The position numbers were made by a program, and so were the translations under genes. Positions 1 to 64,000 of a DNA stretch of 64,000 bases are shown here, piece after piece; the first letter of the stretch is position 1; each line of letters opens with the position of its first letter. The notes under the pieces were generated by a model. It saw nothing but the letters and a program-made list of their open reading frames with translations, searched no databases and had not been told where the DNA came from. The stretch is from the NCBI RefSeq assembly GCF_000255455.1, contig NZ_JH621254.1, positions 62,001-126,000 on the forward strand, in the 5' to 3' direction. The DNA comes from Aquimarina agarilytica ZC1 (GTDB lineage Bacteria > Bacteroidota > Bacteroidia > Flavobacteriales > Flavobacteriaceae).

Positions 1-708
1 ATTGCTCACATATCATGGCAAACACATGGTTTTATTTTTATAAAATCAATAATAATGGCATGTTCATGGGTATTAGCTTATCAAGCCTTAAAATACTTAC
101 CTATAACTATAGTTACTCCTATTCGATCTGCGGGACCTTTTTTTACTTTTATCGGAGCTATCTTTATATATCATGAAAGCCCTAATTTATGGCAATGGAT
201 TGGTTTTTTCCTTATTATTTTATCGGTACTACTCTACTCTCGAATTGGAAAAAAAGAAGGAATTGTATTCAAAAAGAACAAATGGATTTTTGCTATTATA
301 GGAGCCACTTTTTTAGGAGCTTCTAGTGGTTTATATGATAAATTTTTAATTCAAAATTTAAAGTTAACTCCCCAAACATTACAGTTTTGGTTTTGTTTTT
401 ATACCATTTTCATTTTAGTAGTTATTTTATCTTTTACTTGGTTTCCTTATAAAGAAAAAAGACAAAAATTTATATGGCGTTGGTCTATACCTGCGGTTGG
501 AATTTTATTACAAACCGCGGACTATTTTTATTTTAAAGCATTACAAAATCCCGAAGCTTTAATCATGCTACTTTCTGCAATAAAAAGAAGTCAAATATTA
601 ATTTCGGTTGTTGTAGGTGGACTTATTTTCAAAGAAAAAAACAAACGTAAAAAACTAATTCCTTTATTTGGTATCATGTTGGGTGTTGGTTTAATCTTGT
701 ATTCTTAA
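1..708 (+). CDS. DMT/EamA-family transporter, 5' truncated by window edge
   Basis: Integral membrane protein of the drug/metabolite transporter superfamily; substrate unknown. The reading frame is open from base 1 through to the stop, so the true start lies upstream of the window; the first in-window ATG at 55 falls inside a membrane helix and is unlikely to be the start. About 235 residues remain of a usual ~290-300. Several hydrophobic helices are visible. The C-terminal EamA half has the usual Lys/Arg-rich loops, ends in a last helix (GIMLGVGLILYS) and stops without a tail. A second, unrelated DMT protein lies near the right end of the window. Confidence 0.8.
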   Translation: MAHISWQTHGFIFIKSIIMACSWVLAYQALKYLPITIVTPIRSAGPFFTFIGAIFIYHESPNLWQWIGFFLIILSVLLYSRIGKKEGIVFKKNKWIFAIIGATFLGASSGLYDKFLIQNLKLTPQTLQFWFCFYTIFILVVILSFTWFPYKEKRQKFIWRWSIPAVGILLQTADYFYFKALQNPEALIMLLSAIKRSQILISVVVGGLIFKEKNKRKKLIPLFGIMLGVGLILYS

Positions 709-773
709 AAATAATATTTACTAGATAGTCCACTATATTTCTTCTATTTTTTTGATATCATATATAAAATGAA

Positions 774-1055
774 TTACCTTTCTCGTAGATCAACATTTAT
801 ATTTTTTTCTAAAAAACTATTTATAGCTACCGGTTTTAACACTTTTTCTTTTTGAGGAGGATATTTTAATAATTGACCCGATGGACGTGTAGGACTTTTT
901 TCAAAGCCACCACCACAATTAGGGCATACATTTTTTAAAACCTGATCCACACAATCTTTACAAAATGTACATTCATAACTACAAATCATAGCTTCATTAC
1001 TAGTATTTGGGAGTAATTTATCACAGTTTTCACAAGTAGGTCTTATCGCTAACAT
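774..1055 (-). CDS. DUF1272 small zinc-ribbon-like protein
   Basis: A 93-residue protein with cysteines at 8, 11, 25, 29, 32, 35, 44 and 47, spaced as in the DUF1272 family (ECTFCKDC followed by CPNCGGG and a Pro/Arg-rich stretch). The family probably binds one or two zinc ions; its function is unknown. It is usually one domain of about 55-60 residues; here a lysine-rich tail of roughly 30 residues follows. It is convergent with the upstream transporter and stands alone. Identification rests on the cysteine pattern, which is very characteristic. Confidence 0.8.
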   Translation of the reverse strand: MLAIRPTCENCDKLLPNTSNEAMICSYECTFCKDCVDQVLKNVCPNCGGGFEKSPTRPSGQLLKYPPQKEKVLKPVAINSFLEKNINVDLRER

Positions 1056-1115
1056 TTTGAATAAAAATTATTAATTGAGTTATTTATGAATACGTTATAT
1101 TAAATATACTAAACC

Positions 1116-3677
1116 TTATTGATGTTTATTATTAATAGAAATACTATTTGAAATTAATTTTTTTGAAAAGGCTTCTACCTCAATGATACCTTCTTTTTTG
1201 GTTGACTGTATAAATAATACTGCCTTACCATTGTGTGTGGTTATTTTATTAGATTTATGTGGTTGTATATTCATTTCCCAACCATTATCAATTCCTATAT
1301 TTTTTGCAGGACCATCGATCTTAAAATCAATTTCAATATCCTTATCAGTAACTAAGTGACCGGCTCCATCTAAAAGTTGAAGCGTTATAACATTAACATC
1401 ATAACCACTATTTTGCATTACTTTTTTATTTGAAGTCAATTCAATTTTTGATATATCACTAGTGGTATTTAATTCATAATTGGCAACTTCAACACCATTA
1501 TTAAATCCTTTTACCGATAGTTTCCCTTCCCGAAAAGGAACTTGCCACTTAATAATATTATCCTCAGAAAAATCGGAACGTTTCTGTTTTCCTAGTGAAT
1601 GATTATTTAAAAATAATTCAGCTTCGTCACAATTGGTATAGGTTTGAACAATAATTGATTCATTAGGTGAATAGTTCCATTTAGAATAGACTTTATACCA
1701 TTCCCATAAACGTAAATTCCCCCATAAAGGTGGCTTTTTTAACTGCATATCAAACTCCCAACCCGTTTGATCCGAAAATGAAAATTCCGATGCTGTTTCA
1801 GGTGTAGTTACCAAGTAGACTTTAGGTGTGTCATTCCATATACACTCAAAAAAATGGCCCCTTGGATTTTTAAATCCAGCAAAATCAAATAAGGAAATAT
1901 TTAAGCCTTTTCGTGGCCAAGGACCAGCCTCTCCCAAATAAGCAAAACCAGTCCAAATAAAAATTCCGGCAACAAAATCGCGCTCCACACAATTTTTCCA
2001 TTCCGAATAAGCTCCCCAATTTTCAGAACCTACAATTTTCAAATCTGGATAGGCTTTATGTGCTACATCATATTCTACTGCTCGGTAATTAAATCCATAT
2101 ACATCCACTGCAGCACCATAACCACTTGCTAAACCAATAGAGGGATGTACACTACCACTAGTAACAGGCCTGGTCGTATCTATTTCTTTAACCCAATAAT
2201 TCAATTTATTGGCATAAGTAACTAATGGATCCTTCTTAGCTTTTAAATTTTTAGCAAAAACTTTTTTTATAATTAATGAATCATAAATTGGTGTATGGCG
2301 AAAGTATTCTTGCTTAGCATTAACATCATTATACGTTTTGGTGTAATGCGGATAAGTCCATTCAATTTCATTGCCTATACTCCACATAATTACAGATGGA
2401 TGATTAAAGTCTCTTTTAATTAAATCCTTCAAATCCTTTTCTGCCCACTTATCAAAATGAGTAGGGTATGCTTTTGTAGCTTCTGCTGTAGCAGCATTAT
2501 CACCTAAATATACTTTACTTTTAGCTTTAGGAATATTCCATTCATCAAAAGCCTCATTAATAACTAAAATACCTAATTCGTCACACACCTCTAGTAATTC
2601 TTCTGCATGTGGATTATGTGATAAACGAACAGCATTAACTCCTATTTCTTTGAGTTTTTGTATACGATATTCCCAAATAGCTTTGGGAACTGCAGCTCCA
2701 AGTGCACCTGCATCATGATGCAAGTTCACTCCTTTTAATTTCATTTTTTTTCCATTCAATGAAAAGCCTGTATCGGCATCAAAATTAAAATAGCGAACTC
2801 CAAATCTTACTGTTACTTCATCTACTTTAGTTGAATTAGCATACAAGCTTACCTTTAAATTATACAAATACGGATTATTGATAGACCATAAATGAGGTTT
2901 TTGTATTTCTAATGTTGTTAAGAATTCATTTACAGCACCTTCTTTTTCGGTTATTAATTCATGGTCTGAAGCACTTAAAATCTGATACTTCAACCTTAAG
3001 TTCTCTTTTTTAGAAACAGTACTATTGTTTACTTGTGTATTTACAGTAATACGAGTCAACAGTGGCTCAACCTTGTTCGTTATTATTTGAACTCCCCACT
3101 GTTTAATGTGTAACGAATTAGTTTTTAATAATGTTACTTTTCTATACATTCCCGAACCTGTATACCAACGTGAATCTGCATAAGCAGCATGATCCACTTT
3201 TACAGCAATTACATTATTTTCATTATTATAATTTAAATAAGGGGTTAAATCATATGAAAAACCGATATAACCATTAGGTCGATATCCCAATAAAACTCCA
3301 TTTATCCAAACACTTGAATTGTTATAAATACCATCAAATTTAATAACAATTCGTTTTGCTTTGTCTTTGTTTGTCAGTTTAAAACTTTTTCGATACCAAC
3401 CTACCCCACCTATAACAAATCCCGTGCTACAAGCGGTGGCACCATCTTTTTTATATCCCGAATCTATACTCCAATCATGTGGTATATCTACTTTTTCCCA
3501 TTTGGAATCATTATGAGCTATTAAATGAGCATTTTTTACAATTCCTAAATGGAATTTCCAATTGGCATTAAAATCAATAACCTCTCTTGTTTTTGGGGAT
3601 GGCTTAGAACAGTTTATAAAAGTTAAAAGGAAACATAACTTTAACAAATAATAGAAAAAAATTTGAAAGAAATTCAT
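1116..3677 (-). CDS. Glycoside hydrolase family 2 protein (beta-galactosidase-like), probable lipoprotein
   Basis: An 853-residue exported GH2 enzyme. The N-terminus has a hydrophobic segment ending in LTFINC, a plausible lipobox, so it is probably anchored on the periplasmic or outer-membrane side. Domains in order: jelly-roll sugar-binding domain (about 30-200), Ig-like domain (about 200-300), TIM barrel (about 300-600), then a DUF4982-type domain and a C-terminal Ig/Big-like domain, the GalB architecture common in Bacteroidota. The acid/base is likely E437 in WSIGNEIEW and the nucleophile E552 in VGSENWG. It is divergent from an AraC regulator but has no SusC/SusD neighbours, so this is not a full polysaccharide utilisation locus. 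The substrate (beta-galactoside) is inferred from the family. Confidence 0.9.
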   Translation of the reverse strand: MNFFQIFFYYLLKLCFLLTFINCSKPSPKTREVIDFNANWKFHLGIVKNAHLIAHNDSKWEKVDIPHDWSIDSGYKKDGATACSTGFVIGGVGWYRKSFKLTNKDKAKRIVIKFDGIYNNSSVWINGVLLGYRPNGYIGFSYDLTPYLNYNNENNVIAVKVDHAAYADSRWYTGSGMYRKVTLLKTNSLHIKQWGVQIITNKVEPLLTRITVNTQVNNSTVSKKENLRLKYQILSASDHELITEKEGAVNEFLTTLEIQKPHLWSINNPYLYNLKVSLYANSTKVDEVTVRFGVRYFNFDADTGFSLNGKKMKLKGVNLHHDAGALGAAVPKAIWEYRIQKLKEIGVNAVRLSHNPHAEELLEVCDELGILVINEAFDEWNIPKAKSKVYLGDNAATAEATKAYPTHFDKWAEKDLKDLIKRDFNHPSVIMWSIGNEIEWTYPHYTKTYNDVNAKQEYFRHTPIYDSLIIKKVFAKNLKAKKDPLVTYANKLNYWVKEIDTTRPVTSGSVHPSIGLASGYGAAVDVYGFNYRAVEYDVAHKAYPDLKIVGSENWGAYSEWKNCVERDFVAGIFIWTGFAYLGEAGPWPRKGLNISLFDFAGFKNPRGHFFECIWNDTPKVYLVTTPETASEFSFSDQTGWEFDMQLKKPPLWGNLRLWEWYKVYSKWNYSPNESIIVQTYTNCDEAELFLNNHSLGKQKRSDFSEDNIIKWQVPFREGKLSVKGFNNGVEVANYELNTTSDISKIELTSNKKVMQNSGYDVNVITLQLLDGAGHLVTDKDIEIDFKIDGPAKNIGIDNGWEMNIQPHKSNKITTHNGKAVLFIQSTKKEGIIEVEAFSKKLISNSISINNKHQ

Positions 3678-3720
3678 CGACTTATTTTTTACCTAAGTGA
3701 CTTATTTTATCAAAAAGGAT

Positions 3721-3781
3721 AATTTAGTATAAAACTATAACAATACAGTTGATGTAAATTATACTAAATTTGCACTAAATT
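3721..3781. promoter_or_regulatory. Putative AraC-type operator between GH2 gene and regulator
   Basis: A perfect 12-bp inverted repeat, AATTTAGTATAA at 3721-3732 and TTATACTAAATT at 3759-3770, is followed by a third copy of the core ACTAAATT at 3774-3781, 11 bp (one helical turn) after the same core at 3763. A TAAATTTG box at 3765-3772 matches the Bacteroidota -7 consensus for the rightward regulator gene and lies inside the second copy. Binding there would allow autoregulation plus control of the GH2 gene. Operator function is inferred from position and symmetry only. Confidence 0.5.
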
Positions 3782-3811
3782 ATATTTATTTGTCAATTCA
3801 ATAGTTTTGGT

Positions 3812-4699
3812 ATGAGTCAATCTGATCAAATTTCTGTTTCATTAGAAAAAATTACGAAACCACAACATTCTTCCTTTCATACGGGAATATATAAACAACC
3901 TTATTTTAGTGGAGCATGGCATTATCATCCAGAAATTGAGCTATTATCAATTACTGAAGGTTATGGAAAACGACTCGTTGGAGATCATGTAGATCAATTT
4001 GAACCTGATGATTTAGTGCTTTTAGGTGGTTTATTACCACATGCATGGATTCCTGATAAAAGCTTTTTAAAAGAAGGTTCTGGAAAATTTTGTGAATCCA
4101 TATATGTACAATTTAATAAAGAAATTTTTGGTTCTTTTTTTGTTAGTGTTCCCGAATTAAAAGGAGTCCGTAAAGCACTTAGCTATTCGGAACGTGGGTT
4201 AAAAATTACGGGGAAACATAAGACTGAAATTAATTTTTTACTTAGAGAAATTCCTAAGCTGAATCCTTTTGATCAATTAATTCAATTATTAAAGATTTTG
4301 AATTTAATTAGCCTTTCTAATTATGAATTATTAGTTTCTGAAAATTATTTAAAGAAAAGCTTCTATTTTAAATCGAACAGAATGCTAAAAATTCATGAAT
4401 TTTTGATGGAGAATTATAAAAAAGAAATCCATATTGAAACTTGTGCCGAAATAGCTAACATGACCGTTTCATCGTTTTGTAGATTCTTTAAAAATGAAAC
4501 AAATACTACATTTTCAAATTATTTAAATAGTATTCGAATTGATGTTTCCAAAAAATTATTAGCAAATACCGATTATGCTATTAAAGAAATTGGTTTTGAA
4601 TGTGGCTATAATTCTACGCCCTATTTTAATAAACAATTTAAAAAATTAGTGGGATACACTCCATTTCAATATCGAAAAAATCACATTCATTCAATTTAA
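3812..4699 (+). CDS. AraC-family transcriptional regulator
   Basis: A 295-residue regulator. The N-terminal half is a cupin-type sensor domain (HYHPEIEL, then GDHVDQFEPDDLVLLGG and LPHAW). The C-terminal ~100 residues carry two helix-turn-helix motifs typical of AraC (IHIETCAEIANMTVSSFCRFFK, shortened here, and IKEIGFECGYNSTPYFNKQFKK), ending in GYTPFQYRK. It is transcribed divergently from the GH2 glycosidase with paired half-sites between them, so it most likely senses a sugar and controls that gene. The ligand is unknown. Confidence 0.9.
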   Translation: MSQSDQISVSLEKITKPQHSSFHTGIYKQPYFSGAWHYHPEIELLSITEGYGKRLVGDHVDQFEPDDLVLLGGLLPHAWIPDKSFLKEGSGKFCESIYVQFNKEIFGSFFVSVPELKGVRKALSYSERGLKITGKHKTEINFLLREIPKLNPFDQLIQLLKILNLISLSNYELLVSENYLKKSFYFKSNRMLKIHEFLMENYKKEIHIETCAEIANMTVSSFCRFFKNETNTTFSNYLNSIRIDVSKKLLANTDYAIKEIGFECGYNSTPYFNKQFKKLVGYTPFQYRKNHIHSI

Positions 4700-4995
4700 A
4701 ATCAATTAATTAAATATTAACACACCTGTAATCGATTTAAATTAAAGTCCTAAATACCAATCAATATTTTTGATGTCACATTTAAAAGAATGAAAATCAA
4801 AAGCTTAAATATAACAAGCTTTATTTGTTATTATTTTAATATGTATATGTTAATATTTAGTTCATTTTTCTAATTATAATTTGTGGCTATATTAAATTTA
4901 TGTTACGCTGTTTATTAGGTGTGCATAGTAATTTGTATGACTAATTCTATTTAATATTTTTGTCTTCCAAGCCCTAATTTAAGATCATTATTTTA

Positions 4996-5538
4996 ATGAA
5001 GACAACAATTTTATTTTCGTTTTTTTTAATTAGTACATTCACTTTCTCACAAAAATATATTGACATGACCAATCAATTATCCTATATAAAGGGAAATTTA
5101 ATTATTGATGGAAACACGTTAAAAAGGGAGTACAATACTCGCGAAGAAATTATTATTACTGGAAAAAATATGAGGATCAGTAATAAATCTGGTTTTGTAT
5201 TTAATAATGTGATTATTCTATTATCAGGCAGTATTGAAGTTGAAGAAGATAGTAAAATTTACCCCAAAATACTTGACAGCTATATTTTTTGTAAATATGC
5301 TGAAGGAATTGAATCCAAGAATATAATAAAGAGATCAAACTTTAATAATGTTAGTTTAGAAAAAGTTGATTATCTAAAAAAAATACAAGGTGATCCCCAA
5401 ATATGGATTTATGATAGTTCAGGAAAATCTGTTTATAAAGGTTATAAAAGTAATATGACTAATATTAGCTTACCTATTTCGCGCTATGATGTAAAAGTAA
5501 AAGGAAGATCCTTTGATGAAAAAATTCTTTTTTATTAA
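4996..5538 (+). CDS. Secreted hypothetical protein, possible T9SS-type C-terminus
   Basis: I do not recognise a family. The 180-residue protein begins with a clear signal peptide (MKTTILFSFFLISTFTFSQ). The middle is rich in short beta-strands with Asn/Ile/Val ladders (ITGKNMRISNKSGFVFNNV), which suggests a small right-handed beta-solenoid. The last ~45 residues (WIYDSSGKSVYKGYKS... then ISLPISRYDVKVKG... ending KILFY) look like a degenerate type A T9SS sorting domain. About 300 bases of AT-rich sequence without a gene precede it. It is convergent with ndh. Confidence 0.65.
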   Translation: MKTTILFSFFLISTFTFSQKYIDMTNQLSYIKGNLIIDGNTLKREYNTREEIIITGKNMRISNKSGFVFNNVIILLSGSIEVEEDSKIYPKILDSYIFCKYAEGIESKNIIKRSNFNNVSLEKVDYLKKIQGDPQIWIYDSSGKSVYKGYKSNMTNISLPISRYDVKVKGRSFDEKILFY

Positions 5539-5587
5539 CCTGAGGCAAGCTCATAAATCTTTATTGGGTTTACTAAACAAATAGATG

Positions 5588-6850
5588 TTACTTATACTTA
5601 TCAAAACGTCTTATAATAAGCCCTAGTGGACGATCATAGGTAAAGTAATTAGACATCCAGTCAATTATTGCTACTAATTTATTTCTAAAACCAACTAGCG
5701 AAAAAATATGTACAAACATCCATACATACCAAGCAAAAGCACCTTGAAACTTAAATTTTGGTAAGTCTACCACCGCTTTATTTCTTCCTATAGTTGCCAT
5801 ACATCCTTTGTCTTTATATTCAAAAGGAGTCATTTGTTTACCCTTTAACGTAGCTACTATATTTTTTGCCAATAATGCTCCTTGTTGTTGTGCTACTGGA
5901 GCAAGCATTGGTAAACCGTAAGGATTCTTTTCACTAATATGACAAGCCACATCACCTATAGCATAAATAGCATCATTTCCTATTACTTGATTGTACTCGT
6001 TTACTTTTATACGATCACCACGCACAATAGCATCGGCAGGCAGTCCATCAATTAAGGTTCCCTTTACTCCTGCTGCCCAAATAACAGTATCTGTTTTAAA
6101 TTTTTCGCCGGTTTTTAAATCTAGTAAATCTCCATCATAACCTGTAACACGTGAATTCAATTTAACGTCAACTCCCATAGCCTCTAAAAATTCTAAACTT
6201 TTTGAAGAAGCCTCTTCGGACATGGACTTTAATAATCTTGAAGAAGATTGATATAGGTGTATTTTCATTTTAGACACATCTAAATCTGGAAAATCACGCG
6301 GTATTACATGTTTTTTCATTTCGGCCAAAGCTCCAGCAACTTCTATACCTGCAGGTCCACCTCCAACCACAGCAATACTAATAATTTCATCAACGGTTTC
6401 ACCTTCCCATTTCACTAAGGCACGTTCTAAATTTTGAAAAATAAAACTCCTAATATCTAATGCTTCCGGTACACTTTTTAACGAGAGTAAGTGCTTTTTA
6501 GTTTCTTCGGTAAAATTGAAAAAATTCGTTTTACTACCTGTAGCAATAATTAAACGATCGTATTTTATAGTTCCTAGCGATGTTTCTAAGGCTTTTTGTT
6601 GCGCATCAATTTTAGTAACTTTTGCCATACGGAAACGAATATTTTTACACCCTCGTAAAATTCGACGAACAGGGTATGCAATACTATATGGCTCTAATCC
6701 ACCTGTAGCTATTTGGTATAATAAAGGTTGAAAATTATGATAATTGTTTTCATCTAAAACTAATACATCGGTACCTTTATTTTTTAAAGCTTTTGCCATT
6801 GAAATTCCTGCAAAACCAGCACCAATAATTACAATTTGTTTATTCGCCAT
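5588..6850 (-). CDS. ndh: Type II NADH dehydrogenase-like FAD/NAD(P) oxidoreductase
   Basis: NDH-2 transfers electrons from NADH to menaquinone without pumping protons. The N-terminus has the FAD dinucleotide fold (IIGAGFAGISMAKAL), the middle has the NADH-binding fold (VVGGGPAGIEVAGAL), and IYAIGDVA is the second FAD contact. The C-terminal stretch (WYVWMFVHIFSLVGFRNKL and after) is the amphipathic membrane-anchor region of NDH-2. I chose the ATG at 6850 (MANKQIVIIGAG) because an upstream in-frame ATG at 6862 would add only four residues. It lies just downstream of the msrA-like gene on the same strand and is probably co-transcribed with it. Confidence 0.88.
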   Translation of the reverse strand: MANKQIVIIGAGFAGISMAKALKNKGTDVLVLDENNYHNFQPLLYQIATGGLEPYSIAYPVRRILRGCKNIRFRMAKVTKIDAQQKALETSLGTIKYDRLIIATGSKTNFFNFTEETKKHLLSLKSVPEALDIRSFIFQNLERALVKWEGETVDEIISIAVVGGGPAGIEVAGALAEMKKHVIPRDFPDLDVSKMKIHLYQSSSRLLKSMSEEASSKSLEFLEAMGVDVKLNSRVTGYDGDLLDLKTGEKFKTDTVIWAAGVKGTLIDGLPADAIVRGDRIKVNEYNQVIGNDAIYAIGDVACHISEKNPYGLPMLAPVAQQQGALLAKNIVATLKGKQMTPFEYKDKGCMATIGRNKAVVDLPKFKFQGAFAWYVWMFVHIFSLVGFRNKLVAIIDWMSNYFTYDRPLGLIIRRFDKYK

Positions 6851-6874
6851 AATATAAAACAATCAATAACCACA

Positions 6875-7354
6875 TTATACATGTGTGGGAAATTTATCCT
6901 GTAAAAGTAATAATTTAGGTATTATATATTTTTTACAAAAAGGTTTTTCTGGATTCTTTTTATAATAATGTTGAATTTCTGCCCTTGAAGCTTTAAACTT
7001 ATTGAATTGTATAATTTTAGTGATTATTTTCCCTTCAAATTTAACTTGTAGGTTACTCATAATCGTATTTATTTGATGTTTCTGTTGATTTGTATAAAAA
7101 TATACAGCAGACCGATAGGTGTCTCGGCGAGAATGATTTTTAGTACTTTGATGCGTATGCAAATGAATTTCTATCAAAGTAGCTAATGCTATAATTTGAG
7201 GATCAAATTCAATAATTATAGCTTCTGAGAAAGAAGTATAAGGATCGATAGAAGCAATATAGCCTTGATTAACTTGGGTAACACCTTTTAAAGATTCAAA
7301 AACAGCTTCGGTACACCAATGACATCCCCCACCTAAACCAATTGTTTCTAACAT
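6875..7354 (-). CDS. msrA: MsrA-like peptide-methionine (S)-S-oxide reductase, variant active site
   Basis: MsrA reduces methionine-S-sulfoxide in proteins using thioredoxin. The active site appears as GGGCHWCTEAVF rather than the usual GCFWC; the catalytic cysteine is retained. Downstream, YRSAVYFY is conserved, but the usual HDPT...QGxDxGxQYRS segment is replaced by THQSTKNHSRRDTYRS. At 159 residues it is at the short end of the family. A thioredoxin gene lies two genes away on the same strand, consistent with the recycling partner. It could be a divergent MsrA subfamily with altered substrate preference; that is inference. Confidence 0.82.
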   Translation of the reverse strand: MLETIGLGGGCHWCTEAVFESLKGVTQVNQGYIASIDPYTSFSEAIIIEFDPQIIALATLIEIHLHTHQSTKNHSRRDTYRSAVYFYTNQQKHQINTIMSNLQVKFEGKIITKIIQFNKFKASRAEIQHYYKKNPEKPFCKKYIIPKLLLLQDKFPTHV

Positions 7355-7406
7355 ATTATTTTCTTAAAACCATCAATAAGCTTAAAATAAAATAATTTAG
7401 ATTAAT

Positions 7407-8084
7407 TCACCATAAAAGTGCTGAATTAGTTTCTGTATTCCAATACACACCACTTTTGAAATCACTATCAATAAAATCACAGATATTAGCTGCAGATTGT
7501 TCGGGTGTTAAATTACCGTTTATACTGTTATCTACTGCTATTGTAGTTTTTACCCATCCAGGATGTATAGATGCTATTCTAAGCGTATCTTTATACCTAT
7601 TAGCTAGAATTTTAGTATACATATTTAATGCACTTTTGGACATTCGGTAAGCTACAGAATCTACTCGATTGCAATTAGATATAGCTCCCATTTCTGAAGA
7701 AATATTGATAATACAACCCTTAAAATTTATTATTTCTATTAAACTTTCTGTAAAGAAAACTGTTCCTGTAACATTTACTTGAAATGTTTTTTCAAACGAA
7801 ATTTTTTCTGGATAATTCGTATCTAAATCGGGTCCAATTCCAGCATTATTGATTAACATATCTATATGCTTAAATTTTTTTAAAATCGTTACAAGTGCAT
7901 TGTCAATACTAGATTGTTCTGACAGATCAAGTTTTAAAGAATAAAAATTTTTGTGCGCAATAATCTCGTTAAATTCTCCATTTCTGCTTGTTCCAATAAC
8001 AACAAGGTCTTTTTTAAGCATTTTATTTGCTAAAGCAAGGCCTATCCCTTTACTTGCTCCTGTTATTAAAACTATTTTACTCAT
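7407..8084 (-). CDS. Short-chain dehydrogenase/reductase (SDR)
   Basis: A 225-residue classical SDR. The Rossmann motif is TGASKGIGLALA, NNAG stabilises the fold, the catalytic Ser is in IINISSEMG and the Tyr-x3-Lys in VAYRMSKSALNMY. The substrate is unknown; such proteins are often annotated as oxidoreductases of the CsgA/sepiapterin type. It sits between thioredoxin (6 bp upstream) and the msrA-like gene, suggesting one transcript with redox or repair roles. Confidence 0.88.
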   Translation of the reverse strand: MSKIVLITGASKGIGLALANKMLKKDLVVIGTSRNGEFNEIIAHKNFYSLKLDLSEQSSIDNALVTILKKFKHIDMLINNAGIGPDLDTNYPEKISFEKTFQVNVTGTVFFTESLIEIINFKGCIINISSEMGAISNCNRVDSVAYRMSKSALNMYTKILANRYKDTLRIASIHPGWVKTTIAVDNSINGNLTPEQSAANICDFIDSDFKSGVYWNTETNSALLW

Positions 8085-8090
8085 TTTAAA

Positions 8091-8390
8091 TTAAGCATGC
8101 GTGTTTATCACGTCGATAATTGCATTTTTTGGTAAGGCACCCGATTTTCTCCAATGTGCTTTTCCTTCTTTAAATAAAATTAACGTAGGCACACTACGCA
8201 CTTGGAAATTTTCGGCTAATGCTCTGTTTTTATCAATATCAATTTTAACGATTTTTATAGCATCCCCTAACTCATCTTTAACCTCTTTTAAAATGGGCAT
8301 TAAGGTTTGACAAGGACCACACCATTCTCCAAAAAAATCAACCAACACAGGTGTTTTTGAATTTATAATATCTTTAAAATTACTTTTCAT
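8091..8390 (-). CDS. trxA: Thioredoxin
   Basis: A 99-residue cytosolic thioredoxin: LVDFFGEWCGPCQTLMPIL contains the redox WCGPC site, and VRSVPTLILFKEGK carries the cis-proline loop. It reduces protein disulfides and would recycle methionine sulfoxide reductase. It heads the leftward group trxA-SDR-msrA-ndh. The upstream 318-bp gap holds two inverted repeats that may carry its promoter control. Confidence 0.95.
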   Translation of the reverse strand: MKSNFKDIINSKTPVLVDFFGEWCGPCQTLMPILKEVKDELGDAIKIVKIDIDKNRALAENFQVRSVPTLILFKEGKAHWRKSGALPKNAIIDVINTHA

Positions 8391-8708
8391 AGTTTACATT
8401 TATAATTAAACCCGAATTATGCATTAAAAAATCTATTACGTCTGCGATCTACTTCAAATACTATCGTAAACTGTGTTTTTTAATTTAACCATAACTGTGA
8501 TATGCTGAAATTAAGAAAACACTAGTATTTATTGTATATCACAGCCTCATGACAAAGTTTCAATACATAATTCGAGTTAAATAGACGTCAAAATGTAAAA
8601 TTATTTACAATTATTGACTATCCATAATAAAAAAACACGCTAACATACCCCATTAAAAAACCCATCAACAATTGTGATGGGTTTCGAAAAAACTTTAAGC
8701 GTATATGT
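8391..8708. other. Intergenic region upstream of trxA with two inverted repeats
   Basis: No gene seen. CTGTGATAT at 8495-8503 is repeated in inverse as ATATCACAG at 8536-8544 (9 bp perfect, 32-bp spacer). TGTAAA at 8594-8599 pairs with TTTACA at 8604-8609. The right part carries the csp terminator. The TGTGA/TCACA arms recall a CRP-family half-site, but the spacing is far too wide for a normal CRP operator. Any regulatory role for trxA is a guess. Confidence 0.35.
8652..8686 (-). terminator. Rho-independent terminator of the cold-shock gene
   Basis: Reading leftward, AAACCCATCA (8675-8684 complement) and TGATGGGTTT (8658-8667 complement) form a perfect 10-bp stem with a 7-nt loop, followed by a T-run. 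It lies 23 bp past the csp stop codon. Confidence 0.9.
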
Positions 8709-8900
8709 TTAGATAACTTTTACGTTTATTGCATTTAATCCTTTACGACCTTCTGTTAATTCAAATTCAACTTCGTCGCCCTCACGAACTTCGTCAATTA
8801 AACCTGAAATGTGAACAAAATGATCTTTGTTTGAACCTTCTTCTGTAATAAATCCGAATCCTTTTGAATCGTTGAAGAATTTTACTGTTCCTTTACTCAT
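8709..8900 (-). CDS. cspA: Cold-shock domain protein
   Basis: A 63-residue single CSD protein with the RNP1-like KGFGFITEE and RNP2-like HFVHISGL motifs on the OB-fold. It binds single-stranded nucleic acid and acts as an RNA chaperone. Monocistronic: its own terminator follows and 136 bp separate it from hisIE, leaving room for its own promoter and a leader of the type used for cold regulation. Bacteroidota carry several paralogues, so the symbol is a class name only. Confidence 0.95.
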
Positions 8901-9036
8901 TGTAATGTATTTTAATTATTATCTCTGGGTATTCAAAGATTGAGCCAAAATACAAAACTTTTGAATATGCTGTTACATTTTATTGAAAATTATCTAAAAA
9001 AACTGAAAATCAGTTTTAAAAATAACGATTTGTAAT

Positions 9037-9636
9037 CTATTTCTGTCTTTTTTCTAACACACTGACAACATCTTCTAGCTTATATCCCTTAGCTTGAAGT
9101 AAAATTAAATAATGAAATAATAAATCAGCACTCTCATTTAAAAATAATGCTTCATCATTATCCTTAGCTTCAATAACTACTTCAACAGCCTCCTCACCTA
9201 CTTTTTGAGCTACTTTATTGATCCCATTTGCTAATAATGAAGCTACATAACTCTTTTTAGTATCTGCTGTGGCTATTCTATCCGCAATAATGGCTTCTAA
9301 ATTTGATAGAAATCCATAATTTGTCGTATTCTCTTCTGCCCAACAAGTATCTGTCCCTGTATGACACGTTGGTCCAGCTGGTGTGACCTCGACTAATAAA
9401 GTATCATTATCACAGTCATTTTTAATAGAGACTAAGTGTAAAAAATTTCCACTTTCCTCTCCTTTAGTCCATAATCTATTTTTAGTTCTACTAAAAAAAG
9501 TAACTTTATTTGTATCTACTGTTTTATCGTAGGCTTCTTTATTCATGTAGCCTAACATAAGTACTTTTCGTGTTTTTGAGTCTTGAATAATTACCGGAAC
9601 TAAACCGTCATTATTTTTAGAAAAATCAATTTCCAT
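9037..9636 (-). CDS. hisIE: Bifunctional phosphoribosyl-AMP cyclohydrolase / phosphoribosyl-ATP pyrophosphatase
   Basis: Catalyses steps 2 and 3 of histidine synthesis. The N-terminal HisI domain (about 1-105) has VLMLGYMNKEAY, FFSRTKNRLWTKGEESGN and the metal-binding DCDNDTLL...GPTCHTGTDTCW. The C-terminal HisE domain (about 110-199) has KKSYVASLL, KVGEEAVEVVIEAKD and SADLLFHYLILL. The 199-residue length is right for the fusion. No other his genes are nearby; it stands alone between a barrel protein and csp. Confidence 0.95.
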   Translation of the reverse strand: MEIDFSKNNDGLVPVIIQDSKTRKVLMLGYMNKEAYDKTVDTNKVTFFSRTKNRLWTKGEESGNFLHLVSIKNDCDNDTLLVEVTPAGPTCHTGTDTCWAEENTTNYGFLSNLEAIIADRIATADTKKSYVASLLANGINKVAQKVGEEAVEVVIEAKDNDEALFLNESADLLFHYLILLQAKGYKLEDVVSVLEKRQK

Positions 9637-9730
9637 GTATGTAGATCATATTATATTGAACAGACAAAGTTCGGTTTAATGTTACTAACCTACAAATATT
9701 ACCAATTAAATTGTAATTTAATTAATATAA

Positions 9731-9763
9731 GAAACGCCTGAATAAGTGTTCAGGCGTTTTTTA
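9731..9763. terminator. Bidirectional-looking hairpin terminator
   Basis: AAACGCCTGAA (9732-9742) pairs perfectly with TTCAGGCGTTT (9749-9759) around a 6-nt loop. T-rich sequence follows in either direction. It lies just past the stop of the leftward barrel gene and before hisIE, so it most likely ends the barrel transcript. Confidence 0.8.
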
Positions 9764-9783
9764 ATATTGAAATTATATCTTAT

Positions 9784-10401
9784 TTATAGTCGATATGATA
9801 ATGTTAATTGTAAATAGTGATTTACACCAGTAGCATCAAAAGTACTTGTACTATTTGTTTTTATAACATCGGTTAACCCATATGAAGCTCTTAAATCAAC
9901 TCCTAAATTATCCGTAAAATAATAGCCTATACCACCAATACCTGAAAATTGAAAAATTTCATAATTCCCTGCTCTTTCCCATTCCCATATAAGAATCCCT
10001 GCCTGTGGACCAACAGAAATATGAAGATTATTAGTTATATGATAATTAAAAAGAATAGGAACTTGTAATACTCCATAATTTAATCGATCAAATGAACGCG
10101 GATTATTAGCTGCTACATTAACTGATTCTTTATTTAAAACTTGCGTTTTTTCCCCTTGTGATGAATATTGAATTTCGGGCTGTATACTAAATTTTTCAGA
10201 TAAAAAATAAGTGGCAAAAAAACCTGCAGCAAAACCTATTCTAGCATCTTTATCTCCTCCAAATATACCCGAGCTATTATCATCAAAATCAATGTCACTA
10301 TAATTTAATCCTAATCTAAAACCATATTTACTCTGCTGTGCTTGAATAGCAATTGATCCTAACAATAAGGAAATTAAAAGTAAAAGTATTTTTTTATTCA
10401 T
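9784..10401 (-). CDS. Outer-membrane beta-barrel (porin-family) protein
   Basis: A 205-residue protein with signal peptide MNKKILLLLISLLLGSIAIQAQ followed by alternating amphipathic strands typical of an eight-stranded OMP_b-brl fold: YGFRLGLNYSDIDF, IGFAAGFFATYFLSEKFSIQPEIQY, ISVGPQAGILI, LGVDLRASYGLTDV, and a C-terminal LQLTLSYRL. These PF13568-type proteins are abundant in Bacteroidota and mostly of unknown function. It follows ppx after 128 bp and has its own terminator. Confidence 0.85.
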   Translation of the reverse strand: MNKKILLLLISLLLGSIAIQAQQSKYGFRLGLNYSDIDFDDNSSGIFGGDKDARIGFAAGFFATYFLSEKFSIQPEIQYSSQGEKTQVLNKESVNVAANNPRSFDRLNYGVLQVPILFNYHITNNLHISVGPQAGILIWEWERAGNYEIFQFSGIGGIGYYFTDNLGVDLRASYGLTDVIKTNSTSTFDATGVNHYLQLTLSYRL

Positions 10402-10529
10402 ATCTAAAATCTTTTTAATTGTTTAAAATTTAAAACAAACTTAGGTTTTTAAAATAAAAACCATGTAAATAAACAAATTTTTAGCCCCGAAATCAGGTCT
10501 AATGTACGAAAAATCAGTTAATTACAAAA

Positions 10530-11423
10530 TTATTTGCTGTCCTCATTATACAATGACTTTATAATTCCATCGGCTAATCCAATTTTAGGAACATAAATAT
10601 GTTGGGCTTTACTCCATTTCATTGCAGATAAAAATATTTTAGCTGCTGGTACAATTACATCGGCTCTATCGTGGTTTAAATTTAGCTCCCAAACACGCTC
10701 ATCATAAGTTAATGATTTTAATAATTGGTAATAAGAAACCAAATACATATAACTTAGTGGCTTACCCATACTTTTACCACTATTTTTAAAGATATTATTT
10801 ATATTTCCCCCGGAACCTATCAAAGATATTTTTTCAAAATCTTTAGTGTGTATTTTTATCCATTTTTTCACCGTATCCCACTGCTCATCGGAAACTAAAT
10901 TATTTAATAATCGTACTGTACCTAACTTGAAAGATTTAGACGCTTTTCTTTTCCCTTTATGATATACGGTAAATTCAGTACTTCCTCCTCCAACATCTAC
11001 ATATAGGTAGGAACTATCGGAACTAGTTAATTCTGTTAAGTCGGTCATGGCTATGATAGCTGCTTCATCTTTCCCATCAATAATTTCGATCTGAATATCC
11101 GATGCCTCCTTTATTTTTTTAACTACTTCTGCTCCATTTTCTGCATCACGCATTGCCGACGTAGCGCAAGCCCTAAATTTACTTACGTTATGCGTTTTCA
11201 TAAGTAATTGATATGATTTCATGGCATCTATTAAACGCTCAACATTAGCTTCAGATACTTTATTTTCAACAAAAACATCTGCTCCTAAACGTATCGGCAC
11301 ACGCACTAAACTAGTTTTTTTAAATCGCGGATTAATTCCATCCATAGTGGTTACAGAACCAATCAATAGTCGTACTGCATTTGAACCAATATCTATGGCG
11401 CCATATTTTTTAATTTCTATCAC
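10530..11423 (-). CDS. ppx: Exopolyphosphatase / Ppx-GppA family phosphatase
   Basis: Hydrolyses inorganic polyphosphate or pppGpp. The 297-residue protein has the actin-like ATPase-fold phosphate motifs KYGAIDIGSNAVRLLIG at the N-terminus, ACATSAMRDAENG, and YVDVGGGSTEFTVY. It is the short N-terminal-domain form, lacking the HD-type C-terminal domain of E. coli Ppx. It is 6 bp downstream of ppk1 and clearly co-transcribed, so a polyphosphate turnover role is favoured. Confidence 0.92.
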   Translation of the reverse strand: MIEIKKYGAIDIGSNAVRLLIGSVTTMDGINPRFKKTSLVRVPIRLGADVFVENKVSEANVERLIDAMKSYQLLMKTHNVSKFRACATSAMRDAENGAEVVKKIKEASDIQIEIIDGKDEAAIIAMTDLTELTSSDSSYLYVDVGGGSTEFTVYHKGKRKASKSFKLGTVRLLNNLVSDEQWDTVKKWIKIHTKDFEKISLIGSGGNINNIFKNSGKSMGKPLSYMYLVSYYQLLKSLTYDERVWELNLNHDRADVIVPAAKIFLSAMKWSKAQHIYVPKIGLADGIIKSLYNEDSK

Positions 11424-11429
11424 TATACT

Positions 11430-13532
11430 TTAGTTTACTCTGTTTTTATAATATTCATATAAACTGATTTGAGATCTATTTTTAGGCAAATCATTTCTCA
11501 CGTAAGTATTATTCTGTGTTTCATTTAAAACACGTGCCTTAACGTTATCCGTCCAACATATATTAAAAGTTTCAATCAACTCTTGTTTAATATCCTCATC
11601 ATAAATAGGACAAGCTACTTCCACTCTTCGATCTATATTTCGAGTCATCCAATCGGCCGATGAAATATAAATTTTAGTATCACCTCCGTTGGCAAATATA
11701 TATAAACGTGGATGTTCTAAAAATTTGTCAATAACACTAATGGCTTTTATATTTTCACTCATTCCTTTTATTCCAGGAATTAAACAACAGATTCCCCTAA
11801 TTATTAAATCTATTTTAACTCCTGCATTACTGGCTTCATATAATTTATCAATCATATCATAATCACTCAGGCTATTCAATTTTAAACGAATAAAGGATGT
11901 TTTACCATCTAATGCATTCTTAATTTCTTTATCAATTAATTCGTATAATTTTTTACGGGTATAATGTGGAGAAACAATTAAATGCTTGTATCTACTTACT
12001 TTATAATTGATTTGAAAAAAATTAAATACTTTGTTTAAGTCTTTTAAAATGGCTGAATTACTCGTGAATAATGTGTAATCAGTATAAATTTTAGCTGTTG
12101 ATTCATTAAAATTACCTGTGCTAATAAACCCATAACGTTTTGATTTTCCATCCTCCATACGCTCCACTAAACAGGTTTTACAATGCACTTTTAAACCAGG
12201 AACTCCAAAAATAAGGATTACTCCTTCTCGTTGTAAATTCTCGGCATATTTGATGTTATTTTCTTCATCAAAACGTGCTTGCAATTCAATTTGCACTACT
12301 ACTTCCTTTCCATTTTTAGCAGCATTAATAAGTGAACTAGCTATGTGCGAAACATTTGAAAGCCTGTATATCGTTATTTTAATACTTGTTACTTTGGGGT
12401 CTAATGCAGCTTCTCTTAAAAATTTTATTAAATAGGAGAAACTTTGATAAGGGGCATATAATAAATAATCTTTTTCGGCAATGGCTTTAAAAAGACTAGA
12501 ATTTAAATCTAAACCTTTTATCGAAAGCGGCTCAATAGGTTGATATGCCAAGTCTTTATGACCTAACACAGGGAATTTCATATAATCCCTACGATTATGA
12601 TATCTTCCTCCTGGGATAATACTATCGGTATCTTCAATGTTCATTTTATCCATAAGGAATGTTAAGGTATCCGAATCAATAGTTTTATCGTATACAAATC
12701 GTACAGGATCACCATCTCTCCTTAATTGAACACTTTTAGATATTTTTTCAATAAAACTTTTTTTAAAGTCATTATCAATATCCAACTTCGCATCACGCGT
12801 AATTTTTATCATATGAGCAGATGCCGATGTATAATCAAAAATACTAAACAATTGATCCATACAATAGCGTATTAAATCATCTAAAAATATAATATATTCC
12901 TTACCATCCTTACCTACAGGCAGTACAACAAAACGTTCAATGGTTCTAGGGATTTCTATTAACGCATATAACTTATCTTTTTCTTCCGTTTTTGTTTCTG
13001 TACCTTCAAGTTCCATTTTTGAAGATACCGTTGCTAAGGTTAATTTTACGGCTAAATAAGCTGCGCTATCTTTTAAATGAGGAAAATCTTCTAAATCATC
13101 AAGCATAAAAGTCATTAATGCCGGACTCACTTTATTTAAAAAATAAGATCGTAAAAATACCCCTTGTTCAGCAGTGACTTCATGTTCTTTAATTACATAT
13201 ATATTATGATTTTGCAGCTCTTCTTGTATTTTGCGAATAATCAGTAAACTTTCAGATTGCTGTCCAATAACAATATTGGTAATTTCCTCCAATAATTGTC
13301 GCGCATCCATCCCCCGTAATGCTCGTTTACCCGATTTACCGGCGAGATCAATATGCTGTACAGTGGCATAACGCACTTTAAAAAATTCGTCCAAATTGTT
13401 AGAAAAAATTCCAATAAAGCGCAACCTTTCCAGTAATGGAACACTTTTATCCTTTGCCTCTTGTAATACACGGGCATTGAATTGCAACCAACTAATTTCT
13501 CTATTAATATATTGATAGTTATTTTTAACCAT
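11430..13532 (-). CDS. ppk1: Polyphosphate kinase 1
   Basis: Polymerises the gamma-phosphate of ATP into polyphosphate. The 700-residue length fits. An N-terminal helical domain starts at INREISWLQFNARVLQEA; the catalytic halves show KITIYRLS...IASSLINAAKNGK, QARFDEENN, and KVHCKTCLV, which has the autophosphorylated-histidine context, followed by GFISTGNFNESTAKIYTDYTLFTSN (shortened here). Upstream sixA and downstream ppx are on the same strand with gaps of 25 and 6 bp, forming a polyphosphate module. Confidence 0.96.
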   Translation of the reverse strand: MVKNNYQYINREISWLQFNARVLQEAKDKSVPLLERLRFIGIFSNNLDEFFKVRYATVQHIDLAGKSGKRALRGMDARQLLEEITNIVIGQQSESLLIIRKIQEELQNHNIYVIKEHEVTAEQGVFLRSYFLNKVSPALMTFMLDDLEDFPHLKDSAAYLAVKLTLATVSSKMELEGTETKTEEKDKLYALIEIPRTIERFVVLPVGKDGKEYIIFLDDLIRYCMDQLFSIFDYTSASAHMIKITRDAKLDIDNDFKKSFIEKISKSVQLRRDGDPVRFVYDKTIDSDTLTFLMDKMNIEDTDSIIPGGRYHNRRDYMKFPVLGHKDLAYQPIEPLSIKGLDLNSSLFKAIAEKDYLLYAPYQSFSYLIKFLREAALDPKVTSIKITIYRLSNVSHIASSLINAAKNGKEVVVQIELQARFDEENNIKYAENLQREGVILIFGVPGLKVHCKTCLVERMEDGKSKRYGFISTGNFNESTAKIYTDYTLFTSNSAILKDLNKVFNFFQINYKVSRYKHLIVSPHYTRKKLYELIDKEIKNALDGKTSFIRLKLNSLSDYDMIDKLYEASNAGVKIDLIIRGICCLIPGIKGMSENIKAISVIDKFLEHPRLYIFANGGDTKIYISSADWMTRNIDRRVEVACPIYDEDIKQELIETFNICWTDNVKARVLNETQNNTYVRNDLPKNRSQISLYEYYKNRVN

Positions 13533-13557
13533 GACTTGTTACTGGAAAATAAAAAAG

Positions 13558-14043
13558 TTATTTAAAATCTTTCGGGAAGATATGAAATTCGGTTTTACCT
13601 TTAATTAATCCAGACCACCGATTACTTTCAAAAGTAATCGATACTGTTCCGCATGTTGGAATGTTTGCAAAAAATTGACTTCCTAAGCTATTTATTAAAA
13701 TAGTAAATGCCGGATTGTGTCCAAAAATAAGTACGGTATCTAAATCATCGGGTAATTCTTTAATGAACTTACTTACTGATATTCCATTAAAGCTATATAG
13801 TTCATTTGAATAGATTACATTTTCCGTAGGAATTTGTAATGCCGATGTGATGATTTCAGCTGTTGTTTTTGCTCGTTTTGCCGTGCTTGAAAATACTTTT
13901 TGAACACTAATTTTCTTTTTTAGTAGCTCATTACTTATAATAATAGCATCATCAAATCCGCGTTCACTTAATGGTCTATCATGATCTTCAACTTGTTCTT
14001 CCCAAGATGATTTTGCGTGCCTAATAAAATATATTTTTTTCAT
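13558..14043 (-). CDS. sixA: SixA-like histidine phosphatase
   Basis: A 161-residue phosphoglycerate-mutase-like phosphatase. RHAKSSW holds the catalytic His and its Arg partner, RPLSERG follows, and a second catalytic His lies in IFGHNPAF. SixA in E. coli dephosphorylates phosphohistidine on signalling or PTS proteins; the target here is unknown. It sits between pdxH and ppk1. Confidence 0.85.
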   Translation of the reverse strand: MKKIYFIRHAKSSWEEQVEDHDRPLSERGFDDAIIISNELLKKKISVQKVFSSTAKRAKTTAEIITSALQIPTENVIYSNELYSFNGISVSKFIKELPDDLDTVLIFGHNPAFTILINSLGSQFFANIPTCGTVSITFESNRWSGLIKGKTEFHIFPKDFK

Positions 14044-14060
14044 AAAATTTACACTCGTAA

Positions 14061-14705
14061 TTATGGGGCCAAACGTTTATGATTCCAGTTATTATTTGTT
14101 GTTTTATAAAGCATTCTATCATGTAATCTATTTGGCCTTCCTTGCCAAAACTCAATAGTTTGTGGAGCTACTACAAAACCTCCCCAATGAGGTGGTTTAG
14201 GTATTTCTTTTTCTTTATATTGATTTTCTAATTCCTTTAATCTTTGAGTGAGTATTTCTCTGGAATCGATCTCCGTACTTTGATCTGATGCCCATGCCCC
14301 TAATTGACTCCCCCTTGGTCTTGAATGGAAGTACGCTGTACTAATTTTTTCGGATTGTTTTGTAGCAATACCTTTTATAATCACCTGTCGTTCTAAATTA
14401 GGCCAAAAAAAAGAAAGACACACATTGGGATTATTTTGAATGGCTTTTCCTTTTTCGGAATTGTAATTGGTATAAAAAACAAAACCATTGGTATCAAAAT
14501 GTTTTAGTAATACTACCCTACTCTTTGGGAAACCATCGGATCCTATTGAAGCAATTGTCATTGCATTGGCTTCGTCTACGCCATCAGTTTGATCTACTTC
14601 ATTAAACCATTCCTTAAATAAATCTATAGGATTATCTGGTAAATTACCCTCGAGTAATGCTCCTTTTTCGTATGATTTTCGGTAGTCTGATAGATCAGAA
14701 TTCAT
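14061..14705 (-). CDS. pdxH: Pyridoxamine 5'-phosphate oxidase
   Basis: FMN enzyme making pyridoxal 5'-phosphate from PNP or PMP. Features are the FMN-contact strands SRVVLLKHFDTNGFVFYTNY, a GKAIQNNP loop, the RQVIIKG strand, the conserved SRPRGSQLGAWAS stretch, and the C-terminal EFWQGRPNRLHDR...LAP. I prefer the ATG at 14705 (MNSDLSDYRKSYEKG), which matches family N-termini; the one at 14723 adds six residues (MHEKLT) with no clear support. Confidence 0.95.
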   Translation of the reverse strand: MNSDLSDYRKSYEKGALLEGNLPDNPIDLFKEWFNEVDQTDGVDEANAMTIASIGSDGFPKSRVVLLKHFDTNGFVFYTNYNSEKGKAIQNNPNVCLSFFWPNLERQVIIKGIATKQSEKISTAYFHSRPRGSQLGAWASDQSTEIDSREILTQRLKELENQYKEKEIPKPPHWGGFVVAPQTIEFWQGRPNRLHDRMLYKTTNNNWNHKRLAP

Positions 14706-14767
14706 AGTTAGCTTTTCATGCAATTTAACATTTATATCAAGTTATTTTGTTAGCAATTTGTAAAAAA

Positions 14768-15676
14768 TTACTTCCACTCAAAAACTTTTCCATCTTCGGC
14801 TAACATCGTGTTTTTAAAAATTGTTTGAGCTTCATCTTTAAACATAGAAATATTACCATACCTGGTACTGTAATGACCTAGTAGTAAATTAGTAACATTT
14901 GATTTTTTTGCCATTGTTGCAGCTTGTTTTGCCGTACTATGACCTGTAAATTCACATAAATGTTCGTGACTTTCCAAAAAAGTAGATTCATGATACAGTA
15001 CCGTAGTGTCTTTAATTAATGGTATTTTTTCCTCATCGTATTTAGTATCACTACAAAAGGCATAACTTTTTCCAGGTACTGGATCAAAAGTTAACTCCGC
15101 ATTTGGAATTACCTTACCCGAATCTAACCTAATGTCTTTTCCCTTTTTGATAGAATTATAATAAGCAACATCAATTCCATAATTTAATACTACACCCAAA
15201 TTTAAATTTCGGTCTTTGGGCTTTTCCGTAAAAAGAAAACCATTACAATATATTCGATGTTGTAATGGAATGGTTTTAACACTAACCTTTTCATCTTCAA
15301 AAATAACTTCAGAGGTTTTAGCTTCTAATTCATGAAAATGCAACGGAAAATCTGTCCATGAATTTGAAAGTTTTAATTGTACCGTTATCATTTCTTTTAT
15401 TCCCTTTGGACCATATACATGCAATGCCGCTTCACGTTTCAACATTTTAAACGTGGAAATTAAGCCTACTAAACCATAAACATGATCCCCATGGAGATGA
15501 GATATAAAAATATGCTTTATTCTAAAAAATTTGATTTTATGTTTCCTTAGCTGTACTTGTGTACCCTCACCACAATCAATTAAAAATAAATGATTGTTAA
15601 TATCTAATACCTGTGAGGTTGGATTAGTAAGCATACGAGGTGTTGCCGAATAACAGCCTAAGATGGTTAATTTCAT
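14768..15676 (-). CDS. rnz: Ribonuclease Z
   Basis: Metallo-beta-lactamase-fold endonuclease that cleaves tRNA 3' trailers. The zinc motif is FISHLHGDHVYGL; further ligands lie in the AFCSDTKYDE and EFTGHSTAKQAA regions and LLLGHYSTRYG. The 302-residue length is normal. It is the first gene of the rnz-pdxH-sixA-ppk1-ppx series. Upstream, within its probable 5' leader, lies a long inverted repeat. Confidence 0.96.
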   Translation of the reverse strand: MKLTILGCYSATPRMLTNPTSQVLDINNHLFLIDCGEGTQVQLRKHKIKFFRIKHIFISHLHGDHVYGLVGLISTFKMLKREAALHVYGPKGIKEMITVQLKLSNSWTDFPLHFHELEAKTSEVIFEDEKVSVKTIPLQHRIYCNGFLFTEKPKDRNLNLGVVLNYGIDVAYYNSIKKGKDIRLDSGKVIPNAELTFDPVPGKSYAFCSDTKYDEEKIPLIKDTTVLYHESTFLESHEHLCEFTGHSTAKQAATMAKKSNVTNLLLGHYSTRYGNISMFKDEAQTIFKNTMLAEDGKVFEWK

Positions 15677-15726
15677 AATGATATTTAAGAGTAAAGAAAA
15701 TAGAATACATAGAATAGAATAGTTAC

Positions 15727-15799
15727 TACCAATCCAGAGGTGATATATTCATAAAACAAATACTATTTTTCAAACTATTATATCACCTCCGAATTGGTA
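15727..15799 (-). promoter_or_regulatory. Long stem-loop upstream of rnz
   Basis: The 21-nt arms 15727-15747 and 15779-15799 are inverted repeats with two mismatches in DNA (34/92 and 36/90). In leftward RNA both mismatches become G-U wobble pairs, giving an uninterrupted 21-bp stem with a 31-nt loop. No T-run follows in that direction. It sits between the small STAS-like gene and rnz, so it may be a leader structure, processing site or transcript stabiliser. Confidence 0.55.
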
Positions 15800-15896
15800 T
15801 AAGCTATTGAAAAAAGGATATATAAAATTTAAATCTTGCTTCTATTTTCTATAACCTAAGCCTCACTGATGTTGAATTCATTTAAAAGATTTTTTT

Positions 15897-16229
15897 TTAT
15901 ATGCCTAAATCTCGTTCAATTTCCTCCATTTCAATAACATCATGAGCTTCTTGTAAGGTGGGTGCTACAGTTAATGCGTCAGGAATATCTTCGTAAGGAA
16001 CAGCATCAATAACTAGTACAAATGAATGATTATTTGTTTTATGCTTTTCTGATAAAAGCGCAAATTCTTTTAAATCACTAGCTTTTAAAGAAGCCAAAGA
16101 GAAAAGATTAATTACTAAATTGTTATTACTAAATTCATCGTAAACTTCATTTAAACGAGAAACAAACTTAGCTAAAGTTAATTTTTCTTGAGTAATTACG
16201 GTTGTGCTTTTAATATGTTCTATAATCAT
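15897..16229 (-). CDS. Small conserved STAS-like protein
   Basis: A 110-residue protein of unknown function, sometimes labelled ribonuclease Z in databases only because it neighbours rnz; it has no metallo-beta-lactamase motif. The alternating pattern LVINLFSLASLKASDLKEF and HSFVLVIDAV suggests a STAS-like alpha/beta fold. It ends in an acidic stretch (VIEMEEIERDLGI). It is 2 bp downstream of pyrB and co-transcribed with pyrR-pyrB. I infer a regulatory role with low confidence. Confidence 0.7.
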   Translation of the reverse strand: MIIEHIKSTTVITQEKLTLAKFVSRLNEVYDEFSNNNLVINLFSLASLKASDLKEFALLSEKHKTNNHSFVLVIDAVPYEDIPDALTVAPTLQEAHDVIEMEEIERDLGI

Positions 16230-16231
16230 AA

Positions 16232-17158
16232 TTATTTGATTTTAGAAGCCAATAGATAAATCACAGCCATACGAATGGCAACGCCATTTTGAACTTGATC
16301 TAATATAATGGCTTGGTTAGAGTCAGCTACTTCACTTGTTATTTCGACACCACGGTTTATGGGACCTGGGTGCATGATTACTATTTCTTTATTTAAACTA
16401 TTCAACAGGGATTTTGTTACTCCATACTGCTGCGTGTATTCTCTAGTCGAAGGAAAATAAGATATTTCCATACGTTCATTTTGTACTCGAAGCATGTTGG
16501 CAACATCACACCATTCTAAGGCCTTTTTTAGATTCGTTTCTACTTTTACCCCTAAACTATCAATATATTTAGGAATTAAGGTTTTGGGACCGCATACCAT
16601 TACTTCAGCTCCTTGTAACTGTAATGCATAAATATTAGATAGCGCCACACGTGAATGCAAAATATCTCCTACAATAACTACTTTTTTACCAGTTACATCA
16701 CCTAATTTTTCTCTTATTGAGTAAGAATCCAACAAGGCCTGAGTAGGATGTTCATGAGCCCCATCACCTGCATTCACAATTGATGCATCAATATGTTTAG
16801 ATAAAAATACACCAGCACCAGGATTGGGATGTCTCATCACCACCATATCCACTTTCATAGCTAAAATATTATTCACCGTATCAATCAGAGTTTCCCCTTT
16901 TTTAACAGAAGATGATGCTGCAGAAAAATTGACAACATCGGCTGAAAGTCTTTTTTCTGCTAATTCAAATGAAAGTCTGGTACGTGTACTATTTTCAAAA
17001 AACAAATTGGCAATGGTAATATCACGTAGTGATGGTACTTTTTTAATAGGTCTATTAATCACCTCTTTAAAATGATCGGCAGTTTCAAAAATAAGCTGTA
17101 TATCTTTTTCATTGATATACTTTATTCCTAATAAGTGATTTACACTTAATTCGCTCAT
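16232..17158 (-). CDS. pyrB: Aspartate carbamoyltransferase catalytic subunit
   Basis: First committed step of pyrimidine synthesis: carbamoyl phosphate + aspartate to carbamoyl-aspartate. Carbamoyl-phosphate motif FFENSTRTRLSFELAEKRL; HPTQALLDSYSI; aspartate-binding HPGPINRGVEI. 308 residues, typical. No pyrI regulatory subunit is adjacent. It lies 7 bp after pyrR on the same strand, so the pair is one transcript. Confidence 0.97.
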   Translation of the reverse strand: MSELSVNHLLGIKYINEKDIQLIFETADHFKEVINRPIKKVPSLRDITIANLFFENSTRTRLSFELAEKRLSADVVNFSAASSSVKKGETLIDTVNNILAMKVDMVVMRHPNPGAGVFLSKHIDASIVNAGDGAHEHPTQALLDSYSIREKLGDVTGKKVVIVGDILHSRVALSNIYALQLQGAEVMVCGPKTLIPKYIDSLGVKVETNLKKALEWCDVANMLRVQNERMEISYFPSTREYTQQYGVTKSLLNSLNKEIVIMHPGPINRGVEITSEVADSNQAIILDQVQNGVAIRMAVIYLLASKIK

Positions 17159-17165
17159 ACAACTA

Positions 17166-17702
17166 TTATTTTATCAGATAAACTACGTCTTCTCCTTGAT
17201 TTTCCTTCCAGTTCACTTTTACACGTTCTTCATTTATAGCGTCTACTTGCCTTCCTCTGTAATTAGGTTGAATAGGTAAGTGTCTACTAAAACGCCTATC
17301 AATTAAAGTCAACAACTCAACTTCAGCTGGCCTACCAAATGATTGTATGGCGGTTAATGCTGCCCTTATGCTTCTACCAGTATACAACACATCATCAATA
17401 AAAACAACACGTTTATCTTCGACTACAAAGTCGATGGTTGTTTTATTGGCTTCTAAGTGTTGTGAACTCCTTCTAAAATCATCTCTAAAAAAAGTAATGT
17501 CAAGCAAACCTAATTTTAAATCTTCAATTCCATATTCTTTAACAAGGATTTGCTTTAAACGTTCTGCAACAAAACTACCTCGTGGTTGTAAACCTACAAG
17601 AACGGTGTCTTTAAAATGAGTATGATTTTCAATAAGTTGACAAGCCAAACGATGTAATATAATGTTTACCTCTTTTCCAGTAAGTAGTACTTTTTGACTC
17701 AT
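17166..17702 (-). CDS. pyrR: PyrR bifunctional pyr regulator / uracil phosphoribosyltransferase
   Basis: The PRPP-binding motif VVFIDDVLYTGRSIRAAL marks the type I phosphoribosyltransferase fold; LVGLQPRGSFVAERL is the pyrophosphate loop. PyrR controls pyr mRNA in Firmicutes and has UPRTase activity. I chose the ATG at 17702 (MSQKVLLTGKEV); an upstream ATG adds 12 unrelated residues. The 108-bp gap to menE shows no clear PyrR-binding anti-terminator, so attenuation cannot be claimed. Confidence 0.92.
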   Translation of the reverse strand: MSQKVLLTGKEVNIILHRLACQLIENHTHFKDTVLVGLQPRGSFVAERLKQILVKEYGIEDLKLGLLDITFFRDDFRRSSQHLEANKTTIDFVVEDKRVVFIDDVLYTGRSIRAALTAIQSFGRPAEVELLTLIDRRFSRHLPIQPNYRGRQVDAINEERVKVNWKENQGEDVVYLIK

Positions 17703-17810
17703 AAATAAGAATGTGTTTCCAAATCTGGACTTACACAAAAATAGTTAAAAAGTTACTTTAATACTATGACAACTTTAAATTTTGCTAATAAAAAACATTC
17801 AAAAGGACAA

Positions 17811-18929
17811 TTATACTTTTTTAAGTACATCAAAAAGTTGCGCTACATTATTTGATCTGCGAATTTTACCTGTATTGGTTTCTATAAAATTTTCAAGAAA
17901 ATAAATTTCTTTTGGAACCTCATATTTATCCAACGTATCTAGGTTATTGATTTTAAAAAAATAAGTATCAATAGTATAGGCTTCATTTACATTTTCGATA
18001 ATTAGAATTAATTTCTCCCCCAATTTAGCATCTTCGCGCGAAGTGATAAAAAAACGTTCTCTAATTATTAGTTGTAGTTTTTTTTCAATTTGTTCGGGAT
18101 GTAATTTTACCCCTCCACTATTGATCACATTATCAAAACGACCTTTCCAAAAGAATTTTTTAAAGGTTAGCAAATCAACAATATCATTGGTTATAATAGT
18201 TTCAGTACTCAACATAGGAGCTTTTATTACCAAGCAATTTCGCTCATCAGTTGACAAAACTACTTGTGGTAAAGCTTTAAAGTAACAATCCTTATTTTCT
18301 TTCTTTTTTGAATTTACTCTACGTACAGCAACATGGGTTACTGTTTCGGTCATGCCATAGGTCTCATAAATTTTGGTGTGTAAGCCCTGTACAAGCACTA
18401 TTAAGTGTTCGGGTATAGCCCCGCCTCCGACAATTAACTTCTTTAATAAATGTAATCGATTTATAGAATTATCTAATTGCAAGGGTACCATAGCACAAAA
18501 ATCGTACTGTTTATACAAATCATCTAAAGGATTTGATTTTGGGGCTACTACATCCAATTTCCACCCTAAAACCATAGCGCGTACTAGCATCATTTTACCA
18601 GCAATATACTTTGCCGATAAACATAATAATGCATTTGACTCTTCGGGCATTTTAAAAAAAGTACCCGTAGCCTTAGCACTATTAATCATTTGATTTTTAT
18701 GAATTTCTATCTTTTTAGGAACACCTGTAGATCCAGAGGTTTTAACTTCAATAGTAGCGGAATCATCTAACCAATCTAATAAAAAATCACCAATTTCAAC
18801 TTCAAACTCCTCACCTGTTCTTACTAAATGATGCGCATAAGATTCTAACGTAATTTTAGAATACGATTTATTATTCAACAAAAAAGAGGGATGCAGATCT
18901 GGTGTTATAAATTTATCTTCAATAAACAT
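17811..18929 (-). CDS. menE: o-Succinylbenzoate-CoA ligase
   Basis: AMP-forming ligase activating o-succinylbenzoate in menaquinone synthesis. The phosphate loop is KTSGSTGVPKKIEI; YETYGMTETVTHVAVR is the acyl-adenylate motif; KFFWKGRFDNVINSGGVKLHPEQIE is the hinge region (shown in part); the catalytic-Lys region is TNTGKIRRSN. At 372 residues it is shorter than the usual ~450-490, as is common for Bacteroidota MenE. menC and menA lie upstream on the same strand, supporting the assignment. Confidence 0.88.
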   Translation of the reverse strand: MFIEDKFITPDLHPSFLLNNKSYSKITLESYAHHLVRTGEEFEVEIGDFLLDWLDDSATIEVKTSGSTGVPKKIEIHKNQMINSAKATGTFFKMPEESNALLCLSAKYIAGKMMLVRAMVLGWKLDVVAPKSNPLDDLYKQYDFCAMVPLQLDNSINRLHLLKKLIVGGGAIPEHLIVLVQGLHTKIYETYGMTETVTHVAVRRVNSKKKENKDCYFKALPQVVLSTDERNCLVIKAPMLSTETIITNDIVDLLTFKKFFWKGRFDNVINSGGVKLHPEQIEKKLQLIIRERFFITSREDAKLGEKLILIIENVNEAYTIDTYFFKINNLDTLDKYEVPKEIYFLENFIETNTGKIRRSNNVAQLFDVLKKV

Positions 18930-19031
18930 ATGTTAAAAATAGCTTTTGCAAATTTTATAATTGTGAAATTTGAAAAAAATTATTGTTATCAAAATGTAAA
19001 AACACTTAATTCTAACTATTTATCTGCATCT

Positions 19032-19943
19032 TTATAATTTTCCAAATAATTTGGTTTTCCAATTATTCCAATGATAACGTTTAGCAAAAACAAAAATGAA
19101 TATTGGATACAATACCAATACAGGAGTAAGTATTTCCAAACCTACCGAAGGTTCTGAGATATCTTTTAATACCGAATTGGTTTGCAATACGGACCAATCC
19201 GAGGTAACCAATAATGCAGTAACCAAATTATTTGCTGCATGGAAACCCAAGGCCAATTCCATACCTTCATCCATAAGCGTAATAACACCTAAAAACAAGC
19301 CAGTTCCAATGTAAAATACCATAGTGATGTATCCCAACTCTCTCACTTCAGGATTAGCCAAATGCATGGCTCCAAAAATGATTGAGGTTAATATTAAAGG
19401 AAAAAATCGATTATTTGAAAATTTAGCCAACCCTTGCATTAAATAGCCTCTAAAAATAAGTTCTTCAACACTGGTTTGAATAGGCAGTAATGCTACAGCT
19501 ATAACAAATAGCCCTAAAAATTTAGGTAAATTAAAATTCCATTCAAAATCTTGAGGAGATGCTTTATAACCTATAAATGTGGTTACACAGACAAATATTG
19601 CTAGTAATCCAAAAGAAAAAAAAGCGCGCTTCCAATCTATTTTTTTGCGACTTGTTACCAAGGTTACAAAATCCTGCTTGTGCACTTTTTTCACCACTAG
19701 GATAATCCCCAAAAGGGTGATTACAAACATTAATAACATTAAAAACAAGGTGGTGTTCGAATCAAAAATAAAATACAATTGATCCTGAACTGTATCTTGA
19801 AGTTCGTCCACCCCTAATTTAGCTACCCAAGCTAATGTAATTGGAGCCTGTCCTATAAAATAAAATGCTGCAATGATTATAAAACCTAAAATATACCTCC
19901 AAAATTCGGTTCTTGGAAAAGTTTTTACTTGTGTTAAAAACAT
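19032..19943 (-). CDS. CPBP-family intramembrane metalloprotease
   Basis: Membrane protein with about eight helices and the CPBP/Abi motifs: EELIFRGYLMQG (motif 1, Glu-Glu and Arg), FGAMHLAN (motif 2, His) and FHAANN (motif 3). The family includes CAAX-type proteases and bacteriocin self-immunity proteins; the substrate here is unknown. It lies between menE and menC on the same strand, in gaps of 102 and 89 bp. A link to isoprenoid metabolism is possible but unproven. Confidence 0.88.
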   Translation of the reverse strand: MFLTQVKTFPRTEFWRYILGFIIIAAFYFIGQAPITLAWVAKLGVDELQDTVQDQLYFIFDSNTTLFLMLLMFVITLLGIILVVKKVHKQDFVTLVTSRKKIDWKRAFFSFGLLAIFVCVTTFIGYKASPQDFEWNFNLPKFLGLFVIAVALLPIQTSVEELIFRGYLMQGLAKFSNNRFFPLILTSIIFGAMHLANPEVRELGYITMVFYIGTGLFLGVITLMDEGMELALGFHAANNLVTALLVTSDWSVLQTNSVLKDISEPSVGLEILTPVLVLYPIFIFVFAKRYHWNNWKTKLFGKL

Positions 19944-20032
19944 TATTTACTTGAAATTAAATTAGCTATTCCTTTGTATTAAAAATACCATTTTCACCAC
20001 AAAAAAGTTTCGAAAGAAACTTACTTTATACA

Positions 20033-21076
20033 CTAGTTATCAAGAATTGTTTGATCCCATGTTTTTTCGGTATCATAAAAAATAGTTCCATTTTTAACAG
20101 TTAATGGACTATCTATATTATTGGTATACAAGCCACCAGTTCCTAAACCTTGTGGTAATGAATTAGTAAGCGTATACGTAAATTGAGAAATCGCATTTAA
20201 GCCTACATTACTTTCCAAAGCGCTGGTAATCCACCAATCAATCATATGTGCTGTTGCAATAGAAATCCAATCCTTACTTCCTTTAAAACCTCCTACTAAG
20301 CTTGGCTTTAATATAATATACTGAGGCTTAATTTTTTCTATTAATTCTTGCTTAGCTTCCGTATCAAATACACCTATTAATTCCTCGTCTAAAGCAATTG
20401 GCAAAGGGGTTCTTAAACATAAATCGGACATTTTATCGTGTTGATTTACTGCAATAGGTTGCTCAATGCTATGTAATTTAAATTTGCTCAGTATTGCTAG
20501 CTTTTGTAAAGCTTCCGCTGAAGAAAAGGCGCCATTAGCATCTACTCTTATTTCAATTTCTTTTTCCGAAAATTGAGAGCGAATGAATTTCAATAACAAC
20601 ACTTCGGACTCAAAATCAATAGCACCTATTTTAAGTTTAATACAATTAAAACCTTGTTCAAGCTTTTCTAAAATTTGCTGTTTCATAAAATCCTTATCCC
20701 CCATCCAAACCAATCCATTTATCGAAATTGGAGCCTTACTTTTTGTAAAATCTGACGGAAATAATTCAAATGGAGTTTGAGCATTTAGTGATAAAAATGC
20801 TTGCTCAACACCAAATTGAATACTCGGAAATTCTCGTAATTCAGAATACAACTTATCCTTTCCTAAATGGATATGTTGACAAACCCATTGTAGCTTAGTT
20901 TCATAATCAGGTCGATCGTCAATACTCAAAGTTCTTAAAATACCACACTCCCCTATACCGATCTTAGCTTCTTGCGTAAGCTTAATAAACCAAGTCTCCT
21001 TTGTTTTTAATACCCCTCTGGAGGTACCACTAGGTCTTTTAAATTCTAATATGTGCTTAAAACAAGTTGCTTTCAT
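20033..21076 (-). CDS. menC: o-Succinylbenzoate synthase
   Basis: Enolase-superfamily dehydratase of menaquinone synthesis. N-terminal capping domain, then the barrel with Lys in CIKLKIG, metal ligands in IRVDANGAF (Asp), HSIEQPI (Glu) and IALDEELIG (Asp), and the second Lys in YIILKPSLVGGFKG. 347 residues. The next gene upstream is menA. Enolase-superfamily members can also be dipeptide epimerases, but the context favours MenC. Confidence 0.92.
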   Translation of the reverse strand: MKATCFKHILEFKRPSGTSRGVLKTKETWFIKLTQEAKIGIGECGILRTLSIDDRPDYETKLQWVCQHIHLGKDKLYSELREFPSIQFGVEQAFLSLNAQTPFELFPSDFTKSKAPISINGLVWMGDKDFMKQQILEKLEQGFNCIKLKIGAIDFESEVLLLKFIRSQFSEKEIEIRVDANGAFSSAEALQKLAILSKFKLHSIEQPIAVNQHDKMSDLCLRTPLPIALDEELIGVFDTEAKQELIEKIKPQYIILKPSLVGGFKGSKDWISIATAHMIDWWITSALESNVGLNAISQFTYTLTNSLPQGLGTGGLYTNNIDSPLTVKNGTIFYDTEKTWDQTILDN

Positions 21077-21105
21077 GTAATAAAAAGGGATCTAATTAAA
21101 CTAGA

Positions 21106-22017
21106 TTATGACCAAATTAATAGGCTTAAACTAAATAATAAGGCTAAACTAAAGGTAGTTAAAGCTACTTTTTTAAGTTCGGGATCTAATGTTACTGGAG
21201 CTGTTGTTTGTTGAACAAAACGCAAGTGTTTTATGAGTGGAGCAAAACAAACGATGTAAATCCAATGACTAATTTCGGTAGCTGTTAAAAAAGTATATAC
21301 TAGCATACTTAACATTGCAATGATCACTATACTGTAATGGTATTTTTTAGCTTTAGCAAAGCCCATACTAACTACAAGAGTATTTTTACCCACTTCTTGA
21401 TCATTTTCTCGATCTCGCATATTATTCAAATTAAGTACAGCGGTACTTAACAAGCCTATACTAATAGCGGGCATCCATAATGGCCAATAAATTTGTTTGG
21501 CGTATAAAAAATAACTTCCCATTACACTCAACAATCCAAAAAATAAAAACACAAAAATATCACCAAAACCACTATACCCATATGCAGATTTACCAACGGT
21601 ATATTTAATAGCTGCTGCAATAGAGGCCAAACCCAATACTACAAATAGTATGGAATAACCGATTTCGCTATTTTTAAACGCGGCATAAATTAGAATTAAG
21701 GCAGCTATCAGGGTAATTACAGCAGTTATTATGATTCCCTTTTTCATGGCGCTGATAGAAATAGCACCCGTTTGTAAAGCTCTTTTCGGACCTATACGAC
21801 CCTCATTATCTGTTCCTTTTACACCATCACCATAGTCATTTGCAAAATTAGATAACACTTGTAAACCTATAGTGGTTACAATAGCTCCAATAAAAATAGA
21901 TGTATTAAATAATCCTTGAAAAGCAGCTACAGCAGAACCTACAATAATTCCCGAAACCGAAAGCGGAAGCGTTCGTAATCGGGCTGCTTGTAACCAGGAT
22001 GTAATGTTTATGTTCAT
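21106..22017 (-). CDS. menA: 1,4-Dihydroxy-2-naphthoate polyprenyltransferase
   Basis: UbiA-superfamily membrane enzyme that attaches the isoprenoid tail to DHNA, giving demethylmenaquinone. The two Asp-rich motifs are visible: NFANDYGDGVKGTDNEGR and NNMRDRENDQEVGK, with about eight or nine helices in 303 residues. It is located upstream of menC on the same strand, 29 bp apart. Together with menE it supplies the quinone pool used by NDH-2. Confidence 0.95.
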   Translation of the reverse strand: MNINITSWLQAARLRTLPLSVSGIIVGSAVAAFQGLFNTSIFIGAIVTTIGLQVLSNFANDYGDGVKGTDNEGRIGPKRALQTGAISISAMKKGIIITAVITLIAALILIYAAFKNSEIGYSILFVVLGLASIAAAIKYTVGKSAYGYSGFGDIFVFLFFGLLSVMGSYFLYAKQIYWPLWMPAISIGLLSTAVLNLNNMRDRENDQEVGKNTLVVSMGFAKAKKYHYSIVIIAMLSMLVYTFLTATEISHWIYIVCFAPLIKHLRFVQQTTAPVTLDPELKKVALTTFSLALLFSLSLLIWS

Positions 22018-22098
22018 TTAGTTGTTGATTTTTGGCTTTTGGCAAATAATAAACGATACTCAATTAAGTATTTATTATAAATTACTTGTTGCTACTAA

Positions 22099-23103
22099 CT
22101 AATTTAATATCTGCACCAATAATTCTTTTAAAATATCACCTTGTGCTAAGGGGCTTGCCCCTACTCCTTTACTTTTAACATCAGCAGCTCTTATTTTTTC
22201 GATAATATAGCTCACTTTTCGCATGGGATAATTTCTGGCAGCTGAGATATAATCTTTTACAAAAAATTTATTCACCTTTAATTGCGAGGCAGCATAAGCT
22301 TCACTTTTGTCTGTTAAACCATGATACTGCATCACTTTAGAAAAGTAGCTAAACAATAAAGAAACTGTAACCACCAAAGGTTTTTCTTTGGGGTTTTGAG
22401 TAAAGTAGTTACAAATTCGATGTGCTTTAATAACATCCTTAGTGCCTAAGGCTTTGGTAAGTTCAAATACATTAAAATCCTTACTAATTCCAATATTTTG
22501 CTCAATAGCTTGAGGTGTAATAGTGGTTCCAGCTGGCAAAATGAGCTGAAGTTTTTCTAATTCATTATTAATTTTACCCAAATCTGTCCCTAAAAACTCA
22601 ACTAGCATATGTGCCGCTTTTGGATCAATACTAAAACCTTTCCCCGAAAGCACGCGTTGAATCCAATCTCCTACTTGATTTTCGTAAAGCTTTTTACTCT
22701 CAAAAACAAGTCCATTTTTTGCGATTATTTTAGTAATTTTTTTACGTTTATCTAACTTTTTATATTTATAACAAAAAACCAATACCGTAGTTGCTAAAGG
22801 GTTTTCGGCATAACTTTCCAGTTTATCAATGGATCTCGATAAATCCTGAGCTTCTTTAACAATAACCACCTGTCGTTCGGCCATCATCGGAAAGCGTTTT
22901 GCCATGGAAACAATATCTGGGACAGTAGTATCTTTTCCATAAACAATCGTTTGATTAAAATCACGTTCGTGTTCAGCTAAAATATTGTTTTGAATATACT
23001 CTGTAAGCCTGTCAATAAAATAGGGCTCATCCCCCATTAAAAAATAAATAGGTTTTATATTTCCAGCTTTAATATCGGTTATAATTCGTTTTGCTTCGTC
23101 CAC
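22099..23103 (-). CDS. holA: DNA polymerase III delta subunit
   Basis: Clamp-loader subunit that opens the beta clamp. The 334-residue protein has the N-terminal MGDEPYFIDRL motif, the P-loop-less AAA+ fold with ERQVVIVKEAQDL, an arginine/lysine-rich segment, LGTDLGKINNELEKL, and the C-terminal helical collar (ADVKSKGVGAS...DILKELLVQIL). It is divergent from the small PD-(D/E)xK gene, with only 73 bp between them. Confidence 0.92.
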   Translation of the reverse strand: MDEAKRIITDIKAGNIKPIYFLMGDEPYFIDRLTEYIQNNILAEHERDFNQTIVYGKDTTVPDIVSMAKRFPMMAERQVVIVKEAQDLSRSIDKLESYAENPLATTVLVFCYKYKKLDKRKKITKIIAKNGLVFESKKLYENQVGDWIQRVLSGKGFSIDPKAAHMLVEFLGTDLGKINNELEKLQLILPAGTTITPQAIEQNIGISKDFNVFELTKALGTKDVIKAHRICNYFTQNPKEKPLVVTVSLLFSYFSKVMQYHGLTDKSEAYAASQLKVNKFFVKDYISAARNYPMRKVSYIIEKIRAADVKSKGVGASPLAQGDILKELLVQILN

Positions 23104-23176
23104 GCTATTGATTAAAACACAAAAAACTTAAATTACTTTTAAAGTAAATGTGTGCTAAATTTACTATTATTACGGC

Positions 23177-23623
23177 ATGCAACAATTAACGTTTCCTGCC
23201 TATTCATTTCGAGTCAAAAGTAGCGAAAATAAAACTTCTATTTTTGATGTAGTACGTAAAAAATTCATTGTTTTAACCCCTGAAGAATGGGTACGCCAAC
23301 ATGTAGTTCATTTTTTAATAACAGATAAAAACTATCCATTATCACTTATTAATGTCGAAAAAGTGATCAAAGTAAATAGTACCATTAAACGCTATGATGT
23401 GGTTGTATACAATTCCGATGGAAGTATTCATTTATTAGTGGAATGTAAAGCTCCTAAAATTAAAATAACACAACAAGCTTTTGATCAAATTGCGCGTTAT
23501 AACCTTACCCTAAAAGGAAATTACCAAATGGTCACTAATGGTTTAACACATTATTATTGCCAAATCGATTATGAAAATGAAGCTTATCATTTTATCCCGG
23601 AACTTCCTGCTTTTAATTACTAA
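23177..23623 (+). CDS. Single-domain HsdR_N-type PD-(D/E)xK protein
   Basis: A 148-residue protein matching the N-terminal nuclease-fold domain of type I restriction enzymes (HSDR_N_2 family). The core is visible: EEWVRQH near the start, then RYDVVVYNSDGSIHLLVECKAPK with the catalytic-type Asp and Glu-x-Lys, and Gln-rich helix QQAFDQIARYN. No helicase, methylase or specificity gene is adjacent, so this is not a restriction system. In Bacteroidota such stand-alone proteins are common near holA. Function unknown; nuclease activity is possible. Confidence 0.82.
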   Translation: MQQLTFPAYSFRVKSSENKTSIFDVVRKKFIVLTPEEWVRQHVVHFLITDKNYPLSLINVEKVIKVNSTIKRYDVVVYNSDGSIHLLVECKAPKIKITQQAFDQIARYNLTLKGNYQMVTNGLTHYYCQIDYENEAYHFIPELPAFNY

Positions 23624-23634
23624 TTTTTTATAGT

Positions 23635-24057
23635 TTGATACTAATAAAAACGATTCCTGTCGAACTTACCTGGAATATAAGACATAGAGTAATGTGGCCT
23701 AACATGCCATTAGATTACGTTAAGTTGCCAAAGGATAAAAATGGAATACATTATGGATTATTTGTCGATTCTGAATTAATTGCTGTCCTATCATTATTCA
23801 TTATTCCAGATCAAAAAACAGCTCAGTTTAGAAAGTTTGCCACATTAAAAAATTACCAAGGAAAAGGTTATGGTTCTCAATTATTGAATTATGTTATTGG
23901 AGAAGCCAAAAACCAAAAAATAACAAAAATTTGGTGTAATGCAAGAATAGAAAAAATAGCATTTTATAAAAAATTTGGATTACAAGAGACAAAACATACA
24001 TTTGTTAAAAATAATATGTCATATGTAATTATGGAAAAACCATTTTTAACTCAATAA
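23635..24057 (+). CDS. GNAT-family N-acetyltransferase
   Basis: A 140-residue acetyltransferase. The acetyl-CoA loop lies at QFRKFATLKNYQGKGYGSQLL (abbreviated core: R-x2-Q-G-K-G-Y-G), with a family-typical C-terminal FYKKFGLQET. The coding frame begins with TTG at 23635; the first ATG (about 19 codons later) would remove the first beta-strand (ILIKTIPVELTWNIRHR), so TTG is preferred. The substrate is unknown. It follows the HsdR_N gene by 11 bp. Confidence 0.8.
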   Translation: MILIKTIPVELTWNIRHRVMWPNMPLDYVKLPKDKNGIHYGLFVDSELIAVLSLFIIPDQKTAQFRKFATLKNYQGKGYGSQLLNYVIGEAKNQKITKIWCNARIEKIAFYKKFGLQETKHTFVKNNMSYVIMEKPFLTQ

Positions 24058-24086
24058 CAAACATAAAAAATACTCAACAAATACTA

Positions 24087-25097
24087 ATGACAGCAGTCCC
24101 AAATACAAGTTTTTCCAATTTTGCCATTGTAATACTCAATTGGAATGGACAACAATTTTTATCACAATTTTTACCAAGTGTTATTCAACATAGTGAGGAC
24201 GCTACTATTTATGTCATAGACAATGCCTCCACTGATAATTCTGTAGTTTGGTTGACTGAAAATTATCCTGAAATAAAAATTGTATCACTAAAAGAAAACA
24301 AAGGCTATGCAGGAGGTTACCAAGAAGGACTTAAAGTAATACATGAAGATTTTTATTGCTTATTAAATAGTGATATTGAGGTAACTAAAAATTGGCTATT
24401 TTCCATAAAAAAGCTATTTGATTTAGATCAAAATATAGCTGCTATTCAACCAAAAATTTTAGATTACAAAAATCAAAACTACTTTGAATATGCAGGAGCT
24501 GGCGGAGGCTTTATGGATAAGTTTGGCTACCCCTATTGCCGAGGTAGAATTTTTGATAGCATTGAAAAGGATGAAGGTCAATATAATGATGAAATTCCTG
24601 TTTTTTGGGCTTCAGGAGCTTGTTTATTTATTCGGAAAAATAATTTTTGGGATGCCGGCGGTTTAGATGTTGACTATTTTGCACACCAAGAGGAAATTGA
24701 TTTATGTTGGCGACTTCATAACCAAGGCAAAAAGGTATTTTATACAGGGAAATCTCAGGTATTACATGTGGGTGGCGGTTCGCTATCCTACAATAACCCC
24801 AGAAAGACTTTTTTAAACTTTAGAAACTCTTTATTCACAATTCTAAAAAACCACAAAGGTGTTTCTGTAGTATATATCCTGTTTGTTCGTATGCTATTGG
24901 ATGGTGTTGCTGCATTGCGTTTTTTACTTCAAGGAAATTTAAAACAATGTTACACTATTTTTAAAGCACATCTTTCTTTTTACGTACATTTACCAGTATT
25001 ACTGAACAAAAGAAAAAAAATCCAAAAAAAAACGCGAAAATACTTTTCCAAGAGTATTGTTTTCGATTATTTTGTTAAAAAAAAACGTAATTATTAA
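24087..25097 (+). CDS. Family 2 glycosyltransferase
   Basis: A 336-residue GT-A enzyme: VILNWNGQQFL at the N-terminus, IDNASTDNSV, the nucleotide-sugar/metal site LLNSDIEVT, and WASGACLFIRK with the later DYFAHQEEIDLCWRLHNQG typical of rhamnosyl- or galactofuranosyl-type enzymes. A hydrophobic stretch follows (VVYILFVRMLLDGVAALRFLL) and the C-terminus is very basic, so it is probably membrane-associated. The acceptor is unknown; a surface glycan is likely. Confidence 0.9.
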   Translation: MTAVPNTSFSNFAIVILNWNGQQFLSQFLPSVIQHSEDATIYVIDNASTDNSVVWLTENYPEIKIVSLKENKGYAGGYQEGLKVIHEDFYCLLNSDIEVTKNWLFSIKKLFDLDQNIAAIQPKILDYKNQNYFEYAGAGGGFMDKFGYPYCRGRIFDSIEKDEGQYNDEIPVFWASGACLFIRKNNFWDAGGLDVDYFAHQEEIDLCWRLHNQGKKVFYTGKSQVLHVGGGSLSYNNPRKTFLNFRNSLFTILKNHKGVSVVYILFVRMLLDGVAALRFLLQGNLKQCYTIFKAHLSFYVHLPVLLNKRKKIQKKTRKYFSKSIVFDYFVKKKRNY

Positions 25098-25157
25098 TTC
25101 CGTTAGTCGTTATTATTATAGTGTTTCTATTTTTATAGAGAAATTAAAATCTTATTT

Positions 25158-26024
25158 ATGAAGAAATTGTTGATCATTGGAACATGTATCCCCTTACTGT
25201 TTTCATCATGTGTAGCTAAAAAGAAATTTGCTGAATTAGAGGCAAAACAGAAGCGTACCAAAGAATTATTGGATAAAGCAACTGTAAAATTGAATATATG
25301 TAATGAAGAAAAGGCGGCTGCTGATAGTTCATTGAAAGTGTACAAAGAAAAAGTTGACTTACTTAAAAACACAAACTCCTCACTTTTAAATAATGTAGGT
25401 GATTTGGCAACACTTTCTAAAAAAGAAGCTGAAAACTTAGAGCGCTCTTTGGAAAGTATTAAAGAAAAGGACATGCAGATTAAAACCATGCGTGATGCCA
25501 TAAACAAAAAAGACTCTGTTACTTTAGCTTTAGTAACCAGTCTAAAAGGTGCTTTAGGCAACTTAAATGACGAGGATATTGAAATAAATGTTGAAAAAGG
25601 TGTAGTTTTCATATCCATATCAGATAAACTATTATTTACAAGCGGAAGCTATAATGTTAGTAGTAAAGCAAAAGTTGTACTTGGTAAAGTAGCTAAAGTG
25701 GTAAATGATAAAAAGGATATTGACTTTATGGTTGAAGGTCATACCGATAATGTTCCCTATAAAAAAGGAGTATTACTTGATAACTGGGATTTAAGTGTTA
25801 AGCGTGCTACATCGGTAGTACGTGTACTTCAAAATCAGTTTAACGTAGATCCTGCCCGTATAACAGCTGCTGGTCGTAGTCACTATATTCCATTAAAGGA
25901 TAACACTACCAAAAGCAATAAAGCAGCTAACAGACGTACTCGAATTGTAGTACTACCAAAATTAGATCAGTTTTATGACATGATCGAAGATGGTATGAAA
26001 AAAGCTACTTCGGCTTCAAAGTAG
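25158..26024 (+). CDS. OmpA-family peptidoglycan-binding lipoprotein
   Basis: Lipobox LFSSC (Cys18) marks a lipoprotein. Residues ~25-125 form a charged coiled coil (AELEAKQKRTKELLDKA and following). Residues ~150-275 are an OmpA domain: FMVEGHTDNVPY, NWDLSVKRATSVVRVL and NRRTRIVVLP contact peptidoglycan diaminopimelate. It is likely to tether the outer membrane to the wall. It stands alone with its own terminator. Confidence 0.93.
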   Translation: MKKLLIIGTCIPLLFSSCVAKKKFAELEAKQKRTKELLDKATVKLNICNEEKAAADSSLKVYKEKVDLLKNTNSSLLNNVGDLATLSKKEAENLERSLESIKEKDMQIKTMRDAINKKDSVTLALVTSLKGALGNLNDEDIEINVEKGVVFISISDKLLFTSGSYNVSSKAKVVLGKVAKVVNDKKDIDFMVEGHTDNVPYKKGVLLDNWDLSVKRATSVVRVLQNQFNVDPARITAAGRSHYIPLKDNTTKSNKAANRRTRIVVLPKLDQFYDMIEDGMKKATSASK

Positions 26025-26049
26025 AAGTTTATTAAATAATAATTGTTTA

Positions 26050-26090
26050 AAAACTCTTTCAAATTAAAATTTGAAGGAGTTTTTTTTTAT
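26050..26090 (+). terminator. Rho-independent terminator after the OmpA lipoprotein gene
   Basis: AAACTCTTTCAAATT (26051-26065) pairs with AATTTGAAGGAGTTT (26069-26083), with one G-U pair and a 3-nt loop. An uninterrupted T-run follows. Confidence 0.92.
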
Positions 26091-26275
26091 TTGAACCCCA
26101 TGCATTTTAAAAGCAAATGTTGAGTGAATAAAGTTTATCTATTTTTAACAAGCTATTCATAACCTTATAATAAATTAGATAAATTTCACGTTCATGTATT
26201 GTTTATCAAGTAATTCCTAACTAAATTATCATAATTGTAGTCCAATGCTTTATCTAAGAATAAATTAATAATTCA

Positions 26276-26827
26276 ATGTTTGTTATTTCAAAAATAAAAT
26301 ATTTAGTCTTGTTTATTTTGTTTAGTGCATGTCAAACTAAAGTCACTAATTTGGATATTAATAATAAGGAACTAAGCTTAGTTAATGGTAAAATGCTCTA
26401 CAAAAAACAACCTTATACTGGAATGCTTTTTTCAAAAACAGATACTCTCATTATGTATAAAAGCACTTATGTAAATGGTAAAAAAGATGGAATTGAACAA
26501 AAGTTTTTTTTTAATGGGGATTTAGCAGAACAACGATTTTATACTCAAGGTAAAAAATCGGGAACGCACCGTGCATGGTGGAATAAAGATCAGCTAAAGT
26601 ATGAATATCACTTTGATAATAATGCTAATTACAACGGCATACTACACGAGTGGTATAGTAATGGACAGTTATTTAAAAAGTTTAACTATATAAATGGTAA
26701 AGAGGATGGGAAGCAAAAAATTTGGGATGCCACAGGAAGAATTAAAGCAAACTATACAGTAATCAATGGGGAACGCTTTGGATTAATTGAATCAAAAAAT
26801 TGTAAACCTATCACTAATGTTGAATAA
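26276..26827 (+). CDS. YwqK/MORN-repeat lipoprotein
   Basis: A 183-residue lipoprotein (LFSAC lipobox) built of YwqK/MORN-type repeats: YVNGKKDGIEQKFF, YTQGKKSGTHRAWW, YNGILHEWYSNGQLFKK, YINGKEDGKQKIW, VINGERFGL. Databases often call these toxin-antitoxin YwqK antitoxins, but no toxin is present here and it is exported. It overlaps the SCO gene by 11 bp, so the two are co-transcribed; a role as surface scaffold or in copper handling is only a guess from that link. Confidence 0.8.
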   Translation: MFVISKIKYLVLFILFSACQTKVTNLDINNKELSLVNGKMLYKKQPYTGMLFSKTDTLIMYKSTYVNGKKDGIEQKFFFNGDLAEQRFYTQGKKSGTHRAWWNKDQLKYEYHFDNNANYNGILHEWYSNGQLFKKFNYINGKEDGKQKIWDATGRIKANYTVINGERFGLIESKNCKPITNVE

Positions 26828-27515
26828 TAAAATCCTTACACCACTATTTTTAGCTCTTATTTTTTTTGTTTCGTGCAAACAAAAGTCGGAAAAAAAACTA
26901 CTTAAAAGTGAATTGACTGATACTCAGATTTCGACAAAAATTGATGTAAAAAAGTTACCCTATTTTAATACTCCTGATTTTAATCCAACTTGGTTGCCTA
27001 ACGATGGTGAGTTAAAAGATGTACATAAAATTCCTAGTTTTAATTTTAAAAATCAATTAGGTAATGAGATTACTAACAAAACTTTAGAAGGTAAAATTTA
27101 TGTAGCTAGCTTCTTTTTTACAACTTGCCCTAACATTTGCATACAACTTGCTAAAAATATGAGGGAATTACAAGAAATATATGCTAAAGATGATGAAATT
27201 AAATTAGTTTCCCATACCGTTTGGCCTAGTGTTGACACTGTAGAAGTTTTAAAAGAATATGGTGAACGCCAAGATATTAATCCAGAAAAATGGTATTTAT
27301 TAACTGGTAATAAAGAAAAAATTTATGAGTTAGCTAGAGAAGCCTATTTTGCTGACGATTTGTACAAACAAACTAAAGATGCTAATCGTTTTATACATAC
27401 CGAAAATTTAATACTTGTAGACAAAAATAGCCATATTCGTGGGGTATATAGCGGAACATTACCTACAGAAATTAAACGTATAGAAAGGCATATTAATATC
27501 TTAAAAAAGGAATAA
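26817..27515 (+). CDS. SCO1/SenC-family copper-binding lipoprotein
   Basis: A thioredoxin-fold protein of the SCO family, which deliver copper to the CuA site of cytochrome oxidase or act in thiol redox. FFFTTCPNICIQL contains the Cu-binding CxxxC, and the third ligand His is in RFIHTENLILVD. Start chosen at 26817 (MLNNKILTP) because it gives a proper lipoprotein signal ending FFVSC; an earlier ATG at 26787 adds ten residues ahead of the signal. No oxidase genes are nearby; the next gene is a copper enzyme (LPMO). Confidence 0.9.
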   Translation: MLNNKILTPLFLALIFFVSCKQKSEKKLLKSELTDTQISTKIDVKKLPYFNTPDFNPTWLPNDGELKDVHKIPSFNFKNQLGNEITNKTLEGKIYVASFFFTTCPNICIQLAKNMRELQEIYAKDDEIKLVSHTVWPSVDTVEVLKEYGERQDINPEKWYLLTGNKEKIYELAREAYFADDLYKQTKDANRFIHTENLILVDKNSHIRGVYSGTLPTEIKRIERHINILKKE

Positions 27516-28034
27516 GTTGCTATCCTATTCCACTTACCTAAAATTAGTTTTCTCAAAAAAACAACATTATTACTTTTTCATTTATGAATTTTTGTAATTT
27601 TTAACTATAAATAATTGATATATAGGTATTTGTATATTAATTTTAAGTAAAATATACAAACCCGATTTTAAAATAATCCTTAGTATAAACTCCGTATTCA
27701 TTTCAATAATATTCGGAGAATAATTATTACCAAAAAAAACATTAATCTGCATTAGAACCTGATTACATAAAAAGTTTGTAGGGTTTTTTACTTTTGTGAT
27801 TATAATTTGGTTTAAAAAAATTATTTTCGTATAGGTCAGTTATGTATACATGATTTTTTTGTAAGTGTCTTTTTAGCTCAAACAGTATTTAATTTTTTAA
27901 GGGCTTGTTAAAATTTTAAACTAAAAACTGCTGTTTTCGATGCTTTTATTACGCAAAATTCAATTATAATCATGTTATATGGTATAGAGATATGCAAATA
28001 ATATGAACATTAACTTAAACAACTACAAATTATT
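27516..28034. other. 519-bp gene-free leader region upstream of the LPMO
   Basis: No gene seen. It holds an inverted repeat TTTGTATATT (27629-27638) / AATATACAAA (27651-27660); a weaker one CTCCG (27690-27694) / CGGAG (27714-27718); and TACTTTTG at 27789-27796, a Bacteroidota -7 match without an obvious -33 partner. If used, that box would give the LPMO mRNA a leader of more than 230 nt. It is unusually long for this otherwise compact region. Confidence 0.4.
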
Positions 28035-30317
28035 ATGAAATCGAACACATTGTTAAACAATTATTTTATTAGAGCTATGGCCATGGCATTATTTTTAATT
28101 TCGGGCCAATCAATTTTTGCTCACGGTACAGTAACAAATCCGCCAAGTCGTGTATGGATTTGTTTCCAAGAAAATCCTGAAAGTCCAGATTCACCAGCTT
28201 GTCAAGCAGCTATTTTAGGTTACGGAACTCAGGCTTTTTATGACTGGAATGAGGTAGCTCGAATGGATGCTGGCGGAAGACATCGTATTATATTACCAGA
28301 TGGTAATTTAGCTAGTGCAGGAAGACCTGATAAATATGGAGGCTTAGACCAAGTAAGAGATGACTGGGTTACTACACCTGTTAAACCAGGTCCTTTTACA
28401 GTAACTTGGACAAATACTGCTCCACATCAAACATTATACTATGATGTATACATCACAAAAGCCGATTGGACTCCAGACCAACCATTAACTTGGGATAGTT
28501 TGGAGCGCTTAGTTCGTACAGATCCTAGAGCAGCATCAGCTACCGATAATATTGACGTTGTATTACCACAGCGCTCAGGTAAACATGTTATTTTTAGTGT
28601 TTGGCAACGCTCACTTACTCCTGAAGCTTTTTACTCAACTAGTGATGTTGATTTTGGAGCTAACTCACAGGTAAGTTTACCTCCTATTGCTACTTTTACT
28701 AGTGATAATGGTCGTTGTGGTGGTCCAGATGTTAGTTTTAGCGCGGCTAATTCATCTGATCCAAACGGTGATGCATTAACATATTCATGGGATTTTGGTG
28801 ATGGAACAACAGCTGAAGGAGTTGAAGTTTCTCATAGTTACACTAATTTAGACAGTGCAACTGTTACTTTAACAGTAAGTGATGGACAATTTAGTACTCC
28901 TTCTGTAGAAACAATAAGTCTAGTAGTTGAATCGGATTGTGTAGAACCAGTTTGTACTTTTGATACTCCTTTAGCAGGTGCATTACCTTCTATTAATTCT
29001 TCTTATGAAAATATTCATGTTATAGGTGATAATGGTCCAAGCTTAAGCAATGTTGCCAGTTTCAACATTAATTGGGATCTCGGAAATAATGGTTTATATC
29101 AATTTTCATTAAATACAAATAATGGTTTCCCAAGTTGGTTCATTGATTTAGGTTCCGATGCCACGTATAATTTCAATGCTGCTGAGCCTCAAGTAACCAT
29201 TACAGGTACTAATATCGATGGTTTAGACGGAACTTATTATGTAACACTTGATGGTGATAATTTTGTTCTAGTTTCAACTGAATTTGGCTTTACCATATAC
29301 TTTAGTAACTCTGATACTACTCCAGATTGTGATGGTTCTCCTGTAGTAGTAACTCCTACAAATACAGCTCCAGTTGCTGCTTTAACAAGCGATGTAACTA
29401 CTGGTACTAGTCCTTTATCAGTTTCTTTTAATGCATCTGGTTCCACTGATGCTGATGGAGATGATTTGACTTATAGTATAAATTATGGTGATGGAAATAC
29501 AGGATCAGGTGCTACGTCGACACATATTTATACTACAACAGGTAATTACACCGCTACGGTAACCGTAACTGATGGTAATGGAGGTTCAGATACAGCTTCA
29601 GTCAACATTATTGTTAATGAAAATGATGAAGATGAAGACGACGATACAATTATAGGAACTCCGACAGGTGATTGTAATTTTGGTGCTCCAATAAGCAGCC
29701 CATTAACCACTATAATTGATTCCTATGAATATATACATGTATTGGGTACTAATGGACCAAATTTAGACAATGCAACTAGGTTTACAGTAAATTGGGATTT
29801 AGCAAATAATGGTTTATACCAATTTTCATTTAACTTAAACGTAGCTCCTTGGTATATTGATTTCTCAGATGCTATTCAAAACTTTAATGAATCAAATTCT
29901 GAAATCACTTTAACCGATACTGGTATTACTGGTTTAGATGGTGATTATTATGCAAGCATTGACAATGGAAACTTTGTATTGGTAGCTGATGACTTTACTA
30001 TTTACTTTAGTAATTCTGCAACAGCTCCTAATTGTTCAACTAATACATCTGGAGCAAAAAATACAACTGAAGAATTAAATTTCACTATATTTCCAAATCC
30101 AGCAGTATCAAGTATATCCATACTTAATAATGTAGATTTAAAGAATAGTGTAATTACTATTTCGGATCTTACTGGTAAACAGGTAAAATCTTTACATGTT
30201 AGTGAAAATACTACGAATATATCTTTAGATATTTCTGGTATGACTTCAGGCTTTTATTTAGTAAGAGTTTTAAATGCTTCTGGTACAAGTCGTACTTTAA
30301 AATTAATAGTTGAATAA
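28035..30317 (+). CDS. Secreted AA10 lytic polysaccharide monooxygenase with PKD domains, tandem repeat modules and T9SS signal
   Basis: Copper monooxygenase cleaving chitin or cellulose oxidatively. Residues 1-29 are a signal peptide; cleavage after ALA-type FA leaves His30 as the mature N-terminus (HGTVTNPPSR). His131 (TAPHQTLYYDVYITK) completes the histidine brace, and Phe207 (STSDVDF) matches the axial position of chitin-type AA10s. Then: PKD 1 (~215-300), a ~120-residue module (~305-435), PKD 2 (~436-532), a second copy of the module (~545-665), and a type A T9SS domain (~676-760, FTIFPNPAVSSISI ... LVRVLNASG). At 760 residues it is far larger than single-domain AA10s. No chitinase is adjacent. 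Substrate preference is not decidable from sequence alone. Confidence 0.95.
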   Translation: MKSNTLLNNYFIRAMAMALFLISGQSIFAHGTVTNPPSRVWICFQENPESPDSPACQAAILGYGTQAFYDWNEVARMDAGGRHRIILPDGNLASAGRPDKYGGLDQVRDDWVTTPVKPGPFTVTWTNTAPHQTLYYDVYITKADWTPDQPLTWDSLERLVRTDPRAASATDNIDVVLPQRSGKHVIFSVWQRSLTPEAFYSTSDVDFGANSQVSLPPIATFTSDNGRCGGPDVSFSAANSSDPNGDALTYSWDFGDGTTAEGVEVSHSYTNLDSATVTLTVSDGQFSTPSVETISLVVESDCVEPVCTFDTPLAGALPSINSSYENIHVIGDNGPSLSNVASFNINWDLGNNGLYQFSLNTNNGFPSWFIDLGSDATYNFNAAEPQVTITGTNIDGLDGTYYVTLDGDNFVLVSTEFGFTIYFSNSDTTPDCDGSPVVVTPTNTAPVAALTSDVTTGTSPLSVSFNASGSTDADGDDLTYSINYGDGNTGSGATSTHIYTTTGNYTATVTVTDGNGGSDTASVNIIVNENDEDEDDDTIIGTPTGDCNFGAPISSPLTTIIDSYEYIHVLGTNGPNLDNATRFTVNWDLANNGLYQFSFNLNVAPWYIDFSDAIQNFNESNSEITLTDTGITGLDGDYYASIDNGNFVLVADDFTIYFSNSATAPNCSTNTSGAKNTTEELNFTIFPNPAVSSISILNNVDLKNSVITISDLTGKQVKSLHVSENTTNISLDISGMTSGFYLVRVLNASGTSRTLKLIVE

Positions 30318-30354
30318 CATATTGTTTGATATTCTTTCAAATAATTTTCTCAAT

Positions 30355-30393
30355 AAAAAACGACCTTCTAAAATAGAAGGTCGTTTTGTTTTA
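30355..30393 (+). terminator. Terminator after the LPMO gene
   Basis: AAAACGACCTTCTA (30357-30370) pairs perfectly with TAGAAGGTCGTTTT (30374-30387), with a 3-nt loop and T-rich tail. The A-rich left flank means it could also serve leftward transcription ending at the AraC gene. Confidence 0.92.
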
Positions 30394-30451
30394 TTTAAGA
30401 CTTAGCATTCAATTATTCATAACGAAGTTCTATTTCATAACCCGGGTGAAA

Positions 30452-31372
30452 TTATTGTTCTCGGTATAACCAATACTTTTCATATCGATTATATTGCTCG
30501 TTTCTGAACTGTTCTGGTGTTTGTTTCGTTATTCTTTTAAACAACCTTATAAAATAGGAATTATCCTTGTAATTTAATTCTTCGGCTATAGAGGCTATTG
30601 ATAAATCTGAATGTATGATCAATCGTTTGGCTTCTAAAATAATACGATCCGTCATTATCTCAGAGGGCTTCTTCCCTACTGTTTTTTTACATAAATAATT
30701 CAATTGCCTATCTGTAATATTCATTTTTTTTGAATAGCAGGAAATTGGACGATGCATTTTAAAATATTTATCTACTAAAGCTTCATAGCGGTGTAATTGC
30801 AATAAATCATAACCATACAAAGTACTTGTTTCTTCTTTTTCAGGATAAATTCTAGACAATTCAATAAACATTGCATTTAAATACATTCTAATCATATCCT
30901 GATATTTCAATGACCTATTTTGATATTCCTTATAAATCAATTCATACTTGAGTACAATCTCATCTTTTTCTTTAGTGGTCAGCTTTACATATGGCGAACT
31001 AAACGTAGAATTAAAAAAAGGAAAGTTTGTTAACCTATCTGTATTAAAATCATGAAGAAAAAAATCTTTAGTAAAAAATAAAATATAGCCATCAACATCT
31101 TCAGAAACATTCCATTGGTGAATTTGTCCAGGCGAAATAATAAACATTGCCCCTTCTGATACTTCGTACTCTAAAAAATCAATGGTATGCTTTCCGGTAC
31201 CATCTGTAACCAATAAAATTAGGTAAAAATCATGGCCATGCGGTTTTTCTATGAATAAGTTTTCCTGAACATGTTCTCTAAAATTTCTGATATAAAAATT
31301 GCTTTCAAACTTCATACAGTTATTATAATCATCAAAATTTGAAATTTTAAAAACAGGAAGACTTGAATTCAT
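30452..31372 (-). CDS. AraC-family regulator, probable controller of the Nit1C cluster
   Basis: A 306-residue AraC protein: N-terminal cupin sensor (PHGHDFYLILLVTDGTGKHTI shortened; ISPGQIHQW) and C-terminal double HTH (CYSKKMNITDRQLNYLCKKTVGKKPSE; DLSIASIAEELNYKDNSYFIRLFKR, in part), ending QTPEQFRNEQ. It is divergent from the first Nit1C gene across a 325-bp gap that carries several palindromic sites, so it is the likely regulator. Nit1C clusters elsewhere often use sigma-54 regulators, so this pairing is unusual. Ligand unknown; a cupin fold would suit a small molecule. Confidence 0.88.
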   Translation of the reverse strand: MNSSLPVFKISNFDDYNNCMKFESNFYIRNFREHVQENLFIEKPHGHDFYLILLVTDGTGKHTIDFLEYEVSEGAMFIISPGQIHQWNVSEDVDGYILFFTKDFFLHDFNTDRLTNFPFFNSTFSSPYVKLTTKEKDEIVLKYELIYKEYQNRSLKYQDMIRMYLNAMFIELSRIYPEKEETSTLYGYDLLQLHRYEALVDKYFKMHRPISCYSKKMNITDRQLNYLCKKTVGKKPSEIMTDRIILEAKRLIIHSDLSIASIAEELNYKDNSYFIRLFKRITKQTPEQFRNEQYNRYEKYWLYREQ

Positions 31373-31421
31373 ATAAGGGGGAACTAAACATTAATATCAA
31401 TACTCTTTCAAAAAGCATAAA

Positions 31422-31670
31422 TACTTATTTATTGTCGTAAATAAAATTAAAACCTTATAAAATAAGTACAAATACTTAAAATTAATCTTTAGCAACCTCA
31501 ATTGCATTATAGTAATGTTAATTAACATTTAACAAGAAATAAAGCTTTAAAAAACCCTTTTTTCTTACAAAAAAATCATTAAAAACAGATTACACATGTA
31601 AAAAGTTCAATTTGTGCTATTATTTGTTAGTTCCGTACCGTACAAAAAATACTTAAGTAATATATGTTTG
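31422..31670. promoter_or_regulatory. Divergent regulatory region of AraC gene and Nit1C cluster
   Basis: Within the 325-bp gap (31373-31697): TATGTTTG at 31663-31670 matches the Bacteroidota -7 box for the cluster; no good -33 TTTG is present, as expected for an activator-dependent promoter. TACTTA or its complement recurs at 31422-31427, 31463-31468, 31473-31478 and as a 10-bp palindrome TACTTAAGTA at 31650-31659, just upstream of the -7 box. A 16-bp perfect palindrome AATGTTAATTAACATT lies at 31514-31529. The hexamer is AT-rich and could recur by chance. Confidence 0.45.
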
Positions 31671-31697
31671 TATTATCAATTTAAAACAATATAAATT

Positions 31698-32180
31698 ATG
31701 CCAACAGTAGAAAAAGCAATGCACAAAGACGGAGATTTTTTTGTGGACTATGAAGACAAAGTATTTGAAGATGTAAAAGCGAAACCAGGTGAAAAAGCTT
31801 TAGTAACATTTCATACCGTAGCCTTTGAAGGATCTATCGGATTAGTAAATATTTTATCTGCGACTAGATTACAACGTAAAGGTTTTGAAACTTCAATTTT
31901 ATTATACGGACCTGGAGTTACTTTAGGTATTCAACGTGGTTTTCCAACATTAGGTAGTGAAGCCTTCCCTGGTCATCAAAATTATGCTGCTCGTTTGAAA
32001 AAATTTATGGACGAAGGTGGTAAAGTATATGCTTGTCGTTTTGCTTTACAAGCATTATATGGTCACGGTGAGCCTTCATTATTACCAGGCATCCAACCAA
32101 TAAGTCCTTTAGATGTAATGGATATTCAGTTGATTCATAGAAATGAAAATGCTTTTGTATTACATACTTGGACGATGTAG
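31698..32180 (+). CDS. MSMEG_0572/Sll0783-family protein, first gene of Nit1C cluster
   Basis: A 160-residue cytosolic protein of the MSMEG_0572/Sll0783 family, whose members always neighbour Nit1 nitrilases. The family has been called nitrogen-starvation-responsive in cyanobacteria (Sll0783), with no known catalytic activity. Sequence marks: [35 protein letters not shown], and [15 protein letters not shown]; the alpha/beta pattern resembles DsrE-like folds with a conserved Cys. It is separated from the nitrilase by a 150-bp hairpin-bearing gap, suggesting higher expression than the rest. Confidence 0.88.
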
Positions 32181-32197
32181 ACCCATTTTCTATTTAA

Positions 32198-32282
32198 AAG
32201 GACATATGATTAAAAGGAATTTAAGATATAAACTCATAACAAAGTTCTAACCATAATCCCAGTGTAATAGTCATATGTCCTT
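32198..32282 (+). promoter_or_regulatory. Stem-loop between first and second Nit1C genes
   Basis: AAGGACATATGA (32198-32209) and TCATATGTCCTT (32271-32282) form a perfect 12-bp stem enclosing a 61-nt loop. Outer A/T bases can extend it with a bulge. No T-run follows, so it is not a classical terminator. It could stabilise the 3' end of the first message or set a processing site, giving unequal expression. Confidence 0.5.
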
Positions 32283-32330
32283 ATTTAAAGTTTTTTAAGA
32301 TTAATAATAAGGTAAAATATCAAATAAATA

Positions 32331-33323
32331 ATGTTCAAAAAAACCATTGTAAAAGCGGCAGCAGTTCAAATAGCCCCTGTACTCGAAAGTAGGTCTGGGA
32401 CCTTAGGTAAAGTGGCAGATGCTATAGTAGAAGCCAGTAAACATGATACTGATATTATTGTTTTTCCTGAAACTTTAGTACCAAACTATCCTTATTTTTC
32501 TTTTATAAAACCTGCAGTTAGTATCCGTAAAGACCACACTAAACTTTATGAAGAAAGTGTTGTAGTACCAAGTGAATCTACTGATTTTATAGGAAGCTTA
32601 GCGAAAGAACATCAAATGGTAGTTGTTTTGGGAGTAAATGAGCGTGACAAAGGCACTTTATACAATACGCAACTGGTTTTTGATACCACAGGTGAATTGG
32701 TATTAAAACGCCGAAAAATAACACCAACCTATCATGAACGTATGATTTGGGGACAAGGCGATGGTAGTGGCTTAAAAGCAGTAGATACTTCGATCGGTCG
32801 AATTGGCGCCTTAGCTTGTTGGGAACATTACAATCCTTTAGCTCGTTTTGCGCTTATGAATGATAACGAAGAAATTCATTGTAGTCAATTTCCAGGATCT
32901 ATGGTGGGCCAAATATTTGCCGATCAAATGGAGGTTACTATGAGACATCATGCCCTAGAATCTGGATGTTTTGTAATTAACTCTACAGGTTTTTTACACC
33001 CAGAACAAGTACAAGAAATTACAGGTGATGAAAAAATGCAGAAAGTACTTGATAAAGGATGTTTTACTGCTATTATTTCTCCCGAAGGAGTAATTATTTC
33101 CGATGTACTAACCGAAGGTGAAGGTATTGTATATGCCGAAATGGATATGTCATTAATTACCAAAAGAAAGCGAATGATGGATTCCGTAGGACATTATTCA
33201 AGACCCGAACTTTTATCACTTAATATTGATAAAAGACCTAAGAATTTAATGTATGAAAGCCAAGACTTAATGAGCAATAAGGAGGCAAATCAACAAGAGA
33301 TTCCTTTAGAAAATAGCTTTTAA
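32331..33323 (+). CDS. nit1: Nit1 nitrilase (C-N hydrolase family)
   Basis: Nitrilase-superfamily branch 1 enzyme hydrolysing nitriles to acid plus ammonia. The catalytic triad is clear: E47 in [14 protein letters not shown]129 in [20 protein letters not shown]163 in [15 protein letters not shown]. The protein has 330 residues. In pseudomonads the homologue in Nit1C is needed for growth on cyanide. Here it is the second gene of the full conserved cluster. The natural substrate in this organism is unknown; cyanide is inference. Confidence 0.95.
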
Positions 33324-33383
33324 ACTTCTTACAAAGACAAAAAAAGAATTATCCCTTTATTGAGACTTTAAAATACAGTAACT

Positions 33384-34502
33384 ATGAATAATACATTAAC
33401 ATTACAAGACAATCATACATTACTGAATGATATTCAAACACAAGGCATTCGTTTAGAAGGTTCACAGGACCTTAGCGTTCGTGAAGGGGGAGCTGGACCA
33501 ACAGATCATAAAGCAGTGACTATTTTTAATACCACGATTATGATCCCTGTATTTAGTCATGCAGCTAAAAACTCTCCTTTTGTAGCCACTACTCCATCAA
33601 AAATGGGGTATGCTTCATTAAAAAAAGAGGGTAAAATACTCACTACCATTAGGTTTATAGGTGAACCCAAATTTTATAAAGAAGAAAGTTCCGACGGTAT
33701 TCCTTTTTGGAAAATTGCGCGACTACATAGTAAGGATGTTTTAGCTACCACAGTACTTCAAAATTGTATTCGTTACAAAGAAAAAGAAACATCGTGCCAA
33801 TTCTGTGCCATAGGTGAATCATTAAAATATGATACTACTATTGCCTACAAAAAACCACATCATTTAGCCGAAGTGGCTAAAGTCGCTGTAGCACTTGATG
33901 GTGTTTCTCAATTTATAATGACCACAGGTACACCTGCCAGCAGTGATCGTGGTGCTAAAATACTCTTTGAGAGTGTTACAGCTGTAAGAGAAGTTGTTGA
34001 TATTCCCATACAGGTACAATGTGAACCGCCTGATGATTTTAACTGGTTTTGCATGTTAAAAGAAGCTGGAGCTAGCTCCATAGGTATGCATTTGGAAGCA
34101 GTTACTGATCGTGTTCGAAATAAAATAATGCCTGGTAAAGCCAGTGTATCACTCGATTTTTATTTTAAAGCATTTAAAGAAGCCGTTAGCGTATTTGGTA
34201 AAGGAAATGTAAGCACATACATTTTAGCTGGTTTAGGTGACACCCAAGAAGAAATTTTAGAAATGTCTGAAAAATTAATTGCTATTGGCGTGTATCCTTT
34301 TGTAGTACCTTTTGTCCCCATCCGAAATACACCATTGGAAAATCATGCTTCACCTGAAAAGGAATATATGCATGGAATTTTAGATCCTTTAGCCGAGGCT
34401 TTAGTCAAAGCCGAAATGACATCGGACACTTTAGAATCTGGTTGTGCTAAATGTGGCGCTTGTTCCACATTAGCAAGCTTTGAAAAAAAATACAGCGCAT
34501 GA
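33384..34502 (+). CDS. MSMEG_0568-family radical SAM protein
   Basis: Nit1C radical SAM enzyme of unknown reaction. The cluster motif is C128-x9-C138-x2-C141 (NCIRYKEKETSCQFCAIGE), wider than the usual Cx3Cx2C. A second cysteine set, C354-x2-C357-x2-C360 (SGCAKCGACS), near the C-terminus, could hold an extra metal centre or Fe-S cluster. The barrel has QVQCEPPDDFNW and GMHLEAV. It overlaps the next gene by 4 bp (ATGA), implying coupled translation. It resembles biotin/lipoyl synthase-type barrels. Confidence 0.92.
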   Translation: MNNTLTLQDNHTLLNDIQTQGIRLEGSQDLSVREGGAGPTDHKAVTIFNTTIMIPVFSHAAKNSPFVATTPSKMGYASLKKEGKILTTIRFIGEPKFYKEESSDGIPFWKIARLHSKDVLATTVLQNCIRYKEKETSCQFCAIGESLKYDTTIAYKKPHHLAEVAKVAVALDGVSQFIMTTGTPASSDRGAKILFESVTAVREVVDIPIQVQCEPPDDFNWFCMLKEAGASSIGMHLEAVTDRVRNKIMPGKASVSLDFYFKAFKEAVSVFGKGNVSTYILAGLGDTQEEILEMSEKLIAIGVYPFVVPFVPIRNTPLENHASPEKEYMHGILDPLAEALVKAEMTSDTLESGCAKCGACSTLASFEKKYSA

Positions 34503-35119
34503 TATATTTCCAAACAAAAAAACAAGAAACGGGATTAGATTTTATAGATATTAATATTCCTAGTAATAATGCACAATTAGATGCTTATTATGAAACTAGA
34601 AAGCAAATCTTTTGCAAAGAACAACAGCTTTTTGAAAATACTGATTATGACGAAAATGACTACTGCTCTATTCCTATCATAGCCTTAAATCATTACTTGG
34701 GTTCGCCCGATAAAGTTGTCGGTGTAGTTCGCATTTTTGAAACTAAAGAACGAGAATGGTTTGGTGGTAGACTTGGAGTAATTAAAGACTATCGCACGTT
34801 TTCAAAATTTGTGTGCCCTAACCTATTTAAAGATAAAAAAATCTCTCCACTGTATCAAATGTCTATTGCTGCTGGTTTAATTTATAGAGCAGTATCCTTA
34901 GCAAATTATATTGGTTGTGACAAATTTTCTGCCCATGTACAGGAACAAAATGTGAAATTATTTAAGCGTTTACACTGGAATGTAGTTGACCAAATTGAAT
35001 TACATGGAGTAAAACACTTTTTAATGGAAGCCGATTTAGATGCCTATCCAGCAACTCCTATTTATACTTCGACTGTTGCCAATAGCGAAGTATTAATTAA
35101 ACTATTAAAAGTAGCCTAA
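34499..35119 (+). CDS. MSMEG_0567-family GNAT protein of Nit1C
   Basis: A 206-residue protein of the MSMEG_0567 family, an acyl-CoA-transferase fold member fixed to Nit1 clusters. Visible features include an N-terminal YYETRKQIFCKEQQLFE segment typical of these proteins and FGGRLGVIKDYRTFSK, followed by YQMSIAAGLIYRAVSLANYIGCDKF. The start is set by the 4-bp overlap with the radical SAM gene. Its acceptor is unknown; it probably acts on the product of the neighbouring enzymes. Confidence 0.88.
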   Translation: MIYFQTKKQETGLDFIDINIPSNNAQLDAYYETRKQIFCKEQQLFENTDYDENDYCSIPIIALNHYLGSPDKVVGVVRIFETKEREWFGGRLGVIKDYRTFSKFVCPNLFKDKKISPLYQMSIAAGLIYRAVSLANYIGCDKFSAHVQEQNVKLFKRLHWNVVDQIELHGVKHFLMEADLDAYPATPIYTSTVANSEVLIKLLKVA

Positions 35120-35131
35120 TTAATAAAAAAA

Positions 35132-36109
35132 ATGATGATTACTGAGTTAGAAAACATACAAGATTGCATTAGCAAATTGAGGAATCACCAAAGTATTTTA
35201 GACAAAAAAAATATTAGTGAAACTCATAAAAGTATTGGCAACTCAGTAGCAAGTAGTGTTTATTTTAGTAACGAATCAAAACAGCAACAGACAGCTATAA
35301 AAATTGGCGATGATACTGCTGCTATTCCTCAAGCCGATGGGAGTCATTTATTATTTGCGGCCGAGGGGATTATTGAAAATTTTTTAAATGCTGATCCTTG
35401 GTTTGCTGGCTATTCCGCAGTTATGGTAAATATAAGTGATATCTGTGCTATGGGAGGATTGCCAATAGCGGTAACAGATACTATTTATTCAAAAAATGCC
35501 GAGGATAGCGTTCAAATTTGGGAAGGAATGCTTGCCGCTTCTGAAAAATATGGAGTACCCATTGTTGGCGGACACACTTGTTATCATTCCCAAAACAAAG
35601 CATTAAGTGTATCCGTTATGGGAAAAGCAACTCAAAACCTATTGACAAGTTTTGATGCAAAACCTAACGAAAAACTATTATTAGCCATTGATCAAAATGG
35701 GGCTTATTACAAAGAATATCCTTTTTGGAATGCCAGTACCACTAGTAATGCCAAAAAACTTCAAGAAATAGTAAGGCTCCCACATCAAATAGCCAATAAA
35801 AACTTGAGTAATGTATGTAAGGATGTCAGCATGGGCGGCGTTATTGGAACCATCTACATGCTTATGAATACATCAAACATAGGGGTAGAAATAAATCTAG
35901 AAAGCATTACCAAACCAGATAGCGTATTATGGGAAAAATGGTTAGTTAGCTTTCCTAGTTATGGGTATTTATTTAGCTGTAGCGAAGAAAATGTAGCTGA
36001 AATTCAATCCATTTTTTCCAAAAAAGGAATCAATTGTGATGCTATTGGAACCATTACATCGCAAAAAGAACTGATTATAAATTATAAAGAACAAAAAATA
36101 AAATTTTAG
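35132..36109 (+). CDS. Sll0787-family AIR synthase-like protein
   Basis: A 325-residue PurM-like ATP-binding enzyme. IGDDTAAIPQADG is the Gly-Asp-Asp nucleotide/metal loop of the PurM/ThiL/SelD/HypE superfamily; MVNISDICAMGG and PIVGGHTCYHS follow, as does KDVSMGGVIGT. Members phosphorylate or dehydrate an amide/thiol using ATP, so an ATP-dependent activation step in the Nit1C pathway is likely. The reaction is unknown. It is in the operon, 12 bp after the GNAT gene. Confidence 0.9.
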   Translation: MMITELENIQDCISKLRNHQSILDKKNISETHKSIGNSVASSVYFSNESKQQQTAIKIGDDTAAIPQADGSHLLFAAEGIIENFLNADPWFAGYSAVMVNISDICAMGGLPIAVTDTIYSKNAEDSVQIWEGMLAASEKYGVPIVGGHTCYHSQNKALSVSVMGKATQNLLTSFDAKPNEKLLLAIDQNGAYYKEYPFWNASTTSNAKKLQEIVRLPHQIANKNLSNVCKDVSMGGVIGTIYMLMNTSNIGVEINLESITKPDSVLWEKWLVSFPSYGYLFSCSEENVAEIQSIFSKKGINCDAIGTITSQKELIINYKEQKIKF

Positions 36110-36112
36110 TAC

Positions 36113-36391
36113 ATGCCAGTAACTTACGTAAATATAGAATGGCCCGATAATAAAACAGATCAAGTTTATTCTCCATCAAGTATTGTAGAAGACTATTTTT
36201 CATCGGGACAAGAAATTACAGTCGAGGAATTTCTAAGTACATGTAACACTGCCTTAAATGAAGCTAGTGAACGAGTACGCCAAAAGTATGGTTATGCCTG
36301 TACTTCTGCGCAAGCAGAATCACATCGAATAAATGAATTGTGTCAAACTTATGAACATTCAAAAAAAGTAAAAATTGTATCAATTAAATAG
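36113..36391 (+). CDS. MSMEG_0570-family small protein of Nit1C
   Basis: A 92-residue protein: VNIEWPDNKTDQVYSPSSIV, then DYFSSGQEITVEEF, then a helical C-terminal half (ALNEASERVRQKYGYACTS). It belongs to the MSMEG_0570 family, annotated as nitrogen-starvation responsive, with unknown function. It starts 3 bp after the PurM-like gene and ends 7 bp before the flavoprotein. Its small size suggests a subunit or carrier rather than an enzyme. Confidence 0.85.
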   Translation: MPVTYVNIEWPDNKTDQVYSPSSIVEDYFSSGQEITVEEFLSTCNTALNEASERVRQKYGYACTSAQAESHRINELCQTYEHSKKVKIVSIK

Positions 36392-36398
36392 AAAAAGT

Positions 36399-37667
36399 AT
36401 GAATCACTATCAAGTTATTGTTGTTGGAGGGGGTCAAGCAGGCTTGTCGGCAAGTTATTGTTTAAAAAAGGAAAATATAAATCACTTGGTATTAGACCGA
36501 GGAGAAATTGGAGACTCTTGGGGCAAACGCAGGTGGGATTCTTTCTGTTTAGTAACTCCTAATTGGCAATGCAGATTGCCTGGCTTTGACTATGATGGAA
36601 ATGATCCAAAAGGCTTTATGGTTAAAGATGAAATTGTTGACTACGTAAAACGCTATGCTGAATCTTTTAATCCTCCAATTAAAGGCAATGTAGAGGTTCA
36701 TAAAGTATATAAAAAAGGTACAAATAGCGTTTTTAATGTAGATACTTCCATTGGTAATTTTACAGCCGACAAAGTGATTATTGCCACTGGTGCTTACCAT
36801 ATTCCTAACATTTTACCAATGTCCAAAGGCTTTGATGATAGTATTACCCAAATTCATTCGGCAGACTATAAAAACCCTGAACAATTCTCCGAAGGCGCAA
36901 CACTTGTTGTAGGTTCTGGACAATCGGGAGCTCAAATTGCCGAAGATTTGCATATTGCAGGTAAAAAAGTATATTTAAGTGTGGGGACTGCTCCTAGAGC
37001 TCCACGTACTTATCGAGGAAAAGATGCTGTAGAATGGTTAGAAGATATGGGGTATTACGATCAGCCTATTGAAATGCACCCCGATCCAGAAGAAGCTCGA
37101 CATAAAACCAATCATTACCTTACGGGAAGAGACGGTGGACGTGATATTGATTTACGTAAACTAGCTTCGGAAGGAGTACAATTACGAGGACAAATTGGTC
37201 CCGTTGAAAATGGTAGTATTTCTTTCAACAATGATTTAAAGGAAAATTTAGATGCTGCTGATGCTACTTATGAGCGTATTCAAAATAATATTGATAAATA
37301 TATTGAAATCAATAATATTGAAGCTCCAGAACCAACACGTTATGAGGCTATGTGGGAGCCAAATATTGACAACGAAGCTCCTATAGATTACAAAGCCGAA
37401 GGTATAAAATCCGTAATTTGGTGTACTGGCTTTAAGGTCGATTTTAAATGGGTAGATTTCCCTAAAGTATATGACCAAAGAGGTTACCCTACTTACAAAC
37501 GTGGTGTTACCGAAGAATCTGGCTTGTACTTTATTGGATTACCTTGGTTACACACATGGGGCTCTGGTCGATTTTCACATGTAGCACAGGATGCCGAATA
37601 CATTAGCAATCACATTGTAAGTGCTTTTAATGATGAAATTGTAGAAACTTGTTTGACAAAAAAGTAA
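36399..37667 (+). CDS. MSMEG_0569-family flavin-dependent oxidoreductase
   Basis: A flavin-monooxygenase-like protein closing the Nit1C cluster. FAD motif VVGGGQAGLSASYCL, then DSWGKRRWDSF, a TADKVIIATGAYHIP stretch, and a second (NADPH) fold LVVGSGQSGAQIAEDL. Start chosen at 36399 (MNHYQVIVVGGG), 7 bp after the previous gene; an earlier ATG at 36375 would overlap that gene and add eight residues. The substrate is unknown. Length is 422 residues. Confidence 0.9.
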   Translation: MNHYQVIVVGGGQAGLSASYCLKKENINHLVLDRGEIGDSWGKRRWDSFCLVTPNWQCRLPGFDYDGNDPKGFMVKDEIVDYVKRYAESFNPPIKGNVEVHKVYKKGTNSVFNVDTSIGNFTADKVIIATGAYHIPNILPMSKGFDDSITQIHSADYKNPEQFSEGATLVVGSGQSGAQIAEDLHIAGKKVYLSVGTAPRAPRTYRGKDAVEWLEDMGYYDQPIEMHPDPEEARHKTNHYLTGRDGGRDIDLRKLASEGVQLRGQIGPVENGSISFNNDLKENLDAADATYERIQNNIDKYIEINNIEAPEPTRYEAMWEPNIDNEAPIDYKAEGIKSVIWCTGFKVDFKWVDFPKVYDQRGYPTYKRGVTEESGLYFIGLPWLHTWGSGRFSHVAQDAEYISNHIVSAFNDEIVETCLTKK

Positions 37668-37687
37668 TCTTTTATAATTAATAAATT

Positions 37688-37732
37688 CAAAATTGGGTGA
37701 AATTATGTAATATAGTTTTACCCAATTTGTTT
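37688..37732 (+). terminator. Weak hairpin after Nit1C cluster
   Basis: AAATTGGGT (37690-37698) pairs with ACCCAATTT (37720-37728). The loop of 21 nt can be partly closed by further AAA/TTT pairs. Only a short T-rich tail follows, so termination is plausible rather than sure. Confidence 0.55.
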
Positions 37733-37824
37733 ATGAGTTACAATTTAATGTTTTTTTGATTTCAGCTTCAAATACCTTAATTTGTAGAATAAAATTAATC
37801 ACAAATTAATTTAAATTTTATAAA

Positions 37825-38292
37825 ATGAAGAAGAAATTAACCTTTGTAAATCATCATATACTTACATTATTTTTCACTTTAGGAATATTGATTACTGCAT
37901 GTTCTAGTGATGATAGTTCTAATGACCCTAATTCGAATAATCCTGACGCCTCTTGCCCAACTAATATTGCAACAATTCCAACGGATTTCTTAAAAACCTA
38001 CACAGGAAAATTAATCACTCCAAATGTGAATACTGAGTCTGGCACACTAAACCTTACTATATCGGAATCAGGATCTAATTGCCAAGAATATACTATTAAT
38101 TTCAGTGATAATATTCCTCCATTAACAGGAATAAAATTTGTGGATATAACTAAAGATGAACGTTCTTTTATTTATAATAATACCGATGATAAGATTATAA
38201 TCACTTTAGAACTTGATCAAGAAAATAATCGTCAAGTTCTTGGTATCTTTAAATCAAGTGATCCCATAATTAGCTTCGGAAGTAATAAATAA
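37825..38292 (+). CDS. Hypothetical lipoprotein
   Basis: A 155-residue predicted lipoprotein (ILITAC lipobox, Cys26; SSDDSSND follows, the acidic Ser/Asp export-type stretch common in Bacteroidota surface lipoproteins). Two further cysteines (SCPT and NCQEY) could form a disulfide. Short beta-strands fill the rest. No family recognised. It converges with the peroxidase gene. Confidence 0.7.
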   Translation: MKKKLTFVNHHILTLFFTLGILITACSSDDSSNDPNSNNPDASCPTNIATIPTDFLKTYTGKLITPNVNTESGTLNLTISESGSNCQEYTINFSDNIPPLTGIKFVDITKDERSFIYNNTDDKIIITLELDQENNRQVLGIFKSSDPIISFGSNK

Positions 38293-38367
38293 AATTTAAT
38301 AGGTAATCAATTAGTACAATTTTATACGTTTTATATTCGTCGTAGTACCATTTGGTCTAATATAGAC

Positions 38368-39606
38368 CTACAAAAATGGATCACTCCATTTTTCATTAGT
38401 ATATACATCCGATCCCGAAAGCGTTTTTATAAAAGCCTCTAAAGCTAACATTTGATCATCTGATAAATTTAAACGTTGCCCATTTTCTCCTGGTCCACCT
38501 CGTAATCTTCTATCCAAATCAGTATTCCCAGTTGGATCAATAGCATTATAATGTTCTAAAACTTGACGCATAGTTGTTTTACTAGCATCGTGCATTAATG
38601 CACCATTTAATGTTCCCGATGCATTAAAAATATCGCGCAACGTAGGAGCTCTTGTTACACTAACATCTATTTCATTGGTACCAAAAACACCAATTACACC
38701 ATTATTTCTCGAATTAGGATCAATATCAAATTCTGGAACTCGATGACAACCAGCACAGCCTACTCCTCCCATATTAGGCGGTGATAAAAATAATTGTTTT
38801 CCTAAATTTTCTTGTGTGGTAAAATTTGAAAAGTCCTGCCCTTCATTTACCGCATTTGCCCTTCCTCTATCATATTTTGAATCAAAGGATTGGATACTCC
38901 TTATAAACTGCGCTAATGATTCTTGAATTCTATTTTCTGTAATTACCATATCACCATACGCAAAATTGACTAACTCTTGATAATAATCTAATGCATTTAG
39001 CTTAAGTATCAAATCATTCAAAGAAGGAGCTCCATCCAGTCCACTAAACCCCATTTCTAAATGATCTTGAATAGGTTGCGTGGTTTGACCTTCTAAACTT
39101 ACAGCACGTTCATCCCAAAAAAAGCGAACTTCATCAGAAAATCGAGTGTTAATTAAACGCATACTGTGTCTACCAGTTGTACCATTCACTCCTTGGCTTA
39201 CTATATCTGTATCCCCAAAGGCAAAAGCTTGTTTATGACAAGAAGCACAGGAAATAGTATTGTTTGAAGATAATTTTTTATCATAAAATAATACCCGGCC
39301 TAATGTTGCCTTTGCATTAGTGATTTCATTATCACCAGTATTATCCTTTATTATATAATTAGGAACAATTTGGTTCTCATAATTCTGTAAACGTTCTAAA
39401 TTCAATGTTTCATTAAAATAATTACTCAAAATACTTACTGGATCTTCATTACCTAGTACAACATTCCCGTCATCATTTTCTGTAGACTGGTTATTAACGG
39501 TCGTTAATTCACTCTCATCAGAGGTACACGATATCATGCCAAATAGGATAGCAAATGAACTAATTAAAATAGTAATGTTATTATATTTTCTACTTTTATT
39601 TTGCAT
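38368..39606 (-). CDS. MauG/CcpA-like di-heme cytochrome c peroxidase, lipoprotein
   Basis: A 412-residue di-heme protein. N-terminal lipobox MISC (Cys27). Two c-type heme sites, SCASCHKQ and GCAGCHRVPE, with a conserved IGRVL-type loop (ATLGRVLFYDKKLS) and RGGPGENGQRLNLSDDQMLALEAF (shown in part) near the C-terminus. The family reduces peroxide or oxidises protein residues in the periplasm. No methylamine-dehydrogenase partner is present. Its electron donor is unknown; it is alone on its strand between the lipoprotein and umuC. Confidence 0.9.
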   Translation of the reverse strand: MQNKSRKYNNITILISSFAILFGMISCTSDESELTTVNNQSTENDDGNVVLGNEDPVSILSNYFNETLNLERLQNYENQIVPNYIIKDNTGDNEITNAKATLGRVLFYDKKLSSNNTISCASCHKQAFAFGDTDIVSQGVNGTTGRHSMRLINTRFSDEVRFFWDERAVSLEGQTTQPIQDHLEMGFSGLDGAPSLNDLILKLNALDYYQELVNFAYGDMVITENRIQESLAQFIRSIQSFDSKYDRGRANAVNEGQDFSNFTTQENLGKQLFLSPPNMGGVGCAGCHRVPEFDIDPNSRNNGVIGVFGTNEIDVSVTRAPTLRDIFNASGTLNGALMHDASKTTMRQVLEHYNAIDPTGNTDLDRRLRGGPGENGQRLNLSDDQMLALEAFIKTLSGSDVYTNEKWSDPFL

Positions 39607-39745
39607 AGTTAAATGGTTAATGGGTTAGTAAATACATACAAATACAATATGTTTCTTTGCCTTTTTAGACTATAAGTGAGCACAAAGGTTTAATTTAATT
39701 AATATTTATTTAACAAGTTAATTCTTACTAATAAAATACATAATA

Positions 39746-39788
39746 TTATGGAAATAATCCACATTATTGGATTATTTCCATAAATTTG
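39746..39788. promoter_or_regulatory. Perfect 16-bp inverted repeat and promoter box of the umuCD operon
   Basis: The arms 39746-39761 and 39768-39783 are perfect reverse complements with a 6-bp spacer (CATTAT). The 3' arm overlaps TAAATTTG (39781-39788), an exact Bacteroidota -7 box, only 4 bp before the umuC ATG. A repressor bound here would block polymerase. The predicted start site falls at or next to the start codon, so the message may be leaderless. A -33 element is not apparent. Confidence 0.75.
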
Positions 39789-39792
39789 CGAT

Positions 39793-41043
39793 ATGTTTGC
39801 TTTAATTGATTGTAATAATTTTTATGCGAGTTGCGAGCGGATATTCAAACCTTCGCTTATTAAAAAACCTATTGTTGTACTTTCCAACAATGACGGCTGC
39901 ATTATAGCGCGTAGTGATGAAGCCAAAGCTTTCGTTCCCATGGGAGCTTCTACCCATAAATATGAAGAAGTATTTAAGCAGCATAATATTCATGTTTTTT
40001 CGTCCAATTATGCACTTTATGGAGATATCAGTCAGCGTATTATGACAATTATTGAAAAGTATAGCCCTGATATAGAAGTATACTCTATTGATGAAGCTTT
40101 TGTTCAATTTATAGGCTATGACAATTACGATTTGGGTGCCTATTGTTTACAATTAAAAAATGAAGTCTTTCAAAATTTAGGAATGCCCATTAGTATAGGT
40201 GTTGCTCCAACTAAGGCCTTAGCTAAAATAGCCAATAAAATTGCTAAAAAATTCAAAAATCAAACTCAAGAAGTATATGTGATAAACACCGAAGAAAAAC
40301 GTATAAAAGCTTTAAAATGGACAAAAATTGAAGCTGTTTGGGGTATTGGAGCAGCTATTAGTACTCGTTTAAAATTGAAAAATATTAATTATGCTTATGA
40401 GTTTACACAACTCCCAAAAGATTACATTCAAAAGGAATTTAGCATTGTTGGATTACGTTTGTTTAAAGATTTATGTGGTGAACCTACACTACAATTAGAT
40501 GAGATAAAGAATAAAAAAGCTATTGCAACTACACGTACTTTAAAAATTATTTCAAAAGACTGGGAACTCATTAAAGAGCGTATTGTAACTTTTGCTATTA
40601 CTTGCGCCGAAAAATTACGAAGACAAAATTCTGTGGCTAACGTGGTTTATGTATTTATTAAAACCAATAAAAAGCGTACGCATTTAAAACAGTATTCCAA
40701 TAGTATTGCGCTTAATTTGCCTTATGCAAGTGATTCTAATATTACAATATCTCAATATGCTATTAAAGCCTTGCAACATATTTATAAATCGGGTTATTAT
40801 TATAAAAAAGTAGGAGTTATCATTATGGGAATTACTCCTAATACAAACAGACAATTAAACTTATTTAGTAGCGAAGATACACGACACATTGCATTAATGA
40901 AATCTATAGATGCCATGAATCAAAAATACAATGAGCCTATACGCTTGGCTTCGCAAGACTTGGGAAAAAAGTGGAAAATGAAACAAGAACGCCTTTCACC
41001 TTCTTATACTACAAATTGGGATGATATTTTAACCGTAAAATGA
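39793..41043 (+). CDS. umuC: Y-family DNA polymerase V catalytic subunit
   Basis: Error-prone translesion polymerase. [15 protein letters not shown] carries the first catalytic Asp (D6) and steric residues; VYSIDEAFV carries the second (Asp-Glu). [16 protein letters not shown] fingers/thumb region and little-finger C-terminal domain follow; 416 residues, typical. It overlaps umuD by 4 bp. Notably it lies upstream of umuD, the reverse of the E. coli umuDC order. Confidence 0.95.
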
Positions 41044-41462
41044 GAGTCACATTATATCAACCTCAAAAAGGAAAACAACAAAAAATCACTTTTGTTGATA
41101 CAGGTATTTCTGCTGGTTTCCCCTCTCCTGCCGAGGATTTTACTCAAAAAAAATTGAGTCTTGATGACAAATTAATCCAAAATAAAGAAGCCACTTTTTA
41201 TGCTCGAGTCCAAGGAGTTTCTATGATCAACGCAGGCTTGGATGATGGGGATTTATTGGTTATTGATCGGAGCATTCCTCCAAAAAACAATCATATTGCT
41301 GTTTGTTATTTAAACAATGAGTTTACCGTAAAAAGGCTAGCTATAGAAAATAAAAAAGTGACACTTATTCCTGAAAATGAAGACTATGAAAAAATTGAAA
41401 TCTCCGAAGGAAGCGAACTTATTATTTGGGGTATTGTTACTTATGTAATAAAAAAGGTGTAG
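41040..41462 (+). CDS. umuD: UmuD-type autoproteolytic polymerase V subunit
   Basis: LexA-like serine peptidase. The predicted cleavage site is A25-G26 in [11 protein letters not shown]; the nucleophile is S61 ([10 protein letters not shown]) and the general base K98 (FTVKRL), almost the same numbering as E. coli UmuD (S60, K97). At 140 residues it is complete. The ATGA overlap with umuC sets the start. Self-cleavage would be triggered by a RecA filament, which forms the active UmuD'2C. Confidence 0.95.
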
Positions 41463-41468
41463 ACTTGC

Positions 41469-42143
41469 TTACGCATCATCCGATTCTTTTTGATCGTGAT
41501 AACGCTTAATAATACGCTCATGACTCTTTAGCACCTTACAAACCCAATCATAGCGTTTTTCCAAAACCTCTTGCGGAGTCAATCTCCAATTGGTAGTAGA
41601 TTTTCGTAATTCTTGAGTTACATGTTGTAAAATAATAGCAGCACAAACCGAAATATTTAAACTTTCGGTAAAACCAAACATAGGAATCTTTAGTTGTACA
41701 TCCGATTGATCTAGTACATAATCACTTAAGCCAGTATCTTCCTTTCCAAAAAAGAATACAGCAGGTTTTGAAATATCAAAATCAACTAATGTCACACAAT
41801 TACTACCATGTGGTGATGTAGCCACTATTTGGTAGCCTTTTTCTTTTAAAGAACTTACACAAGCTTTGGTTGAATGGTATCGATAAATATCGACCCATTT
41901 TTGAGCTCCCATAGCTATTTCGCGATCAATTTTTCGCACATTACGTTCTTCAATTACATGAACATCTTGTACTCCAAACACATCACAACTACGCATAACT
42001 GCACTTGTATTATGTAACTGGTATACATCCTCAATGGCAACCGTAAAATGCCGAGTACGCTCACTAAGTACACGGTGATTATTTTGTTGGCGTCTTTCTG
42101 TTAAAAAACTTTCAAGATAAGCTATTAATTCTTCTGTATACAT
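41469..42143 (-). CDS. trmH: tRNA (guanosine-2'-O-)-methyltransferase (TrmH/SpoU)
   Basis: SPOUT methyltransferase modifying G18 of tRNA. Motif 1 is NTSAVMRSCDVFGV, motif 2 VFFFGKEDTGLSD, and motif 3 LNISVCAAIILQHV; 224 residues, as in TrmH. It converges with umuD with a 6-bp gap. It is followed on the same strand by nothing else. Confidence 0.92.
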   Translation of the reverse strand: MYTEELIAYLESFLTERRQQNNHRVLSERTRHFTVAIEDVYQLHNTSAVMRSCDVFGVQDVHVIEERNVRKIDREIAMGAQKWVDIYRYHSTKACVSSLKEKGYQIVATSPHGSNCVTLVDFDISKPAVFFFGKEDTGLSDYVLDQSDVQLKIPMFGFTESLNISVCAAIILQHVTQELRKSTTNWRLTPQEVLEKRYDWVCKVLKSHERIIKRYHDQKESDDA

Positions 42144-42149
42144 TAAAGC

Positions 42150-42713
42150 TTATTTTAATGGTATTTTTACACCATTTTTAAGCCTAACTAAAAAAGCTTT
42201 ATCAAATTTTGTAGTCGCATGTATTTTTCTAGCATATGCTTTTGCTTCAGAAAGGGTACTAAATTTTCCAGAAAAATAACGATAAAAACCATCCTCCATT
42301 TTAGTATAAAATACAGGGCTATTTTGAAAAAAACCTTCTTTAATATTCACTTTTGAAGCTGCTAGCTGTACACTAAAAAAATCTTTATCTAATCTGTTTT
42401 CTATAGCTAAAAGCTGAAGTCCTTTTTTTTCAACAGCAACTACTGCTTTTTCTTTTTTCGCTTCGATTAATGCAGGCTTTTCTTTCGGGGCTTCGTTTAA
42501 CTTTGGAGTTACTGCTGTTTTATTAGATGTTGATCTTTTAATTTCTTCTTTTGCTGAAGTCTCTTTTTTGGGAATCTTTTTTTCAAGCGTATCCTTTTTT
42601 AGGGTTCTCCTTAAAATAGAAGCATTCACCAGTAAAGGATCAGTATTTGCTAATTGACTAAAAGATGTTAAACTAGTCACAAAAGCTAACGTTACTAAAA
42701 TAATCTTTTTCAT
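42150..42713 (-). CDS. Exported SPOR-like domain protein
   Basis: Signal peptide MKKIILVTLAFVTSLTSFSQ, chosen as start at 42713 because the longer in-frame form (42761) adds 16 non-signal residues. The middle is Lys/Glu-rich low complexity (about 50-110). The C-terminal ~80 residues (FFSVQLAASKV, YRYFSGKFSTLSEAKAYARKI, AFLVRLKNGVK) read like a SPOR peptidoglycan-binding domain. It likely acts in the periplasm at the cell wall. It lies 6 bp upstream of trmH. Confidence 0.8.
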   Translation of the reverse strand: MKKIILVTLAFVTSLTSFSQLANTDPLLVNASILRRTLKKDTLEKKIPKKETSAKEEIKRSTSNKTAVTPKLNEAPKEKPALIEAKKEKAVVAVEKKGLQLLAIENRLDKDFFSVQLAASKVNIKEGFFQNSPVFYTKMEDGFYRYFSGKFSTLSEAKAYARKIHATTKFDKAFLVRLKNGVKIPLK

Positions 42714-42948
42714 AAAGCAGAATTTAAGCCGTAAATATACTACTATTCTGACAAAATTCAATAAACCCTATAATATACAATTTTAAAACTAAAAATTGAA
42801 ACTGTAAAGAAAATAAAGGTAAGTAAATGGATAAAAAGTTGTCTAAAAAAGAATTCCAAAAAGATTAATTTTAACCCTAGTTAAAAATACATTTTACAAC
42901 TAATAAAAAATTGATTCACAATTCAGGCTTAACCTCAAAAAACGATCA

Positions 42949-43779
42949 ATGTCATCAATAGCATTAAAAAACTATAGTATTATTAAGTATTCCAATGGAA
43001 ATAAGCATCAAACAGATGATTTAATTGCTATCGAAGAACCCTTGCAAATTGTACTTATACATAGTGGAAAAGATCAAGAGGCTCCACTTACTATTACTAT
43101 GCGTAGTCCTGGTAATGATTATGAATTGGCAATTGGTTTGCTTTACAGCGAAGGGATAATTAGCACAATTGATGATATAGAACATATTAGGTACTGTAAC
43201 AGCTCAAATGAAGAAAATCAAAAAAATAAGCTTAAAATCACGCTTAAACCAGAGGTTGTTGTTGATTTAGATCATATAAAACGTAACTTTTTAAGTAACT
43301 CCAGCTGTGGTTTGTGTGGCAAACAACTATTATCACAATTATGCGAAATACTACCTACACAAACTTTTACTCGAAAAGTCCCTATTGATCTTATTTTAAA
43401 ATTGCCTCAAATTTTAAAATCGGAACAATTACTCTTTAAACATACTGGAGGGATTCATGCTTGTGCTTTAGTAACTTCTAACGGAAGTTTACTCACCGTA
43501 AAAGAAGATATAGGGAGGCATAATGCTTTTGATAAGTTAATAGGATATCAACTCACAAAAAAAGAATCCTTTCAAAATACAATAGCAGTGTTAAGCGGCC
43601 GTATAGGCTATGAAATGGCTCAAAAAGCGGCAAAAGCAGGTATTCCAATTATTGTTGCTATCGGCGCTCCTACTAGTTTGGCTATTGATATTGCACAACA
43701 AGCTGGAATTTGTTTAATTGGTTTTGTAAAAAGTACTAGCTTAAATATATATACTAATCCTGATTATATTGAAACTTGA
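42949..43779 (+). CDS. fdhD: Formate dehydrogenase accessory sulfurtransferase
   Basis: FdhD delivers sulfur from IscS to the molybdenum cofactor of formate dehydrogenase. SSCGLCGKQ holds the two mobile cysteines, TGGIHACALV and DIGRHNAFDK contact the cofactor, and LSGRIGYEMAQKAAKAG follows. Full length at 276 residues. No formate dehydrogenase or other molybdenum genes are visible in the window; it stands alone. Confidence 0.92.
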   Translation: MSSIALKNYSIIKYSNGNKHQTDDLIAIEEPLQIVLIHSGKDQEAPLTITMRSPGNDYELAIGLLYSEGIISTIDDIEHIRYCNSSNEENQKNKLKITLKPEVVVDLDHIKRNFLSNSSCGLCGKQLLSQLCEILPTQTFTRKVPIDLILKLPQILKSEQLLFKHTGGIHACALVTSNGSLLTVKEDIGRHNAFDKLIGYQLTKKESFQNTIAVLSGRIGYEMAQKAAKAGIPIIVAIGAPTSLAIDIAQQAGICLIGFVKSTSLNIYTNPDYIET

Positions 43780-44235
43780 CTTAAAACAAATTTGTAAAAA
43801 ATAAAATTTATATTGCTATGTTATGATTATTAATTTCTTGCTCAAATTAGACTAAAGTTTTATTCCTTGTATAGATAGCATACATTCTTCTCAATTATTC
43901 CAGATTTCGATCCATTTGAAAACTAATAATTCAGTTTCATAATAAGGCAATATAAACCTAAATAAATATCATATAAAAATTGATAATCAACTTACATTTG
44001 AGTCACTCTATAAGTTTTTAAACCACACTTTGTCAAATAAACCAAAATTATTTTGTGCTATATACTTGTAAATTAATTAATCATTGTCTCTCCCTGATAA
44101 TATTCAACTAATCCAACCTATAACAAATGGTTTAAAAAGGCATACTTACTGATAAATAAATCATTAGTCGTTTATAATATTTTCAAGCATTCATTAAAAA
44201 GACTATTTTCATGGAGCGCTAAAAAATAAATAATA
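43780..44235. other. Gene-free 456-bp region upstream of xylB
   Basis: AT-rich; no gene seen. A 10-bp palindrome ACAAATTTGT at 43786-43795 follows the fdhD stop by 6 bp. GGAGCGCT just before xylB is the only GC-rich spot. No TAnnTTTG box was found near the start of xylB, so its promoter is not resolved. Confidence 0.4.
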
Positions 44236-45726
44236 ATGTATAGTATTGGATATGATATTGGAAGTTCATCCATAAAAGCCGCATTAGTCGATCATAAAAC
44301 GGGACATTGCCTAGATATTATTCAAGAGCCTAAAAATGAAATGCACATTACTGCATTACAAAATGGATGGGCCGAACAAGATCCCGAACTTTGGTTTGAG
44401 CATGTATGTAATGCAACCAAACGCTTATTAACGAAAAACGGTATACTCCCCAATCAAATTACATCTATAGGTATCGCTTATCAAATGCATGGGCTAGTTT
44501 TAGTTGACCAGAAAGGAAACCTACTTAGACCTGCCATTATTTGGTGTGATAGTAGAGCTGTTGCTATTGGAAAACAAGCTTTTGAAACACTCGGAACAAA
44601 TTATTGTAAAGAATCGTTATTAAATTCTCCAGGGAATTTCACCGCATCAAAATTAAAATGGGTTAAGGAAAATGAACCTGAAATTTTTAAGCAAATTCAT
44701 AAATTTATGCTACCCGGCGATTATATAGCTTTTCGCCTTAGCGGAGAAATTAACACCACTATTTCTGGTCTTTCCGAAGGTGTTATTTGGGATTATAAAA
44801 CCCATTCAATTTCTAAAACCTTATTAAAACACTACGGTATTCCAGAAACATTGATTCCTACTATTGTATCAACCTTTGGAACGCAAGCCACAATAAATAA
44901 TAAAGGAGCCCAAAGTACTGGTTTAGCCGTTGGAACAAAAATAGCATACCGAGCAGGTGACCAACCCAATAATGCACTTGCCTTAAATGTGCTACATCCA
45001 GGTGAAGTAGCCGCTACAGGTGGTACATCTGGCGTAGTTTATGCTATAACAGATAATTTAAAAAACAATGAATACGAACGCATTAATAATTTTGCACATG
45101 TAAATCATACGTTTGATAATCCAAGAATAGGGAAACTCCTTTGTGTAAATGGAGCGGGTATTTTATATCGTTGGGTTAAAGAAAATTTTGACGTTTCCTG
45201 TTATAATGAAATGAATAGCCTAGCTGAAAAAATCCCAATAGGAAGTAATGAATTACTTATTTTTCCTTTTGGAAATGGCGCTGAACGCATGCTTAAAAAC
45301 AAACACATTGGAGCTCATTTTATAAATATTGATTTAAATAGGCATCACAAAGCACATTTTTGCCGTGCTGCACTTGAAGGTATTGCTTTTGCTTTTGTAT
45401 ATGGAATAGATATAATGAAAAATGATCATACTCCCATTAAAGTATTAAAAGCGGGTAATGATAACCTATTCCAATCCGAAATATTTTCGACAAGCATTGC
45501 TACGCTTATCAATACTGATATTGAACTTTACAATACTACAGGTGCCATTGGAGCTGCACGAGCTGCAACCTTCATAAAGAGCAATAAAAATTCGATGGAT
45601 ACACTATCGAACAAAAATGATTTCGTAAAAAAATACACCCCAAAAAAAGAGTTAAAAACACAACTCACCCATGCATATAACACATGGAAAAAAGAACTCA
45701 ACTCAAAAATTAATCAAACTAATTAA
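44236..45726 (+). CDS. xylB: Xylulokinase
   Basis: Phosphorylates D-xylulose to xylulose 5-phosphate. FGGY-family signatures: YDIGSSSIKAALVD (N-terminal ATP loop), GWAEQDPELWFEH, MHGLVLVDQ, RPAIIWCDSRA, LPGDYIAFRLSGE, GTSGVVYA and LKAGNDNLFQSEIFS. 496 residues. It is 10 bp upstream of xylA in one transcript. No xylose transporter or XylR lies nearby. Confidence 0.96.
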   Translation: MYSIGYDIGSSSIKAALVDHKTGHCLDIIQEPKNEMHITALQNGWAEQDPELWFEHVCNATKRLLTKNGILPNQITSIGIAYQMHGLVLVDQKGNLLRPAIIWCDSRAVAIGKQAFETLGTNYCKESLLNSPGNFTASKLKWVKENEPEIFKQIHKFMLPGDYIAFRLSGEINTTISGLSEGVIWDYKTHSISKTLLKHYGIPETLIPTIVSTFGTQATINNKGAQSTGLAVGTKIAYRAGDQPNNALALNVLHPGEVAATGGTSGVVYAITDNLKNNEYERINNFAHVNHTFDNPRIGKLLCVNGAGILYRWVKENFDVSCYNEMNSLAEKIPIGSNELLIFPFGNGAERMLKNKHIGAHFINIDLNRHHKAHFCRAALEGIAFAFVYGIDIMKNDHTPIKVLKAGNDNLFQSEIFSTSIATLINTDIELYNTTGAIGAARAATFIKSNKNSMDTLSNKNDFVKKYTPKKELKTQLTHAYNTWKKELNSKINQTN

Positions 45727-45736
45727 AGCTTAAATA

Positions 45737-47062
45737 ATGATAACACTAGGAAATAAAGAATATTTTAAAGGTATTAATCAAATAAAATTTGAAGGAAGCA
45801 CCTCTAAAAACCCTTTAGCCTTTAAATTTTATAACCCCGATCAACTCGTAGCCGGCAAAAACATGCGTGAACATTTTAAATTTTCTGTAGCCTATTGGCA
45901 CTCATTCTGTGGTCAGGGTGCAGATCCTTTTGGTGCTGGCACCCAAAATTTTGAATGGGATCAAGCTACAGACCCTTTACAAGCAGCAAAGGATAAAGCT
46001 GATGCCGCCTTCGAATTTATTACTAAAATGGGATTTGAATATTACTGCTTCCACGATTTTGATTTGGTAGCCGAAGGAGCTAGCATTCAAGAATCTGAGG
46101 ATCGGTTAAAAGAAATTGTTGCTTATTTAAAACAAAAACAAGCTACTAGTGGTGTAAAATTATTATGGGGAACCTCCAATTGTTTTTCAAATCCTAGGTA
46201 TATGAATGGAGCTGCCACTAATCCCGATTTTAACGTGCTAGCCCGAGCTGCTGCTCAGGTAAAATGTGCCCTTGATGCTACTATGGAACTCAATGGAGAA
46301 AACTATGTGTTTTGGGGTGGTCGAGAAGGTTATATGTCCTTATTAAATACCGATATGGGGAGAGAACTCGATCATATGGGACAGTTTTTAAAATCTGCTA
46401 AGGATTATGCACGTAAACAAGGGTTTAAAGGAAACTTTTTTATTGAACCCAAACCTATGGAGCCAACAAAACATCAGTATGATTTTGATGCCGCTACAGT
46501 TATTGGTTTTTTAAATAAACATGATTTACAAAACGATTTTAAATTAAATTTAGAAGTTAATCATGCGACTTTAGCTAATCACACCATGCAGCATGAAATG
46601 GATGTAGCTGCTCAGGCCGGAATGTTAGGAAGCATAGATGCCAATCGAGGTGATTATCAAAATGGTTGGGATACAGACCAATTCCCCAATAATGTCCTAG
46701 AAACTACTGAAGCAATGTTGGTATTTTTAAAAGCTGGTGGCCTACAAGGTGGAGGTATTAATTTTGATGCAAAAATAAGAAGAAACTCCACTGATATGGA
46801 AGACTTGTTTTTAGCACATATCGGAGGGGCAGATACGTTTGCTAGAGCCTTATTGGCTGCTGATCGTATTATTAATGAATCGGATTATCGACTATTACGC
46901 AATAAACGCTATAGCTCATTTGATTCTGGAAATGGAAAAGCTTTTGAAAATGGACAACTCTCTTTTGAAGACTTATATGATATAGCTCACAAAAATGGTG
47001 AATTAGCAACAACAAGTGGAAAACAAGAACTTTTTGAAAATATTTTAGGTCAGTTTGTTTAA
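45737..47062 (+). CDS. xylA: Xylose isomerase
   Basis: Converts D-xylose to D-xylulose. Class II (long, 441 residues) with the catalytic His in YYCFHDFDLVAEG, the metal ligands in VFWGGREGYMSLLNTD and IEPKPMEPTKHQYDFD, and LEVNHATLANHT. It forms the operon xylBA with a terminator after it. Confidence 0.98.
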   Translation: MITLGNKEYFKGINQIKFEGSTSKNPLAFKFYNPDQLVAGKNMREHFKFSVAYWHSFCGQGADPFGAGTQNFEWDQATDPLQAAKDKADAAFEFITKMGFEYYCFHDFDLVAEGASIQESEDRLKEIVAYLKQKQATSGVKLLWGTSNCFSNPRYMNGAATNPDFNVLARAAAQVKCALDATMELNGENYVFWGGREGYMSLLNTDMGRELDHMGQFLKSAKDYARKQGFKGNFFIEPKPMEPTKHQYDFDAATVIGFLNKHDLQNDFKLNLEVNHATLANHTMQHEMDVAAQAGMLGSIDANRGDYQNGWDTDQFPNNVLETTEAMLVFLKAGGLQGGGINFDAKIRRNSTDMEDLFLAHIGGADTFARALLAADRIINESDYRLLRNKRYSSFDSGNGKAFENGQLSFEDLYDIAHKNGELATTSGKQELFENILGQFV

Positions 47063-47087
47063 TAATACTACTTATAAAAACCTAGTA

Positions 47088-47128
47088 AAACAAAAAAGCT
47101 ACCCAAAATTGGATAGCTTTTTTGTTAT
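47088..47128. terminator. Bidirectional terminator between xylA and fabI
   Basis: AACAAAAAAGCTA before position 47102 pairs with TAGCTTTTTTGTT after 47113, with further C-G pairs around one mismatch and a short AAAATT-type loop. A-rich on one side, T-rich on the other, so it serves both converging genes. Confidence 0.88.
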
Positions 47129-47144
47129 TGTTGTGAAGTCTGAT

Positions 47145-47960
47145 CTATTCTTCTACAAAATGTTCCATTACCTGTTGGCTTACTCCTACATTAGAAAAAC
47201 CACCATCATTATACAAGTTTTGTAAGGTTACTCGTTTAGTTAAATCACTAAATAAAGTAACAGTATAATTGGCACAATCCATTGCAGTGGCATTTCCTAA
47301 TGGCGACATTTTATCGGCATAAGAAATAAATCCATCAAAACCTTTTACTCCTTGACCTGCTGTTGTTGGCGTTGGCGATTGTGAAATAGTGTTCACACGT
47401 ACATTCTTTTCTTTTCCAAAAAAGTAACCAAAACTACGTGCTATCGATTCTAAATATGCTTTGTTATCTGCCATATCATTATAATCAGGAAAAACACGTT
47501 GTGCAGCCATATAAGTCAATGCAACAATACTTCCCCACTCACTCATAGCATCTTTCTTATAAAGTGTTTGCATTACTTTATGAAACGATAATGCCGATAC
47601 ATCCCATCCTTTTTCACTAAAAGAATAGTTTAAATCTGTATAATGACGTCCTTTACGTACATTCACCGACATTCCTATAGAATGCAGTACAAAATCAATT
47701 TTTCCACCTAAAATCTCAGTAGCCTTGTCTACTAAATTTTCTAAATCATCGATTGAAGTAGCATCCGCTGGAATTACTTGAGCATTTGTTTTTTCTGCTA
47801 GCTCATTAATTTTCCCCATACGCATGGCCACTGGAGCATTTGTTAGTACAAATGAACCACCCTCTTCAAAAACACGCTCAGCAGTTTTCCAAGCAATTGA
47901 ATTTTCATCCAATGCACCAAAAATGATTCCTCTTTTTCCTTTTAATAAGTTATACGACAT
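47145..47960 (-). CDS. fabI: Enoyl-ACP reductase (NADH)
   Basis: Last step of fatty acid elongation. The nucleotide fold begins GIIFGALDENSIAWKTAERV; DFVLHSIGMSV follows; the catalytic segment is PDYNDMADNKAYLESIARSF (Tyr, Lys), with VNTISQSPTPTTAGQGV after it. 271 residues. Two -7-like boxes lie upstream, making it monocistronic. Confidence 0.96.
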   Translation of the reverse strand: MSYNLLKGKRGIIFGALDENSIAWKTAERVFEEGGSFVLTNAPVAMRMGKINELAEKTNAQVIPADATSIDDLENLVDKATEILGGKIDFVLHSIGMSVNVRKGRHYTDLNYSFSEKGWDVSALSFHKVMQTLYKKDAMSEWGSIVALTYMAAQRVFPDYNDMADNKAYLESIARSFGYFFGKEKNVRVNTISQSPTPTTAGQGVKGFDGFISYADKMSPLGNATAMDCANYTVTLFSDLTKRVTLQNLYNDGGFSNVGVSQQVMEHFVEE

Positions 47961-47981
47961 GATATCTTAAGTTATTGTTCT

Positions 47982-48002
47982 CAAATTTATAGATCAAATA
48001 TA
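47982..48002 (-). promoter_or_regulatory. Promoter boxes for fabI
   Basis: Leftward TAAATTTG (47982-47989) and TATATTTG (47995-48002) both match the Bacteroidota -7 consensus TAnnTTTG. The nearer one would start transcription roughly 15-20 nt before the fabI ATG. Confidence 0.55.
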
Positions 48003-48056
48003 GTAAAACCACTACACTCTTAACCTAACTATTTTAATTCTACTTTAATTCTATTT

Positions 48057-49715
48057 TTATTGAATTGCTAATAAGGACTTCGCATGTGCTTGCGCAGCTT
48101 CAGTTAATTGCTTTCCTCCTATCATTTCTGCAATTTCAGCAATTCTATCTAACTCATTAAGCTGTTTTAATTGAGTGTAAGTAACATTATCTATATCCTC
48201 TTTAAATACTTTATATTGAATACTTCCTTTTGCGGCAATCTGTGGCAAGTGAGTTATGCTAAACACCTGTTGAGAAGCACTCATATCATATAATAAATTA
48301 GCCATTTTTTGTGCCACCTCACCCGAAACTCCTGTATCTATTTCATCAAATATAATTGTAGGTAATTTTATATACTGCGACAATAACATTTTTACAGCTA
48401 GCATAATACGAGATAATTCTCCCCCAGAAGCCACTTTTTTTAATGTCCCAAATTGCCCTCCTTTATTTGCAGAAAACAATAATTCAAAACTATTCCCACC
48501 AAAGGAATTAAATGTATCAATACGTTCTAAAACAGGCTTAAAAGTAGCATTTTGCATACCTAATTGGGCAAGAATATCTTCGAGCTTATTGGTTAATCCC
48601 TTAAGCACTTTAGTTCTTTTAGTATGAATTTTATCTGCCAAACTGTTTAATTTACGCTCTACATCCGAAACTGCTAACTGTGCTTTTTCTATAGCTTCGT
48701 GCATGTTTTCGGTTACAGATACTTTTTCTTGTAAAACTTTTTGAACGTTTAATAATTCTTCGTTTGTTCCAACACTATGTTTTTTCTGTAAATTATAGAG
48801 TAATTGTAATCGATCATTAACTGATCCTAATTTTTGTGGATCAGCATCAACCAATTCCGCCTGCTGTTCCATACTAGAACGCAAATCATCTAACTCGATA
48901 CACACACTTTCTAAACGTTTGAACAACTCATCATATGCTAAGCTATAGGATGCTATTTTTTGCATACTATTCTTTGCCTCTGTTAGCTGATCAAATGCAC
49001 CATGACTTTCGGCAGTTATACTGCCTACTGCAAATGCCAAACGCTCTTGAATTTCTTCAGTGTTACTTAATTTTTCAAGTAATTCTTCTAATTCCGATTG
49101 CTCTTCAACTTTAATAGCTGCTTCAAGTAATTCGGTTAATAAGTGTGAATTATAATTATATTCTTCTTTAAATCGCAATTCATTTTCTTGCAACGCTTTA
49201 AGTTCTTTTTTAGCCAATTTAAGTTGTTTCAGTCCTCTGGTAAAGGAAGCCAACTCTTTAGTCGTTTTTGCTAGCGCATCTAAAATATAGAACTGAAATT
49301 CGGGTTGCGTAACTTCCAATGTTTGATGTTGACTATGAATATCAATTAATTGTTCACCTAAACTTTGTAATACCTTTAAAGTAACTGGAGTATCATTTAC
49401 AAAAGCTCTGGATTTACCCGATGGAAGGATTTCTCGCCTTATGCAGGTTTCTTCTTCATAATCTAAATCCTCTTCTTCAAAAAAAGCAGTCAACTCATAA
49501 TCGGATACATTAAAATAAGCTTCAACTACACATTTTTTTTCTGCATTTTTAATTACTGAAGTATCTACTCGTTTGCCAATAATTAAACCTAAAGCTCCTA
49601 ATAATAATGATTTTCCAGCTCCCGTTTCTCCAGTAATGGTTGACAAGCCACTAGTAAAATTAACGTGTAGCGATTCAATTAATGCAAAATTTTGAATGGT
49701 TAATGTTTGAAGCAC
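48057..49715 (-). CDS. recN: DNA repair ATPase RecN
   Basis: SMC-like protein holding broken ends. Walker A GETGAGKSLLLGALGL, a long coiled coil with a hinge (about 150-370), and C-terminal signature/Walker B GGELSRIMLAVK and IIFDEIDTGVSGEVAQKM. 552 residues. It lies at the downstream end of the porD-coaBC-rpoZ-bamD run, the usual Bacteroidota order. Confidence 0.95.
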   Translation of the reverse strand: MLQTLTIQNFALIESLHVNFTSGLSTITGETGAGKSLLLGALGLIIGKRVDTSVIKNAEKKCVVEAYFNVSDYELTAFFEEEDLDYEEETCIRREILPSGKSRAFVNDTPVTLKVLQSLGEQLIDIHSQHQTLEVTQPEFQFYILDALAKTTKELASFTRGLKQLKLAKKELKALQENELRFKEEYNYNSHLLTELLEAAIKVEEQSELEELLEKLSNTEEIQERLAFAVGSITAESHGAFDQLTEAKNSMQKIASYSLAYDELFKRLESVCIELDDLRSSMEQQAELVDADPQKLGSVNDRLQLLYNLQKKHSVGTNEELLNVQKVLQEKVSVTENMHEAIEKAQLAVSDVERKLNSLADKIHTKRTKVLKGLTNKLEDILAQLGMQNATFKPVLERIDTFNSFGGNSFELLFSANKGGQFGTLKKVASGGELSRIMLAVKMLLSQYIKLPTIIFDEIDTGVSGEVAQKMANLLYDMSASQQVFSITHLPQIAAKGSIQYKVFKEDIDNVTYTQLKQLNELDRIAEIAEMIGGKQLTEAAQAHAKSLLAIQ

Positions 49716-49845
49716 TTTTTTTAAATTATTTGAAGGCTAAAGATACTATAGAATATGTTGACACAAAAAATGTAGATCGCATTTTTGCTTATTAAAACCT
49801 TACTTTTTATACACAACCTCTTCTTATGTTTTTGAAAAAGTAATC

Positions 49846-50733
49846 TTAATTTTCAATTTTAGACCACTCCGTTTTATATGAAGGGGCCATAAAATTTAAA
49901 AGATCGAGTGTTTTTGAAATATCTACTTTTGGACCACCTGAAAATAATCTAGAAAGTTCAATAGACTTTGCGTCAAAAAAAGTACGCATTACATAAGAAT
50001 TGGAACGCTTTTTATTTACTTTACCAAGGACATCTATAGCTTCAATTATTTTCTTTTTTGCTTGCTTGGCATCTGATGACATTTTATCTAAGCCTTCCAT
50101 ATGATAAGTATACAAAGCTTCACGATAATCATTAAATGTTCCCGACAATATATCTTCATTCCAACGGTAGCGTGATGTTGTTCCAGAAGATGCACTCCAA
50201 CCTTTACCTCCAGATGATTGGGCAATATTCACTATTTGTTTTGCCGTTTGGTAATGTTCTGTACCAGATAATTTTTCAAGAGTATCTGCTTCAATGCCCA
50301 AAAGGGTATATAAATAATATGAAATAACAGAAATTAAATTTCCTTGATCAGAATTTGGGTTATAAACCAAAGGTTGGTATTCTAAATAATCAAAAGAAAA
50401 ATCTTTATCATTAAAATTAGCTAAAGTACTTTGATAACCTGAATCGTAAACTGGTCTAGATGATTGTATTTGAATGGTGGCTTCAAAAAAGTTATTATTA
50501 TAAGCAGTAACATTTATAAAAAAACCGCAATCTATACGTTCCTGAGGCAGGTACTCCACATCGGTCCATCTAGTCTTATTAATAAACTCCTCAAGTGACG
50601 TGCCTAAAGTTTTAAAAATAGCTAAATTAGGTTGTCCTGTCTGTTCAGCGTTAATAGTCACTTTAGCATTAAACTCCTGTGCTCCTACTAGTGTTGAAAC
50701 ACATAAAAATAACAAACAGAAAATATTACGCAT
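49846..50733 (-). CDS. porD: T9SS-associated protein PorD (DUF4835)
   Basis: A 295-residue exported protein (signal MRNIFCLLFLCVSTLVGAQ) of the DUF4835 family, named PorD from its role in type IX secretion in Porphyromonas. Typical marks are TGQPNLAIFKTLGTSLEEFI, EATIQIQSSRPVYDSGY and YYLYTLLGIEADTLEKL. It overlaps the end of coaBC by 8 bp, so expression is coupled. Presence of this gene fits the T9SS tail on the LPMO. Confidence 0.9.
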   Translation of the reverse strand: MRNIFCLLFLCVSTLVGAQEFNAKVTINAEQTGQPNLAIFKTLGTSLEEFINKTRWTDVEYLPQERIDCGFFINVTAYNNNFFEATIQIQSSRPVYDSGYQSTLANFNDKDFSFDYLEYQPLVYNPNSDQGNLISVISYYLYTLLGIEADTLEKLSGTEHYQTAKQIVNIAQSSGGKGWSASSGTTSRYRWNEDILSGTFNDYREALYTYHMEGLDKMSSDAKQAKKKIIEAIDVLGKVNKKRSNSYVMRTFFDAKSIELSRLFSGGPKVDISKTLDLLNFMAPSYKTEWSKIEN

Positions 50734-51937
50734 AATGTAGTTCTTGTATTTCTTTTAAAATATCCTCAGCAACTTCGGCCTTTGTTTTTAAATCAAACGC
50801 TTTAGTCTCTAATTTATGATTTACAAAAGTTACTTTGTTTGTTTTATTTTTAAAACCAGCACCTTTATCATTCAGCGAATTTAAAACAATTAAGTCTAAA
50901 TTTTTACGCGTCAATTTGCCTTTAGCATTCGTGAGTTCATTTTGAGTTTCTAAGGCAAAACCAACCAAAAATTGTTTTTCTTTTTGCTGTCCCATCCAAT
51001 GTAAGATATCGGTTGTACGTTCTAATTCAATGAACATATCACCTTCTTTTTTCTTAATTTTTTGGTCTGATTTATTTTTAGGTTTGTAATCCGCAACTGC
51101 TGCTGAAGCTATAGCTACATCGACCTTATTATAAACCTCTTTTACTGCCATAAACATATCAGCAGCACTAACTACATTAATTGTATGAATTTGATCATGG
51201 GTAGCTTTTAATACCGATGGCCCCAAAACCAAAGTAACTTGTGCTCCTAAATTTGCAGCAGCCTCTGCTATTTGAATACCCATACGGCCTGTAGAATGAT
51301 TTCCTATAAAACGAACTGGGTCGACAGCTTCATATGTAGGTCCTGCAGTTACTAAAAAATGTTTTCCTTTTAATGGTAACTTCCCTAATATATCATTTTC
51401 TACAAATTCAACAATAGCTTCTGGCTCTGCCATACGACCTTGACCAACTAACCCACTTGCTAATTCCCCCGAAGTTGCCGGGATCATAATATTACCAAAA
51501 GTAATCAGTTTTTCAAAAGTTTCGGCTGTTGATGGATGCTTATACATATCTAAATCCATAGCAGGTGCAAAATACACAGGGCATTTGGCAGAAAGATAAG
51601 TGGCTAATAATAAATTATCACTTTTCCCATGAGCCATTTTAGACAAGGTATTAGCGGTAGCCGGAGCTATTATAAAATAATCCGCCCAAAGCCCTAAATC
51701 GACATGATTGTTCCACAGTTCATTTTCATCTTCTTTTTCATAAAAAGTGGAATGTACTGGATTTTTAGAAAGTGTGGAAAGTGTTAGTGGCGTAACAAAA
51801 TCCTTAGCCGCTGGAGTCATTACCACTTTAACTTCGGCTCCTTTTTTAATAAGAGCACGAACAAGCATTGCAGCTTTATACGCTGCAATGCCTGCTGTTA
51901 CTCCTAATAAAATTTTCTTACTCTTTAATACTGACAT
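50726..51937 (-). CDS. coaBC: Phosphopantothenoylcysteine decarboxylase / synthetase
   Basis: Bifunctional coenzyme A enzyme. CoaC flavoprotein domain (about 1-180): GVTAGIAAYKAAMLVR, AVIAPATANTLSKMAHG-like YFIIAPATANTLSKM, and PAMDLDMYKHPS. CoaB domain (about 185-400): VTAGPTYEAVDPVRFIGNHSTGRMG, then VAIASAAVADYKPK. 403 residues. It overlaps porD; rpoZ is upstream. Confidence 0.96.
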   Translation of the reverse strand: MSVLKSKKILLGVTAGIAAYKAAMLVRALIKKGAEVKVVMTPAAKDFVTPLTLSTLSKNPVHSTFYEKEDENELWNNHVDLGLWADYFIIAPATANTLSKMAHGKSDNLLLATYLSAKCPVYFAPAMDLDMYKHPSTAETFEKLITFGNIMIPATSGELASGLVGQGRMAEPEAIVEFVENDILGKLPLKGKHFLVTAGPTYEAVDPVRFIGNHSTGRMGIQIAEAAANLGAQVTLVLGPSVLKATHDQIHTINVVSAADMFMAVKEVYNKVDVAIASAAVADYKPKNKSDQKIKKKEGDMFIELERTTDILHWMGQQKEKQFLVGFALETQNELTNAKGKLTRKNLDLIVLNSLNDKGAGFKNKTNKVTFVNHKLETKAFDLKTKAEVAEDILKEIQELHYA

Positions 51938-51945
51938 AGAATAAC

Positions 51946-52296
51946 TTAGATCGTTTCTCCTGAAACTTCTTCGTTACTTTCTATAGCTGTATTCCTATGG
52001 TAGATTTTTTGATCTAACCATTCTTCTACTGCTAATGCATGTGGTTTAGGTAGCTTTTCATAAAACTTAGATACTTCAATTTGCTCTTTGTTTTCAAAAA
52101 CCTCTTCTAAACTATCATTATAAGTAGCAAATTCATCCAACTTGTCTATTAACTCTTTTTTAATATCTGCGTTAATTTGAGTTGCTCGTTTAGCAATAAT
52201 TGAAATTGCTTCGTAAATATTGTCTGTTTGCGCATCAACTAAATTTTTATCAATCGTTGATGTACTTACTGATGCTGAACTTTGTTTAAGATCCAT
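51946..52296 (-). CDS. rpoZ: RNA polymerase omega subunit, Bacteroidota type
   Basis: A 116-residue protein with NIYEAISIIAKRATQIN, the omega core that wraps beta-prime, and a helical KKELIDKLDEFATYND segment followed by an acidic tail. The gene is in the conserved bamD-rpoZ-coaBC order, 8 bp from coaBC and 8 bp from bamD. Confidence 0.92.
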   Translation of the reverse strand: MDLKQSSASVSTSTIDKNLVDAQTDNIYEAISIIAKRATQINADIKKELIDKLDEFATYNDSLEEVFENKEQIEVSKFYEKLPKPHALAVEEWLDQKIYHRNTAIESNEEVSGETI

Positions 52297-52304
52297 ACGC
52301 TGTA

Positions 52305-53111
52305 TTAATTAATAGCTTGTAGCCTTTTTGTAATATCCTCAAAAATTTTCTGAGCCTTCTTTTTTAAATCTTCATCCTTACTATGCGTTTCATAAGCTTC
52401 GTAATATTCCTTAGCTTCTTTTAAACGCTCTGAAACTAAATCTTCATAACTATTTATTGCCAATGTATAAGCAGAATCCAATCTGTAAAACAAGGCTTTT
52501 TCAATAAATGCGGATCCTGGATATGCCAACAAATAATTTGTAAAAGATTTTATTGCCGACTTGTACAACTCCATATGGTGTTGTTGTTTAGCAATACTAT
52601 AATACTTTTTTTCTAATTTAGTTTGCAATTCACTTGCATAGGTATTTGCCTGTTCTAAATACTCACTTTCAGGATAATCATTAATAAAATTCTGAAGTTT
52701 ATCAATGCCGTCAAGCGTTTCTTTTTGATCTAAACTATAACGTGGTGAAAGTTCATACAAACTTCTTGCTGCTTTAAAAGATGCTTCCTCTGCCTTATCA
52801 CTTTTGGGAAATGCCGCCACAAAACGTTCCATTTTATAACTTGCTATGTAATAATCACGCAAATTATAATACGTATCTGCCTCATAAAACAATACGCGCT
52901 CTGCTTGAGGTTTACCTCTGTACGCAGGAGTAATCAAATCAAAAACGCGCAAAGCCTTTTTGTATTCTCCTTCTTTGTAAAGCTTTTCGGCAGTACTCAA
53001 TTTAGTTGCTAAATCGCCTTTTTTCAATACTTGCTGGAATTCACTACATGAATTTAGCATTAAGGCAACAACTACTATAGGTACTATTTTTTTTATGTGG
53101 TATAAAAACAT
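52305..53111 (-). CDS. bamD: Outer-membrane assembly lipoprotein BamD
   Basis: TPR lipoprotein of the beta-barrel assembly machine. Lipobox LNSC after a short hydrophobic run; TPR repeats include LYKEGEYKKALRVFDLI, YYNLRDYYIASYKMERFVAAFP, and LYKSAIKSFTNYLLAYPGS (residues shown in part). 268 residues. Supports barrel insertion, including T9SS and porin-type proteins found here. Confidence 0.94.
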   Translation of the reverse strand: MFLYHIKKIVPIVVVALMLNSCSEFQQVLKKGDLATKLSTAEKLYKEGEYKKALRVFDLITPAYRGKPQAERVLFYEADTYYNLRDYYIASYKMERFVAAFPKSDKAEEASFKAARSLYELSPRYSLDQKETLDGIDKLQNFINDYPESEYLEQANTYASELQTKLEKKYYSIAKQQHHMELYKSAIKSFTNYLLAYPGSAFIEKALFYRLDSAYTLAINSYEDLVSERLKEAKEYYEAYETHSKDEDLKKKAQKIFEDITKRLQAIN

Positions 53112-53196
53112 TCTGCAAAAGTAAGTTTTTCTGTATGATTAAAAAAGATAAATTTGAACTATACTAACGTTGCTAACAGGCTTTCGTTACAATTTT

Positions 53197-54117
53197 CTAC
53201 GATTCGGGTTCAATTTCATCGATTAAAGCATGATTAAGAACTAGTTTTCCTTCATCATTAAAATGAAATGCTTTTTTGAACTTGTAGCCTACTTTTATAT
53301 TTTTAAATAAATAAGAATGTACCGTATGAAGTTCTTGATTAAAAGAATCATCATGGTAACTAAACAATAGTAACAATTCAGCTTGTAATGCTTTTATTTG
53401 CTCCCGAGAGTATCCAATTAAAGGACTGTCATGATCAATTTGGTGCACCAAAGTCCAAGTTGTAGGTAGATAAGTAATGGTATCTCGCTCTAATTTTAAC
53501 TCAAAAAATTCATTTTTGTAACCTCCTTTCTCATCAGCTATGCTAAGTGATAATGAAGCTTTTATTTTTGGTAATACAATTAAACTTTTTCTTCTACTCA
53601 ACAGACGAAACATTAAAGCATCACCTCCGTTGTGTTTACACAATAAAACAGATTTAGTGAATTGAATATTAGAACGTGGCTTTGAAAAACGTCCATACAA
53701 TAAACCAGTAATAAACGCGAATGAAACTAAGCCTACTAAAGCTTCAAAACTTGATATTAAACCAGCAGCAATCCCTTCAGGAGAAAAACGTCCATAACCA
53801 ACACTTGTTATGGTTTGCACCGAAAAAAAGAATGCCCTAAAAAAATCATTAATTACAGATTCACTCTGAATACCAATAGTAGTGACACCTATAAGCAGGT
53901 AACCTAATGCAAAAATGATATTTAAAGCTACAAATCCAACAAATAATAACACCAAAAAAAGAGGCCAACTTATACTTGTTAAGTATATGTAAGCCTCATT
54001 TATTGTCTTTTTTTTATTAAGATGCTTTACGTTAAAAGTTCCATCCTGATTTATAAATCTTTTTGCTTTTTCCTTTGAAAAAGCACCAACACCAGGATCT
54101 TTAACGCGTTCACTCAT
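53197..54117 (-). CDS. Inward-rectifier-type potassium channel (Kir/KirBac)
   Basis: A 306-residue channel: two membrane helices (SWPLFLVLLFVGFVALNIIF and the helix after the filter) flanking the selectivity filter TSVGYGRFSP, then a C-terminal beta-rich cytoplasmic domain with FRLLSRRKSLIVLPKIKASLS and LPTTWTLVHQID, as in KirBac channels. It abuts dapA with no gap and so is probably co-transcribed. Likely moves K+ or regulates membrane potential. Confidence 0.92.
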   Translation of the reverse strand: MSERVKDPGVGAFSKEKAKRFINQDGTFNVKHLNKKKTINEAYIYLTSISWPLFLVLLFVGFVALNIIFALGYLLIGVTTIGIQSESVINDFFRAFFFSVQTITSVGYGRFSPEGIAAGLISSFEALVGLVSFAFITGLLYGRFSKPRSNIQFTKSVLLCKHNGGDALMFRLLSRRKSLIVLPKIKASLSLSIADEKGGYKNEFFELKLERDTITYLPTTWTLVHQIDHDSPLIGYSREQIKALQAELLLLFSYHDDSFNQELHTVHSYLFKNIKVGYKFKKAFHFNDEGKLVLNHALIDEIEPES

Positions 54118-54993
54118 TTAGAATTCATTTACGTAAACATCAATTTTTTGCTGTAGTTCACTTGTAGCCTGTATTAATGGTAAACGCACAGTAGCATCAC
54201 ACACGTTTTGAGCAGCTAAAATAGCTTTTATCCCTACTGGATTACCTTCGTCAAATGCATATTCAGTGACTGGAATCATTTTGTAATGAATATCATAAGC
54301 CGATTTATTTTCCCCTTTTAACCCTAATCGAATCATATCCGAAAAAGCTTTCGGAAAACCTTGTCCAACTACTGTAATTACTCCATGGCCACCAGCAGTT
54401 ACTAAAGGTAATGCCAACATGTCATCTCCAGAAATCACTAAAAAGTCTTTAGGAGCATCTTTAATAATTTTCAAAACTTGTGTAATATCACCCGTAGCCT
54501 CTTTGACTCCTATAATATTTTTATGATCTGCCAAACGTAATGTAGTTTCAGCAGTCATATTAATTCCAGTTCGCCCTGGCACATTGTATATCAACACTGG
54601 TAATGATGCTGCATTAGCTACAGTAGTATAATGTTGAAAAACCCCTTCTTGACTAGGCTTATTATACATAGGCACTACAGAAAGAATAGCTTGAAAATCT
54701 GTAGTATTTACTTTTGAAGCTTCTTCTGCTACCACTGCCGTGTTGTTTCCTCCTACACCTAAAACAAGTGGTACTCTTTTGGCATTTACTTTAACAACAT
54801 GATCTATTACTTCCTGTTTTTCCTGTTTAGAAAGCGTTACAGATTCACCAGTAGTTCCTAAAACTACAAGATACTCTACTCCACCGTCGATACAATAGTT
54901 TACCAAATTGGTAAGCCCATCTAAATCTACTGCTCCATTTTTTTTAAATGGAGTTACTAACGCTGTTCCTGTTCCAACTAAAAAGTTACTCAT
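54118..54993 (-). CDS. dapA: 4-Hydroxy-tetrahydrodipicolinate synthase
   Basis: Condenses pyruvate with aspartate semialdehyde toward lysine and diaminopimelate. GTALVTPFKKNGAVD start, LVVLGTTGESVTLS, the catalytic Tyr in LIYNVPGRTG, and the Schiff-base Lys in IIGVKEATGD. 291 residues. It overlaps the DUF6913 gene by 4 bp (ATGA type). Confidence 0.97.
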   Translation of the reverse strand: MSNFLVGTGTALVTPFKKNGAVDLDGLTNLVNYCIDGGVEYLVVLGTTGESVTLSKQEKQEVIDHVVKVNAKRVPLVLGVGGNNTAVVAEEASKVNTTDFQAILSVVPMYNKPSQEGVFQHYTTVANAASLPVLIYNVPGRTGINMTAETTLRLADHKNIIGVKEATGDITQVLKIIKDAPKDFLVISGDDMLALPLVTAGGHGVITVVGQGFPKAFSDMIRLGLKGENKSAYDIHYKMIPVTEYAFDEGNPVGIKAILAAQNVCDATVRLPLIQATSELQQKIDVYVNEF

Positions 54994-55517
54994 ATTATAT
55001 TTAAAATTTTCAGGTATTTTTTCAACTCGCTTATAAATAAATCTATATTATCTGGAGGTGTACCTATAACTAAATCATTAATTCTGTGATCCACATCAGC
55101 AAACCCTACTTTAAACTTAGCGTTTGAAGAAGCTGCTACCAAATTTAAATGAGGTATGTCGGAGCTATAAAAGTTAATCAACACATCAAAAGGTTCCTTT
55201 ACAAAATTATTTAATGAACTACTTTTAAATCCTCCTGCATAACCTATGCCTTTTTCATCAAAATAAGAGGCTCCTCCACTTGAATCTTCGATACTTCCGG
55301 ATTTTGTTGTTTCCTTAAGTCCCATAATTTTCAATTGATCAGACCGCACTCCTAATTTATCCGCTAATTTTACCACAGATAAAATATCAAAATCCTTGCG
55401 TGCATCAATCAATACCGCCAACGATTTTAACTTTATTGCCCCCGTATACACTGATCTTTTTTTGATCTGTGAATCGATTACTTTACCTACAGATTTATTT
55501 TTAAAGCCTTTAAACAT
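54990..55517 (-). CDS. DUF6913-family protein
   Basis: A 175-residue cytosolic protein of the DUF6913 type, found next to dapA in Flavobacteriia; function unknown. The N-terminus is basic (MFKGFKNKSVGKVIDSQIKKR), followed by alpha/beta strands LAVLIDARKDFD and a FDVLINFYSSDIPHLN segment. Its 4-bp overlap with dapA implies coupled translation. I infer no catalytic activity. Confidence 0.8.
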   Translation of the reverse strand: MFKGFKNKSVGKVIDSQIKKRSVYTGAIKLKSLAVLIDARKDFDILSVVKLADKLGVRSDQLKIMGLKETTKSGSIEDSSGGASYFDEKGIGYAGGFKSSSLNNFVKEPFDVLINFYSSDIPHLNLVAASSNAKFKVGFADVDHRINDLVIGTPPDNIDLFISELKKYLKILNII

Positions 55518-55739
55518 GGTTTACTAAAAATGGTTTGCAAATGTAGGTATTTTGAAGATTACCTATACTATTATTATCACGGTAATCTTTAAAATAGTAT
55601 AAAAATTATCTTTCACTATTTTAAAATAAAACCTTTTAAATTTAACGTTATCAGAATATTTAAAATTAATGCAATAAAAAAATCACTATCCGAATCAAAA
55701 AAAATGGAAAACTACTCTAAAATTAACCAAATAAAATGA

Positions 55740-56441
55740 TTATAAATAAGACTTATTATACCCTCCTATTACATCATCTTCCGTTGATATTAAAAATTTA
55801 AGAATAAAAAAATGACGCGCTATTTGAATTAAAAAGCCTAAACATTTAATATAAATAGAATTATAATAAAATGCTTCAATTGGAAGTAAAAACTGAACTA
55901 ATATAAATGATGCTATTGCTGGTAGGAGCCAAAAATTTCTAACCGTGCGTTTATCCATATAAATCAACCCCATATACATCACTAATATTAAAAAAGAACC
56001 AACAGGAATAAGCATTTTATACACCTTATCGTTATACCCCTCATTAACCATACTAAGGGCTACATAGGTTAGATAAATTAAGAAAACTGTAGTGATTAAA
56101 CTTGGAATATATAATTTTCGCTTTGACCAAAAATTAATATTTCTCGTGTTTTTTTTTAGTAAAAAAAATATTAACCAATAATAGGTAGTAAAAGCAAACA
56201 TTATTTCTAATTGGTAATTTTGCATTCCTAAAACTACCAATGATTCACCTATGGCTACAATAAACAATGCTATATAAAAAAGCTTTTGACGTGTACCTTT
56301 ATACAAATAGTACACATAACCAATGGAAATAAGACTTAAAAATCGAACAAAAATCGACTCATACAACATATGCTTCCATACTAATACACAGCTTAACAAA
56401 GCCGTAATTACAAGAACAACATATGCTATTTTTTCTTTCAA
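55740..56441 (-). CDS. Polytopic membrane protein of unknown function
   Basis: A 233-residue hydrophobic protein with roughly eight membrane helices (for example YVVLVITALLSCVLVW, LFYIALFIVAIGESLVVLG, LITTVFLIYLTYVALS) and short loops. The topology is compatible with the YhhN/lysoplasmalogenase fold, but I see no diagnostic motif. It follows ligA by 75 bp on the same strand. Confidence 0.65.
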   Translation of the reverse strand: MKEKIAYVVLVITALLSCVLVWKHMLYESIFVRFLSLISIGYVYYLYKGTRQKLFYIALFIVAIGESLVVLGMQNYQLEIMFAFTTYYWLIFFLLKKNTRNINFWSKRKLYIPSLITTVFLIYLTYVALSMVNEGYNDKVYKMLIPVGSFLILVMYMGLIYMDKRTVRNFWLLPAIASFILVQFLLPIEAFYYNSIYIKCLGFLIQIARHFFILKFLISTEDDVIGGYNKSYL

Positions 56442-56516
56442 AATGAATTATAAAATCTTAATATTTTGCTAATTAAAGAACTTATTTGTTAAAAATCAAT
56501 ACTTTACACTAGTATT

Positions 56517-59362
<2,846 letters not shown>

Positions 59363-59530
59363 AAATGAGGCAAAATAGTATTAAAATTCTAAAATTAATT
59401 CATTCAACCCGCACTGAACAAACCCACAAAGATCCTTTACAAAAAACTATTTTTTATATTAAGGAAAGTCTTGAGAAAGAAGACTCACAATGTGGAGTTC
59501 AAAAATAAGGAGTATCCCATAATTTAACCT

Positions 59531-59538
59531 TATTTTTG
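59531..59538 (+). promoter_or_regulatory. Promoter -7 box for the LEA-ribD operon
   Basis: TATTTTTG is an exact match to TAnnTTTG, 20 bp before the ATG of the first gene, giving a predicted leader of ~15-20 nt. The -33 element is not certain. Confidence 0.5.
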
Positions 59539-59558
59539 AGGCATTAATTTTAAGACTT

Positions 59559-60026
59559 ATGAAATCTTTATTCACATATTTAAGTATCATTTTACTACTT
59601 ACCACTAGTTGTAAATACGACAAAAAGCCTACTTTTATTAATGTTGAAAAAATAAATATTCAAAATATAAACAAAGGATCTGTTACTTTTAAAGCCGATG
59701 CCATTTTTAAAAACAATAATGACTTTGGCGGAAATTTAGTGACTGAAAATATTGAGGTTTTTGCTAACAGTATTTCAATTGGTCACCTACAAACTGAAGA
59801 ATTTAACATCCCTACGCAGGATACTTTTGCCATCCCTTTAACAGGGAAATTTTCGATCGATAAAATTTTAGCTAAAGATAAAAATGACATCATAAATAAT
59901 GTACTCAATATATTATCATCTAAAAAAATCCCTATATCTTTTAAGGGAGATGTACTCTTTAAAAAAGGTCCTTTCAAATACACATACCATATAGATCAAA
60001 CTAACGAAGTCAAAATAAAACTATGA
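59559..60026 (+). CDS. LEA type 2-like lipoprotein
   Basis: A 155-residue lipoprotein (LLTTSC lipobox). Beta-rich pattern with KINIQNINKGSVTFKADAIFKNNNDFG and LVTENIEVFANSISIGHL resembles the LEA type 2/WHy fold found in many bacterial lipoproteins. Function unknown. It overlaps ribD by 4 bp (ATGA). Confidence 0.75.
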   Translation: MKSLFTYLSIILLLTTSCKYDKKPTFINVEKINIQNINKGSVTFKADAIFKNNNDFGGNLVTENIEVFANSISIGHLQTEEFNIPTQDTFAIPLTGKFSIDKILAKDKNDIINNVLNILSSKKIPISFKGDVLFKKGPFKYTYHIDQTNEVKIKL

Positions 60027-61075
60027 TTAAGTCAGAATTTATGACGCGCTGTATTCAGTTAGCCCAAAATGGCTTGGGTACTAGCTACCCTAATCCTATG
60101 GTAGGTAGTGTTATTGTTCATAACAATAAAATTATTGGCGAGGGTTGGCACTATAAAGCTGGACAAGCCCATGCCGAAGTGAATGCTATTACTAATGTTG
60201 CTAATAAATCACTCCTAACAACATCAACTATTTATGTTAGCCTAGAACCTTGCAGTCATTTTGGAAAAACACCTCCATGTAGTGACCTTATTATTAATTC
60301 TGGTATTAAACGGGTTGTTATTGGTACTATTGATCCATTTGCAGCAGTAGCTGGACGTGGAGTTAAAAAATTAATGGATGCTGGTTGTGAAGTTATTGTT
60401 GGTGTGCTAGAACAAGAATGTCAAGAATTAAACAAGCGTTTTTTTACTTTTCACAATAATAAAAGACCCTATATTTTTTTAAAATGGGCGCAATCTGCCG
60501 ATGGTTTTTTAAGTCCTGAAGTAACCAAGGGGCAAAAAAGAACTCCAGTATGGATTACCAATTCATTTTCAAAGCAATTTGTACACAAACAGCGTGCCCA
60601 TGAGCAAGCTATTCTAGTAGGAACTAACACGGTTGTTAATGATAATCCATCCTTGAACACTCGTTTATGGAAAGGCACCCACGTACTAAGAGTTGTTCTA
60701 GATTTAAATTTAAGAGTACCTACAAACAGTACTGTTTTTGACTATAAACAACCTACGTTAGTGATCACAACCAAAAAGGATCACCCTCAAAACACTAAAA
60801 ACCTTTCTTTTGAATGGATGGATTCAACTAAGAATATTGCTTCCCAAATTTGCGATATACTTTACAAAAAAGAAATCCAATCTTTAATTATTGAAGGAGG
60901 AAGTCAAACACTACAAACTTTTATTGATGCCAATCTTTGGGATGAAGCTACAGTCTACACAGGTAACACGGTACTTTTTAAAAAGGGAACAAAAGCTCCT
61001 TCAATTAAAGGAAGTAACAAAACTTCAACAATTAAAAATGATTTTGTAACACATTACACTAATTTCAAACTTTAG
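60023..61075 (+). CDS. ribD: Bifunctional riboflavin deaminase/reductase
   Basis: Second and third steps of riboflavin synthesis. N-terminal deaminase (about 1-145): zinc His-Ala-Glu in AHAEVNAI and the PCSHFGKTPPCSDL cysteines. C-terminal reductase (about 147-350): RPYIFLKWAQSADGFLSP, ILVGTNTVVNDNPSLNTR and LIIEGGSQTLQTFID. No FMN riboswitch is seen, and no other rib genes are adjacent. Confidence 0.95.
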   Translation: MIKSEFMTRCIQLAQNGLGTSYPNPMVGSVIVHNNKIIGEGWHYKAGQAHAEVNAITNVANKSLLTTSTIYVSLEPCSHFGKTPPCSDLIINSGIKRVVIGTIDPFAAVAGRGVKKLMDAGCEVIVGVLEQECQELNKRFFTFHNNKRPYIFLKWAQSADGFLSPEVTKGQKRTPVWITNSFSKQFVHKQRAHEQAILVGTNTVVNDNPSLNTRLWKGTHVLRVVLDLNLRVPTNSTVFDYKQPTLVITTKKDHPQNTKNLSFEWMDSTKNIASQICDILYKKEIQSLIIEGGSQTLQTFIDANLWDEATVYTGNTVLFKKGTKAPSIKGSNKTSTIKNDFVTHYTNFKL

Positions 61076-61077
61076 AA

Positions 61078-61698
61078 ATGAATAAACCAAACATAAAAAA
61101 TATCATCTTTGATTTTGGTGATATTTTTATAAACCTAGACAAAATTGCTCCAACTAATGCTTTTTTAAAATTAGGCTTAACTGCTCCAATTGATGCCATT
61201 TCTCTAGTAAACGACACCTATGAAATTGGAAAAATTAACACCAATTCATTTTTATATACGTATCAAAAATGGCTGCCAGAAATAAGCTTAAATGAAATTA
61301 TTGATGCCTGGAACAGTATTTTAAAAGACTTTCCAATAGCACGTTTAGAATTTTTAAAAGCTCTTGCCGCCCAAAATAAACACAAACTTATCTTATTAAG
61401 CAACACCAATGATTTACATATTGATTGGGTTAAGGAAAATATTCCTTTTTTTAATGAATTTAAATCCTGTTTTGATCAATTCTATTTATCACAAGAAATT
61501 GGTTTACGAAAACCAAATAGCGAAATTTATGAATTTGTGTTACAACAAAACAAATTAACAGCTAATGAAACATTATTTGTTGATGACCTAAAACAAAATA
61601 CTGATGCCGCCAAAGCCCTAGGCATTCATGTTTGGAACCTAATTCCAGGTCAAGAAGATGTCACCCAATTATTTACCAAAAACCCTACAATTTTATGA
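61078..61698 (+). CDS. HAD-superfamily hydrolase
   Basis: A 206-residue HAD-IA phosphatase. Motif I is FDFGDIFINLDK (first Asp is the nucleophile); motif II Ser/Thr-type LLSNTNDLHI; motif III Lys in GLRKPNSEIYEFV; motif IV LFVDDLKQNTDAA. The acid/base second Asp position is replaced by Gly-Asp shift, as in related YihX-type enzymes. Substrate unknown. It overlaps the transporter gene by 4 bp. Confidence 0.88.
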   Translation: MNKPNIKNIIFDFGDIFINLDKIAPTNAFLKLGLTAPIDAISLVNDTYEIGKINTNSFLYTYQKWLPEISLNEIIDAWNSILKDFPIARLEFLKALAAQNKHKLILLSNTNDLHIDWVKENIPFFNEFKSCFDQFYLSQEIGLRKPNSEIYEFVLQQNKLTANETLFVDDLKQNTDAAKALGIHVWNLIPGQEDVTQLFTKNPTIL

Positions 61699-62564
61699 GT
61701 TACATAGCACTCAGCATTACCGCCTCAAGTATTTTGTTTGTTGTTTTTAAACTATTTTCTAAATTTAAAATCAACACCATTCAAGCTATCATTTTTAATT
61801 ATTTAGTAGCTGCTGTTTGTGGATATATTGCCCACAATAAACCTATTAGCATCCCTCAAATCACTCAATTTTCTTGGTTTTATTACACATTAGGTTTAGG
61901 CCTAATATTTATAGCTGTGTTTTATGCCATGGCTATAACCACCCAACGCAATGGATTATCTGTGGTGGCCGTATCCAGTAAAATGAGCGTAGTTATCCCT
62001 ATTCTATTTGGGGTATTTGTTTATAATGAAACTATTGGACGTATTAAGGTATTAGGTATTTTAATTGCTTTATTTTCTATTTATTTAGTCACTGTAAATC
62101 CAAATAAAATTAAAAGCAGTTCTATGCTTTTCCCGTTTCTTGTTTTTTTAGGAAGTGGATTAATCGATACAAGCTTAAAGTTTTTGCAAACCAAATTTGT
62201 TAACCCGCAACATATTTCTATTTTTTCAGCAACATTATTTGCTACGGCCGGTTTTACAGGCATTTTGATTATTATTTTTCAAATGCTGCAAAAGAAATTT
62301 AAATTTGAATTTAAAAACCTTATCGGAGGTATTGCGCTAGGTGTTGTCAATTATTTTTCAATTTATTTTTTAGTAAAAGCCATAAGTTACAAAGGACTTG
62401 AAAGCTCAACTTTATTTACTATAAATAATGTAGGTATACTCCTTGTTACAACTATTTTGGGAGTTATACTATTCAGAGAAAAATTAACACAACAAAACAA
62501 GCTTGGTATTTTAATGGCTGCTATGGGTATTGTTTTAGTTAGCATTGCCGGAAATTTTAATTAA
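61695..62564 (+). CDS. DMT/EamA-family transporter
   Basis: A 289-residue ten-helix transporter. Start set at 61695 by overlap with the HAD stop (ATGA) and by the transmembrane start MSYIALSITASSILFVVF; an upstream ATG at 61632 would lie within the HAD gene. Two EamA halves are visible, with VAVSSKMSVVIPILFG and TLFTINNVGILLVTTILGVILF. Substrate unknown. Confidence 0.9.
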   Translation: MSYIALSITASSILFVVFKLFSKFKINTIQAIIFNYLVAAVCGYIAHNKPISIPQITQFSWFYYTLGLGLIFIAVFYAMAITTQRNGLSVVAVSSKMSVVIPILFGVFVYNETIGRIKVLGILIALFSIYLVTVNPNKIKSSSMLFPFLVFLGSGLIDTSLKFLQTKFVNPQHISIFSATLFATAGFTGILIIIFQMLQKKFKFEFKNLIGGIALGVVNYFSIYFLVKAISYKGLESSTLFTINNVGILLVTTILGVILFREKLTQQNKLGILMAAMGIVLVSIAGNFN

Positions 62565-62566
62565 TT

Positions 62567-63178
62567 ATGGAAAGTGATCACTATAAAACCATAGCTAAAC
62601 CTTCTGGCGAAAGCCTTTACAAAATTAAAAATAGTAAGTTTTTTGCTTATGCCTTTCCCGTTACTAATGAGGAAGAGGTTAAAGAAATTCTTAATCAAAT
62701 TAAAAAAGAACATTACCAAGCACGCCATTGGTGTTACGCTTGGCACCTTGGAACCTCCCCTATTCGTTATCGTGCCAATGATGATGGCGAACCTTCAAAC
62801 ACTGCTGGTCAACCCATTCTAGGGCAGCTACAATCCTTTGAAGTAACGAACATTCTACTTATAGTTATTCGTTACTTTGGAGGTGTAAAATTAGGTGTTG
62901 GTGGACTAATTAGCGCCTACAGAACAGCTGCACATGATTGTTTGGAAAACAGCACTATTGTCACCAAATTAATCACAGAAACTATTAAAATTAATTTTGA
63001 ATATCCTTTAATGAATGAGGTTATGCGAAAAATTAAACAACATAAACTAAACATAAGCAAACAGGATTTTAATAACAATTGTGAAATTTGGATTAAAAGC
63101 CCTAAAAGCGAAACCAAAAAGAATATCACTCTTTTAACTAGTATTTATGGCATTTCTATTTTAGATAATGATCACTAA
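62567..63178 (+). CDS. IMPACT/YigZ-family protein
   Basis: A 203-residue YigZ-type protein. Signature SKFFAYAFPV, KKEHYQARHWCYAWHLG, NDDGEPSNTAGQPIL, and IRYFGGVKLGVGGLISAYRTAA. The C-terminal half has a ferredoxin-like domain. The eukaryotic homologue IMPACT restrains eIF2alpha kinase GCN2; the bacterial role is unclear. Last gene of the LEA-ribD operon. Confidence 0.93.
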   Translation: MESDHYKTIAKPSGESLYKIKNSKFFAYAFPVTNEEEVKEILNQIKKEHYQARHWCYAWHLGTSPIRYRANDDGEPSNTAGQPILGQLQSFEVTNILLIVIRYFGGVKLGVGGLISAYRTAAHDCLENSTIVTKLITETIKINFEYPLMNEVMRKIKQHKLNISKQDFNNNCEIWIKSPKSETKKNITLLTSIYGISILDNDH

Positions 63179-63199
63179 TTTTGTTTAAAATCAAAAAAA

Positions 63200-63613
63200 C
63201 TACTTTACACTGCTTTCAATTTTTTCTAACATTCTTTCTGGGCACTTTATGGGTCGTTTAGTTTTCATGGATACAAATACAAGCACCGTACTTCCAGTTG
63301 TTAACAATTCCCCTTGTTGATTATGTAGCTCATACTCAAATTCTATCTTAGCTGTAGGCGCATTTTTCAAGCTTGTTGTAATAGTCAATTCATCATCAAA
63401 AAAGGCAGATCTCTTAAAGTTTGTACTAAGTGCCACAACAGGCAGCATTACCCCATCTTCTTCCATTTTTTTATACGAAAAACCTAGTTTTTCTAACCAA
63501 TCAATACGCGCTATTTCAAAGTATTGCGCATAATTCCCATGATATACTACCCCCATTTGATCAGTTTCACCATAACGCACTCTAATTTTTGTTTTCGTAG
63601 AAAAATATGTCAT
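63200..63613 (-). CDS. 4HBT-family acyl-CoA thioesterase
   Basis: A 137-residue hot-dog thioesterase. The catalytic Asp is in RYGETDQMGVVYHGNYAQYFEIAR (shown in part), and AKIEFEYELHN follows. Divergent from dnaA, the order usual for Flavobacteriia. A TAATTTTG box (63648-63655, leftward) matches the -7 consensus for this gene. Substrate acyl-CoA unspecified. Confidence 0.92.
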   Translation of the reverse strand: MTYFSTKTKIRVRYGETDQMGVVYHGNYAQYFEIARIDWLEKLGFSYKKMEEDGVMLPVVALSTNFKRSAFFDDELTITTSLKNAPTAKIEFEYELHNQQGELLTTGSTVLVFVSMKTKRPIKCPERMLEKIESSVK

Positions 63614-63633
63614 TTAATCGATTTTAAGAAAAA

Positions 63634-63655
63634 TAAATTTGTAGTTTCAAAATTA
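63634..63655. promoter_or_regulatory. Divergent -7 boxes between thioesterase and dnaA
   Basis: Rightward TAAATTTG at 63634-63641 and leftward TAATTTTG at 63648-63655. The leftward box is well placed for the thioesterase. The rightward box is ~175 bp from dnaA, giving a long leader; a near-match CATATTTG lies closer to the gene. Assignment is tentative. Confidence 0.4.
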
Positions 63656-63814
63656 ACACTTAGTAGTCAAAAAAAAGTTATAAGTCAAGGTATATTTAGT
63701 TTTTTTATTCAGTTTTTTGTTCACATATTTGCTGTATAGTTATTAAGGAAAAGACATAATACATATCTTACCTTATTTCAACGTTTTATAACAAACCAAC
63801 TCTTAAATTTAACA

Positions 63815-64000
63815 ATGATTATAACAGCTCAAGAAGCATGGGACAGTTGTCTATCATTTATTGAGGACAATATTAACCCACAAGCATACAAAACATGGTT
63901 TGAACCAATCAAAGCAGTAAAGCTTGTTGATAATTCCTTGAGCATCCAAGTACCTAGTAAATTTTTTTATGAGTGGCTAGAAGAGCATTATGTTGAGTTA
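63815..64000 (+). CDS. dnaA: Replication initiator DnaA, N-terminal part (3' truncated by window edge)
   Basis: The ATG at 63815 opens a frame to the window end. Domain I is recognisable: AWDSCLSFIEDNINPQAYKTWF and FFYEWLEEHYVEL (both in part), the helicase-loading domain. The N-terminal domain matches Flavobacteriia DnaA. It marks the likely oriC neighbourhood. No TTATNCACA box was found in the 200-bp upstream gap. Confidence 0.93.
   Translation, partial: MIITAQEAWDSCLSFIEDNINPQAYKTWFEPIKAVKLVDNSLSIQVPSKFFYEWLEEHYVEL

Follow-up and report, generated by a model that had tools for sequence, protein, structure and literature searches.

The gene for a mutagenic polymerase in Aquimarina agarilytica ZC1 is preceded by a perfect inverted repeat that reaches into its promoter, which raises the question of which regulator acts at this locus and where transcription begins. 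The locus lies in a window of 64 kb, the whole stretch of DNA analysed here, which comes from a 4.25-Mb draft genome. The first gene, umuC (39793..41043, + strand, ATG at 39793), encodes a Y-family polymerase with the domains IMS, IMS_C, and DUF4113, and its 3' end is overlapped by the 5' end of umuD (41040..41462, + strand, ATG at 41040), which encodes an S24 protein. A domain scan of UmuD returned Peptidase_S24 as the sole match, in agreement with the first-pass annotation, in which no HTH had been seen in this protein. It is very probable that the element in front of umuCD consists of tandem SOS operators for two dimers of R1, an HTH-containing S24 regulator encoded in the same genome, and that damage-triggered cleavage of R1 releases a leaderless umuCD mRNA. 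The features of the locus, the presence of R1 with its own operators, and the co-occurrence and geometry in relatives are observed, and binding and mitomycin induction are assigned by analogy with published relatives; cleavage and derepression in this genome, cooperativity between the two dimers, and the exact start site are inferred.

The repeat spans 39746..39783 and consists of two arms of 16 nt (39746-39761 and 39768-39783) that are 100% complementary and separated by a 6-nt gap. No longer perfect inverted repeat (loop <=30) exists in the window, and 25 dinucleotide shuffles of the window yielded no perfect inverted repeat of 14 bp or more; a search for the exact repeat in viral contigs gave no match. 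The first-pass annotation had taken the 16-bp repeat for a single operator with GGAAATAATCC half-sites, overlapping the TAAATTTG box. The repeat and its overlap with the box were recovered by the repeat search; the half-site interpretation was not, since GGAAATAATCC is itself a whole GGA-N5-TCC dyad and each arm holds one complete dyad of a known repressor family. The predicted upstream operator, GGAAATAATCC (spacer AATAA), occupies 39750..39760, and the predicted promoter-proximal operator, GGATTATTTCC (spacer TTATT), occupies 39769..39779, 1 nt from the -7 box; the dyads are 19 bp apart, centre to centre, and lie at positions -43 and -24 relative to the start of umuC. GGA-N5-TCC is the EMSA-tested operator of the non-canonical LexA of S. 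agarivorans, also of the Flavobacteriaceae (Sanchez-Osuna et al. 2021, PMC8565304), and, according to the main text of that study, altering either dyad half or the spacer length abolished binding. Moreover, three other Aquimarina umuC promoters (G168, G177, and G135, the first two being very alike) retain two dyads at 19 bp and have no inverted repeat longer than 7 bp. Thus, the conserved unit is the dyad pair, and the 16-bp repeat can be rejected as such a unit.

Single GGA-N5-TCC sites are uninformative, and it is close pairing and position that stand out. The window contains nine copies of GGANNNNNTCC, compared with 4.98 expected, a number reached by 6 of 100 shuffles, and the own genome contains 70 matches to GGAWWWWWTCC versus 114 for the reversed control; 34 of the 43 sites examined in context (out of the 70) fall inside ORFs. 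Pairs and promoter position were therefore used. A genome-wide search for further copies of the motif, as had been proposed earlier, was thus of little use at the level of single sites, whereas the regulator and umuC promoters alone stood out among these 43 sites and the pair search.

The -7 promoter element TAAATTTG (39781..39788, + strand) fits TAHHTTTG, the consensus and spacing being taken from PMC9723704 and PMC6847099. It overlaps the right arm of the repeat by 3 nt and is separated from the umuC ATG by 4 nt (CGAT), which agrees with the earlier measurement of 4 bp. The main texts of these reports give 4 or 5 nt from the box to +1 in probable promoters of F. johnsoniae (PMC6847099) and place the -7 box of F. 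psychrophilum at -12 to -5 (PMC9723704). Since the umuC gap is 4 nt, the predicted transcription start is the A of the umuC ATG (39793..39793, + strand), which is consistent with the start at or beside the start codon suggested in the first-pass annotation. Such an arrangement is uncommon: leaderless mRNAs make up 5.5% in F. psychrophilum (PMC9723704), and leaders exceed 10 nt in 87% of the F. johnsoniae transcripts for which a probable promoter is known (PMC6847099). Nonetheless, 36 of 58 family genomes have a TAHHTTTR box at 4-5 nt from the start of the first umu gene, compared with 9 of 304 control ORFs (at least 200 aa, from the retrieved DNA and the window), counts that are uncorrected for kinship and of which the control figure is lowered somewhat because the first ATG of an ORF was taken as its start in the controls. 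Judged from these promoters, a leaderless start of umuCD appears well supported. The box occurs at this distance in 9 of the 14 genomes with R1 and in 27 of the 44 without it; because so many regulator-free umu operons share it, the leaderless layout may be older than the GGA operator and independent of it.

R1 (G000:C10:111010-111777) combines HTH_3 with S24 and is one of five S24 matches in its genome. Four of the five were scanned for domains: R1 and its paralogs R2 and R3 carry HTH_3 or HTH_19, and UmuD carries no HTH. A second short S24 match (G000:C9:18826-19173; L009, L016), a 153-aa open frame, lies outside the window. All 59 aligned regulator sequences, the own one included, share the Ala-Gly, Ser, and Lys residues. 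R1 was modelled by AlphaFold with low confidence (mean pLDDT 60.9); the model is helical in its N-terminal part and ends in a helix. Foldseek placed the lambda repressor (3bdn) first, followed by LexA structures, at low whole-chain TM-scores (TMq 0.32 for the top match), the arrangement of the domains being uncertain. In the R1 promoter, there are two GGA-N5-TCC dyads, GGATTATTTCC and GGAATAAATCC, 42 bp apart, the first of which is preceded, at a distance of 19 bp, by a GGA-N5-TAC site; among 30 Aquimarina promoters, L133-L139, the own one among them, show this arrangement. By its domains, its Ala-Gly, Ser, and Lys residues, and the dyads in its own promoter, R1 is a candidate regulator of the non-canonical LexA type. 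This supports the earlier view that the palindrome belongs to a regulator other than classical LexA, as the dyads fit the published non-canonical motif and no E. coli-type CTGT was seen by eye in 39746-39792. The suggestion of a different SOS-like factor holds insofar as the factor is non-classical; it is not a new one, having been published in PMC8565304.

According to this reading, two R1 dimers, each with a CI-type HTH and S24, would bind at 39750-39760 and 39769-39779, probably cooperatively, and the bound protein would mask the region of the -7 box, so that RNA polymerase is obstructed at the umuCD promoter. Upon DNA damage, RecA filaments would induce self-cleavage of R1 at the Ala-Gly bond, the umuCD promoter would open, and a leaderless mRNA would begin at or very near the A of the umuC ATG. 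The repressor-over-promoter layout proposed in the first-pass annotation is thus supported.

The regulator promoters of relatives point to similar operator arrays. In Aquimarina, 30 loci were examined out of 58 genomes with a regulator match; all 30 promoters have a site within 200 bp of the gene and 28 have two, at spacings of 39-42 bp (26) or 59 bp (2), and none has a strict pair at 18-23 bp. The set from other genera (n=45) comprises 52 non-own matches minus the weak G023, G091, G068, G045, G015, and G062 and minus G105, in which no ORF was found; some of its start codons were assigned by a rule and are evidently misplaced in places (e.g., L202 and L219). A site within the same 200 bp was found in 41 of these promoters and an adjacent pair at 18-23 bp in 31, versus shuffle means of 1.24 and 0.0. 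Adjacent sites are 18 bp (11), 19 bp (15), 20 bp (2), 21 bp (2), 22 bp (11), or 23 bp (14) apart, with seven larger distances and none below 18 bp. A universal 19-bp spacing is thus ruled out.

A search pattern for pairs, restricted from the outset to spacings of 18-23 bp and to matches starting with T, gave 128 forward matches in 52 Aquimarina genomes (reversed control: 11) and 116 matches on the reverse strand (reversed control: 14). Some matches fall inside ORFs; among the Aquimarina loci examined, intergenic pairs lie upstream of dinB, a PA0069-type radical SAM gene, SRAP, an exonuclease gene, and a TIR-domain gene. In the own genome, the pattern matched the umuC pair and one position inside an ORF (C2:197). 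The own dinB has no site in approx. 1.4 kb upstream, so the regulon, as far as motif matches indicate, looks small in this genome. As a separate observation, a 21-bp GGA-N5-TCC pair lies beside a TIR-like gene in eight loci (L244, L247, L252, L255, L260, L264, L265, and L270); TIR_2 was confirmed by Pfam for the L264 gene, the others being assigned by resemblance of the gene start, and some of these genes are divergent from a radical SAM gene. A damage-inducible TIR protein in Aquimarina is therefore possible, and a literature search on TIR domains with the SOS response or LexA in Bacteroidetes found no report.

If R1 acts at umu operons, site and regulator should occur together. UmuC and R1 were each searched in the same 120 family genomes, own included, with presence set at E <= 1e-60 for both and the best umuC copy counted per genome. 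Of 58 family genomes with umuC, 14 have R1 and 44 do not; a GGA-N5-TCC site no more than 100 bp from the leading umu gene is present in 13 of the former and in none of the latter (Fisher p 4e-12, kinship ignored). The exceptions are G041, which has the regulator without a site, and G042, which has a single site, so that dyad pairs are present in 12 of the 13 site-bearing operons, spaced at 18 bp (1), 19 bp (8), or 22 bp (3). The remaining 13 genomes with R1 have umuD before umuC, and the pairs seen in other genera lie at umuD promoters, whereas umuC comes first in the window. The idea that the motif stands directly upstream of every umuC had to be discarded, as 61 of 62 umuC copies from other genera have no site within 200 bp; the single exception, in G042, is at -183, inside umuD by position. 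Across genera, the site-free umuC upstream regions are explained by gene order and regulator presence, which is not so within Aquimarina. Identity to the window umuC is 51-59% in 40 regulator-free genomes and 32-43% in the remaining four, compared with 39-47% for 12 copies from R1 genomes and 56% for that of G041. The window copy thus resembles the site-free type more closely, and its lineage may have gained the operator pair separately.

Within Aquimarina, two sets of genomes gave umuC matches in 13 of 52 and 4 of 11 members, and R1 is present in 14 of these 17 genomes. The best umuC copy carries strict dyads in six of the 14 (the window, G172 = L163, G124 = L164, G168, G177, and G135), every pair being 19 bp apart; in the compilation of umuC promoters, one record appears twice, as L163 and as L292, so its 19 rows correspond to 18 distinct copies. 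In A. agarivorans (G154), whose umuC is 81% identical to that of the window (uncultured Aquimarina copies reach 94% and 92%), the arms are of the GGA-N5-TAC variant, 22 bp apart and complementary. The other seven (G126, G153, G155, G157, G160, G166, and G171) have no site at umuC, nor any strict site near the umu operon in up to 1500 bp upstream. The three genomes without R1 (G149, G158, and G174, all less than 90% complete) have no umuC site either. Identity to the window umuC is at least 64% in all six copies with sites and 48-58% in the seven without, and all six belong to the lineage nearest to that of the window. The link between site and regulator, as read from these genomes with kinship ignored, hence appears strong across genera and loose inside Aquimarina.

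These comparisons bear on the other explanations of the repeat. It is improbable that the 16-bp repeat is one large operator, recognised through GGAAATAATCC half-sites by a regulator of another kind. Such an operator would account for the perfect symmetry, which extends to 17 bp in the close relative G172, and for the upstream region of A. agarivorans umuC (L165/L121), whose arms, GGAAATAATACC and GGTATTATTTCC, are unlike those of the window yet mutually complementary over 12 bp; these arms look as if they had changed together, e.g., by quasi-palindrome template switching. However, it fits neither the three relatives that keep the dyad pair without a long repeat nor the pairs at umuD promoters of other genera, and a lone dyad is the published operator (PMC8565304). 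A role for the repeat as a nucleic-acid hairpin, whether RNA or DNA (an attenuator or a cruciform), in place of protein binding is scarcely credible: although the stem is perfect and the loop has 6 nt, the predicted +1 falls downstream of the stem, which would therefore not be transcribed from the -7 box promoter, and the dyads occur without a stem in the same three relatives.

It is also very improbable that R2 or R3 is the regulator of umuCD. Both are encoded in the own genome, and R2 has, by eye, Ala-Gly, GDSM, and a plausible Lys. However, in the upstream stretches examined, their palindromes differ (TTTGTAGCAAT/ATTGCTACAAA for R2; CTAATAATATTAG, which fits CTAA-N5-TTAG, the other published motif, for R3), whereas GGA-N5-TCC is carried by the R1 promoter, and R3 has no GDSM serine and shows Asp-Gly near the expected Ala-Gly position. 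R3 is located at L017:1068-1823 (-). At the R2 locus, TTTGTAGCAAT/ATTGCTACAAA form a perfect 11-bp inverted repeat around the R2 start codon (L015:866-899, G000 contig C10), and the R2 gene overlaps the 5' end of an RNase_T/GIY-YIG exonuclease gene. A similar exonuclease has a GGA-N5-TCC pair in three other Aquimarina loci (L258, L263, and L268), which suggests that the regulator of this gene changed in the own genome.

With R1 dimers at tandem operators as the preferred reading, the odd palindrome becomes a concrete prediction of how mutagenesis is controlled in a marine flavobacterium. A broader proposal, rated at somewhat under an even chance, is that Flavobacteriaceae umu operons share paired, cooperative CI-type dimers (18-23 bp apart) and a -7 box for a leaderless mRNA, that this leaderless layout is older than the GGA operator and independent of it, and that the umuC-first lineage of the window acquired its pair separately from umuD-first operons. 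If this holds, the leaderless layout may bring mutagenesis under additional translational control during stress. Operator pairs at 18-23 bp and start-codon-adjacent umu promoters are two testable additions to the published network, the latter in a group with mRNAs devoid of Shine-Dalgarno sequences and with only a small minority of leaderless mRNAs. In the main texts searched, no description of the paired geometry or of near-leaderless umu promoters was found.

In E. coli umuDC, a LexA site likewise lies over the promoter of a mutagenic polymerase, and repression is relieved by RecA-stimulated self-cleavage; this layout is shared with the window, whereas the DNA-binding fold and the motif differ. 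Lambda CI binds at OL/OR to adjacent operators approx. two helical turns apart. The likeness concerns the adjacent-operator spacing, an S24 repressor with a helical N-terminal domain, and the top Foldseek match 3bdn, whereas the system described here targets host DNA repair and would show cooperativity only by prediction. HdiR and UmuDAb, which are separate lineages (PMC8565304), are S24 proteins other than LexA that also control error-prone polymerases; the window UmuD differs in having no HTH. The closest counterpart is the network described in the main text of PMC8565304, with dinB, the umuDC operon, SplB, and an SOS-associated peptidase as predicted members, two or more sites in several promoters, and specific binding (EMSA) and mitomycin induction (RT-qPCR) in the relatives studied. 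Both systems have the N5 dyad, an error-prone polymerase as a target, an HTH_3 + S24 regulator with Ala-Gly and Ser/Lys, and the motif in the promoter of the regulator gene itself. The window differs in having umuC before umuD, a 16-bp perfect repeat with dyads at 19 bp, and a leaderless-looking promoter; the terms "leaderless" and "cooperativ" are absent from that main text. The umuCD promoter adds a new and well-supported case to a known SOS network whose mechanism has already been described.
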